Shown here piece by piece: positions 1 through 35,788 of a stretch of DNA of 35,788 nt. The translations under genes were made by a program, and so were the position numbers. Position 1 is the first letter of the stretch, and every line of letters begins with the position of its first letter. Origin of the DNA: a virus; IMG/VR virus record IMGVR_UViG_3300030380_000777, positions 2,623-38,410 of that record; one strand, 5' to 3'. The notes under the pieces were generated by a model. That model searched no databases. It was not told the DNA's origin and saw only the letters and a list, made by a program, of their open reading frames with translations.

Positions 1-1
1 C

Positions 2-1012
2 AGTGCCACTCATCTTGCTACCCAACAATCAATTAAAGCTTACGTAGATGCTGAAGTAGCCGCTATACCTACAGGAGATATTACTTCTGTGGTTGCTGGT
101 ACAGGTATGACAGGCGGTGGTTCAACAGGTGCTGTTACACTTAACGTTATTGGTGGTGCAGGTATTACTGCTAATGCTGATGACATTGCTGTAGATTCTA
201 CTGTTATTACAGGTCAGACTGCAGAATCTTCTGTAGACGCTTCTAATGACTTAATATTAGTATATGATAACTCTGCTACTGCACTGCGTAAAGTTACTGT
301 GTCTGCTATTAATGCTGCAGCAAGTGGACTTAGTGCAGTTGTAGATGATACCTCACCAGAACTAGGTGGTGACTTAGATGTTTTAGCAAGAGACATTGTT
401 TCTAGTTCCAATAGAGACATTGACATACTACCTAACGGTTCAGGTAAAGTTAACCTTGACGGTGATGGCTCTAGCGGCGGTGTTACAATATCTGATGGTC
501 TCGTAGATATTCGCACAGGCACAGGTACACGTTCACAGGTTAAGTTTTATTGTGAAAGCAGTAATGCTCATGCACAGACAATTCAACCACAGCCACACTC
601 TGCTGGTGTAACTAATACACTTACACTACCTGCAGGTAGTAGTCAGGAAATTGTAGGTACTACAGCTACACAGACACTTACTAACAAGTCTATCGTAGCT
701 ACACAGCTTACAGGCACAATTGCTAATGCAAGACTAGATGCACAACTACAAGATGTAGCTGGACTAGCAGTAACAGATGGTGGTTTTATTGTAGGTGACG
801 GTTCTAACTTTGTACTAGAGACTGCAGGTACAGCACGTACATCACTTGGACTGGGAACTGCAGCAGTTACTGACACAGGAACCTCTGCTGGAAATACTGT
901 AGTTTTAGACGGTTCTGCTAGACTACCAGCAGTAGATGGGTCACAGTTAACTAACCTACCATCTACAGGTGCAACTGCTGGCTTTGCAGTGGCGATGGCA
1001 ATTGCCTTATAG
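2..1012 (+). CDS. tail fibre / receptor-binding protein, C-terminal part
   Basis: The frame is open from the first base of the window, so the gene starts upstream; about 336 residues are visible. It begins with an ATQQSIKAYVDAEVA-like stretch and continues in low-complexity Gly/Thr/Ala/Val sequence with TQTLTNKS and LGLGTAAVTDTGTSAGN segments. These are typical of beta-structured fibres in marine podoviruses and cyanophages. The protein ends at a stop just before a strong promoter. Probable role: distal fibre that contacts the host surface. A GTG inside the frame at 89 could pass for a start, but the coding frame and fibre-like sequence clearly continue upstream of it. Confidence 0.85.
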   Translation, partial: SATHLATQQSIKAYVDAEVAAIPTGDITSVVAGTGMTGGGSTGAVTLNVIGGAGITANADDIAVDSTVITGQTAESSVDASNDLILVYDNSATALRKVTVSAINAAASGLSAVVDDTSPELGGDLDVLARDIVSSSNRDIDILPNGSGKVNLDGDGSSGGVTISDGLVDIRTGTGTRSQVKFYCESSNAHAQTIQPQPHSAGVTNTLTLPAGSSQEIVGTTATQTLTNKSIVATQLTGTIANARLDAQLQDVAGLAVTDGGFIVGDGSNFVLETAGTARTSLGLGTAAVTDTGTSAGNTVVLDGSARLPAVDGSQLTNLPSTGATAGFAVAMAIAL

Positions 1013-1019
1013 TTTTTAC

Positions 1020-1048
1020 TTGACAAATATATAAAAGTATGGTATAAT
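1020..1048 (+). promoter_or_regulatory. sigma70-type promoter, perfect -35 and extended -10
   Basis: TTGACA at 1020-1025, a 17-bp spacer, and TATAAT at 1043-1048 preceded by TGG (extended -10). It lies between the end of the first fibre gene and the ribosome site of the next gene, and should start the rightward fibre/virion transcript. A near copy, sharing the end of the spacer and the -10, lies at 35410-35438. The match to host consensus implies use of host RNA polymerase. Confidence 0.88.
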
Positions 1049-1074
1049 TATACTTAATCTTACTAGGAGAAGAT

Positions 1075-1407
1075 ATGGCACAGGATTTTGAAAGAAACAT
1101 TGCAAGGAATGTTGGTACGAGTGAAGTCGTTTTACGAACTGCTAACTCCGATGATGCTCTTATTGGTATCAATATCGCTAATGTTACAACTACCCAAATC
1201 TTAATGGATGTATACATTACTGGCGCAGGTGGCACTGATGATTACTTTATCATTAAGGATGCCCCAATTCCAGTAGGTTCAGCCTTACAGGTCTTGGATG
1301 GTGGAGCAAAGGTTGTAATGCAATCTGGCGATATACTTAACGTAAAGAGTGATACTGCATCAAGCGCAGATGTTTGGGTTTCCGTAGTCGATACCATTAG
1401 TTCATAA
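1075..1407 (+). CDS. small virion-associated protein, unknown
   Basis: 110 aa, first gene after the promoter at 1020, with a good ribosome site (AGGAGA, 7 bases before ATG). The sequence (NIARNVGTSEVVLRTANSDD..., then alternating hydrophobic/polar strands and a ...DGGAKVVMQSGD segment) looks like an all-beta structural protein. Small proteins of this kind sit beside fibre genes in marine phages. No catalytic motif, signal peptide or membrane segment is seen. Probable virion or fibre-attachment protein; the function is inferred from position and fold style only. Confidence 0.6.
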   Translation: MAQDFERNIARNVGTSEVVLRTANSDDALIGINIANVTTTQILMDVYITGAGGTDDYFIIKDAPIPVGSALQVLDGGAKVVMQSGDILNVKSDTASSADVWVSVVDTISS

Positions 1408-1417
1408 GGAATAAATA

Positions 1418-1867
1418 ATGCCGTATATTGGTCAGAAAGTTCCGGGTTCCTACCAAGCTACTAAAGCTGTGCAACGCTTTAATGGTGACGGTAGCGATAC
1501 CACATTTACATTGACTACAACAGTATCTTCTGTGCAGGACGTGCTGGTGTCAGTTGATGGTGTTGTACAGGACACAGCAGCTTACACTATTCCTGATGGC
1601 ACTACACTCACATTTACTGCTGCCCCTTCCTCTGGTACAGGTAACATCTTTGTAAATTACCTAGCACCCCAAGCTGGTACAATCACACCACCCGCTGAGA
1701 ACAAGGGTAACTTCAAGGCTGGTGGCTTGTTCCGTACTAACGCACAATCCCTCACAGCAAATACAACCATCCTAGCTACAGAGAACGCCAATGTAACTGG
1801 TCCGTTTACTGTGGCTTCTGGTGTTACATTAACCGTTGAAAGCGGTGGGACATTGGTGACGCTATGA
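1418..1867 (+). CDS. tail fibre adaptor-like protein
   Basis: 149 aa, AAGGAATAA ribosome site. It starts MPYIGQKVPGSYQ, a start shared with the gene at 5277. An FNGDGSDTTFTL...VLVSVDGVVQD...Y domain follows (residues about 20-85), which is the beta-sandwich commonly found at the head of phage fibre proteins. The C-terminal part (about 105-149) has repeated strand-turn units of beta-solenoid type. Its stop overlaps the next start as ATGA, so translation is probably coupled. Likely links or extends a fibre. Confidence 0.7.
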   Translation: MPYIGQKVPGSYQATKAVQRFNGDGSDTTFTLTTTVSSVQDVLVSVDGVVQDTAAYTIPDGTTLTFTAAPSSGTGNIFVNYLAPQAGTITPPAENKGNFKAGGLFRTNAQSLTANTTILATENANVTGPFTVASGVTLTVESGGTLVTL

Positions 1868-2250
1868 GTACATTAAAAGCAGATACCATACAAAGCACAG
1901 GCGGTGGTGCGGCTACGCTGACGAAGCAAGAGGCGGCTAAAGCATACGTTCTTTTTAATGGAACAGGCACTGTTGCAATTAGAAAAAGTTTTAATTGTTC
2001 TAGCGTGACAGATAATGACACAGGTGATTACAGACCAAATTGGACAAGCGTGTTTGATTCAGTAAATTATATTAATGCGGGAAGTTGTATTGGGTCTCCT
2101 GAAACAAATGGCGGCACGTTGGCTTGTCTTTTTGGTTCTGGTGATACAGGTTTTGCCGCTGGGTCAGTTGATTTGTCCACACGAGATGAATCGGGTAATA
2201 GGTTTGACGTTTCTTACGTTCATTTAATTTCATTTGGAGACCTAGCATGA
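1864..2250 (+). CDS. GDLA-type fibre module protein (copy 1)
   Basis: 128 aa, one of five short paralogues in this cluster (with 3100, 5735, 6094 and 6498). Common plan: an N-terminal ...LKADTIQ... strand, a central 'FN-SSVTD(N)-TGDY' motif (here FNCSSVTDNDTGDY) and a C-terminal GDLA. The middle of the protein varies freely. The start overlaps the previous stop by ATGA. The paralogous set suggests exchangeable receptor-binding or fibre-tip proteins. Placement next to clear fibre genes supports this, but the exact role is inferred. Confidence 0.65.
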   Translation: MSTLKADTIQSTGGGAATLTKQEAAKAYVLFNGTGTVAIRKSFNCSSVTDNDTGDYRPNWTSVFDSVNYINAGSCIGSPETNGGTLACLFGSGDTGFAAGSVDLSTRDESGNRFDVSYVHLISFGDLA

Positions 2251-2777
2251 GTTTAATTAAAACAGACGCAATACAAACTCTTGCTGGCAAGCCTATTGTA
2301 AACAGCACTGGCTCTGTGTTGCAAGTTGTAAGCACAGTTAAGACTGATACATTTAGCACAAATTCAACTATGGCAGACGTTACTGGTTTATCTGTAACAA
2401 TAACGCCCTCATCGTCATCAAACAAAATTTTGATACTGGTTCAAATAGGGATTGCTGGTGAAGATTCTGGCACTGGAGTAAGACTGTTAAGAGGTTCAAC
2501 AAACATTCTCATTGGTGATACTGCTAGTTCACGCAGTCTTCATAGTTCTACAGGTCAGTACATGACCTCAAGCAGTCCACATCAATATAATATAGCTAAT
2601 ACACCTATTATGTTTTTAGATAGTCCTAACACCACAAGCGCAACAACATACAAAGTTCAAGCAGGTAACATAGGCGCATCTGTCGCAACTTATGTAAATA
2701 TGACAAGATACGACCTAGATAACGGCAACGCATCTAGGTCAGCTTCAACAATCACAGCTATGGAGATTGCAGGATGA
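2247..2777 (+). CDS. tail fibre-like protein
   Basis: 176 aa. It begins MSLIKTDAIQTLAGKPIVN, resembling the N-terminus of the GDLA modules. It continues with a domain (GSVLQVV...DVTGLSVTITPSSSSNKILILVQIGI...) that is very common in marine phage fibres and usually forms a jelly-roll-like, probably trimeric tip. The start overlaps the previous stop as ATGA, and the stop overlaps the next start the same way. Probable receptor-binding tip domain. Confidence 0.7.
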   Translation: MSLIKTDAIQTLAGKPIVNSTGSVLQVVSTVKTDTFSTNSTMADVTGLSVTITPSSSSNKILILVQIGIAGEDSGTGVRLLRGSTNILIGDTASSRSLHSSTGQYMTSSSPHQYNIANTPIMFLDSPNTTSATTYKVQAGNIGASVATYVNMTRYDLDNGNASRSASTITAMEIAG

Positions 2778-3100
2778 GACATGAAGCAATAAGAAGTCTC
2801 CATGCAAATGTTGTCTCTATAAATGGTGATGGCAACAATGCTGTAGCAACAGATAAAGATGGCAAGGTAGTATCTTGGGATGCAGATGCAGTGGCAACAA
2901 AAGAAGCTGAACTTATCACTGCATATAAGCTGAGTGAACTACGCACAGAACGTAATCGTTTAATTGCTGAAACAGACCATTGGGTTTTAGCTGACACTAC
3001 AGACGCTACATCAGCACAAACCAAATATCGCCAAGACCTAAGAGACATCACTAAGTCTGCCACATCTTTAGATGACGTAAGCTGGCCGGAGAAACCATAA
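2774..3100 (+). CDS. probable tail fibre assembly protein
   Basis: 108 aa. The C-terminal half reads RNRLIAETDHWVLADTT...YRQDLRDIT and ends in SLDDVSWPEKP, the pattern of tail-fibre assembly chaperones (Caudo_TAP-like; R-N-x-L-L-x-x-T-D-W then YRQxLRD). The N-terminal half (VVSINGDGNNAVATDKDGKVV) is less conserved. It sits between fibre genes and overlaps both neighbours by one to four bases, as expected for a chaperone made together with its client. No virion role is implied. Confidence 0.65.
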   Translation: MRHEAIRSLHANVVSINGDGNNAVATDKDGKVVSWDADAVATKEAELITAYKLSELRTERNRLIAETDHWVLADTTDATSAQTKYRQDLRDITKSATSLDDVSWPEKP

Positions 3101-3504
3101 TGGCACTAGGAAAAATCAAAGCAGATACCCTAGAACACAGCACCGCTGGGTCGCTTGATACGCAGTTTGTTGTAAGTGGCACACCAAAAGGGTTTTGCCA
3201 TTTTAATCAAGCAACTCCTGCTATTATTAACAGTCTTAATGCTAGTTCTCTAACAGATAGTGCTGCTGGGGTAGGTTCAGTAAACTGGACTAGCGCAATG
3301 AGTAATGCAAACTATACTTGCACTACAGGAAACAAAACAGTTGCTGACACCAATCCTTATGCGGTGGTCTTAAATGATGATTTTGCTTATGTAACAAGGA
3401 CTGCTTCTGTATGGCCTTTTAACAGTGTGTATATAAGTGGTTCTGATAACGCAGCATTTGATTCTAGTTCAGCTATATGCAGCGCAATGGGAGACCTAGC
3501 ATAA
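3100..3504 (+). CDS. GDLA-type fibre module protein (copy 2)
   Basis: 134 aa, the most divergent of the five GDLA paralogues: ...IKADTLEHS near the start, LNASSLTDSAAGVGSVNWTSAM in the middle (compare SSVTDNDTGDYRPNWTSVF in copy 1), and MGDLA at the end. It has TAATG junctions on both sides. A short motif shared with copy 1 (NWTS) shows common ancestry, while the rest has drifted. Likely a variable fibre-tip or decoration protein. Confidence 0.6.
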   Translation: MALGKIKADTLEHSTAGSLDTQFVVSGTPKGFCHFNQATPAIINSLNASSLTDSAAGVGSVNWTSAMSNANYTCTTGNKTVADTNPYAVVLNDDFAYVTRTASVWPFNSVYISGSDNAAFDSSSAICSAMGDLA

Positions 3505-3977
3505 TGCAGACACCAGAGTTTCAAGGCACACATCTATTTGACAGACTATGCTGGGCTAAAGAAAACCTAGACGGTGTACAGTCTGACTATCGTGTAGTGT
3601 ACGAGGACAGCATAGACGAATGTGCAAAGATACTTGTACCTGACCCTAACTGGATGGCTTGTGCGCTACAGGGCGGCATCCTACCACCAGTGCAGGTATA
3701 TTGGGAACTAGCCAAAGATGAAGCAAAGCCTGACTTTGTAAAGCATACCAGAGGACACTTGCTACATAACACAAAGCCTGTAGAGGCTATGACAGAAGAG
3801 CAAGCAATAGAATACCTAATTATGAAAGACTGCCCACAGCATGTGTGGCGCAATTGGAATGAGGGCAACAAACCAAAGATGGTTATATGCCGTAAAGAAC
3901 AGTTACCAAGCACACGTGAGTGGCGCAATGCTTGGAAGATAACTGAGGAACTTAGCGTCACTGAATTAGCCGCATAA
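3504..3977 (+). CDS. conserved phage protein beside fibre genes, probable chaperone
   Basis: 157 aa from the ATG at 3504, which overlaps the preceding stop (TAATG); an in-frame ATG at 3477 lies inside the previous gene and is unlikely. Unlike the fibres it is mixed alpha/beta with Trp, Cys and charged residues. It ends with the block LPSTREWRNAWKI, close to the block VPSDRHFRGAWSL at the start of the next gene. It has no catalytic signature. Non-fibre composition inside the fibre operon suggests assembly or chaperone work, but this is inference. Confidence 0.55.
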   Translation: MQTPEFQGTHLFDRLCWAKENLDGVQSDYRVVYEDSIDECAKILVPDPNWMACALQGGILPPVQVYWELAKDEAKPDFVKHTRGHLLHNTKPVEAMTEEQAIEYLIMKDCPQHVWRNWNEGNKPKMVICRKEQLPSTREWRNAWKITEELSVTELAA

Positions 3978-3988
3978 GGAGAAACCTA

Positions 3989-4360
3989 ATGGCAACAACA
4001 TACATCGTAGACAAGGACGGGAATCAGATTGATGCTTCAACTGCAACTGTCCCTTCTGACCGTCACTTTCGTGGTGCATGGTCATTGAACGGCAAAGTTA
4101 TATCAGAGGATATGACTGCAGCCAAAGTTATCTTTAAGGATAAAATTCGTGAAGTACGTGCGCCACTGCTTGATGCAGAAGACGTAGTATACATGAAAGC
4201 ATTAGAGGCTGACGATGCTGATGCAAAGACTGCTTCTGTAAATAAGAAGAAAGCACTGCGTGATGCACCTGCTGCTTCTGCAATTACTAGCGCAGACACA
4301 ATCGCAAAGCTAAAAGCAGCTTGGGATACAAGCGTACTTGGCGATAGCCCTTACGCATAA
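3989..4360 (+). CDS. conserved phage protein with PSDRxFRxAW motif
   Basis: 123 aa, strong ribosome site (AAGGAGAAACCTA before ATG). The N-terminal domain (ATTYIVDKDGNQIDAST..VPSDRHFRGAWSLNGKVI) is a pattern I recognise from many marine phage genomes near fibre genes. It is followed by an alpha-helical Ala/Lys/Asp-rich half (residues about 45-115). The Arg-x-x-Arg-x-Ala-Trp block is shared with the C-terminus of the upstream gene. A role in fibre assembly or attachment is likely but unproven. Confidence 0.55.
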   Translation: MATTYIVDKDGNQIDASTATVPSDRHFRGAWSLNGKVISEDMTAAKVIFKDKIREVRAPLLDAEDVVYMKALEADDADAKTASVNKKKALRDAPAASAITSADTIAKLKAAWDTSVLGDSPYA

Positions 4361-4371
4361 GGAGATAGACG

Positions 4372-5277
4372 GTGGCATTAACTAAGGTTGGTAAAGAGGG
4401 TATCACTGGCATTTCCAATTCTAGTAATGCCACTGCTATTACTATTGATTCGTCAGAAAATGTGGGCATTGGAGTTTCGCCCACTGATATTTTACATGTT
4501 AAGGACAGTGCGTCTACAAATGTTATCATTGATGCACCAACCGACAATGCCAGTCTCACTTTACAATGTGGTTCGTCTGACAGCGGGGCAGAGGGTGCTT
4601 TTGTACAATTTATACAAAACACAACCTCTAAATGGCAGATGGGTATGAATACTAACAACTCGTTCAGGTGGTATAATTACAATACATCTAGCGAGGCAAT
4701 GCAAATAGACAGTAGTTCAAATTTGTTAGTAGGGACTCAACAAGTAATTTTTGGTTCGTCTGGTGTTGGTGGTGTTCAAATTGGTGTCTCTTTTATTTCG
4801 ATTGGAAAACCTGACACTGGCACAAACACACATATGTCTTTCAATAACGGCAACGGACAGGTTGGTGCTATTACAACTGCTGGGAGTTCAACAAGCTATG
4901 GCACATCCTCAGACTATCGCCTTAAAACCACAGTCACCTACGACTGGGATGCAACCACACGCCTTAAACAACTAAAACCCGCACGATTTAAATGGATTGC
5001 TGACGGTGATGACGCTGTTTTTGTAGATGGTTTCCTTGCACACGAATGTGGGGCTGTACCAGAAGCAATTACTGGCGAAAAAGACGCAATGCGTGATGAA
5101 GAGTACGAGGTCAAACCAGCGGTGCTTGATGATGATGGCAACGAAGTAACGCCAGCGGTTATGGGTACGCGGTCAGTGCCGGATTATCAGAGTATAGACC
5201 AGTCTAAACTTGTTCCACTGCTGGTCAAAACAATACAAGAATTAGAAGCCCGTATCACGGCATTGGAGAACGCATAA
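4372..5277 (+). CDS. tail fibre with Peptidase_S74 self-cleaving chaperone domain
   Basis: 301 aa, GTG start with AAGGAGATAGACG ahead. The N-terminal and middle parts are fibre-like (VGIGVSPTDILHV... and tip-like SSSNLLVGT repeats). Residues about 178-301 form the intramolecular chaperone: SSDYRLK with the expected Ser180/Lys185 dyad, LKQLKPARFKW, GFLAHE, then a C-terminal coiled coil ending VKTIQELEARITALENA. In this family the chaperone trimerises the fibre and then cuts itself off just before the catalytic Ser. The mature fibre would therefore be about 179 aa. Confidence 0.88.
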   Translation: MALTKVGKEGITGISNSSNATAITIDSSENVGIGVSPTDILHVKDSASTNVIIDAPTDNASLTLQCGSSDSGAEGAFVQFIQNTTSKWQMGMNTNNSFRWYNYNTSSEAMQIDSSSNLLVGTQQVIFGSSGVGGVQIGVSFISIGKPDTGTNTHMSFNNGNGQVGAITTAGSSTSYGTSSDYRLKTTVTYDWDATTRLKQLKPARFKWIADGDDAVFVDGFLAHECGAVPEAITGEKDAMRDEEYEVKPAVLDDDGNEVTPAVMGTRSVPDYQSIDQSKLVPLLVKTIQELEARITALENA

Positions 5278-5738
5278 TGCCATACATAGGTAAATCCCCA
5301 GCAGTAGGTTTCCGCAATCGCTTTGTATATCAAGCGACAGCAGGACAGACTAGCTTTAGTGGCAGTGATGCCGACAGTAAAGTATTATCCTATCAGGATA
5401 GCCTATACTTAGACGTATATCAAAACGGTGTCCTACTCAAACCCGGTACAGACTACACAGCCACCACAGGCACAACAGTCGTGCTGGTCACAGGGGCAAG
5501 CCTCAATGACGTAGTTGAGATGATTATATATGACACCTTTTCTGTAGCCAACAGCTACACTAAGGCAGAGGCTGACACACGCTATCCATTCTTAGGCAAT
5601 GACAGCATCATCCGTACTAATGGGCAGACCATTACTGCTGACATAACAATCAGTGCGACAACTAACGGTGTATCGGCTGGGCCTATCACACAGGACAATG
5701 CCACTGTCACTGTTAACGGATATTGGAGTATCGTATGA
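5277..5738 (+). CDS. tail fibre adaptor-like protein (MPYIG family)
   Basis: 153 aa, TAATG junction with the S74 fibre. It starts MPYIGKSPAVGFRNRFVYQATAGQTSFSG, followed by LYLDVYQNGVLLKPGTDYTAT..GTTVVL, the domain that opens many cyanophage and pelagiphage fibres. A short helix (SYTKAEADTRY) leads to a C-terminal beta segment (ITADITISATTNGVSAGPIT) like that of the gene at 1418. The two MPYIG proteins are each followed directly by a GDLA module, so the adaptor-plus-module pair seems to be duplicated. Confidence 0.75.
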   Translation: MPYIGKSPAVGFRNRFVYQATAGQTSFSGSDADSKVLSYQDSLYLDVYQNGVLLKPGTDYTATTGTTVVLVTGASLNDVVEMIIYDTFSVANSYTKAEADTRYPFLGNDSIIRTNGQTITADITISATTNGVSAGPITQDNATVTVNGYWSIV

Positions 5739-6094
5739 CCAGTGTATTGAATGTAGATACTATTGCAGACAAGGCTGGCACTGGTCCTGTTGTGTTGACG
5801 AAGCAGAGTGCGGCAAAGGCGTGGGCAAAATTTGATACAGACGCTGTTATTGATGAAGGTTTTAACGCCAGCAGTGTAACTGATAATGGAACAGGAGATT
5901 TTTCTCTTAGTATTACTAACAGTATGAGTTCATCTCTTTATAACGCACTAACAAACTGTGGAAATGCTAAACATTTTCAAAGTAGTGAGGGTTCTAGAAC
6001 ATCAAGTCTTGGGAAAATATTAACATTTGACAATTCTCATAACGCTAATGATGTAAATGATTTGAATATTACATTTAATGGAGACCTCGCATAA
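5735..6094 (+). CDS. GDLA-type fibre module protein (copy 3)
   Basis: 119 aa starting at the ATG that overlaps the previous stop (ATGA at 5735-5738). Pattern: MTSVLNVDTIADKAGTGPVVLTKQSAAKAW, close to the LTKQEAAKAYV of copy 1, then FNASSVTDNGTGDF and a final NGDLA. The similarity to copy 1 extends through the first 60 residues and then stops, as if tips had been exchanged. Probable variable fibre component. Confidence 0.65.
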   Translation: MTSVLNVDTIADKAGTGPVVLTKQSAAKAWAKFDTDAVIDEGFNASSVTDNGTGDFSLSITNSMSSSLYNALTNCGNAKHFQSSEGSRTSSLGKILTFDNSHNANDVNDLNITFNGDLA

Positions 6095-6498
6095 TGGCTA
6101 GTATCCTTAAAGTAGACGCAATGCAGGGTGTAACATCGGCTGGTGACATCACCGTGACTGATGGTGCTGCCACGTTCAATATGCAATCTGGATTGAACAA
6201 GATGTGGATTGCTTATGACGGAGTAAACAACAGTGTATTTGCAAGTCTTAATGTTGGAAGCGTAACGGATAATGGGACAGGAAATTACACCTATAATTTT
6301 TCTAATAATTTCAATGCCGCAGAGGAGTATTCTTCTGCTATGAGTGTGGTTTTACAATCATCACCGTCTATGGGTTCTTACACCACCCACGGTGACGCAA
6401 CCACTACTGGTGTTAAAGTTCATCCTTCTCGTAACACAAGCGGGACTAATCTTGATGTAAATAACACTACTATGAACTGTTGTGGGGATTTAGCATAA
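6094..6498 (+). CDS. GDLA-type fibre module protein (copy 4)
   Basis: 134 aa, TAATG junction. MASILKVDAMQGVTSAGDITVTDG opens the protein; the shared core reads VFASLNVGSVTDNGTGNYTYNFS and the end is CCGDLA. The middle and C-terminal sequence differ from the other copies. No catalytic motif. Same inferred role as the other copies. Confidence 0.65.
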   Translation: MASILKVDAMQGVTSAGDITVTDGAATFNMQSGLNKMWIAYDGVNNSVFASLNVGSVTDNGTGNYTYNFSNNFNAAEEYSSAMSVVLQSSPSMGSYTTHGDATTTGVKVHPSRNTSGTNLDVNNTTMNCCGDLA

Positions 6499-6869
6499 TG
6501 GCAAGCGAACTTAGAGTAAACACATTAAAGGATGCCAGCGGTAATAACAGCATTGCTACTAGCTTTGTGGCGGGTGGATGCCCAACTTTTGCTGTAAAAG
6601 GGGCTACTGATGCCACTCCAAATAATTCACTAAATGTAAGTGGTGGGACAGATAATGGCACAGGAGACTATACTTATGCGATGACTAGCGCATTTGATGC
6701 GGAAGGGGAAGAGTTTCCAGCAGGATGCACTTCTATGGGAGTAACAGGATTTGCAAGAATTAAAACAGGCACAACTACAGCGAGTGCTATAACAATACTT
6801 ACTCTTAGTAGTTCCGCTAGTGCTTCTGATATACAACACGGTTGTTTAATAGCGGGAGACCTAGCATGA
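6498..6869 (+). CDS. GDLA-type fibre module protein (copy 5)
   Basis: 123 aa from the ATG at 6498 in a TAATG junction. It has ...LRVNTLKDASGNNSIATSFV, then NSLNVSGGTDNGTGDYTYAMTSAF and a final AGDLA. This copy and copy 4 share TDNGTG(D/N)YTY, so they are probably the most recent duplicates. The stop overlaps the next start as ATGA. Confidence 0.65.
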   Translation: MASELRVNTLKDASGNNSIATSFVAGGCPTFAVKGATDATPNNSLNVSGGTDNGTGDYTYAMTSAFDAEGEEFPAGCTSMGVTGFARIKTGTTTASAITILTLSSSASASDIQHGCLIAGDLA

Positions 6870-7888
6870 GTAAAGCAGCAGAACTAGCCGCGCTGATTGG
6901 TTCGCAGTCGGCGTTGTCGAACAGGAACTTAATTATTAACGGTGCGATGGGGGTGTCACAGCGGGGTACGAGTGCTGTTACGGCTAGTGGAAGTGGGACT
7001 TTTTCTTTAGACAGATTTAAAGCGTTTCAAAATGGCGATGGCGGTTTTGATGTTAGTCAATCAACTGTAGCACCTACAGGATTTAATAATAGTTTAAAAG
7101 TTGATGTAACAGGTGCTGATGCGTCAATAGACGCAGGTGCTTACAAACTGCTATATTACAACTTTGAAGGTCAAGATATGAGCCATCTTGAGTGGGGTAC
7201 ATCAAACGCAAAGACTATTACTCTTAGTTTCTGGGTTCGTAGCACAACTACAGGCAACCATTCAGTAGGTATTAGAGGCGGTGACGCATCGTATAATGCC
7301 TATATGACAACTTATAATATTGCCGTTGCTAACACTTGGGAATACAAAACGGTCACTATTCCCGGAGACACCACAGCGTCCTTTACTTATGACACAGATA
7401 ACACACTTTGGGGTGTGCTTGTATTTTCCTTTGCTACAGGTTCAACATACACTGTTTCGTCAAACAACACTTTTCACGCAGGTAATTTTATTCAAGCAAC
7501 TGGTGCAGTTAATCTGTTTTCTAGCGCATCTAATGATTGGTACATTACAGGCTTACAGCTTGAGGTAGGCGAACAGGCCACATCGTTTGAACACCGAAGC
7601 TTTGGCGATGAGTTGGCTAAGTGTCAGCGGTATTTTTTCCAACTAACAGACATTTCATCAGATGGTGCTGGTACGTTTGGACAGAGATACAATAACGATA
7701 CTGCTAAACGAACAATTGAAATACAATACCCGACAACCATGCGCACATCTCCTACGCTTACGACCACTTGTCCAAACACTATTGATGCCGCTTACATACA
7801 ACCTGATGGCTCTACCTCTGTGATTAGCGGCGTTAATGTTGCCTATGCAACTTATTTTACTGCTTTTGCAGCATCTGCGGAGTTATAG
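6866..7888 (+). CDS. tail fibre protein with carbohydrate-binding-like domain
   Basis: 340 aa from the ATG at 6866 (ATGA junction). MSKAAELAALIGSQSALSNRNLIINGAMGVSQRG is the standard N-terminus of a large marine-phage fibre family. It is followed by a jelly-roll domain of carbohydrate-binding type (residues about 45-240: SFWVRSTTTGNHSVGIRG, WEYKTVTIPGD), the linker ITGLQLEVGEQATSFEHRSFGDELAKCQRYF, and a short variable C-terminal domain. Probably the main receptor-binding fibre of this cluster. Confidence 0.85.
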   Translation: MSKAAELAALIGSQSALSNRNLIINGAMGVSQRGTSAVTASGSGTFSLDRFKAFQNGDGGFDVSQSTVAPTGFNNSLKVDVTGADASIDAGAYKLLYYNFEGQDMSHLEWGTSNAKTITLSFWVRSTTTGNHSVGIRGGDASYNAYMTTYNIAVANTWEYKTVTIPGDTTASFTYDTDNTLWGVLVFSFATGSTYTVSSNNTFHAGNFIQATGAVNLFSSASNDWYITGLQLEVGEQATSFEHRSFGDELAKCQRYFFQLTDISSDGAGTFGQRYNNDTAKRTIEIQYPTTMRTSPTLTTTCPNTIDAAYIQPDGSTSVISGVNVAYATYFTAFAASAEL

Positions 7889-7890
7889 AC

Positions 7891-8067
7891 ATGAACATTA
7901 AAGCTGCACAATACTGTCGAGACATAAACGATACAAAGAATATATGTGTAAAAGCCACCATTGATGGTACAGAAATGTTTGTACCCCTTGACCCTGCCAA
8001 TACACACTACGCAGAAATCATGCGGCAAGTAGCGGCTGGCACTCTAACCATTGCAGACGCTGACTGA
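7891..8067 (+). CDS. small phage protein, 58 aa
   Basis: The ATG at 7891, two bases after the fibre stop, opens a 58-codon frame (MNIKAAQYCRDINDTKNIC...) ending LTIADAD. Its stop overlaps the next start as TGATG. The VPLDPANTHYAEIMRQVAAGTLTIADAD segment is a pattern seen in small phage proteins beside tail genes, often described as virion or tail-accessory proteins. No recognisable catalytic or membrane feature. Confidence 0.65.
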   Translation: MNIKAAQYCRDINDTKNICVKATIDGTEMFVPLDPANTHYAEIMRQVAAGTLTIADAD

Positions 8068-8288
8068 TGGACTTAGTACACATCATAGATACCCTAATCG
8101 GTATAGTAGTCATGGGCGGTGCTTGGTATCTTAGTGGTATGACTAAAGAGATGAAGCGCATGGACATACTGATGAATAGAACACGTGAAGAGTATGTCAC
8201 ACGACAGGAAGTACGTGAGGACATGAGCCGTGTTATGGAAGCATTACATCGTGTAGAAGACAAGTTAGATAGGGCATTAAATAAATGA
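8067..8288 (+). CDS. small membrane protein with coiled coil
   Basis: 73 aa. One membrane segment near the N-terminus (HIIDTLIGIVVMGGAWYLSG, residues about 5-24) is followed by a charged helix likely to form a coiled coil (EEYVTRQEVREDMSRVMEALHRVEDKLDRAL). The architecture resembles small membrane proteins, including spanin- or holin-neighbour proteins, found between fibre and internal-protein genes. No lipobox or classical holin pattern, and no endolysin gene next to it, so a lysis role is only a possibility. Confidence 0.6.
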   Translation: MDLVHIIDTLIGIVVMGGAWYLSGMTKEMKRMDILMNRTREEYVTRQEVREDMSRVMEALHRVEDKLDRALNK

Positions 8289-10444
8289 TGCAGTTTAAAG
8301 CGTTTAAACCACAAGCCATGAATAAGATTGCTCAAGCTATGGGCTATCAGGGTGACATGGGTCAGTTCCAACAGTATATTGAACAAGACCCTGCACGACA
8401 GCAGCAGATGAATATGTATACTAATGCTGCACAGAGGATGGCACGAGGTGGTATGGTTAAGAAGATGGCTGTTGGTGGTACTACAACTAATCCGTCAGGG
8501 ACACAAGCTGCTACACCTACAGTAACTACACCTACACAAGCAGTAAAGGATGCTGATGGTAATATTGTAACACCCGGTGTAGCCCAGTATACTACAGAAC
8601 AAATTTTTACACCCGGTGTACCTGTAGGTGGTACAACTATTGCTGCTGAAACACAGACAGATACATCACAAGATGTAGCTACAGGAACAGGTCAAGTAAC
8701 TGGTCAGGTTGCTGTGCCTACTGCTATGGCTGCGACAGCACAGGCTGCACCTGTAGCACAGACACAAGCTAATGTAATGCAAGCTGCACAAGCGGCTCCT
8801 GCAGTAGATGCAGCTATGCAAGCTACACAGGCGGCACAGGCTAACCCAAATGACCCTCGTGCGCAAGTAACTGCAGCGCAACAAACTACTTCATCTGTAG
8901 GTAATCTACAAGCAGCGCAAGGTAACGCTTCCCTTATAAACAATCCTGTACAACGGCAGATACAATCAGGCGAATTAATTTCTGGTGCTGCTGACGCTGC
9001 TGTAGCCGCTAACTTTACTGAACAGATACAGGCTGCACAGACTACGCCTACACAAGCAGCTATGGTGCAGGGACAACTAGATGGTTTAATGCAGCAGTTT
9101 GTTGGTGGTAATACACCAGCATGGGCAGCAGGTGCTATCCGTAATGCCAACGCAGCAATGGCTGCACGTGGTTTAGGTGCATCATCTATAGCTGGTCAGG
9201 CTATCGTACAGGCTGCAATGGAATCAGCATTGCCTATTGCACAGGCAGATGCACAAATACAGGCACAGTTTGAAGGACAGAACCTATCTAATAGACAACA
9301 GATAGCTATGCTTGCAGCACAGCAACGTGCTAAGTTCATGGGTCAGGAGTTTGACCAAGAGTTCCAAACACGGGTACAAAACTCTGCACGTATTGGTGAT
9401 ATAGCTAATATGAACTTTACTGCTGAACAGCAGGTACAGCTAGAGAACTCTCGTGCTACTAACACTATGAACCTAAACAACCTGTCTAACTCACAGGCAA
9501 TGGTCATGGCTGAAGCATCTGCTCTGGCACAACTGGATTCACAGAACTTAAATAACAGGCAACAGACTGCTGTACAAAATGCTCAGTCCTTTTTGCAGAC
9601 TGATATGGCTAACTTATCTAATAGACAACAGACTGAATTATTTAAATCTCAGCAGAGAGTGCAGTCTATGTTTACAGACCAAGCTGCTACTAATGCTGCG
9701 TCACAATTTAATGCGTCAAGTCAAAATCAAACAGACCAGTTCTTTCAAAATCTTTCGTCACAAGTATCACAGTTTAATGCTACACAAGCTAATGCACAAG
9801 CACAATTTAACGCAGGTCAGGAAAATACTGTTGAAAGATTTAACGCTGAGTTAAACAATCAACGAGACCAGTTTAATGCTCAAAATCAAATAGTGATTGC
9901 ACAAAGTAATGCACAGTGGCGTAGACAAATTGCTACAGCAGATACTGCTGCAATTAATCGTGCTAACGAACTTAATGCCAATGCTATTTTAGACATAAGC
10001 AAAACAGCGTATAATAACTTGTGGAATTTCTACGGTGACACAATGGAGTGGGCATGGAAATCAGCAGACAATGAGTTAGATAGAATGAATAATCTGGCTA
10101 TAGCTGAATTAAGTGCAGATGCACAGGCAGATGCTGCTGCGGCACAAAGAAGTTCTTCTTCAGGTAGTGCTTTAGGTAGTCTTATAGGTACACTAGGTGC
10201 TGCATGGATTACTAAATGCTGGGTAGCCAGAGAAGTATATGGAAGAGATGACTATACTTGGATAGTGTTTCGCAACTGGATGTTTAACAAGGCACCTAAA
10301 TGGTTTGATAGATTATATACTAAACATGGTGAGCAGTTTGCACACTATATTAGCAACAAACCTATTCTTAAAAAGTTAATTAAATTTGGAATGGATAGAG
10401 TAGTAAAAAATCATAAAATGGAGTATAAACGTGCCAATCACTAA
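8285..10444 (+). CDS. large Gln/Ala-rich structural protein with CFI-box-like C-terminus
   Basis: 719 aa; two adjacent ATG codons (8285, 8288) overlap the previous stop. Residues about 90-280 are Gln/Ala/Thr-rich. Residues about 335-560 are imperfect repeats of LSNRQQxAxxxAQ and QFNAxxxN units, long helix or coiled coil. A Gly/Ser linker (about 615-640) leads to a C-terminal domain CWVAREVYGRDD...FRNWMFNKAPKWFDRLYTKHGEQF...PILKKLIKFGMD, which matches the CFIATAAYG-type C-terminal box of phage and bacterial proteins. Likely a virion protein (tail or ejected internal protein); the role of the box is unknown. Confidence 0.7.
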   Translation: MMQFKAFKPQAMNKIAQAMGYQGDMGQFQQYIEQDPARQQQMNMYTNAAQRMARGGMVKKMAVGGTTTNPSGTQAATPTVTTPTQAVKDADGNIVTPGVAQYTTEQIFTPGVPVGGTTIAAETQTDTSQDVATGTGQVTGQVAVPTAMAATAQAAPVAQTQANVMQAAQAAPAVDAAMQATQAAQANPNDPRAQVTAAQQTTSSVGNLQAAQGNASLINNPVQRQIQSGELISGAADAAVAANFTEQIQAAQTTPTQAAMVQGQLDGLMQQFVGGNTPAWAAGAIRNANAAMAARGLGASSIAGQAIVQAAMESALPIAQADAQIQAQFEGQNLSNRQQIAMLAAQQRAKFMGQEFDQEFQTRVQNSARIGDIANMNFTAEQQVQLENSRATNTMNLNNLSNSQAMVMAEASALAQLDSQNLNNRQQTAVQNAQSFLQTDMANLSNRQQTELFKSQQRVQSMFTDQAATNAASQFNASSQNQTDQFFQNLSSQVSQFNATQANAQAQFNAGQENTVERFNAELNNQRDQFNAQNQIVIAQSNAQWRRQIATADTAAINRANELNANAILDISKTAYNNLWNFYGDTMEWAWKSADNELDRMNNLAIAELSADAQADAAAAQRSSSSGSALGSLIGTLGAAWITKCWVAREVYGRDDYTWIVFRNWMFNKAPKWFDRLYTKHGEQFAHYISNKPILKKLIKFGMDRVVKNHKMEYKRANH

Positions 10445-10652
10445 TCCCGCACCAATAATGTACACTAATATGGCAAAAGCAGCAGACGCTATGAATGAAC
10501 AGCGTTCTGTTCCTACACAAAATAAAGGTCTTTTGAGTTCGTCAAAAAGAATGGCGAATGAGCCTAAAGCTGGTAAACTAAAATCTGGTGATATTGCTAT
10601 GTTATACTTTGAATCTATAAGAAAGAAACGTGAGGAAATCCGAAATGGATGA
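10431..10652 (+). CDS. small basic virion-region protein, 73 aa
   Basis: GTG start at 10431, overlapping the end of the preceding gene by 14 bases. A disordered, Lys/Asn/Ser-rich N-terminal half is followed by KSGDIAMLYFESIRKKREEIRNG, a basic helix. Its own end overlaps the next gene by 8 bases. No known domain. The position in the virion block suggests a minor structural protein. Confidence 0.55.
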   Translation: MPITNPAPIMYTNMAKAADAMNEQRSVPTQNKGLLSSSKRMANEPKAGKLKSGDIAMLYFESIRKKREEIRNG

Positions 10653-11154
10653 AGATGTGATGCTTGATGCCCCGATTCCGGGTCAGTCTATGTTAATGGA
10701 ACTAGGCTCTCGTCCGTGGCAACAACCTTCTCAAATGTCTACTGTTGAAGAAGCTATTGACTATTACGTTACCCGTATAGAAACAGAAGAAGTGTCTACA
10801 CAATTACTTGACGTATTGGAGATGGGTGTACCTGTTACTACAGTAGCTAATGCCATGCAATCATCTAGCGTTATGGAAGGTAAACATACTGTTGACGTAG
10901 GTATGCTTGTACTACCTGTGCTTATTGAATTAATTAGTTTGATTGCTGATACAGCTAATATTAAATATACATCAGGATTAGAAGGTGACAATAGAGTTCG
11001 TGGTTCTTTGGTAGATAAAGCTGTTATGAAACTAGATGCTAAGAAGATTGAAGAAAATGTAGATGAAGAAGAACCAGAAAATAAAATGGTTATTGAGGAA
11101 ATGAAAACCGCTGCTGATAAACGTGCGGGTGGTCTAATGGCACGGAGAAACTAA
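10645..11154 (+). CDS. virion-region protein with C-terminal GGLMARR tag
   Basis: 169 aa from the ATG at 10645, preceded by GAGGAAATCCGAA; an in-frame start at 10630 has no better ribosome site. Acidic N-terminus (MDEDVMLDAPIPGQSM), a helical EEAIDYYVTRIETEEVSTQLLDVLEMGVPV region and a hydrophobic helix (VGMLVLPVLIELISLIAD, about 95-112). The C-terminus, RAGGLMARRN, strongly resembles the end of the next protein (SGGLMTRKQ). Probably an internal or portal-proximal virion protein. Confidence 0.6.
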   Translation: MDEDVMLDAPIPGQSMLMELGSRPWQQPSQMSTVEEAIDYYVTRIETEEVSTQLLDVLEMGVPVTTVANAMQSSSVMEGKHTVDVGMLVLPVLIELISLIADTANIKYTSGLEGDNRVRGSLVDKAVMKLDAKKIEENVDEEEPENKMVIEEMKTAADKRAGGLMARRN

Positions 11155-11155
11155 T

Positions 11156-13291
11156 ATGGGCTTGTTTGGTCTTGGTGACTTTGGCACAGGTTTTGTTGAA
11201 GGATTTGCTAAATCTGCAAACGAGGCTCTTAAAGCAGACTTAAAAAAAGTTGATTTAAGGGTTGAGAAAGTTGCAGAAGCAAGGATGAAACGTGCGCTTA
11301 AACAACAAGAAGAACGTGCAGAAGAGTTAGAAGAAATTGAGGATGCTTTAGAACAGGGTAGGTCTTTGTTCGGTACTGATGACCCTCGTTCTGCTCAATA
11401 CGCTGCTAGTCTGCTAAAGCAAGAAGGTAGTTTAGCCTCTTACAAGAGTTTAATTTCACGTCTACAAGAGCAAACTAAAAATAGTAGCGTTAACCTTACT
11501 GACTACATACAGAGGGCAGAGATTGATTCTCCTACTGGAACTATAAGTGACTACGCTAAGTCTTTTCAGGGTGCAGCTAAAACCTTACCTAGTTATAAAT
11601 TACCTGATGATATTGAGAGTGCAGGTGCTGGTAGTTTACTTAGTGCTATTGGCCTAGACCAAGATGTTAGCGGTCAGATACAACGTAACGTGTCTGAACA
11701 ACTTGCTGCTGAAGGAATAACTGCAGAAGAATTGCCTAATATTGACGTACCTACACTAGCCTTTGATATGGAAGGTGTAAGGATGTTTAACATGACACCT
11801 TCTGAGCGTGTTACATTTATTAAACAAGAGCTAGCGAGACCGGGTAATACTGAAGAGCGTAAACAGGAATTACAGGGAGACCTTCAGGCAGGTTTACTAG
11901 CAGCAAAAGAAACTGGTGATGATGTCACTCAACTTAACAGCATAGATATGCAATTAGGATATGAGCAAGACCCCAAAATAATAGCTGGATTACAGGCACA
12001 AAGGAAAGATGTAGACAGGCGTATAAAACTTAAAGCTGCTACAAATGAAAAAGACAGGTTACTCCTTCAATCTAGTTTTGCTGCTTCAGATGGTGATGCT
12101 CAAAAAGCAGTTGAACTAGCTAGGAAAGCGGAGGACTTTGGCACACTTGGTCCACTACTTCCTCAATCACTTATAAGAATGCAAGAAGATAATATGCGTA
12201 ATATTTCTAACCATACTAATACGGGTGGGCAATCAGGTTATGCAGCAGATAGTGAGGAAGCCAAAGCCGCACAAGTACAAATAAATGCATTAAAACAAAC
12301 TATAGAAGGGACAAAGGGTGCAAAAGAAGTAGATATGACAACGTATCAAAAAGCTTCTAATGGAGTTCACAGTGAGATAAAAGCTTTAATATCTAACTCT
12401 CCAGAGTTATTGAAATATTATGAATTTAGACCCAATGCGGATATGCCTACTTTTAAAGCGGGTATGAAAGAAGAAAATCAAGCAAAAGCAATAGCAACGC
12501 TTAGACAGCTTAGAAAAACTACTGTAGATAATTTAATTGAAACCTATCCTGAAGGTAGTATATCAAGAATTGCTCACGAAGCCGTAAAAAATAACATGAT
12601 ACGTGCTGGTCTTATAGCTGGTGATGTTGCTGCTCCCCTTGCCGAAACAAAAGCTGAAACATCAAGAACGCCTGTAAGAACTGTTACACCATCTGGTGAT
12701 GCGGTTGAAGAAGTTGTCTATGAAGATGGTAGTATTGAAACTGTTGTTGCGGGAACAAACACACCTGTAAAATCAGTTGGTGCTATAGACGATGATATGG
12801 GAGACAAAGATTTAGTAAAACTTAACGCTACACAGAAAAAATTTCCTAAAACTGCAGAGGGTATTAAATCTTTACTGGATTCCGTAGATAAAATAAACAA
12901 AGCAAAAAATGAAAAAAGTAGCAATGAAGATATAAAAGAGGCAGTAACTGCTATCCACGGTGAAAAGTTTGCCAACATAGTAGTAGGACTAAAACAGTCA
13001 GGAATAAAAATAGATTCTGTGCAGGGTGAGATTGCATTACTTTCACTTGAAGGTAAAGATAGAGCAGATATAATTAAAGCAGTTAAAACTAAGTATCCTA
13101 CTTTTGACGTATTTAATTTGGCTGCTGAAATAAATAAAGTTCTGACACAAATAGACCCAAAGAATGCAAGTAAAAGACAAGCGAACATAGAGTTAGCTAA
13201 GAAAATAAAAGAAGCACAAAGAAAAAAACAAGAAGCAGCTATAAAAAAATTTGGTAAAAACTCTGGTGGGTTAATGACTAGGAAACAATAA
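11156..13291 (+). CDS. large coiled-coil internal virion protein
   Basis: 711 aa. It begins MGLFGLGDFGTGFVEGFAKSANEALKAD, a Gly-rich amphipathic start common in phage internal proteins. A long charged helix (KVDLRVEKVAEARMKRALKQQEERAEELEEIEDALEQG, about 30-70) and further helix-rich, low-aromatic sequence follow. The C-terminal segment is Lys-rich and ends SGGLMTRKQ. It overlaps the next gene by one base (TAATG). By size, order and composition it resembles the ejected internal proteins of T7-like podoviruses (gp15 position), but no residue-level family match is claimed. Confidence 0.65.
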   Translation: MGLFGLGDFGTGFVEGFAKSANEALKADLKKVDLRVEKVAEARMKRALKQQEERAEELEEIEDALEQGRSLFGTDDPRSAQYAASLLKQEGSLASYKSLISRLQEQTKNSSVNLTDYIQRAEIDSPTGTISDYAKSFQGAAKTLPSYKLPDDIESAGAGSLLSAIGLDQDVSGQIQRNVSEQLAAEGITAEELPNIDVPTLAFDMEGVRMFNMTPSERVTFIKQELARPGNTEERKQELQGDLQAGLLAAKETGDDVTQLNSIDMQLGYEQDPKIIAGLQAQRKDVDRRIKLKAATNEKDRLLLQSSFAASDGDAQKAVELARKAEDFGTLGPLLPQSLIRMQEDNMRNISNHTNTGGQSGYAADSEEAKAAQVQINALKQTIEGTKGAKEVDMTTYQKASNGVHSEIKALISNSPELLKYYEFRPNADMPTFKAGMKEENQAKAIATLRQLRKTTVDNLIETYPEGSISRIAHEAVKNNMIRAGLIAGDVAAPLAETKAETSRTPVRTVTPSGDAVEEVVYEDGSIETVVAGTNTPVKSVGAIDDDMGDKDLVKLNATQKKFPKTAEGIKSLLDSVDKINKAKNEKSSNEDIKEAVTAIHGEKFANIVVGLKQSGIKIDSVQGEIALLSLEGKDRADIIKAVKTKYPTFDVFNLAAEINKVLTQIDPKNASKRQANIELAKKIKEAQRKKQEAAIKKFGKNSGGLMTRKQ

Positions 13292-16200
13292 TGAACTCTT
13301 TACTTGATGACTTAACAAATATTGCGTTAGAGGATGAAGAGGAGATACTTGATAAGCCTAGTAATATTCTATCTAGTCCAGATTTAATGAAAAAAACACT
13401 ACCTAAAACTGTTAAACCGTCTAGTTTGCTTGATGATTTAACTAATATAGCGTTAGAAGAAACGGTAGAAGAAGCACCTGAAAACCCTGTAAAGACTGTA
13501 GGTGACAGAGAAAATATTGAAAAGAATAGTGCAGTGCGTCAAGCTGCCGTAAGATTTATGCGTGATAAACACGGCGTAAAAGACGTTGATGAAGACGAAG
13601 CAATGGATGAGTTTATTGAACACTTCCGTCAATTCAACGTAAATGAAATGACTGCAGCAGGAGACTATAACTATGTCTCTGCCCTTGCTGCAGATGCTAC
13701 AGGTAAAACAAAACTAGATGCCAAACGTAGGGAAACCGCAAAGCAAAAACTTGCTGACTATCGTTTGTTATATACTACGTTTCAAGACTTGCCATCCTTT
13801 ACAGGTGGTGTAGGTCAGACTATAGGCGATTACGCTGGTGGTGTTTTAACTGCCCCTTCCACATATTTAGGGTTACTGCTTCCCGGTGTTGGTAAAGCTG
13901 GCGGGGTTGCAGCTACGTCTGCAGCAAAAGCTGCTACACAAAGCGTTCTCACAAACGCATTTAAGACCCTACTCCCCTCTAATGTAATAAAACAAGCCGC
14001 TGCTCGTCCTGTTACTACTGCTGCCCTCGTTGAAGGAATGGCAGGTTCCGCACAGAACATAGCGGCGCAGAAAACAGAGCAAGAGTTAAACCTGAGAGAT
14101 GACTTTAGCTTAGGTGAGACTGCTGCTGCTGGTGTTCTTAGTGCAGCTATGCCAGCCGCTGTAGGAGTATATCAAACTAAAAAACTAGCGCAAAAAGCAA
14201 TAGAGAGCAGGACAGGTGATTTATTAGGTGAAGCACAAAAGTCTATCCTAATAAAAAATGAGGCAGCAGAAAAACTGGCAGAAGAAACGCTAAAGAAAAA
14301 TAAACTAAATAAAGAGATAGCTAAAGAATTGAGTACAGCACTTAGACCGCTAGACCCTAAACAGGTTGCGGCTGGTAAAGTTGTCCGTGAAGATGTAGGT
14401 GAACAGGTTGGCCTTGGTGTTACAGATGACGTAACAGGTTTAGCTAAAACTCTTGGTGTCAAAGAAGAAGATGTAGTAGCAGAAGCACCTGACTTTGTGT
14501 TATCTCTTAATGAAGGACACACTAAACGTATATTTGCGGCAGTAACAGAATTGATGTCTAAATCTGGAAAGGGTTTAGAAGAAGGTGAACGTGTAACAGA
14601 AGCAGTAGCACGTGTAATGAGAAGTGATAAAATTAAAGACGATGACTTTGCTGTAAAGTTATTTGAGAAATATAATATAACAGGCGATGATTTTGCTAAT
14701 TTGTTTATGGCAGATATTTCAGATGCTGCTCGTAAACTACAGTCAGCAGGTCAAGCCAGACAAATGTTTAAAAGGTTAAATGCTGCTGCAGGTAATGACA
14801 TTTTTGAGTTGGCTACACAAACAAAAGAACTTGTAGCGAAAGCTACTAAGGATGTTGAGAAGGGTGACTTACGTGCTGGACTAGATTCACTTGGCGTTGC
14901 TACTAAAGAACAATTAAAAAGAGCCGAAACTACTCGTGCTGGTGAGTTGATGGATAAGTTGAGAAAAGCAGATGAGTTAAGACGTTCAGCTATGACCTCA
15001 CAGGTAGCTACTACAATGCGTAATATGGCATCTGGCTATGCTCGTGTAGGTATTGACACATTAACTAAAGCACTAGATAGAGGGACAAGTCGCTTTGTAT
15101 ATGGGGCTACAGGCGGTAAGTATGGATTTAAAACTGTAAACGCACAAGATGGAATAGGTGGTGATACACTGTCCGTTTTGTTCGGCCTTATGAATCAAAA
15201 AGAAGCACAGGCAGTAGAAGCAATATTTAAGGAAGGCTTCTCTGCGAAAGCTACTTCTATGTTTAGAGAACTACAAGATGTTATAGAATCTGGTGTACCC
15301 GGTTCCGCTAAGACAAGTAAGTTAAGAACTATAGGAAAAGAATTAAATGCTTTAAATACTGCTTCAGATAACTTATTTAAACGCGCTGCTTTTGTGGGTA
15401 ATCTTAAACGACAGCTAAACGAAATGTACTCTAAGAAATTAAGGGCTGGTGAAAGTGTAAATATAGAAGACTTTAATTTATCAAAAATAATTAAAGAAGG
15501 TAACTTTAATACAGTATTTGGAACTAAAAGTGGTAAAGAAGCATTAAATACTGCTATAGATGAAGCCTTGTACTTTACCTATCAGAGAAGTCCTACTGGA
15601 CCTGCTGGTAAAGGTTTAATTGGGCTAGCAAATAGTATACCTTTTGTTACATCATCTTTTATTCCCTTCCCTAGATTTATAGCAAATGCTTTAAGATTTA
15701 CCTACGAGTACTCTCCTGTTTACTTAGTAGAAGGTACATTTAAATCTCTTGTAAAAGATTCTAATAACTACGAAGAAATGTCAAAAGCATTAATAGGTAC
15801 AGCAGGTTTGTACGGTGCTATGGCTTTTAGAGATAGTGAAAATGCAGGAGAAAAATGGTATGAGGGGCGTAGAGATGATGGAACAACTTATGATATGCGT
15901 CCATTCTTTCCTGCAGCACCATTTTTATGGGCAGCAGATATTATCAATAGAGTTAAGAATGACGACCCCATTATAGGTGATACCAGTTTTTGGACAGAGG
16001 GTTTGCAAGCACTTTCTGGAACACAGTTCCGTGCTGGTTTTGGTTTGTATGCCTTAGATAAAGCAGCAGCAGATATGGCTAGTGCAAAAGATAGTCCAGA
16101 GGCACTACAAAAAATTGGTATTAATATGGCTACTAACATCATTAACACTTATTCTATACCACTTACTTTAGGACAAGACTTATACAACACGTTCTACGCA

Positions 16201-16905
16201 CCTGACGATGAAAGAATTGTAAGACAAAGTGATTCTTCTGATATGATGTCTTACGGCATAAACAGAATATTGTCACGTGTGCCGGGTAATGTTGCTTTAG
16301 AAAAAATGATTTCTGAATCTATTGGAATGAAAGAAAGGGATTTATATCAACCAGCAACCAGAGAGGGTGTTGTTCGTAGAGTTACCCCATTATCTAGGCA
16401 AACACTGGGTATTCTAAAACAAGAAAGAAAGAACTGGTTTGAAAAAGAACTAGACACTCTTAAAATATCAAAGAAAATTGTTAACAGCAAAACTGGTGTA
16501 CCCGAAGCAGACTTTTTGCTCAATCAATTTATGGGTGAATACATAGAAGACTATGTTGTGCCTACTCTTAAAAATGACCCAGAGTATATGGGTAAGTCAA
16601 GAGAGTTTAAAAAAGAAATGATTAGACGGGCAATTGATGACTATAAAAATGACATTGTTGATATAGTCAAAGCCAGAGCAAAGACAGCAAAGGGCGATAC
16701 TGAACTTAAATCTAGATATGGTTTTAATCCTATGGAAGCTATGGAGTTCAAGAATCTGCCTAAGTATGCCCAAGAAGGTGCGTACAATGAGTATCATAGA
16801 CTTCACGGTATTCCTGAAAAGGGCGTTGCTGGGTATAATTATGAAGAGTTAATATTCTATGGTAAGTACTTAAAAGAAAGAGGACCACGAGAAAGTGGTA
16901 AGTAA
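13291..16905 (+). CDS. very large internal virion protein
   Basis: 1204 aa, the largest gene in the window and last of the rightward unit. The N-terminus repeats a 12-residue motif exactly (SLLDDLTNIALE at 3-14 and 45-56). Hydrophobic Gly/Ala stretches follow (about 168-260, QTIGDYAGGVLTAPSTYLGLLLPGVGKAGG), then long helical Ala/Lys/Glu regions. A more globular C-terminal half contains aromatic blocks (PFVTSSFIPFPRFIANALRFTYE). The position matches the gp16-like ejection protein of T7-type phages. No lysozyme or transglycosylase motif was found, so the enzymatic role, if any, is unknown. Confidence 0.7.
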   Translation: MNSLLDDLTNIALEDEEEILDKPSNILSSPDLMKKTLPKTVKPSSLLDDLTNIALEETVEEAPENPVKTVGDRENIEKNSAVRQAAVRFMRDKHGVKDVDEDEAMDEFIEHFRQFNVNEMTAAGDYNYVSALAADATGKTKLDAKRRETAKQKLADYRLLYTTFQDLPSFTGGVGQTIGDYAGGVLTAPSTYLGLLLPGVGKAGGVAATSAAKAATQSVLTNAFKTLLPSNVIKQAAARPVTTAALVEGMAGSAQNIAAQKTEQELNLRDDFSLGETAAAGVLSAAMPAAVGVYQTKKLAQKAIESRTGDLLGEAQKSILIKNEAAEKLAEETLKKNKLNKEIAKELSTALRPLDPKQVAAGKVVREDVGEQVGLGVTDDVTGLAKTLGVKEEDVVAEAPDFVLSLNEGHTKRIFAAVTELMSKSGKGLEEGERVTEAVARVMRSDKIKDDDFAVKLFEKYNITGDDFANLFMADISDAARKLQSAGQARQMFKRLNAAAGNDIFELATQTKELVAKATKDVEKGDLRAGLDSLGVATKEQLKRAETTRAGELMDKLRKADELRRSAMTSQVATTMRNMASGYARVGIDTLTKALDRGTSRFVYGATGGKYGFKTVNAQDGIGGDTLSVLFGLMNQKEAQAVEAIFKEGFSAKATSMFRELQDVIESGVPGSAKTSKLRTIGKELNALNTASDNLFKRAAFVGNLKRQLNEMYSKKLRAGESVNIEDFNLSKIIKEGNFNTVFGTKSGKEALNTAIDEALYFTYQRSPTGPAGKGLIGLANSIPFVTSSFIPFPRFIANALRFTYEYSPVYLVEGTFKSLVKDSNNYEEMSKALIGTAGLYGAMAFRDSENAGEKWYEGRRDDGTTYDMRPFFPAAPFLWAADIINRVKNDDPIIGDTSFWTEGLQALSGTQFRAGFGLYALDKAAADMASAKDSPEALQKIGINMATNIINTYSIPLTLGQDLYNTFYAPDDERIVRQSDSSDMMSYGINRILSRVPGNVALEKMISESIGMKERDLYQPATREGVVRRVTPLSRQTLGILKQERKNWFEKELDTLKISKKIVNSKTGVPEADFLLNQFMGEYIEDYVVPTLKNDPEYMGKSREFKKEMIRRAIDDYKNDIVDIVKARAKTAKGDTELKSRYGFNPMEAMEFKNLPKYAQEGAYNEYHRLHGIPEKGVAGYNYEELIFYGKYLKERGPRESGK

Positions 16906-16910
16906 TAAAA

Positions 16911-16936
16911 GAGGGGGCAACTAAGCCCCCTTTTCT
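16911..16936. terminator. bidirectional intrinsic terminator
   Basis: Stem GGGGGC (16913-16918), loop AACTAA, stem GCCCCC (16925-16930), then TTTTCT on the + strand. On the - strand the same hairpin is followed by TCTTTT. It sits in the 32 bases between the ends of two converging genes (stops at 16905 and 16938) and should stop both transcription units. Confidence 0.92.
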
Positions 16937-16937
16937 A

Positions 16938-17279
16938 CTACCTGTTATCCCCATCACCCTGTAATCTATTCCTAGCTTTCCTGTCTGCCAGCTTCTCAAG
17001 ATTACCTTCCATAATGCTACCAAGATTCATGTCCACTTCCTTTGCAAGCATAGCACAGTACCACAGGACATCTCCTAACTCCGCACCTATCTGATTCAGT
17101 TTATCATTATATCCTTCAATATCAGCACCGTCACGTATTAACTTCTTTACCTTATTAGCAATTTCACCAGCCTCACCAGTAAGCCCAAGAGTAATATACT
17201 CAAGGGCTTTTTCTTTTGGGAAGATGGCAGTCTCAGCGGCACGTATCTGGTATTCAGTGGCTGTAATACTACTCATCAT
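16938..17279 (-). CDS. mazG: MazG-like nucleotide pyrophosphohydrolase
   Basis: 113 aa from the ATG at 17279, which has a strong AGGAGAGAAAA ribosome site; an upstream in-frame ATG at 17327 would add 16 residues and overlap the previous gene. Motifs of the MazG fold: GLTGEAGEIANKVKK (Glu36, Glu39) and AELGDVLWYCAMLA (Glu67, Asp70), which bind Mg2+. The enzyme hydrolyses (d)NTPs to monophosphates. In phages it is thought to clean the dNTP pool or change host alarmone levels. Last gene of the leftward unit, ending at the terminator. Confidence 0.85.
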   Translation of the reverse strand: MMSSITATEYQIRAAETAIFPKEKALEYITLGLTGEAGEIANKVKKLIRDGADIEGYNDKLNQIGAELGDVLWYCAMLAKEVDMNLGSIMEGNLEKLADRKARNRLQGDGDNR

Positions 17280-17301
17280 TTTTCTCTCCTTCATCCAGTT
17301 G

Positions 17302-17538
17302 TTAGCTTCCTGCTCTAGCTTGTTCATGTTTTAGTATCCTCTCAAGGTTATCGTAGAATGCAGTATTCCATCCACGTACCCACTCACGATGCTGCATGGT
17401 ATTCCTGTCCATGCCGCTGTCAGCCATGAAGAAACCCTTCTTAGCCTTACCACATTTACCTTTCTTAAAGGCTTCATAGCCCCACTCAAACTGTATCTTA
17501 AGGGGAGCATCGTACTTACTTAAACCATTACGCCGCAT
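17302..17538 (-). CDS. small protein resembling ribosome modulation factor
   Basis: 78 aa with AAGGAGACTAGAA before ATG; overlaps the upstream gene by 11 bases. The pattern WGYEAFKKGK (about 19-28), a short insert, then HREWVRGWNTAFYDNL (about 51-66) follows the layout of bacterial RMF (RGYQAG...R..WLGGWREA). RMF binds 70S ribosomes and drives hibernation dimers. Similarity is by eye over a short stretch, and the insert between the two blocks is longer than in E. coli RMF. It could instead be an unrelated small basic phage protein. Confidence 0.5.
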   Translation of the reverse strand: MRRNGLSKYDAPLKIQFEWGYEAFKKGKCGKAKKGFFMADSGMDRNTMQHREWVRGWNTAFYDNLERILKHEQARAGS

Positions 17539-17953
17539 TTCTAGTCTCCTTAAATGCTTTGATTACATCAGATGAAAACAACTTCTGTAGATTTAACAGG
17601 TACATTTTTGAAGCATTGTGGTCTCCACCTGATACAACACGTTTGTTGTCCAAGTTATCAATGATGCGTTTTAGTGAGGCAGTATCGAAAACAATCGTTG
17701 CGAAAGTCTCACTACCAATGCAAAGGTTGTGGAACCAGTAATCTGATTCCGTAGCGTTGATGCCACTTGGCTTACCATAGCACTCGTATTCGATTGCAAT
17801 GTTGCCAGTCTTTTGCCACACATCTCTCTCACTCTTCACCTCAATCTTCTTGTCTTGTAGCATGTCAGCTACTTGTTGCTCACGTACCTTTCCGTACTCT
17901 AGGTCAATGTCAAACTTCTTGCGGTCTTCAATCTTTGGTTCTAGGTTTTTCAT
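17528..17953 (-). CDS. PD-(D/E)XK nuclease-like protein
   Basis: 141 aa from the ATG at 17953, preceded by GAGGAGATTACAG; an in-frame ATG at 18001 lies far inside the upstream gene. Core: DLEYGKVREQQVADML, IEVKSERD (Glu38-Val-Lys40), TGNIAIEYECYGKPSGIN, ESDYWFHN. The E..E-V-K..GN-IE..-GKPSGI order is that of small phage PD-(D/E)XK proteins related to Holliday-junction and restriction-type nucleases. The likely role is branch or damaged-DNA processing, but activity is inferred. Confidence 0.65.
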   Translation of the reverse strand: MKNLEPKIEDRKKFDIDLEYGKVREQQVADMLQDKKIEVKSERDVWQKTGNIAIEYECYGKPSGINATESDYWFHNLCIGSETFATIVFDTASLKRIIDNLDNKRVVSGGDHNASKMYLLNLQKLFSSDVIKAFKETRNAA

Positions 17954-18182
17954 CTGTAATCTCCTCTTCATTAGTTGAGGGTTGAATAAAATACTTGACA
18001 AGCATCTCTAACTTATCGTGGTAATTAGCCACTTGCTCAAGTTCCAGTTCTATAGTTTCTACAATATCGGAATGTTCTCCGATACCTGTTGTGCTATTCA
18101 TATACACCTGTATGTTTGCTAGGTGTTTGTTAATGTTCCCGGCTAAGTGGGAACGTATTGCGTTTACTAATACTTCCTTCAT
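17928..18182 (-). CDS. small unknown protein, 84 aa
   Basis: AAGGAGAACTGA precedes the ATG, and the ribosome site lies inside the end of the upstream zinc-ribbon gene. The protein is helical: an N-terminal segment (MKEVLVNAIRSHLAGNINKHLANIQVY), an acidic middle (IVETIELELEQVANYHDKLEMLVKYFI) and a charged tail. No known domain. The end overlaps the nuclease start. Confidence 0.55.
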   Translation of the reverse strand: MKEVLVNAIRSHLAGNINKHLANIQVYMNSTTGIGEHSDIVETIELELEQVANYHDKLEMLVKYFIQPSTNEEEITDEKPRTKD

Positions 18183-18347
18183 TCAGTTCTCCTTTCTATT
18201 TTCAGGGTTAGGGTAGTAAACCTCAACCCATGATTCACAATCAGGACACTCTAAACAACTAAGTATTGTATAGTTATTGTCCGTCAGTTCCTCTACGTCA
18301 TGGTCTCCTACCCATCTTAACTCTGCGTTACAGTGCCAGCAATTCAT
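18183..18347 (-). CDS. small zinc-ribbon protein, 54 aa
   Basis: The ATG at 18347 lies one base after the RNR stop. The frame reads MNCWHCNAELRWVGDHDVEEL... and later CLECPDCESWVEVYYPNP. CxxC near residues 3-6 and CxxCxxC near 34-40 give a zinc ribbon, with the GDHD block seen in many small phage zinc proteins. The stop is immediately followed by the next gene's start. Coupled to nrdJ by position; possibly a regulator or nucleic-acid binder. Confidence 0.75.
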   Translation of the reverse strand: MNCWHCNAELRWVGDHDVEELTDNNYTILSCLECPDCESWVEVYYPNPENRKEN

Positions 18348-18348
18348 A

Positions 18349-20280
18349 TCACGCTGCCTCTATGTCCACAATCTCACACACACCAGCAGTACAGGCTAAC
18401 TCACGCCCACCAGAAGTTGTATCTTCTTTCTCAAACTCCTGAAGCAATGACCAGTCTACACTCTTTGGCATCTTTGTCAAGAACTCTTTGTATTCATCTT
18501 CATTTATGTCTTGATAAGGTGCTTGCTGATAAGTATGTTCACTGAATGGTAAGAAGCTGATACCAGATACTTCATCAAAGTGGTCATATACCCACGAGCC
18601 TACTTGCATCCACTCATGCTCCTTCACAGAGATGGTCACACTAGGCTTGTGTTCACAGAAATGACGTTGATACGTAAGCCATAGTTCAAGCTGCTCAATA
18701 GCATTCATCTGTGTCCTAGTGACTGCACCTTGAGGTGACTTCATTGGGAAGCTGAATACTGTTGTGCTATCTGGCTTCATTACATCTGCCTCTGCTGGTA
18801 TACCCTGTGACATAAGGAACTGTGTGAGTGGGTCTTTGTTATCACCACGTACAGTACGTATATAGAATGGATTATGCCTTGCATGAATACCAGAGGCTGC
18901 GTCAGTAAGTTGTGACACTGTGCCACTAGGCTTTACACACGTAACAGCAGTAGACTGCGGGATACCAAGTTGTTTTGCTACTGCTGCATTAGTCTGCACT
19001 GCAGTATCCTTTAGCAACTCAAGCACCGTAGCAAGTTTATCACCTGCCGTAGCTGTTAGATTATTATCCATAATACCTGTTAATGATACACCAAGTAGTC
19101 TTTCTTCCTCTGTATTGTCTTTCCATATTTTACGTAAATATTTGAAGTTAGTCAATGTAGCTTGAAACGTGCCAAGGATAGTAGCTAGGCGTACCTTTTC
19201 TTTAAGTGTGTCGGGTGTATCACTCTCACGTACAACTACCTCTGACAAATTACAGAACTGGTATGGACGTAGGATTATCTCACTGCAGGGGTTGCAACCA
19301 AAGTCGTGGTCTGTCTCACGTCTGCCATTCTTAGCTGCTTGCTTGATAGCTGACTGTCTGTTGAAGATACCACGTTCACCTGACTTACTGTCGTACAATG
19401 ACAGCCACTCACGCATGAACGTACCCATCTCAGGCTTTACTTTGTATGCTACAGAGTTATTAGCTAACGCACGTTGTCCTTCATACTCCCACCACTTACC
19501 TGACTTAGCATGAGCCATCTGGTCATCATTTAAATTAGATAAGCTAATGAGTGCCGACCTACGTACACCACCTACAACTACAACCTCACCAATCTTACAC
19601 ATAATGTCGTGACACTCAATTGGATAAAGCCTACGACCTGCTGCACCCTTAAACTTCTGTACAACAAACTCAAACAACTCAACCAATGGCTGTGGGCCTG
19701 ATGCCCTACCACCAAATGTCTTGAGCCTAGCACCTGCAGGACGTACATCTGATACATCCCATGCTGGTATCTGACCTATATATAGCATAGCAATAAGTTC
19801 TTTTAGAGACTTTGCCCATCCCGGTCTGCTGTCACCTACTTTTATTATTGTATCTGTACGATGAAAGTCTTCCGCTACGATGGGTAGCTTGTCTATACAA
19901 TGGCGTTCAACGCTAAAGCCTACCCCTGTACCACACATGAGTATGTACATGGTCTCATCGAAAGCACGGGGGCTATCTACAGGCACGTAGGAACAGTTGT
20001 ATCCACCTACATGGCAGCGGTCAAGTGCGGGGCCACTTGTCATCAATGCTCTCATGCTAGGCATGACACTCTGATTGAGTACAGCCTCTTCTAACTCACC
20101 TCTCAGTGAATCAGATAGCTTATAGTCGTGACTGTCACGTAGATGCCCAGCCATATAATCAAAATATCTAGCGACAGTTTCACTCCATGTCTCCCTTCTT
20201 TGCTCATCTTCTTTCCATCTTGCATATCGGGAAAGAGCAATAAAGTTTTGGTAATCTGTTGGTAATTGGTTGCTTATCAT
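18349..20280 (-). CDS. nrdJ: adenosylcobalamin-dependent ribonucleotide reductase (class II)
   Basis: 643 aa, close to the monomeric Lactobacillus leichmannii-type RTPR. Visible residues: N95-C96 in GGYNCSYVPVDSP, MCGTGVGFSVE, FGCNPCSEIILRPYQFCNL (Cys332 radical site, Glu334, Cys343 pairing with Cys96), AVTCVKPSGTVSQL, and the C-terminal re-reduction pair CTAGVC (Cys630/Cys635, the same spacing as in L. leichmannii). It reduces ribonucleotides to deoxyribonucleotides using B12, so the host must supply cobalamin. Ribosome site GGAG lies in the preceding small gene. No intein is seen. Confidence 0.95.
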   Translation of the reverse strand: MISNQLPTDYQNFIALSRYARWKEDEQRRETWSETVARYFDYMAGHLRDSHDYKLSDSLRGELEEAVLNQSVMPSMRALMTSGPALDRCHVGGYNCSYVPVDSPRAFDETMYILMCGTGVGFSVERHCIDKLPIVAEDFHRTDTIIKVGDSRPGWAKSLKELIAMLYIGQIPAWDVSDVRPAGARLKTFGGRASGPQPLVELFEFVVQKFKGAAGRRLYPIECHDIMCKIGEVVVVGGVRRSALISLSNLNDDQMAHAKSGKWWEYEGQRALANNSVAYKVKPEMGTFMREWLSLYDSKSGERGIFNRQSAIKQAAKNGRRETDHDFGCNPCSEIILRPYQFCNLSEVVVRESDTPDTLKEKVRLATILGTFQATLTNFKYLRKIWKDNTEEERLLGVSLTGIMDNNLTATAGDKLATVLELLKDTAVQTNAAVAKQLGIPQSTAVTCVKPSGTVSQLTDAASGIHARHNPFYIRTVRGDNKDPLTQFLMSQGIPAEADVMKPDSTTVFSFPMKSPQGAVTRTQMNAIEQLELWLTYQRHFCEHKPSVTISVKEHEWMQVGSWVYDHFDEVSGISFLPFSEHTYQQAPYQDINEDEYKEFLTKMPKSVDWSLLQEFEKEDTTSGGRELACTAGVCEIVDIEAA

Positions 20281-20284
20281 TTCA

Positions 20285-20446
20285 TCACTCCATAATAGTT
20301 CTAATTGTTCTTATATCAGCACCGTCTACATCATAAAAGTATTCACGTATGCCATCTTCTATTTCTTCACCGACCTGCCCATCAGCAGGTATAGGATACT
20401 CTTCTTCATCTACATCTATGGTAATAAACATTTTAACTCTTGCCAT
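20285..20446 (-). CDS. small acidic phage protein, 53 aa
   Basis: The ATG at 20446 lies inside the end of the DUF3310 gene (14-base overlap). The frame reads MARVKMFITIDVDEEEYPIP..., continues with GQVGEEIEDGIREYFYDVDGADI and ends RTIRTIME. A strand-helix-strand layout with many Asp/Glu residues, and a pattern I associate with small conserved proteins of marine phages. Its stop region supplies the GGAG ribosome site of nrdJ, so the two are probably co-translated. Function unknown. Confidence 0.65.
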   Translation of the reverse strand: MARVKMFITIDVDEEEYPIPADGQVGEEIEDGIREYFYDVDGADIRTIRTIME

Positions 20447-20729
20447 CTGCCATTACCTCTTCAATTAATTTTTCTAAATACCATTGTGCTTTTTGTAAAT
20501 CCTCTAATGGCTTATCTTTATAGTCAAAACGCCAAAGGTATTTTAATATGTTACCCTGCAAGTAATATTTAAACCCCTTGTCAGTGGCAGCAGAGATAGC
20601 GTGGATGCACTCAATACCTGTTTGATTATAGTGTGGTGGATTATTTACCATATCAACTATTTTAGATTTTAGTTTAGTTTTTGTTTCTTTCTCTGCCATC
20701 AATTTCATATAATCTTCATGTCTACTCAT
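20433..20729 (-). CDS. DUF3310 protein
   Basis: 98 aa. AGGAGG precedes the ATG, which overlaps the upstream stop as ATGA. Residues about 28-95 show the DUF3310 pattern: VNNPPHYNQTGIECIHAI, KGFKYYLQGNILKYLWRF, then the Lys-rich helix PLEDLQKAQWYLEKLI. The family is widespread in phages, often next to nucleotide metabolism or replication genes; its biochemical role is not settled. Confidence 0.85.
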   Translation of the reverse strand: MSRHEDYMKLMAEKETKTKLKSKIVDMVNNPPHYNQTGIECIHAISAATDKGFKYYLQGNILKYLWRFDYKDKPLEDLQKAQWYLEKLIEEVMADGKS

Positions 20730-21094
20730 GCTGAACCTCCTGTTTTACTATTGAAATTTAAGTGTACGATATTACCGTCATATGTTTTTTCTACACCCAT
20801 TTCTTCCTCTAGTTCTACACTAATATCCATCTCATTGTCAATAACTTCCATTACATAATTATGTGCAATATCACGTATATCTTTTGATTCTTCCATAAGG
20901 GGAACAGTAGCACACATCATTTTAGCAAAGTGCATAACTTGTCCATAGTCATCATCATCCATTGGGTTATCAGGAAAAGCTATAATAGATACATCAATCT
21001 CACCATTCCATTTACCATCATCATCAGCAAATGGTCTGATACGTATAATAAAATCTTCATCCTGTATCTGTTTTTTAAGTTGTTTCATATCCAT
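20726..21094 (-). CDS. acidic unknown protein, 122 aa
   Basis: AAGGAGATAATCAT precedes the ATG. Sequence: FIIRIRPFADDDGKWNGEIDVSIIAFPDNPMDDDDYGQVMHFAKMMCATVPLMEE, then an acidic helix. Strongly negative overall. The IRPFxDDxGxWxGEIDVSI pattern suggests a conserved small alpha/beta fold in marine phages. It sits between endonuclease I and the DUF3310 protein. Possible DNA mimic or replication accessory; not identified. Confidence 0.55.
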   Translation of the reverse strand: MDMKQLKKQIQDEDFIIRIRPFADDDGKWNGEIDVSIIAFPDNPMDDDDYGQVMHFAKMMCATVPLMEESKDIRDIAHNYVMEVIDNEMDISVELEEEMGVEKTYDGNIVHLNFNSKTGGSA

Positions 21095-21098
21095 ATGA

Positions 21099-21551
21099 TT
21101 ATCTCCTTTTTACCTTAGTGCCATTAAATTTTATAAACTTATTGTGTTTGTTCTTACCTTTTTCTTTCAGCCAATCCTCTGGTATGATTCTGTCATAGTA
21201 ACGAAAACCATGTTTAATACACCAGTCAGCATAAGAAGATTTAGCACCTTTATTTAACTTACATCTACTATTAGTGAATACAAAACGTATGTCAAGTTTA
21301 GGATGTTGTTTTTTTATTGCTTTATGTTTACGTCTATCTGCAGCAGTGAACCTGCCTTTAGTCTCAATAATAATACCATTGTCAAGAATAAAGTCTGGCG
21401 TGTAGGTGCGGTAGGCTAGGTCTTCCCATTCAATTTTTATCCCCTCATATATAAACTTATGATTACGTTCCTTCAGGTAGATTGAAACTGTATGTTCTAG
21501 CCCACTGCGATACCCATGCTTTATTGCTGCTCGTTTAGCTTTATGCAGCAA
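21099..21551 (-). CDS. T7-type endonuclease I (Holliday-junction resolvase)
   Basis: 150 aa. YRSGLE with Glu19, TYTPDFIL with Asp53 and IIIETKG with Glu63/Lys65 match the catalytic set of T7 gp3 (Glu20, Asp55, Glu65, Lys67). A basic KGRFTAADRRKHKAIKKQHP helix and a C-terminal ...ADWCIKHGFRYYDRIIPEDWLK segment follow. It resolves branched DNA during replication and packaging and can help break host DNA. It overlaps the upstream Cas4-like nuclease gene by 11 bases. Confidence 0.92.
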   Translation of the reverse strand: MLHKAKRAAIKHGYRSGLEHTVSIYLKERNHKFIYEGIKIEWEDLAYRTYTPDFILDNGIIIETKGRFTAADRRKHKAIKKQHPKLDIRFVFTNSRCKLNKGAKSSYADWCIKHGFRYYDRIIPEDWLKEKGKNKHNKFIKFNGTKVKRR

Positions 21552-22395
21552 TCACATCTCCTATGTATGACACAGTAGGTGGATTTTTTGCTTGTGATTT
21601 AACTGCTGCTCTTTCTGTTAAAGTAGGCCAACAATCAAAACGATAACTACAAAACTTACAGCCATCGTTAAGTATTTGATTGCCTGTCTCCTTACCTCTA
21701 AACTTCTCTGGTACTGGTTGAAAACACTTTTCAAATTTATTCTCCTCTACTGTCTGTACTGTATCTTTAATCTTCTTAACCTCTGCTTCAAGGTCAAGAC
21801 CTGTAGCTGGTACATACTTAAATGCACCATTAGCTTTATTAACTACCCACCAGCCACCAACTTTCTTACCTGATGCTTTTGCGTAGCCAGCAAGTTGACC
21901 TATATATCCGAATCCATCACCACTGGCAAGGGTGTCATAGGATTCAAATTTGTTTCTATATGACCAGTCGGAAGCTGATTTAATATCATCGACAGCATCG
22001 TTAATGACAATATCATATGAACCATTAACAGTAGTACCCCCACAGTCAAGGCTAACTTTTTCACTATCTTCATATTGCACCCCCGCTTCTTTAAGAACTC
22101 CCTTGAAGACAGCTTCAACGATGTCTCCAAGCATCATGTTCATTATGAATGTATTTGGGAATGGTAATGCAACCTCTGGCTTATTCTTTTGATACCAGAG
22201 TTGGCAGGTGGGACGACCCACATTAGACATTCTCATTTTGAAATCGCCCCGACCCTTACCACTGCCAAACTGTCTGCGCATTGCATCAGCTACATCTTTA
22301 GCAACTTGCTGTATAGTATCTTCAGAGATTTCACTGTCTCCATTAACAGCGTTCTCCATATACTGATGCAATGCTAGTTCAGCAGGATGGTTCAT
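21541..22395 (-). CDS. Cas4/RecB-like exonuclease with Fe-S cysteines
   Basis: 284 aa. PD-(D/E)XK core: GDIVEAVFKGVL (about 90-101), VNGSYDIVI (Asp128), DDIKS (Asp137-x-Lys139) and YIGQLAGYA (Gln167). One cysteine in GRPTCQLWY (Cys64) and three near the end (GCKFCSYRFDC, Cys246/249/255) make the 1+3 pattern of the 4Fe-4S cluster in Cas4 and AddB nucleases. The likely role is 5'-end resection in recombination or host DNA breakdown. It starts directly after the probable SSB gene (shared TAATG) and was probably acquired as part of the replication module. Confidence 0.85.
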   Translation of the reverse strand: MNHPAELALHQYMENAVNGDSEISEDTIQQVAKDVADAMRRQFGSGKGRGDFKMRMSNVGRPTCQLWYQKNKPEVALPFPNTFIMNMMLGDIVEAVFKGVLKEAGVQYEDSEKVSLDCGGTTVNGSYDIVINDAVDDIKSASDWSYRNKFESYDTLASGDGFGYIGQLAGYAKASGKKVGGWWVVNKANGAFKYVPATGLDLEAEVKKIKDTVQTVEENKFEKCFQPVPEKFRGKETGNQILNDGCKFCSYRFDCWPTLTERAAVKSQAKNPPTVSYIGDVIAA

Positions 22396-23273
22396 TATGC
22401 TACCTCTTCTTCCATTTCAATGTCTACAATATCATCAAGATTTAAGTCATCTAAATCTTTATCATTCCTGCTTGTTGATTTCTCTGCGTAAGCATTAATG
22501 ATATACTCATTGTAGTTCTGCACCCAAGACATAAAGTCAGCAAACTTATCTTGGTCATCCTGCGACAAGTCTACAGTATTTGTCACATCTAATGATGCAA
22601 GAGGTAAGTAAAAGCTATTACCATTAGGCAGCTTACGCTCCTCAGTATTCAATATAACATTATGCTGTACAGGAAGTCGCTTCATCTTGGCTAACTTAGT
22701 AAACACACCACCAATAGTCTTGAATGCGTCACGATTCTCAACTTCCCATATGAATGAAGTGGTATCTAACTCAACAGGATTTCCATCCGCATCTTTAGGA
22801 TTAACCAAATCAACATTGCCTAGTACTACACGTACACGTTTAATTGATTTAATCAGTTCCTTAGTCGCTTCTGGTAGTGCCTTAAAGTCTTCAATCCAGC
22901 CAGCAGGTTTACCACAGTTAAAGCCACCATCGTTATCTTTCAAATCCATGTTCAGCGTATCAGCCATCACAGTCTTAACGTAACGGTTAGGATTACCCGG
23001 CGTACCCATGATAAACTTCTTGTACATGAAGCGTTGCATGAATGGACGCATGATTGCAGATTCAGCGTAGTAAGTAGGACCATCAGGTATCTCTAGCTTG
23101 TAAGTTCCCGCCTTAACCTTAATGGCTTCTGAGCCAAGGATAGGTGAATGATTAATGCGTAGTCTAGCTAAAAACATTCCTTGTTTCTTTTGTGCTACTG
23201 CCTCATTTGCCATGCCCATAGCCTTTGCCATCTCAGCATAGTTACTCGTATCAATTGTTGTAAGTTCTGTCAT
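22395..23273 (-). CDS. probable single-strand DNA binding protein
   Basis: 292 aa. It has no clear OB-fold motif by eye, but the gene lies between DNA polymerase and exonuclease genes and ends in a very acidic tail (KDLDDLNLDDIVDIEMEEE), as in T7 gp2.5 and other SSBs that dock replication partners through such tails. Strands such as GTYKLEIPDGPTYYAES and MYKKFIMGTPGNPNRYVKTV fit a mostly beta protein. It has its own promoter just upstream (23307-23335), which suits a product needed in large amounts. Call based mainly on context and the tail. Confidence 0.6.
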   Translation of the reverse strand: MTELTTIDTSNYAEMAKAMGMANEAVAQKKQGMFLARLRINHSPILGSEAIKVKAGTYKLEIPDGPTYYAESAIMRPFMQRFMYKKFIMGTPGNPNRYVKTVMADTLNMDLKDNDGGFNCGKPAGWIEDFKALPEATKELIKSIKRVRVVLGNVDLVNPKDADGNPVELDTTSFIWEVENRDAFKTIGGVFTKLAKMKRLPVQHNVILNTEERKLPNGNSFYLPLASLDVTNTVDLSQDDQDKFADFMSWVQNYNEYIINAYAEKSTSRNDKDLDDLNLDDIVDIEMEEEVA

Positions 23274-23306
23274 ATGTTAAACTCCTTTTCTGTTGTAGAA
23301 TGCATA

Positions 23307-23335
23307 GTTATATCAGGTTACATCCTTAGTGTCAA
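23307..23335 (-). promoter_or_regulatory. leftward sigma70-type promoter inside the end of polA
   Basis: Read on the - strand: TTGACA (23335-23330), 17 bp, TATAAC (23312-23307), with TGA directly before the -10 (extended -10). The -35 and spacer overlap the last codons of the DNA polymerase gene. It would start transcription about 25 bases before the SSB-like gene. The same CTGATATAAC block recurs at 29595. Confidence 0.78.
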
Positions 23336-25355
23336 GCCAATTCGGACCTATTTTTGCTTCTAAAAGCAAAGGAACATTAAAATTAATAGCCCATCTAGTA
23401 TTAATAAGTTCAGGTAGTGCATCATTAGTAATGTCTATCACCTTGATAACCTGCGCTTCTTCGTCAGGATGTACATCAATAACAATACTGTCATGTACTG
23501 TATTCACTATACACGATTTCATACCTTTAAGCAAGGCATCAATGTGTAATAATGCAATAGGAACTACATCTGCTGTAGCGAATGATTGCACAGGGTAATT
23601 CTTTATCTGAGTAAAGTGAGAAACACGCCCTGTAGACTTACGCACCACATCAGGGAACGCAAACTCTCTACCACTAGGCGTAGTTATCTTTCTCGTGTTC
23701 ACAGCTTCTTTAGCCAGTCGGGTGTGCCAATCTGCGACCCCTTTGTATTTTGCTGTGAAGTGTTCGTAGTAGGCTGCTTCGGCTTTGCTTCGTCCGTATC
23801 CTGTTGCCCCGTAAAGGGGCGCAAATGTGTGTGCCTTTGCATCCTGTCTATTCGTAGGCTGACCAGCTTCACTAATAACTTTAGCGGTGTATGCGTGTAC
23901 ATCAAATCCAGTAGAAACTTCTTCAATTGCAACTCCATCTTGTGATAAGTAAGCGGCAGTACGAAACTCAAGCTGCGCAAAGTCAGCTTCCATTATCTTA
24001 CCACCTTCAAATCGTGACACAAATACTTTCTTTACAGGGAACGTGCCGCCACGTGGCATATTCTGCATATTAGGGTCTGCACCAGAAAACCTGCCAGTAG
24101 CAGTGCGGTGTTGTAATAACCTCACGTGCAGCAAGCCATCCTGCTTAGTATGTAAACTAATACCATCAACAAAGGATGACAGGTAGGTATCTACAGCAGA
24201 TAGCCTACGTACCTTAGATAAAAAGTCAACTGCGTCAGTCATACCTTTAGACTTTGCCCCTGCTTCAAGTAACTCTAAGTTTTGCTTGCTGGTGGAGAAG
24301 CCATTGGCACTTGCCCACTTAGGTGATGGTGGCTTGAACTTTAAGCCAGCAAGTTTATCACTAGGAGTGAGCGTAAACCCAAGTGTATCACAGTTAGTAC
24401 ACCTACTTGGTTTTGCGAAAGGCTCTCCATTCTTCTTAGTTTTTCTTATATAACCTGTGCCGTTACACGTGGAACATTGTTCTGCCACTGTGCGGTACAA
24501 CTTTGTAGTACCACCAGCAATCAAGCTACGGAAGTCTGCATCATCCATATATGGGTCAATAGCGTTGCCCCAATATTGTTTGTCCAGTACCTTACGGCTA
24601 TAGATAACCCAAGACAATTGCTCCGGGCTATTTAGATTTATAGGTGTATCACCCATCAGCTTACGTACATGAGCCTGTAAGTCATTAGTAAGTTGTAACT
24701 TCTCCTGCTCAAATTCGTTACGCACTTCCTCTAGTTTAGATAAATCAACGGCAAAGCCTGTCTGATATATCTTGGTCAGGCATTTAGCCACACGGTTAGT
24801 CAGTCTTGCTGTAGACAACAGACCTGCATCAGCAGGTGTATTTAGTCTGTACCATAGTTTATCAGCAAGCTGCTGTGTAGCGTGAAGGTCAGCAGATAGA
24901 TACTCAGTCAGTTCATCTAGCGGAATATCACGTGTGCTATAACCCTTCTTAAAGTACTCCTTCAGTGTGTCCTGTTTCTTAGTATCTAAGTCGTAGCGTT
25001 CTGCACAAGCCTCTAATGATAAAGGCTCCTTCAGCCCACGCTGCAATACATACTCAACAAGCATAGTATCAAACACTGGACCGTCATACTTAAAGCCAGA
25101 TTCCCATAGCCATAATAAATCATGGGCTACGTTATGGCATATGAGTACGGTAGCGTGGTCAAGATACCACTGCACACGGTCACTATAATCACGCCTACTA
25201 ATATGCTCATCATGGTCAAATGGAAAGTGCTGCTCTACACCTTGGTCAGTCAGTACACCCACCATAGTCAATGAGTTGTCAGGCTCAAAGGGGTCAAGGT
25301 GCATCTTACCACCACGATGTGTGACAGTGTTCTCTACATCAAGTGTTAGCTTCAT
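23313..25355 (-). CDS. polA: family A DNA polymerase with DnaJ-like zinc finger
   Basis: 680 aa. 3'-5' exonuclease: Asp6/Glu8, CHNVAHD (Asn75, Asp79), YLSAD (Asp156). A DnaJ-like finger, CSTCNGTG ... CTNCDTLG (Cys294/297/319/322), lies between the two halves. Polymerase motif A is EADFAQLEFR (Asp458); motif B is RQDAKAHTFAPLYG (Lys507, Phe511, Tyr515); motif C is TVHDS (Asp622). Phe511 matches E. coli Pol I residue 762, so the enzyme has the Phe type. The finger insertion is the hallmark of HMO-2011-type phages. Motif C has HDS instead of the usual HDE. Replicative polymerase of the phage. Confidence 0.95.
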   Translation of the reverse strand: MKLTLDVENTVTHRGGKMHLDPFEPDNSLTMVGVLTDQGVEQHFPFDHDEHISRRDYSDRVQWYLDHATVLICHNVAHDLLWLWESGFKYDGPVFDTMLVEYVLQRGLKEPLSLEACAERYDLDTKKQDTLKEYFKKGYSTRDIPLDELTEYLSADLHATQQLADKLWYRLNTPADAGLLSTARLTNRVAKCLTKIYQTGFAVDLSKLEEVRNEFEQEKLQLTNDLQAHVRKLMGDTPINLNSPEQLSWVIYSRKVLDKQYWGNAIDPYMDDADFRSLIAGGTTKLYRTVAEQCSTCNGTGYIRKTKKNGEPFAKPSRCTNCDTLGFTLTPSDKLAGLKFKPPSPKWASANGFSTSKQNLELLEAGAKSKGMTDAVDFLSKVRRLSAVDTYLSSFVDGISLHTKQDGLLHVRLLQHRTATGRFSGADPNMQNMPRGGTFPVKKVFVSRFEGGKIMEADFAQLEFRTAAYLSQDGVAIEEVSTGFDVHAYTAKVISEAGQPTNRQDAKAHTFAPLYGATGYGRSKAEAAYYEHFTAKYKGVADWHTRLAKEAVNTRKITTPSGREFAFPDVVRKSTGRVSHFTQIKNYPVQSFATADVVPIALLHIDALLKGMKSCIVNTVHDSIVIDVHPDEEAQVIKVIDITNDALPELINTRWAINFNVPLLLEAKIGPNWLDTKDVT

Positions 25356-26578
25356 CCATGATACCTCGCTGTTTGATAGTCTAGTTCAACATCTATTATG
25401 CCATGCCAACCATTAAGTTTGTTTTTAACAATATTAATATTACGTATTGGGCTATCTTCCTTTTCCCCTTCTACTTTTGTAGGGGGTTTACCAATCAAAA
25501 TCATTAGGTCAGCTTCAGCAGCCTTACCTGTACGTGAACCTTCCATCATGGATTGATTAAGCTGTGACCTACCCTCTGCATCAGCAGATAACTGTGACAT
25601 ATAAAATACGGCACAGTCATAGTTCTTAGCAATCTGCCTAGCATAGATGGCACAAGCCTTGAGTGCCTCATCAGGTCTGGCATAGTTACCTGCCACACCA
25701 AACTTATCACCCATATCTAATACAAGTATATCAGGGTTCTCCGATTTACATACAGATTCAACCCATGCCATGTCTCTGCCACCTGCATCTTTAATCTTGA
25801 TGTTCTTCATCACAGGTTCATACATAGCTTTAGCTTTACCCATGTTGCCCTTCACTTCACGGGCAGACATACCAGCAGCAGCAGTCAAATACCTAGCACC
25901 CACACGGTGAGTAGGTTCTTCATTACATAAGATAATGCACTTAGCACCCTGATGAGCAAAACCACCCGGCGCAGCAATCAAGCTGGCATGGAACGATGTC
26001 TTACCTGTGTTGGGTCTAGCACCTACCTCAATAAGCTGACCACCAGATACACCTTCGACCAGCCGTGTTACAGATGGAATGTTGAATGCCCACTTAGCTT
26101 CTAGTTCAGCTTTAGCCATGAGTGTTTCAATCGTAATGTCATCCCATTCAATGTTGAGGTTAGGTATGAAGTCATCTCCATATGCTTCAAGTAGATTACG
26201 TAACTTCTCAAGTGTATTGCCATCTCCATTGACCATATCAAAACCAATGTTAGCTACGTCCTCTCCTATAACCTGTTGAAATAATTTAGATAACACCTCT
26301 TGTGCTACATCACTACCCATAGGCTGCTCACGCTTTATCTGTCCAAACAAACTGTGATAAGATGCTTTTTGTGCCGTAGTAAGTGTAGGATTGTTTGACA
26401 TAAACAACGCCTCTATCTCATCAGGCAACACAGAACGCTCATACCTATCCATAGCATCATCAATACAAACTTTAATCTTACGAACATCTGTACTAAATAA
26501 TCTGTTAGGACATTTGGAACCACGATGCTCATCGTAGAACTCTTTATCCATTAAACTTCTAATCAGTGATAATTCCAT
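25352..26578 (-). CDS. DnaB-like replicative helicase
   Basis: 408 aa. The N-terminal half is helical and weakly conserved. The RecA-like ATPase core begins near residue 165: GARPNTGKTS Walker A (Lys193), CNEEPTHRVGARYL, NPDILVLDMGD Walker B (Asp288), FYMSQLSADAEGR (Gln329) and GSRTGKAAEADLMILI. It acts as a ring helicase ahead of the polymerase. The stop overlaps the polymerase start by ATGA and the start overlaps the primase by 20 bases. In T7 these two activities are fused in gp4; here they are separate proteins. Confidence 0.92.
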   Translation of the reverse strand: MELSLIRSLMDKEFYDEHRGSKCPNRLFSTDVRKIKVCIDDAMDRYERSVLPDEIEALFMSNNPTLTTAQKASYHSLFGQIKREQPMGSDVAQEVLSKLFQQVIGEDVANIGFDMVNGDGNTLEKLRNLLEAYGDDFIPNLNIEWDDITIETLMAKAELEAKWAFNIPSVTRLVEGVSGGQLIEVGARPNTGKTSFHASLIAAPGGFAHQGAKCIILCNEEPTHRVGARYLTAAAGMSAREVKGNMGKAKAMYEPVMKNIKIKDAGGRDMAWVESVCKSENPDILVLDMGDKFGVAGNYARPDEALKACAIYARQIAKNYDCAVFYMSQLSADAEGRSQLNQSMMEGSRTGKAAEADLMILIGKPPTKVEGEKEDSPIRNINIVKNKLNGWHGIIDVELDYQTARYHG

Positions 26579-27329
26579 TTAGCTTCTCCATATCTTCAGG
26601 GTTACGATATTTCAAATCATCAGTCAATTTAAGAACACGAACATCGTTTACATATCCTCTTAACTCTTTTGCCATTAGCAATGTCTTCGGTAGCGCATCG
26701 GGGTCTAACGCTATGACTGCTGTTGAGAACTGTGCAAGATACCTTTTATGCGATTCTTGCAGAGATGTTCCAAGTATCGCAACCCCGACAAAGTTACCGT
26801 AACCAACAACGGCTGCACTCACACAGTCCTCAACAACTACTGCGACTTTACCACAACCAACGGTATAAGGCAAGCCACTTTTTCCATATCTTTTCCATTT
26901 AGGTAAACGCTGACCAGATAACGACCTACCTGTACCATCTACCATTTTACCTTCATGTATGATAGGAAACACTACACGGCTTTCCTTTACATCATACAAC
27001 AAACCTAATTCATCTATATCCAATCCCCACGTAGCACACCATCTATTCATGTGTAGATTGTCACGGTGAGGTATGATGTACGTAGGTAACTCAAATGGTG
27101 TAGCTTCAGCAAAGTCTTGAGCATTACCAAAACCTGCTCGTATATCATCGACAGATAGATGAACACGTGTGCCACCCTTAACACCACAAGACATACGATA
27201 ACAATTCCATACAAGACTACCCATATTATTAGTCACAGTAAAAGTATGTTTGCCACAATTAGGACAAGCCATTCTCTTAGTATGTCCATTAGCTATATCT
27301 AACTCTTTAACTATATTATATATATTCAT
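26559..27329 (-). CDS. DNA primase (zinc finger plus Toprim)
   Basis: 256 aa. A zinc-binding domain has Cys22/25 in ACPNCGKH and Cys43/48 in WNCYRMSCG. A Toprim fold has VVVEDCVSA (Glu167) and IALDPDA (Asp209/Asp211), which bind Mg2+. The layout equals the N-terminal primase half of T7 gp4. It overlaps the helicase gene, so the pair probably forms the replisome core. Expressed from the promoter at 27363. Confidence 0.9.
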   Translation of the reverse strand: MNIYNIVKELDIANGHTKRMACPNCGKHTFTVTNNMGSLVWNCYRMSCGVKGGTRVHLSVDDIRAGFGNAQDFAEATPFELPTYIIPHRDNLHMNRWCATWGLDIDELGLLYDVKESRVVFPIIHEGKMVDGTGRSLSGQRLPKWKRYGKSGLPYTVGCGKVAVVVEDCVSAAVVGYGNFVGVAILGTSLQESHKRYLAQFSTAVIALDPDALPKTLLMAKELRGYVNDVRVLKLTDDLKYRNPEDMEKLNGIITD

Positions 27330-27362
27330 ATGTATATCACTTTCCTTTGCGGCAGTTAAATG

Positions 27363-27392
27363 CTTATATCACGAGTTCTTACGTGCTGTCAA
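27363..27392 (-). promoter_or_regulatory. leftward sigma70-type promoter before primase
   Basis: On the - strand: TTGACA (27392-27387), 18-bp spacer, TATAAG (27368-27363), with TGA before the -10. The -35 and spacer lie over the last codons of the integrase gene, with the -10 just past its stop. Transcription would start about 30 bases before the primase start. Same design as the promoter at 23307. Confidence 0.72.
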
Positions 27393-28262
27393 GGCTAATT
27401 CTGCACTTTTTCTTGTATTTTTCATGTAAGGTTTTACTGAACTAGGATTAGCGTGTCCTGTAACCGACATAATTTGTCCCATACCGACACCTGCTTCAAC
27501 CATTTCAGTAGTGCCTGTTCTTCGTAAGTCGGACAACCTAAGTTCTTTAGATAATCCTGCTGCATCCATCAATGCTCTGCCATACAAGGGTAGTTTTTGT
27601 AGTGAGTAGGGTCTGTACTCACCTTGTATAGCATATGGACGTGGGGCAACATACTTCTGAAATCCAAAGTCTTGTTCTTGCTGCTTCAACATCTCAAACA
27701 AATCATCTTCGATAGGCAGATGCACATCAGCATGACGCTTCGATTGTTCTATGTGAACAGTCTGTGTTTCAAAGTCGATGTTATCCCATACAAGCATACG
27801 CATATCACCTAGTCTCTGACACCATTCGTATGCCATGTGAGCAATCAAACCTATGTTACGGGTGCTAAAATCGCTGTAGGCGGTGTCTAATAGCTTCTGT
27901 ACATCTCCCCTACCCCAAATAATCTTACGCCTCTCTACGGTGCGTCTACGTATGTTAGCGAAAGGATTGAGTTCACAGAGTTCCATTCGTAAGCCATGAT
28001 TAAATACGATTCGGGTCACTGACATTATATGATTAGCCATGTGAATACCCTTCTCGCACCACTCATTATATGCAACTTTAGCTACACGTGTGGGTAGTTT
28101 TTTATAGTTGAGTGTGGACAGCTTTTCACCGTCCACCTCTGTGTTTAACATGACCCCAAGAAAGTATTCATATTGTTTCTTAGTTTCATCACGTAAGTTC
28201 CTGTAATCGTAGGAAGAATAGTAATCCTCAACTAATCTTTGAAGTTCCTGCTTGGATGCCAT
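27369..28262 (-). CDS. int: tyrosine recombinase (phage integrase)
   Basis: 297 aa, AAAGGAGATACTGATA before ATG. The N-terminal SAM-like DNA-binding domain ends near residue 105. Catalytic domain: Arg150 (CQRLGD), Lys175 (EQSKRH), Arg247 in LSDLRRTG, His270 (VTGHANPSS) and Tyr279 (KPYMK). The usual His three residues before the second Arg is Ser244. It should cut and rejoin DNA between phage and host attachment sites, so this lineage may be able to integrate. It lies inside the replication block rather than at its edge. Confidence 0.9.
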   Translation of the reverse strand: MASKQELQRLVEDYYSSYDYRNLRDETKKQYEYFLGVMLNTEVDGEKLSTLNYKKLPTRVAKVAYNEWCEKGIHMANHIMSVTRIVFNHGLRMELCELNPFANIRRRTVERRKIIWGRGDVQKLLDTAYSDFSTRNIGLIAHMAYEWCQRLGDMRMLVWDNIDFETQTVHIEQSKRHADVHLPIEDDLFEMLKQQEQDFGFQKYVAPRPYAIQGEYRPYSLQKLPLYGRALMDAAGLSKELRLSDLRRTGTTEMVEAGVGMGQIMSVTGHANPSSVKPYMKNTRKSAELALTARKNS

Positions 28263-28264
28263 TA

Positions 28265-28729
28265 TCAGTATCTCCTTTCATAAAACTCAAAACCAAACTG
28301 CTTACAGTACTCTTCTATCGTATCTAGCTTTGGCTTAAAGCCGCCCTCACAACGAATGTTCTTTTTTAGATAAGCAAGAGCAGCCTCTTCTGTTTCGTAC
28401 TCATCATAATCTTCTTCAGAGTAAAAATCATCTATGCAGGTTGCGTCCTCTACGTCATACCAGTATTTGATTATGTACTTAGATTTGTAAGTGTATCCAG
28501 ATGACGTAACACCTCTTGGCTCTTTCAACCAGCGTTTATACTCTTCAATACGTTGAACTAATCTGGTCAACCAGAAAGGGCATCTATGCTCTAATTCACC
28601 TGTCCGGATTAACTCATATGCTATAGGAAGCCACCGTGTTAGCGGCTCCCACTTGTTTGTTTCAGGATGGATAACTACATCTTTCCATGTGTATTCTTGT
28701 ACCTCACCAGCTTCATTAAAGATAGCCAT
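28265..28729 (-). CDS. unknown protein, 154 aa
   Basis: Start overlaps the DUF932 stop (TAATG). Rich in Trp, Tyr and charged residues (WKDVVIHPETNKWEPLTRWLPIAYELIRTGELEHRCPFWLTRLVQRIEEYKRW), with an acidic stretch (YSEEDYDEYETEEAALAYLKK). No known motif. Position between DUF932 and integrase gives no clear clue; probably an early phage protein. Confidence 0.6.
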   Translation of the reverse strand: MAIFNEAGEVQEYTWKDVVIHPETNKWEPLTRWLPIAYELIRTGELEHRCPFWLTRLVQRIEEYKRWLKEPRGVTSSGYTYKSKYIIKYWYDVEDATCIDDFYSEEDYDEYETEEAALAYLKKNIRCEGGFKPKLDTIEEYCKQFGFEFYERRY

Positions 28730-29559
28730 TACGCTGCAATCGCCTGAAACTGCGGTGTATCAATCCAACCAGCCACATCAATCTCACGCTTGAACATTGA
28801 GATAGCTTGTGTGTCATTGCCTGTGTTACGCAGGTTGAAACCATTACGCTCATCAGCATAGGTAGCATAGTTAGTGAAGGCAGAATACAATGCCCACAGA
28901 TTGCGACCACGCACACCAGCTTCTTGACTATATAACGTATGCATCTTCTCAGCCTTGCGGTCAGATTTCATAATGCCCTCAAGTAATTCTTTGACATTGA
29001 CATGAGCAAGGCTAGTGTTAGCCCAACGCTGCATCTGTTCTGCTTGTGCAGTGAAGTCCTGTTGTGACTTCTCAAGTTCAAAGATAAACCTGTCAAGGCT
29101 AAAGTTGCTAGTGTTCTTACGCATTACCTTGTCATGCTTACCCCGGATTTGACCATTGAGGCAGAAGAAGTCGATAGCACCAAAGATAGTGGTGTTAGAA
29201 CACGTACCGTTTACACCATGCAGGGCAATGATACGCTTCATCAACGTAGTCTCATGCTTGTCAGTAGCAATCTTGGCAGTCACGTTAGGTAGTGTCATGT
29301 CCATCATAGCCCAGCCATCTTTATGTGCGCTGCGCCAATTAATCTGTGCGCCTTCCATGTCAAAGTCAGACAGTGTTTGTGTCGTAGTGTCCATGACATT
29401 ACGGAAGAAGTCACCGTGTGATGCACAGGTAAAGCCGTTACCTACGATGCCGATATAGTCACCAGTATTCTCATTGATGACATACTTCTTGTCGTCCACC
29501 TTGGTAGGCTCAAAGGTTACGTTAAAGTCTAGGTTTTCTGGTACATATTCTAATGGCAT
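28729..29559 (-). CDS. DUF932 (phage/plasmid-like) protein
   Basis: 276 aa, AAAGGAGAATTATC before ATG. The sequence follows the DUF932/TIGR03299 pattern: ...YVINENTGDYIGIVGNGFTCASHGDFF, a central NTTIFGAIDFFCLNGQIRGKHDKVMRKNTSN and a C-terminal NLWALYSAFTNYATY...FNLRNTGNDTQA. The family is common on plasmids and phages near replication genes, and its biochemical function is unsettled. It has its own promoter (29595-29623). Confidence 0.85.
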   Translation of the reverse strand: MPLEYVPENLDFNVTFEPTKVDDKKYVINENTGDYIGIVGNGFTCASHGDFFRNVMDTTTQTLSDFDMEGAQINWRSAHKDGWAMMDMTLPNVTAKIATDKHETTLMKRIIALHGVNGTCSNTTIFGAIDFFCLNGQIRGKHDKVMRKNTSNFSLDRFIFELEKSQQDFTAQAEQMQRWANTSLAHVNVKELLEGIMKSDRKAEKMHTLYSQEAGVRGRNLWALYSAFTNYATYADERNGFNLRNTGNDTQAISMFKREIDVAGWIDTPQFQAIAA

Positions 29560-29594
29560 GATAATTCTCCTTTGTAAATGTTAACTGTTGTTGT

Positions 29595-29623
29595 GTTATA
29601 TCAGAAAAAGTTTACGATGTAAA
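29595..29623 (-). promoter_or_regulatory. leftward sigma70-type promoter before DUF932
   Basis: On the - strand: TTTACA (29623-29618), 17 bp, TATAAC (29600-29595), with TGA directly before the -10. CTGATATAACA repeats the block at 23307. It overlaps the last codons of the tiny gene at 29612. Confidence 0.7.
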
Positions 29624-29668
29624 CCCCACTAATATAAAAAATATTAGTAATCCAATTATTATATCCAT
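29612..29668 (-). CDS. tiny hydrophobic peptide, 18 aa (second of a pair)
   Basis: A strong ribosome site (AAAGGAGAACAT before ATG at 29668) opens the frame MDIIIGLLIFFILVGFTS, then TAA. The peptide is almost entirely a membrane-length hydrophobic helix. It follows a second 18-aa peptide of the same type that ends 10 bases upstream. A perfect 8-bp inverted repeat with a 5-base loop (29628-29648) lies inside the reading frame. Shorter than most annotation limits; the case rests on ribosome site, composition and pairing. Confidence 0.55.
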   Translation of the reverse strand: MDIIIGLLIFFILVGFTS

Positions 29669-29678
29669 ATGTTCTCCT

Positions 29679-29735
29679 TTATCCTATGAGTAATATTATT
29701 AGTGGTATTACGCTAATCCATAGTAACAAGTCCAT
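29679..29735 (-). CDS. tiny hydrophobic peptide, 18 aa (first of a pair)
   Basis: ATG at 29735, preceded by AAAGGATAACAAAT. The frame reads MDLLLWISVIPLIILLIG, then TAA. Like its neighbour it is a single membrane-length helix with an acidic residue at position 2. Both have exactly 18 codons. It lies just after the 91-aa gene ending at 29741. Possible membrane-active or membrane-anchored peptide; function unknown. Confidence 0.55.
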   Translation of the reverse strand: MDLLLWISVIPLIILLIG

Positions 29736-29740
29736 ATTTG

Positions 29741-30016
29741 TTATCCTTTCAAATTGAATTGAAATTGTAGTGTATCCATTGCATCTGACAATTCTTGCAG
29801 GTCAAATGCAGTCACGGCTCTGATACCACCCATGTCAGGGTGCAGTGCAGTATCAAGCACAGTATCCAACAAATTATGCACAGATATAACAGCCGCACGT
29901 TGCTCCATAGACAACTTGGCTATCCTGTTTCTACGATTGATGCGTTCCTTCTCACGCACGTTGTGCCAATACTCTATTCGTTCATCTTGTGTCATGTTCT
30001 CTAGTTTTTTAGCCAT
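29741..30016 (-). CDS. unknown protein, 91 aa
   Basis: AAGGAGTTAGAAG before ATG. A basic, helical N-terminal half (EYWHNVREKERINRRNRIAKLSMEQRAAVISVHNLLDTVLD) and a short C-terminal helical half. No known domain. Overlaps the upstream gene by 8 bases. Probably an early phage protein. Confidence 0.55.
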   Translation of the reverse strand: MAKKLENMTQDERIEYWHNVREKERINRRNRIAKLSMEQRAAVISVHNLLDTVLDTALHPDMGGIRAVTAFDLQELSDAMDTLQFQFNLKG

Positions 30017-30179
30017 CTTCTAACTCCTTCTGATACTCTGTCCATGCGGCATAAAATACCTCGTTAAAACTGTGGTAGTTGGCATCCTCAAAGGCAGCAG
30101 CCGCTACCTCAAAGATGTCTTGCCCACTCCAATTAAGTGTTTGCGATAGGCGTATGCCTCTGATTTCATTATCATTCAT
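30009..30179 (-). CDS. small unknown protein, 56 aa
   Basis: Start chosen at the ATG at 30179 (MNDNEIRGIRLSQTLNW), which overlaps the upstream stop by 8 bases and has GGTGGTGAGC ahead. The open frame continues upstream to 30266 only inside the preceding gene. The sequence ends with an acidic helix (FNEVFYAAWTEYQKELEDG). Not recognised. Confidence 0.5.
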   Translation of the reverse strand: MNDNEIRGIRLSQTLNWSGQDIFEVAAAAFEDANYHSFNEVFYAAWTEYQKELEDG

Positions 30180-30453
30180 GCTCACCACCATTACCTCTGC
30201 CAAGCCCACCGAAATACTGTGGCCTACGCTTGGCTGTTTCAAATACACCTGCCGTAATGAACACACCTGCTATCAGCAAGGCATGTGCTACGGCACTGAT
30301 ACCGAACACGGTGATAGAGCCGACAGACATTCCAAAGATAATACACCACATCCAAGCCAGCAATTGCATGACCATATGCCGTGTATTTGTATCAGGTATG
30401 TAGGACAGTGGGTTGTGTTTACTGTCCATGATTAGGTTGTATAGTTTAATCAT
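30172..30453 (-). CDS. small membrane protein, two helices
   Basis: 93 aa from the ATG at 30453 (GAGGAAAACGCAG ahead); an in-frame start at 30468 has a poorer site. Two membrane segments: MQLLAWMWCIIFGMSVGSIT (about 29-48) and FGISAVAHALLIAGVFITAG (about 50-69), then a basic, Gly-rich tail (KRRPQYFGGLGRGNGG). This layout occurs in holins and other small phage membrane proteins, but no lysis gene lies nearby. Confidence 0.55.
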   Translation of the reverse strand: MIKLYNLIMDSKHNPLSYIPDTNTRHMVMQLLAWMWCIIFGMSVGSITVFGISAVAHALLIAGVFITAGVFETAKRRPQYFGGLGRGNGGEHE

Positions 30454-30628
30454 CTGCGTTTTCCTCAAACTTACAACGTGTCGTGTAGTATGCCATCATC
30501 ATAGCAGCCATCTCTGGATAATATTCCCAATCAGGTTTACCGCCAGACTCAAACTGATATTGAATCTCTGTGTCAAGTGCTACCAGTATGGCGTTCACTT
30601 GTTTCTTTGGTAGTTTAAGCGTCATCAT
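30446..30628 (-). CDS. small unknown protein, 60 aa
   Basis: AAAGGAGATAAATAA before ATG ATG. Sequence: LKLPKKQVNAILVALDTEIQ, then WEYYPEMAAMMMAYYTTRCKFEE. Helical, Met/Tyr-rich. Starts directly after the previous stop. Not recognised. Confidence 0.5.
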   Translation of the reverse strand: MMTLKLPKKQVNAILVALDTEIQYQFESGGKPDWEYYPEMAAMMMAYYTTRCKFEENADD

Positions 30629-30820
30629 TTATTTATCTCCTTTCACAATATCTCTTACGTCAATACAAAAGCATTGCTGTTTAGGATAATCAAAGCCACG
30701 TTCTGTCGCTGCCACATGACAACCAGACAGGTACTTGTGGCTAGACCATATCTCCAAGTGTATCTCTACTGGTGTCAGAGTACCCATGCAAGCCAACACC
30801 ACGCCAGCTATCTCATTCAT
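30629..30820 (-). CDS. small unknown protein, 63 aa
   Basis: ATG at 30820 with AAGGAGATTGACG ahead; an upstream TTG at 30826 is less likely. MNEIAGVVLACMGTLTPVEIHLEIWSSHKYLSGCHVAATE is followed by GFDYPKQQCFCIDVRDI. Contains four cysteines but no clear zinc motif. Overlaps the upstream gene by 8 bases. Confidence 0.5.
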   Translation of the reverse strand: MNEIAGVVLACMGTLTPVEIHLEIWSSHKYLSGCHVAATERGFDYPKQQCFCIDVRDIVKGDK

Positions 30821-31043
30821 CGTCAATCTCCTTCACAAATAGTTCATGTGGTATCTTATCCCACTCCTCACGCCTAATACGCCACTTGTCATGCTGTATA
30901 GGTGTGCAGAAGCGTACCCACTTACGGCCTACGTTTACCCACACAAGGCGTGTACCGCATACTGGATAGCGTGTGTCATAAAAGTCACACCTATACAGAT
31001 TGGCATTAGCCCACACTTTCTCTGGTGGTCTAGGTGTTATCAT
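30813..31043 (-). CDS. unknown protein, 76 aa
   Basis: AAGGAGCATTAAT before ATG. Trp/Arg-rich: ANANLYRCDFYDTRYPVCGTRLVWVNVGRKWVRFCTPIQHDKWRIRREEWDKI. Three cysteines, basic. Could bind nucleic acid, but this is only inferred from charge. Confidence 0.5.
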   Translation of the reverse strand: MITPRPPEKVWANANLYRCDFYDTRYPVCGTRLVWVNVGRKWVRFCTPIQHDKWRIRREEWDKIPHELFVKEIDDE

Positions 31044-31044
31044 A

Positions 31045-31191
31045 TTAATGCTCCTTCAATGTATCCATTACTAGGTATATAATTATAGCCAAGCCTACCA
31101 CCAGATACCCAATGATGAACAGGTCATCCATGCCCAAATCAGGCATCTGGTTTTGTACGCACAGGATTGTGTTACAATCAAAAATCATCAT
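31045..31191 (-). CDS. small single-pass membrane protein
   Basis: Open frame ending MDDLFIIGYLVVGLAIIIYLVMDTLKEH; one membrane helix of about 20 residues. The start is uncertain: ATG ATG at 31191 overlaps the previous gene's end by 14 bases, with later ATG codons at 31146 and 31131 and no strong ribosome site for any. The hydrophobic C-terminal part is the best-supported portion. Confidence 0.4.
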   Translation of the reverse strand: MMIFDCNTILCVQNQMPDLGMDDLFIIGYLVVGLAIIIYLVMDTLKEH

Positions 31192-31402
31192 CAGTAATCT
31201 TTGTATGACAAGTGCTTTTGATTTTCTCCCACTCATCATCCTCTAGTTTTCCTTTGATTGCTTCCCACTGGTCTACTATTCCATGCCACATCTCAGGCTT
31301 GTCATCCCTCATCTCAGGCATGGTGTGAAAAATCTCCAAGTAATCCTCGCGTATTGCGTGAAGTTTCATTCTATCTTCTTTTGTCAAGTTTTCTACAGTC
31401 AT
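31178..31402 (-). CDS. small acidic protein, 74 aa
   Basis: AAAGGAGATAGCCA before ATG, which overlaps the HNH gene stop as ATGA. Helical and acidic: EDRMKLHAIREDYLEIFHTMPEMRDDKPEMWHGIVDQWEAIKGKLEDDEWEKI. No known domain. Confidence 0.5.
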   Translation of the reverse strand: MTVENLTKEDRMKLHAIREDYLEIFHTMPEMRDDKPEMWHGIVDQWEAIKGKLEDDEWEKIKSTCHTKITDDDF

Positions 31403-31866
31403 TGGCTATCTCCTTTTCGTTGTTCAGCACTATGGTTTGTGTGACAGGGAAAGCACAGAACCCTGCACTTATTTATTTCCCTTTGTATAGTAGACCAAGA
31501 CCTACCAGACATATCACACACATTATATAATTTACTTGCCTTATCCAAGTGGTCAAACTGTAGTATAGAAGCTACATGATTGTAGTATGCTTTCCTTTCC
31601 TTACTTGTCTTAAAGACATTGATGCTAAACCCGCACTGCTCACAACCTCTATCCATTTTGATAGCTGTAATTTTAGCACGAACTTTTGCGTGTCTTTCTC
31701 TTGTGCGTTTCATTTTATTCTTGTCATTCTTTTCCCATATCTTTTGTGTTCGCCAGTCGAGTATACGCTTACCTTTATATCTGCGTATACCCCATAGTTT
31801 CATTCCGTCCTTGCGAACATGACCACGCTTAAATGTTATGCCGTAGTTCTCAATAGAATATTGCAT
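31399..31866 (-). CDS. HNH endonuclease
   Basis: 155 aa. A basic N-terminal part (WDWR..KIWEKNDKNKMKRTRERHAKVRAK-type helix) is followed by a zinc-bound HNH core: CEQCG (Cys75/78), LQFDHLDKASKLYNV (Asp105-His106), then INKCRVLCFPCHTNHS (Cys138/141). The DH...N...H order fits the nicking or cutting beta-beta-alpha-metal fold. It could be a free-standing homing endonuclease or a phage DNA-processing enzyme. No intron or intein is seen nearby. Confidence 0.88.
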   Translation of the reverse strand: MQYSIENYGITFKRGHVRKDGMKLWGIRRYKGKRILDWRTQKIWEKNDKNKMKRTRERHAKVRAKITAIKMDRGCEQCGFSINVFKTSKERKAYYNHVASILQFDHLDKASKLYNVCDMSGRSWSTIQREINKCRVLCFPCHTNHSAEQRKGDSQ

Positions 31867-31887
31867 AGGAACACTCCCGGTTATATA

Positions 31888-32136
31888 TTACTTAGCTTGG
31901 TGAATAACGTAGTCAGTACCCTTCTTGGATACAATACGATACAGATTATGAAATGGGTTGCCATAGTAACGAACGTGCTTGCCATCGTTAACCTGTAAGA
32001 ACTTGCCGCTAGCTGATGCCCCTACATAGTATTTACCCATGCGGTTGAAGCTACGCTTGTTCATGCGGTCAATGCTAGGCTTCGTGCCTGTCAGTGCGTT
32101 GAGGATGTTAGTCGCTTTTACTGTAATATATGACAT
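31888..32136 (-). CDS. unknown basic protein, 82 aa
   Basis: AAAAGGAGACATATC before ATG. Basic and Asn/Lys-rich: MSYITVKATNILNALTGTKPSIDRMNKRSFNRMGKYYVGASASGKFLQVNDGKHVRYYG. No catalytic motif. Small basic early protein by composition. Confidence 0.55.
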   Translation of the reverse strand: MSYITVKATNILNALTGTKPSIDRMNKRSFNRMGKYYVGASASGKFLQVNDGKHVRYYGNPFHNLYRIVSKKGTDYVIHQAK

Positions 32137-32167
32137 GATATGTCTCCTTTTCAGTTGGTTAAGATTT

Positions 32168-32183
32168 CGTGTTATTTAACACG
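32168..32183. repeat. 16-bp palindrome CGTGTTATTTAACACG
   Basis: Arms CGTGTTA and TAACACG flank a 2-base centre. On the + strand TTTTT follows, but no + strand gene reaches it. It sits in the gap between the small basic gene ending at 32187 and the 82-aa gene, so it may be an operator or weak terminator. Confidence 0.4.
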
Positions 32184-32186
32184 TTT

Positions 32187-32330
32187 TTACGATGCTTGTG
32201 CAAGACGCTTGGCGAACCTAGCAGCCTTACGTTTAGTAGTCTTGGCCTTATTAACGTGCCGCCAATGGTCACGCTTACCTTCAGCCTTTGGGGTTTTCAA
32301 GTTCTTCATTGCTTCGATTTTTATTTGCAT
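32187..32330 (-). CDS. very small basic protein, 47 aa
   Basis: Start ATG at 32330 with AAGGATAAAGCAG ahead, inside the preceding small gene and in another frame (50-base overlap). The protein reads MQIKIEAMKNLKTPKAEGK..., then HWRHVNKAKTTKRKAARFAKR. Strongly Lys/Arg-rich. Resembles the short basic early proteins of other small-genome podoviruses, whose roles are mostly unknown. Confidence 0.55.
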   Translation of the reverse strand: MQIKIEAMKNLKTPKAEGKRDHWRHVNKAKTTKRKAARFAKRLAQAS

Positions 32331-32445
32331 CTGCTTTATCCTTCTTTCGGTTGTACTTAGTTTTGTCTGGCACTGCTTGTGTCCTGCGGCGAGACAGTGC
32401 CATAGCCCTCGCCACTGGATTAACTATATTAGGTTTGATTCTCAT
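32281..32445 (-). CDS. small basic protein, 54 aa
   Basis: ATG at 32445 overlaps the end of the upstream gene by 17 bases. MRIKPNIVNPVARAMALSRRR is followed by QAVPDKTKYNRKKDKADANK and a disordered tail. The PDKTKYNRKK block is a pattern I recall from short basic proteins of T7-like phages. Likely nucleic-acid binding, by charge only. Confidence 0.6.
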   Translation of the reverse strand: MRIKPNIVNPVARAMALSRRRTQAVPDKTKYNRKKDKADANKNRSNEELENPKG

Positions 32446-32662
32446 TGTCAAATGCCTCTACACCTTCAAGGGTTATCTCAATATACTCAAGCATATCTTC
32501 ATCTTGTCGTCCTAAACAGCCCTGTTTTCTCAACATAGTTACGTCATCCCTTGTCATATTAAATTCATCTATGATATGACCAGCGTATTCAAATCCAGCG
32601 TTATCTTTAACACCTTCAATCCACGCCTCAATAGCCATTGACATATCCAATAACCTACTCAT
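32429..32662 (-). CDS. small acidic protein, 77 aa
   Basis: ATG at 32662 (MSRLLDM...), seven bases after AGGAG; an earlier ATG at 32668 is too close to the ribosome site. Acidic, helical: FEYAGHIIDEFNMTRDDVTMLRKQG then EDMLEYIEITLEGVEAFD. No known domain. A TGTAACG-type palindrome lies just upstream. Confidence 0.55.
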   Translation of the reverse strand: MSRLLDMSMAIEAWIEGVKDNAGFEYAGHIIDEFNMTRDDVTMLRKQGCLGRQDEDMLEYIEITLEGVEAFDNENQT

Positions 32663-32680
32663 TATCATTCTCCTATTTTT

Positions 32681-32695
32681 TGTAACCTCGTTACA
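32681..32695. promoter_or_regulatory. palindromic site A, TGTAACCTCGTTACA
   Basis: One of six copies of TGTAAC-N3-GTTACA in 32.6-34.9 kb. It sits between the stop at 32699 and the ribosome site of the gene starting at 32662. T-rich on both flanks. Confidence 0.75.
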
Positions 32696-32698
32696 TTT

Positions 32699-33292
32699 TT
32701 ACCCCATGACCGCAACGACATGAAACATAGACACTTCATCACCTGTGGTCAGTTTCTTGTTGGCGCGATTGCCAGCAACATACTCGCACCAAGTGTTCCA
32801 CCAATACTCAGAGCCGCCAGTCTTGCGAGTAAACGCCACGTAGTCGGCAATCTTCTTGCGCTTAGTCTCAGGCTTCACACCCTTGGGGAACTTCAGAGAA
32901 GTACGAGGCAAGCCTAGCCTGTCACAATTATGGCTGTCAATACACGCCACGTCTAGCCCACACATCTGTGCCACAAATGCCGCTTTGACAATGCCCAGAT
33001 TAGGCACATTGGTGAGAACGTCAATAGCAGCCACTGCATCACCAGTTTTGATAGCTTCCTTGATTGCTGCATAGATAACACGTTTGTGTTCCTGCATATA
33101 GAGGTAGCCATCACGCTTGTTACCCCACAAATACTTGCTGCCAGCACCATTGGTGTCGATGTCATCCATCTGCATTGGTGTGGTGGATAGACCCGCCTGA
33201 ATGGTGGTAAGCACGAAAGTGGTCACACGAGCCAAGTTGTCGGGGTTCTTCATTGCAAACTTGGCAATCTTTTTACAATCACGATTGTACAT
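32699..33292 (-). CDS. putative HhH DNA-glycosylase-like protein
   Basis: 197 aa, AAAAAGGAGACTAAAA before ATG. The central block LTNVPNLGIVKAAFVAQM (Lys103) then ACIDSHNCDRLGL (Asp119) matches the helix-hairpin-helix-GPD layout (LPGVGRKTA ... VDTHVxR...RLG) of endonuclease III-type glycosylases, with Lys and Asp in the catalytic places. The rest (ADYVAFTRKTGGSEYWWNTWCEYVAG) is helical and Trp-rich. It may remove damaged or modified bases. No Fe-S cysteine cluster. A palindromic site lies just upstream. Confidence 0.6.
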   Translation of the reverse strand: MYNRDCKKIAKFAMKNPDNLARVTTFVLTTIQAGLSTTPMQMDDIDTNGAGSKYLWGNKRDGYLYMQEHKRVIYAAIKEAIKTGDAVAAIDVLTNVPNLGIVKAAFVAQMCGLDVACIDSHNCDRLGLPRTSLKFPKGVKPETKRKKIADYVAFTRKTGGSEYWWNTWCEYVAGNRANKKLTTGDEVSMFHVVAVMG

Positions 33293-33307
33293 TTTTAGTC
33301 TCCTTTT

Positions 33308-33322
33308 TGTAACGCCGTTACA
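33308..33322. promoter_or_regulatory. palindromic site B, TGTAACGCCGTTACA
   Basis: Copy 2 of the six. Directly after the stop at 33325 and before the ribosome site of the gene starting at 33292. Confidence 0.78.
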
Positions 33323-33324
33323 CT

Positions 33325-33552
33325 TTAGTTTGAATGAAAGCGGTCAAACACCACCTTTTGTGCGTACATACACGCCCATGCTTCACCATCTCCTTTGGCA
33401 AGCAATTCAGACACTAGCACCTTCCATGAGTGCCAATCAATAGGGTCAATGCCTTCGCATGAACAGTCAAAGCAATAATCCGCATACATATCCCGCCGCA
33501 TTACCGCGAAAGGTGGGTTGGGTTCGGATGTTGTAAATTGATGTATTGTCAT
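33325..33552 (-). CDS. unknown protein, 75 aa
   Basis: The ribosome site is unusual: GAGG lies inside palindromic site C, eight bases before the ATG. MTIHQFTTSEPNPPFAVMRR... continues with DYCFDCSCEGIDPIDWHSW and a helical C-terminal half. Three close cysteines (CFDCSC) might bind metal. Not recognised. Has its own promoter at 33603. Confidence 0.5.
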   Translation of the reverse strand: MTIHQFTTSEPNPPFAVMRRDMYADYCFDCSCEGIDPIDWHSWKVLVSELLAKGDGEAWACMYAQKVVFDRFHSN

Positions 33553-33554
33553 TT

Positions 33555-33569
33555 TGTAACCTCGTTACA
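33555..33569. promoter_or_regulatory. palindromic site C, TGTAACCTCGTTACA, doubles as ribosome site
   Basis: Copy 3 of six, two bases from the start codon of the 75-aa gene. On the - strand the centre reads CGAGG, giving the GAGG ribosome site. It lies about +27 to +41 from the start predicted for the promoter at 33603. Confidence 0.75.
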
Positions 33570-33602
33570 TTTTGTTAATCGGTTAAACACTTTCGATTAT
33601 TC

Positions 33603-33631
33603 ATATTAATAAATAATCAATATCACGTCAA
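33603..33631 (-). promoter_or_regulatory. leftward promoter before the 75-aa gene
   Basis: On the - strand: TTGACG (33631-33626), 17 bp, TAATAT (33608-33603). Lies over the end of the preceding gene. Same architecture as the one at 33940. Confidence 0.6.
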
Positions 33632-33865
33632 GTCAGCAAGCCTAGCCTGTTGCTTGGCAATGATATGTTTGCGCCTGTGCAATTCTTCTGTCCATTGCGC
33701 CTCAAGATATGTTTTCATTGCGCTATCACCCATGCCTGTATTCAAAACATGATATACGCGCAAGTCTCGTTGGCGTTCTATGTTTGGGATTGTAGGCCAA
33801 AAAGATTGCACATTACCCGATACAATTGGCACTACATTACCATTTTCAAAACCTTTGTTTTTCAT
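33623..33865 (-). CDS. unknown protein, 80 aa
   Basis: Strong ribosome site GAGGTGATACAAA before ATG. MKNKGFENGNVVPIVSGNVQ, then IERQRDLRVYHVLNTGMGDSAMKTYLEAQWTEELHRRKHIIAKQQAR. The C-terminal half is a long basic helix. Not a recognisable repressor (no clear helix-turn-helix). Its promoter is at 33940 and a palindromic site sits between promoter and start. Confidence 0.55.
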   Translation of the reverse strand: MKNKGFENGNVVPIVSGNVQSFWPTIPNIERQRDLRVYHVLNTGMGDSAMKTYLEAQWTEELHRRKHIIAKQQARLADLT

Positions 33866-33885
33866 TTTGTATCACCTCGCTGTTT

Positions 33886-33900
33886 TGTAACGCCGTTACA
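33886..33900. promoter_or_regulatory. palindromic site D, TGTAACGCCGTTACA
   Basis: Copy 4 of six, between the promoter at 33940 and the start at 33865, about +33 to +47 from the predicted transcript start. Confidence 0.78.
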
Positions 33901-33939
33901 TTTTGCTGTTAAAACTTAGCCGCTTTTCGACCATTACTT

Positions 33940-33968
33940 ATATTAGCAAATATAGAGTGTCGTGTCAA
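33940..33968 (-). promoter_or_regulatory. leftward promoter before the 80-aa gene
   Basis: On the - strand: TTGACA (33968-33963), 17 bp, TAATAT (33945-33940). Confidence 0.65.
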
Positions 33969-34045
33969 TATCTCGACACCCACACCCACCACCCCACCAC
34001 TATGATAGTAACCAGCCACGACCACACCACGACCGCACCACCAAT

Positions 34046-34072
34046 AGGATAGTACCATGAAAAAATCATGGT
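34046..34072. repeat. AGGATAGT copy with adjacent hairpin
   Basis: AGGATAGT at 34046-34053 is followed by a perfect inverted repeat, ACCATGA-AAAAA-TCATGGT (34054-34072). No U-run follows on either strand, so it does not look like a terminator. The stretch 33970-34085 holds no gene that I can support and is C/A-rich on the + strand. Confidence 0.5.
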
Positions 34073-34083
34073 GTGCTGTAGGC

Positions 34084-34114
34084 ATAAAAATAGGCCGGAA
34101 TAAATCCAGCCTAT
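34084..34114 (-). terminator. intrinsic terminator after the 215-aa gene
   Basis: On the - strand: ATAGGC-T-GGA, loop TTTAT, TCC-G-GCCTAT, then TTTTTAT. Nine base pairs with one mismatch. It ends the transcript of the gene at 34142, so that the next gene needs its own promoter. Confidence 0.8.
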
Positions 34115-34124
34115 CAGTTTATTT

Positions 34125-34139
34125 TGTAACGCCGTTACA
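34125..34139. promoter_or_regulatory. palindromic site E, TGTAACGCCGTTACA
   Basis: Copy 5 of six. Lies between the stop at 34142 and the terminator, so it is inside the transcript's 3' end rather than at a start. Confidence 0.75.
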
Positions 34140-34141
34140 TT

Positions 34142-34789
34142 TTAACCAGCAAGTGATTTTAATTCTGGCAATTCAGGTTGCGCTTTGCGCTTTGCGTTAA
34201 TCATTGCGCTTTCTATTGCTTCGTGATTACCTTTTTCCACCCATTTCCAAAAAGCTTTTGGATTACCTGCAAAGGCATTGCTGATAAATTCGTGATACAA
34301 AACAGAAACAGATTTTTCGGTTGGCGTATCGAGTAAAGCATCATCATTGCCATCATTGCCGCCTTGCCCATCACCTGCATCATCATTGCCTTTTGGCTCA
34401 TTTGGTTTTTTGAAATAATCAGTAGCAAATTGACGCAATGATGAAATAGCCTTTTCATGGTTAGCAATCATTGCCTTAAAATCTACATCATCTAACGAAT
34501 GTAAATCTTCACTTGCACATTTACGCAAGCCTGATAAATCCATAGCAACGGCGCGATTTTGCTTTCCTTCACTATCAAAAAACGCAGGTAAACCGCCTTT
34601 ATTCATAGCTACATAAAAAACCTTGTTCTTATCTTTTTTAGCATTTGCTTTTGCTAATTCAGCATTTGCCATTATTTCTATTGCCGCCTTAAATGCTAAC
34701 GGGTTTTTCCTAATATCACTATCAAAAGATTTGGCTTGTTTTGCTTTTTTGGCGATTAGGGCATTTGCTGTTTCAATATGATTAGTCAT
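34142..34789 (-). CDS. unknown protein, 215 aa, first leftward gene
   Basis: AAGGATGTTAAAACC before ATG. An Ala/Lys-rich helical N-terminal part (MTNHIETANALIAKKAKQAK...) is followed by a mixed domain (KVFYVAMNKGGLPAFFDSEGK), then a low-complexity Asp/Gly/Asn linker (about residues 130-150) and a C-terminal helical segment with many Lys. No known domain. First gene of the leftward unit with a palindromic site ahead of it, so likely an early-expressed protein. Could be host-takeover or regulatory; not determined. Confidence 0.55.
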   Translation of the reverse strand: MTNHIETANALIAKKAKQAKSFDSDIRKNPLAFKAAIEIMANAELAKANAKKDKNKVFYVAMNKGGLPAFFDSEGKQNRAVAMDLSGLRKCASEDLHSLDDVDFKAMIANHEKAISSLRQFATDYFKKPNEPKGNDDAGDGQGGNDGNDDALLDTPTEKSVSVLYHEFISNAFAGNPKAFWKWVEKGNHEAIESAMINAKRKAQPELPELKSLAG

Positions 34790-34871
34790 GGTTTTAACAT
34801 CCTTTTATTTGGTTATGTCTTTATTGACCTTGTTAGATTGCGCCTATTTTAATCGAATGTAAATAGTATTT

Positions 34872-34886
34872 TGTAACGGCGTTACA
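34872..34886. promoter_or_regulatory. palindromic site F, TGTAACGGCGTTACA
   Basis: Copy 6 of six, 83 bases before the start at 34789. The centre base differs (G instead of C on the + strand). Confidence 0.75.
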
Positions 34887-34929
34887 TTTTATTAGATAAA
34901 GGTTTAGTGTGTGACATTTATGCCACACC

Positions 34930-34987
34930 TAGGATAGTTGTTCACGCTATGTTCCCATTAGGATAGTTGTTCTTGCTTTGTTCTCAT
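34930..34987. repeat. two abutting 29-bp direct repeats
   Basis: Units at 34930-34958 and 34959-34987 match at 25 of 29 positions; both begin TAGGATAGTTGTTC. A further AGGATAGT occurs at 35179-35186 and another at 34046. Confidence 0.8.
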
Positions 34988-35247
34988 AGGGGTATAGTAT
35001 GCAGATTTTATGCATCGCCGTTATTGTTTTGTAGCGATTTATAAAGTTAGGCATTGCTAACATTGTGTTAGGTGGTAACTGATAAGCAAACAGTTTGCAG
35101 CATTGCAGCCAATTTGCCCAGAAACGGCAGTATTCAGCCAGTTTTCAGCCCTATTTTTTTATTTTCAGCCATCAAATCAGGATAGTTTGTCAATATCTGG
35201 CACAATTCGGCATGATTTGAGGCGGGCGGGCAGGGGCCACGGCCCGG

Positions 35248-35268
35248 GTATACGTATACGTACATGTA
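35248..35268. repeat. adjacent palindromes GTATACGTATAC and TACATGTA
   Basis: Perfect 12-bp palindrome at 35248-35259, then an 8-bp one at 35261-35268. They follow directly on a GC-rich stretch containing GGGCC-AC-GGCCC (35234-35245), the most GC-rich patch of the control region. Confidence 0.6.
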
Positions 35269-35409
35269 TAAACCCACAGATTAGGTATTTCAACTGTTAA
35301 CCACACGGGTAACTGACAACTTTACATGCTCAAGTATTGTGCAACTGCCTATTTATTAGGCATATCTAGACTACCCTACGGGACCATTTCGCCTATTCAA
35401 ATAAATTGC

Positions 35410-35438
35410 TTGACAAGCCCTATAAAATATGGTATAAT
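35410..35438 (+). promoter_or_regulatory. rightward sigma70-type promoter, perfect boxes
   Basis: TTGACA (35410-35415), 17 bp, TATAAT (35433-35438) with TGG before it. The spacer end and -10 (TATGGTATAATTA) are identical to the promoter at 1020. Drives the gene starting at 35642 through a leader of about 195 bases. Confidence 0.88.
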
Positions 35439-35454
35439 TACTTATAACTAAACA

Positions 35455-35591
35455 CACTTAAAGTGATTACACTTAAATGTCTATATAGTTACTCTATAAA
35501 AACTCTATAACTATAACACTTAAGTGAATCAAAGTTAGTCTCCCCTAAATTTTCTTTGCTAACTCACTTTAACTATAAACACTTATAGTGT
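35455..35591. promoter_or_regulatory. cluster of CACTTA-type palindromes in the rightward leader
   Basis: Palindromes CACTTAAAGTG (35455-35465), CACTTAAGTG (35517-35526) and ACACTTATAGTGT (35579-35591), plus half-sites CACTTA (35470) and CACTTT (35565). They all lie downstream of the promoter at 35410 and before the next start, as operators or leader structures would. Confidence 0.6.
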
Positions 35592-35641
35592 ACTATATTC
35601 GTACCAACATATTCGTGCTAATATAAAGAAAGTTCTTGACA

Positions 35642-35788
35642 ATGGCAAAGAAATCTGTAAAACTATACACAGATAATGTACTTGATGCATTCTATGATGC
35701 TATCCGTACCAATACACTAGACCGTTTGCACATACCGCACAGCGATGTGTTCTATGTGCGTAATGCATTGGAGACTAGGTTCACCCCA
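35642..35788 (+). CDS. unknown gene, N-terminal 49 codons, runs off window
   Basis: ATG at 35642, open to the end of the window: MAKKSVKLYTDNVLDAFYDA, then IRTNTLDRLHIPHSDVFYVRN. The ribosome site is weak (AAAGAAAG about 10 bases ahead). First gene after the rightward promoter. Family not recognised from this fragment. Confidence 0.6.
   Translation, partial: MAKKSVKLYTDNVLDAFYDAIRTNTLDRLHIPHSDVFYVRNALETRFTP

Follow-up and report, generated by a model that had tools for sequence, protein, structure and literature searches.

As judged from their sequences, two adjacent open reading frames of only 18 codons each in a marine phage genome are real, conserved and unannotated genes, which represent two families referred to here as A and B. 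The two genes are independent cassettes, and the pair in which they occur in this phage is not the unit. The window, that is the whole stretch of 35,788 nucleotides analyzed, is part of a 38-kb virus record and comes from an HMO-2011-type marine phage; its part from position 20000 onward matches Puniceispirillum phage HMO-2011 at 75%. Taken as a whole, the explanation that fits best is that both peptides would have a role at the host inner membrane in early or mid infection, and we give this explanation an even chance of being correct.

The gene for peptide A (MDLLLWISVIPLIILLIG) lies at 29679..29735 (-) and that for peptide B (MDIIIGLLIFFILVGFTS) at 29612..29668 (-), each consisting of 18 codons plus TAA, with A opening as ATG GAC TTG and B as ATG GAT ATA. 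A starts 5 bases past the stop codon of a 91-aa gene without assigned function located directly upstream (29741..30016, (-)), and its ribosome site, AAAGGA (29744..29749, (-)), adjoins this stop codon; the ribosome site of B, AAAGGAGA (29673..29680, (-)), overlaps the stop codon of A, and 10 bases (29678-29669) separate the two genes. Downstream of the peptides follow a 276-aa DUF932 gene (PF06067; 28729..29559, (-)), which is the first gene of the replication operon, and the genes for an integrase, a primase, a DnaB-like helicase and a DNA polymerase (23313..28262, (-)). The initial annotation had described two 18-codon frames beginning with Met-Asp, each with its own ribosome site and 10 bases apart, and the ORF read-out agreed with this in every point; the strand, which had been left unstated, was found to be the minus strand. 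The pair had also been said to fill a gap of about 180 bases, and the flanking genes are indeed 181 bases apart (29560-29740; 26% G+C), but A and B occupy most rather than all of it. In such AT-rich DNA, hydrophobic T-rich codons are common, and open frames might arise by chance in a promoter region of this composition. However, when the region was shuffled 20,000 times with dinucleotides preserved, one such ORF was obtained in 2 shuffles and the pair in none, and homologues of both genes are intact and conserved. Chance ORFs are ruled out by the shuffles together with the conserved homologues, and we consider their probability negligible. When both strands were scanned, A and B were the sole ORFs of this kind in the whole window.

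A profile search over all fetched loci recovered 20 distinct intact copies of A and 29 of B and none that was clearly broken, although strongly decayed copies could escape such a search; three non-intact B matches fell outside the B family. The frameshifts or stops in relatives that the initial annotation had named as evidence against the genes were thus not seen in these copies, and the synonymous bias for which it had proposed to look was apparent, with changes mainly at codon positions 1 and 3. Parsimony counts of changes at codon positions 1/2/3 were 32/1/27 for A and 44/9/67 for B, and 24/1/17 and 26/9/34, respectively, for codons without search-pattern constraint. The corresponding binomial P values for codon-position bias (A 9e-7, B 1e-4) are overstated, because shared ancestry beyond the parsimony tree was ignored and because the hydrophobicity filter or pattern applied to the loci favors T at codon position 2. 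The pN/pS ratio was 0.24 for A and 0.44 for B over all codons, and 0.50 and 0.70 over pattern-free codons. Less exposed to filter bias than these P values is the pattern of silent-only changes in A. In the 8 distinct sequences whose recovery did not depend on A patterns, only silent changes are seen at codons 3, 4, 5, 7, 11 and 12 (Leu3-5, Ile7, Pro11 and Leu12), TTA -> CTA included, and I, L, V, F and M replace one another at residues 9 and 13-16. The silent-only codons suggest that specific residues are required, beyond hydrophobicity alone. In addition, a ribosome site is present in all 17 distinct A genes inspected. Overall, the intact frames and the codon-position bias support the proposal in the initial annotation of tiny membrane-helix genes that are real and have been overlooked.

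To follow the distribution of both families, 80 viral contigs carrying the 276-aa gene were fetched blind to the peptides. Directly before this gene, A and B occur together in L002-L006, A alone in L033 and L049, and B alone in, for example, L025, L037, L044 and L066. Sufficient upstream sequence was available for 62 non-redundant loci, of which 10 carry B, 5 carry A and B, and 1 carries A, so that either peptide is present in 16 of the 62 sampled relatives; since this is only about one quarter, neither peptide is essential. Moreover, on a quickly built tree for the 276-aa protein, at least 4 gains or losses are needed for A and at least 9 for B, which indicates that both come and go. In general, A and B are found together or singly, usually directly ahead of the DUF932-integrase-primase-helicase operon, and the lineage of the window retains the pair. 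When the pair was sought in related phages, as had been recommended, A and B did recur, but as immediate neighbors they were confined to the lineage of the window and its closest relatives.

Additional members of both families were supplied by pattern scans of the viral collection. All A matches (n=24) were 17-18-aa ORFs in the same kind of setting, as were about 34 of the 43 B matches, with the remainder being longer or unrelated proteins. A looser B scan, in which Gly6 and Phe10 were left free, returned among the matches listed the B relatives L148, L161/L171 and L169, all in the same setting and all with Gly6 and Phe10 kept. Among the matches listed, this looser scan also gave short Met-Asp-hydrophobic ORFs elsewhere, which are mostly probably unrelated. 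Three ORFs of 20-23 aa among the matches listed, L184:7386(-), L189:10510(-) and L223:6673(-), are likewise of the Met-Asp-hydrophobic kind and have strong ribosome sites; they are located on unrelated viral contigs, and some of them may be real tiny membrane genes. A variant with a Met-Glu start (MELLLWITVIPLLL...) is present in L089, L258, L259 and L262. A conserved family of 34-35 aa, MDILIPL(I/V)I(V/I)..SVK(R/K)FKPELW.K..SKFK(K), with one helix and a basic tail, was encountered on many marine viral contigs (L150:1070, L159:106, L162:5306, L170:7504, L206:4788 and about 12 others). In L170 it comes after a 2-oxoglutarate-oxygenase-like gene, as judged by eye; its PHROG match was weak, and the phage isolates searched gave no match.

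A search of 84,980 bacterial and archaeal genomes detected no copy of A, and a search for the host via prophages found a recognizable 276-aa gene in no bacterial or archaeal genome of the collection searched. Similarly, neither a distant DNA search nor tblastn with a 22-aa B recovered A or B from sequenced phage isolates, although low-complexity filtering may mask matches in such searches. The two B variants long enough for searching matched no PHROGs family, the isolate phage records examined contain no annotated ORF of the size of A or B, and literature searches on phage peptides of this size yielded nothing directly relevant. Small genes in phage genomes have reportedly been predicted by Fremin et al. 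2022 (cited in PMC11323111). These genes reportedly resemble A and B in being unannotated conserved ORFs far under the usual gene-calling length, whereas A and B differ in standing at the low end of the size range and in overlapping a promoter.

Both families overlap expression signals of neighboring genes. A nearly always ends in TAAAGGAGA, in which its TAA contributes to the ribosome site of the gene that follows. In the window, a predicted promoter (TTTACA-N17-TATAAC with TG before the -10 box; 29595..29623, (-)) that reads toward the 276-aa gene has its -35 box inside the last codons of B, and in 18 of the 24 distinct B loci, window included, the 276-aa gene promoter has its -35 box in the B coding sequence or at its end. 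A perfect TTGACA-N17-TATAA promoter is located directly upstream of A in 14 of 17 distinct A loci; in these, the spacer contains the ribosome site of A and the ATG follows 1-2 bases past the -10 box. The window's own A has no TTGACA-N17-TATAA promoter, and L007, L009 and L010, which are without A, have the same promoter at the matching place with a spacer that contains no ribosome site. When the usual distance from promoter to transcription start site is applied to the A and B promoters, their transcripts would miss the start codon of A or most of B. Since the local promoters would initiate inside the start codon of A or after most of B, both peptides should come from upstream read-through transcripts. 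As to the terminator or attenuator structure that would follow a regulatory leader, weak hairpin-T runs were seen by eye after B in the window and in L002-L006, and not after A. A hairpin, CGTGTTATTTAACACG plus T5, is found in the early region of the window (32168-32183) and in near-identical form directly past B in the closest relatives, L002-L006, and may represent a portable terminator. Near the end of the window, at 35410-35438 (+), there is also a 12-of-12 promoter (TTGACA-N17-TATAAT) with TG ahead of the -10 box.

The incorporation of the A stop codon into the next ribosome site in nearly all copies, and the overlap of both families with the replication-operon promoter, are what would be expected of cis-acting leader ORFs, whose translation couples to or tunes the next gene while the peptide itself is inert. 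However, the amino acids are kept as the codons change silently, and a tie to one downstream gene or operon was not found: A is kept ahead of at least five different genes (the 276-aa and 91-aa genes, an 83-aa gene beginning MTKKKEK, a gene beginning MNVLEEKF, and B). The end of B usually lies 41-73 bases ahead of the next gene, with no overlap between stop codon and ribosome site, and an Rfam search gave no match. Moreover, in arrest peptides the critical residues are usually near the C-terminus, whereas in A the N-terminal half is most conserved. A pure cis leader is disfavored by these observations, and we regard it as quite improbable.

In most B-only genomes, B is preceded by a Hydrolase_2 cell wall hydrolase, an arrangement that also fits a lysis-related membrane peptide, such as a minimal holin, an antiholin or a depolarizer paired with the neighboring hydrolase. 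A Hydrolase_2-type gene, recognized by sequence motif and in some cases confirmed by Pfam, was located nearby upstream in 21 of the 29 B-only loci (Hydrolase_2, PF07486, upstream of B in L025, L037, L053, L066, L069, L148, L161 and L169), B often begins 3-17 bases past the hydrolase stop codon, and IbsC requires no more than a hydrophobic helix of 15 residues to be toxic in E. coli (PMC8309996). However, the complete genomes with A (G001, G006 and G007) contain no Hydrolase_2, no hydrolase is nearby in the AB genomes and 8 B-only loci, and 11 loci have the hydrolase without B. In phylogenetically independent pairs, few of which were informative, the association of B with the hydrolase was not significant. 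Comparison of loci and complete genomes therefore revealed no consistent holin-type linkage, many B genes being linked to the hydrolase and A not. Like phage holins, A and B would form a small membrane helix, and B often adjoins a cell wall hydrolase, but they lie in the early/replication region. Described holins are, furthermore, much larger than A and B. A lysis cassette is weakened by the hydrolase-free A genomes, the cross-table of B and hydrolase, and the phylogenetic pairing, and we consider it unlikely. In other genomes, a pyrimidine-dimer glycosylase-like gene (a weak match just under the Pfam cut-off) or small unassigned genes are found upstream of B. Many HMO-2011-type phages have Hydrolase_2 in their early region, where it adjoins the replication operon, and others, HMO-2011 included, lack it.

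In size and composition, A and B resemble short type I toxins of E. coli such as IbsC (19 aa), which are near-wholly hydrophobic single helices of about 18-19 residues with no positive C-terminal charge (PMC8309996), and type I toxins of the Ibs kind would be accompanied by an antisense RNA. However, antisense promoter-like sites occur at background level only (in 2 of 17 A loci versus 1.6 expected and in 2 of 24 B loci versus 2.2 expected), which speaks against an antisense antitoxin, and no Rfam antitoxin RNA was matched. In contrast to these toxins, A and B reside in phage operons, have an acidic residue at position 2, keep Trp/Pro or Gly/Phe positions, and bear no demonstrated sequence relation to them. 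A type I toxin-antitoxin system is accordingly very improbable.

Among the roles suggested in the initial annotation, a function at the host membrane would appear to fit best; lysis would be the least favored, because the complete A genomes are without a cell wall hydrolase. Members of both families have 17-22 residues, an acidic residue at position 2 and no positive charge. This composition, one negative charge at position 2 followed by 15-16 mostly hydrophobic residues, predicts membrane insertion, and each peptide would form one very short inner-membrane helix. In phages of the HMO-2011 type, A and B occupy, as cassettes, a variable position before the DUF932-integrase-primase-helicase-polymerase genes. 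They would be translated from read-through of upstream genes and hence made in early or mid infection, a timing suggested by gene and promoter positions. They would then insert into the host inner membrane and probably act via residues beyond bulk hydrophobicity, namely Trp6 and Pro11 in A and Gly6 and Phe10 in B. Most probably, they would serve to modify or block some component of the host membrane, for example in superinfection exclusion or in the inhibition of a host membrane protein. Speaking against the host-membrane role, A and B are short for a full membrane span, the nearly universal overlap of the A stop codon with the next ribosome site also fits a cis role, and the location of B after a cell wall hydrolase, as found in the majority of B-only genomes, also fits lysis.

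HMO-2011-type phages have been reported to dominate in the ocean and to be widespread there (PMC9038755), and with 18 codons A and B fall below the usual gene-calling limits in these phages. That A and B occur beside differing neighbors suggests an ability of very small coding cassettes to move as units. More tentatively, the two families of 17-22 residues, possibly the shortest host-targeting membrane effectors known, might be exchanged among phages in the form of tiny cassettes. Such a cassette would include or overlap both the promoter and the ribosome site of the gene behind it, and fewer than 100 bases would then serve as promoter, peptide gene and translation signal at once. A and B provide a compact, testable case of phage membrane peptides.
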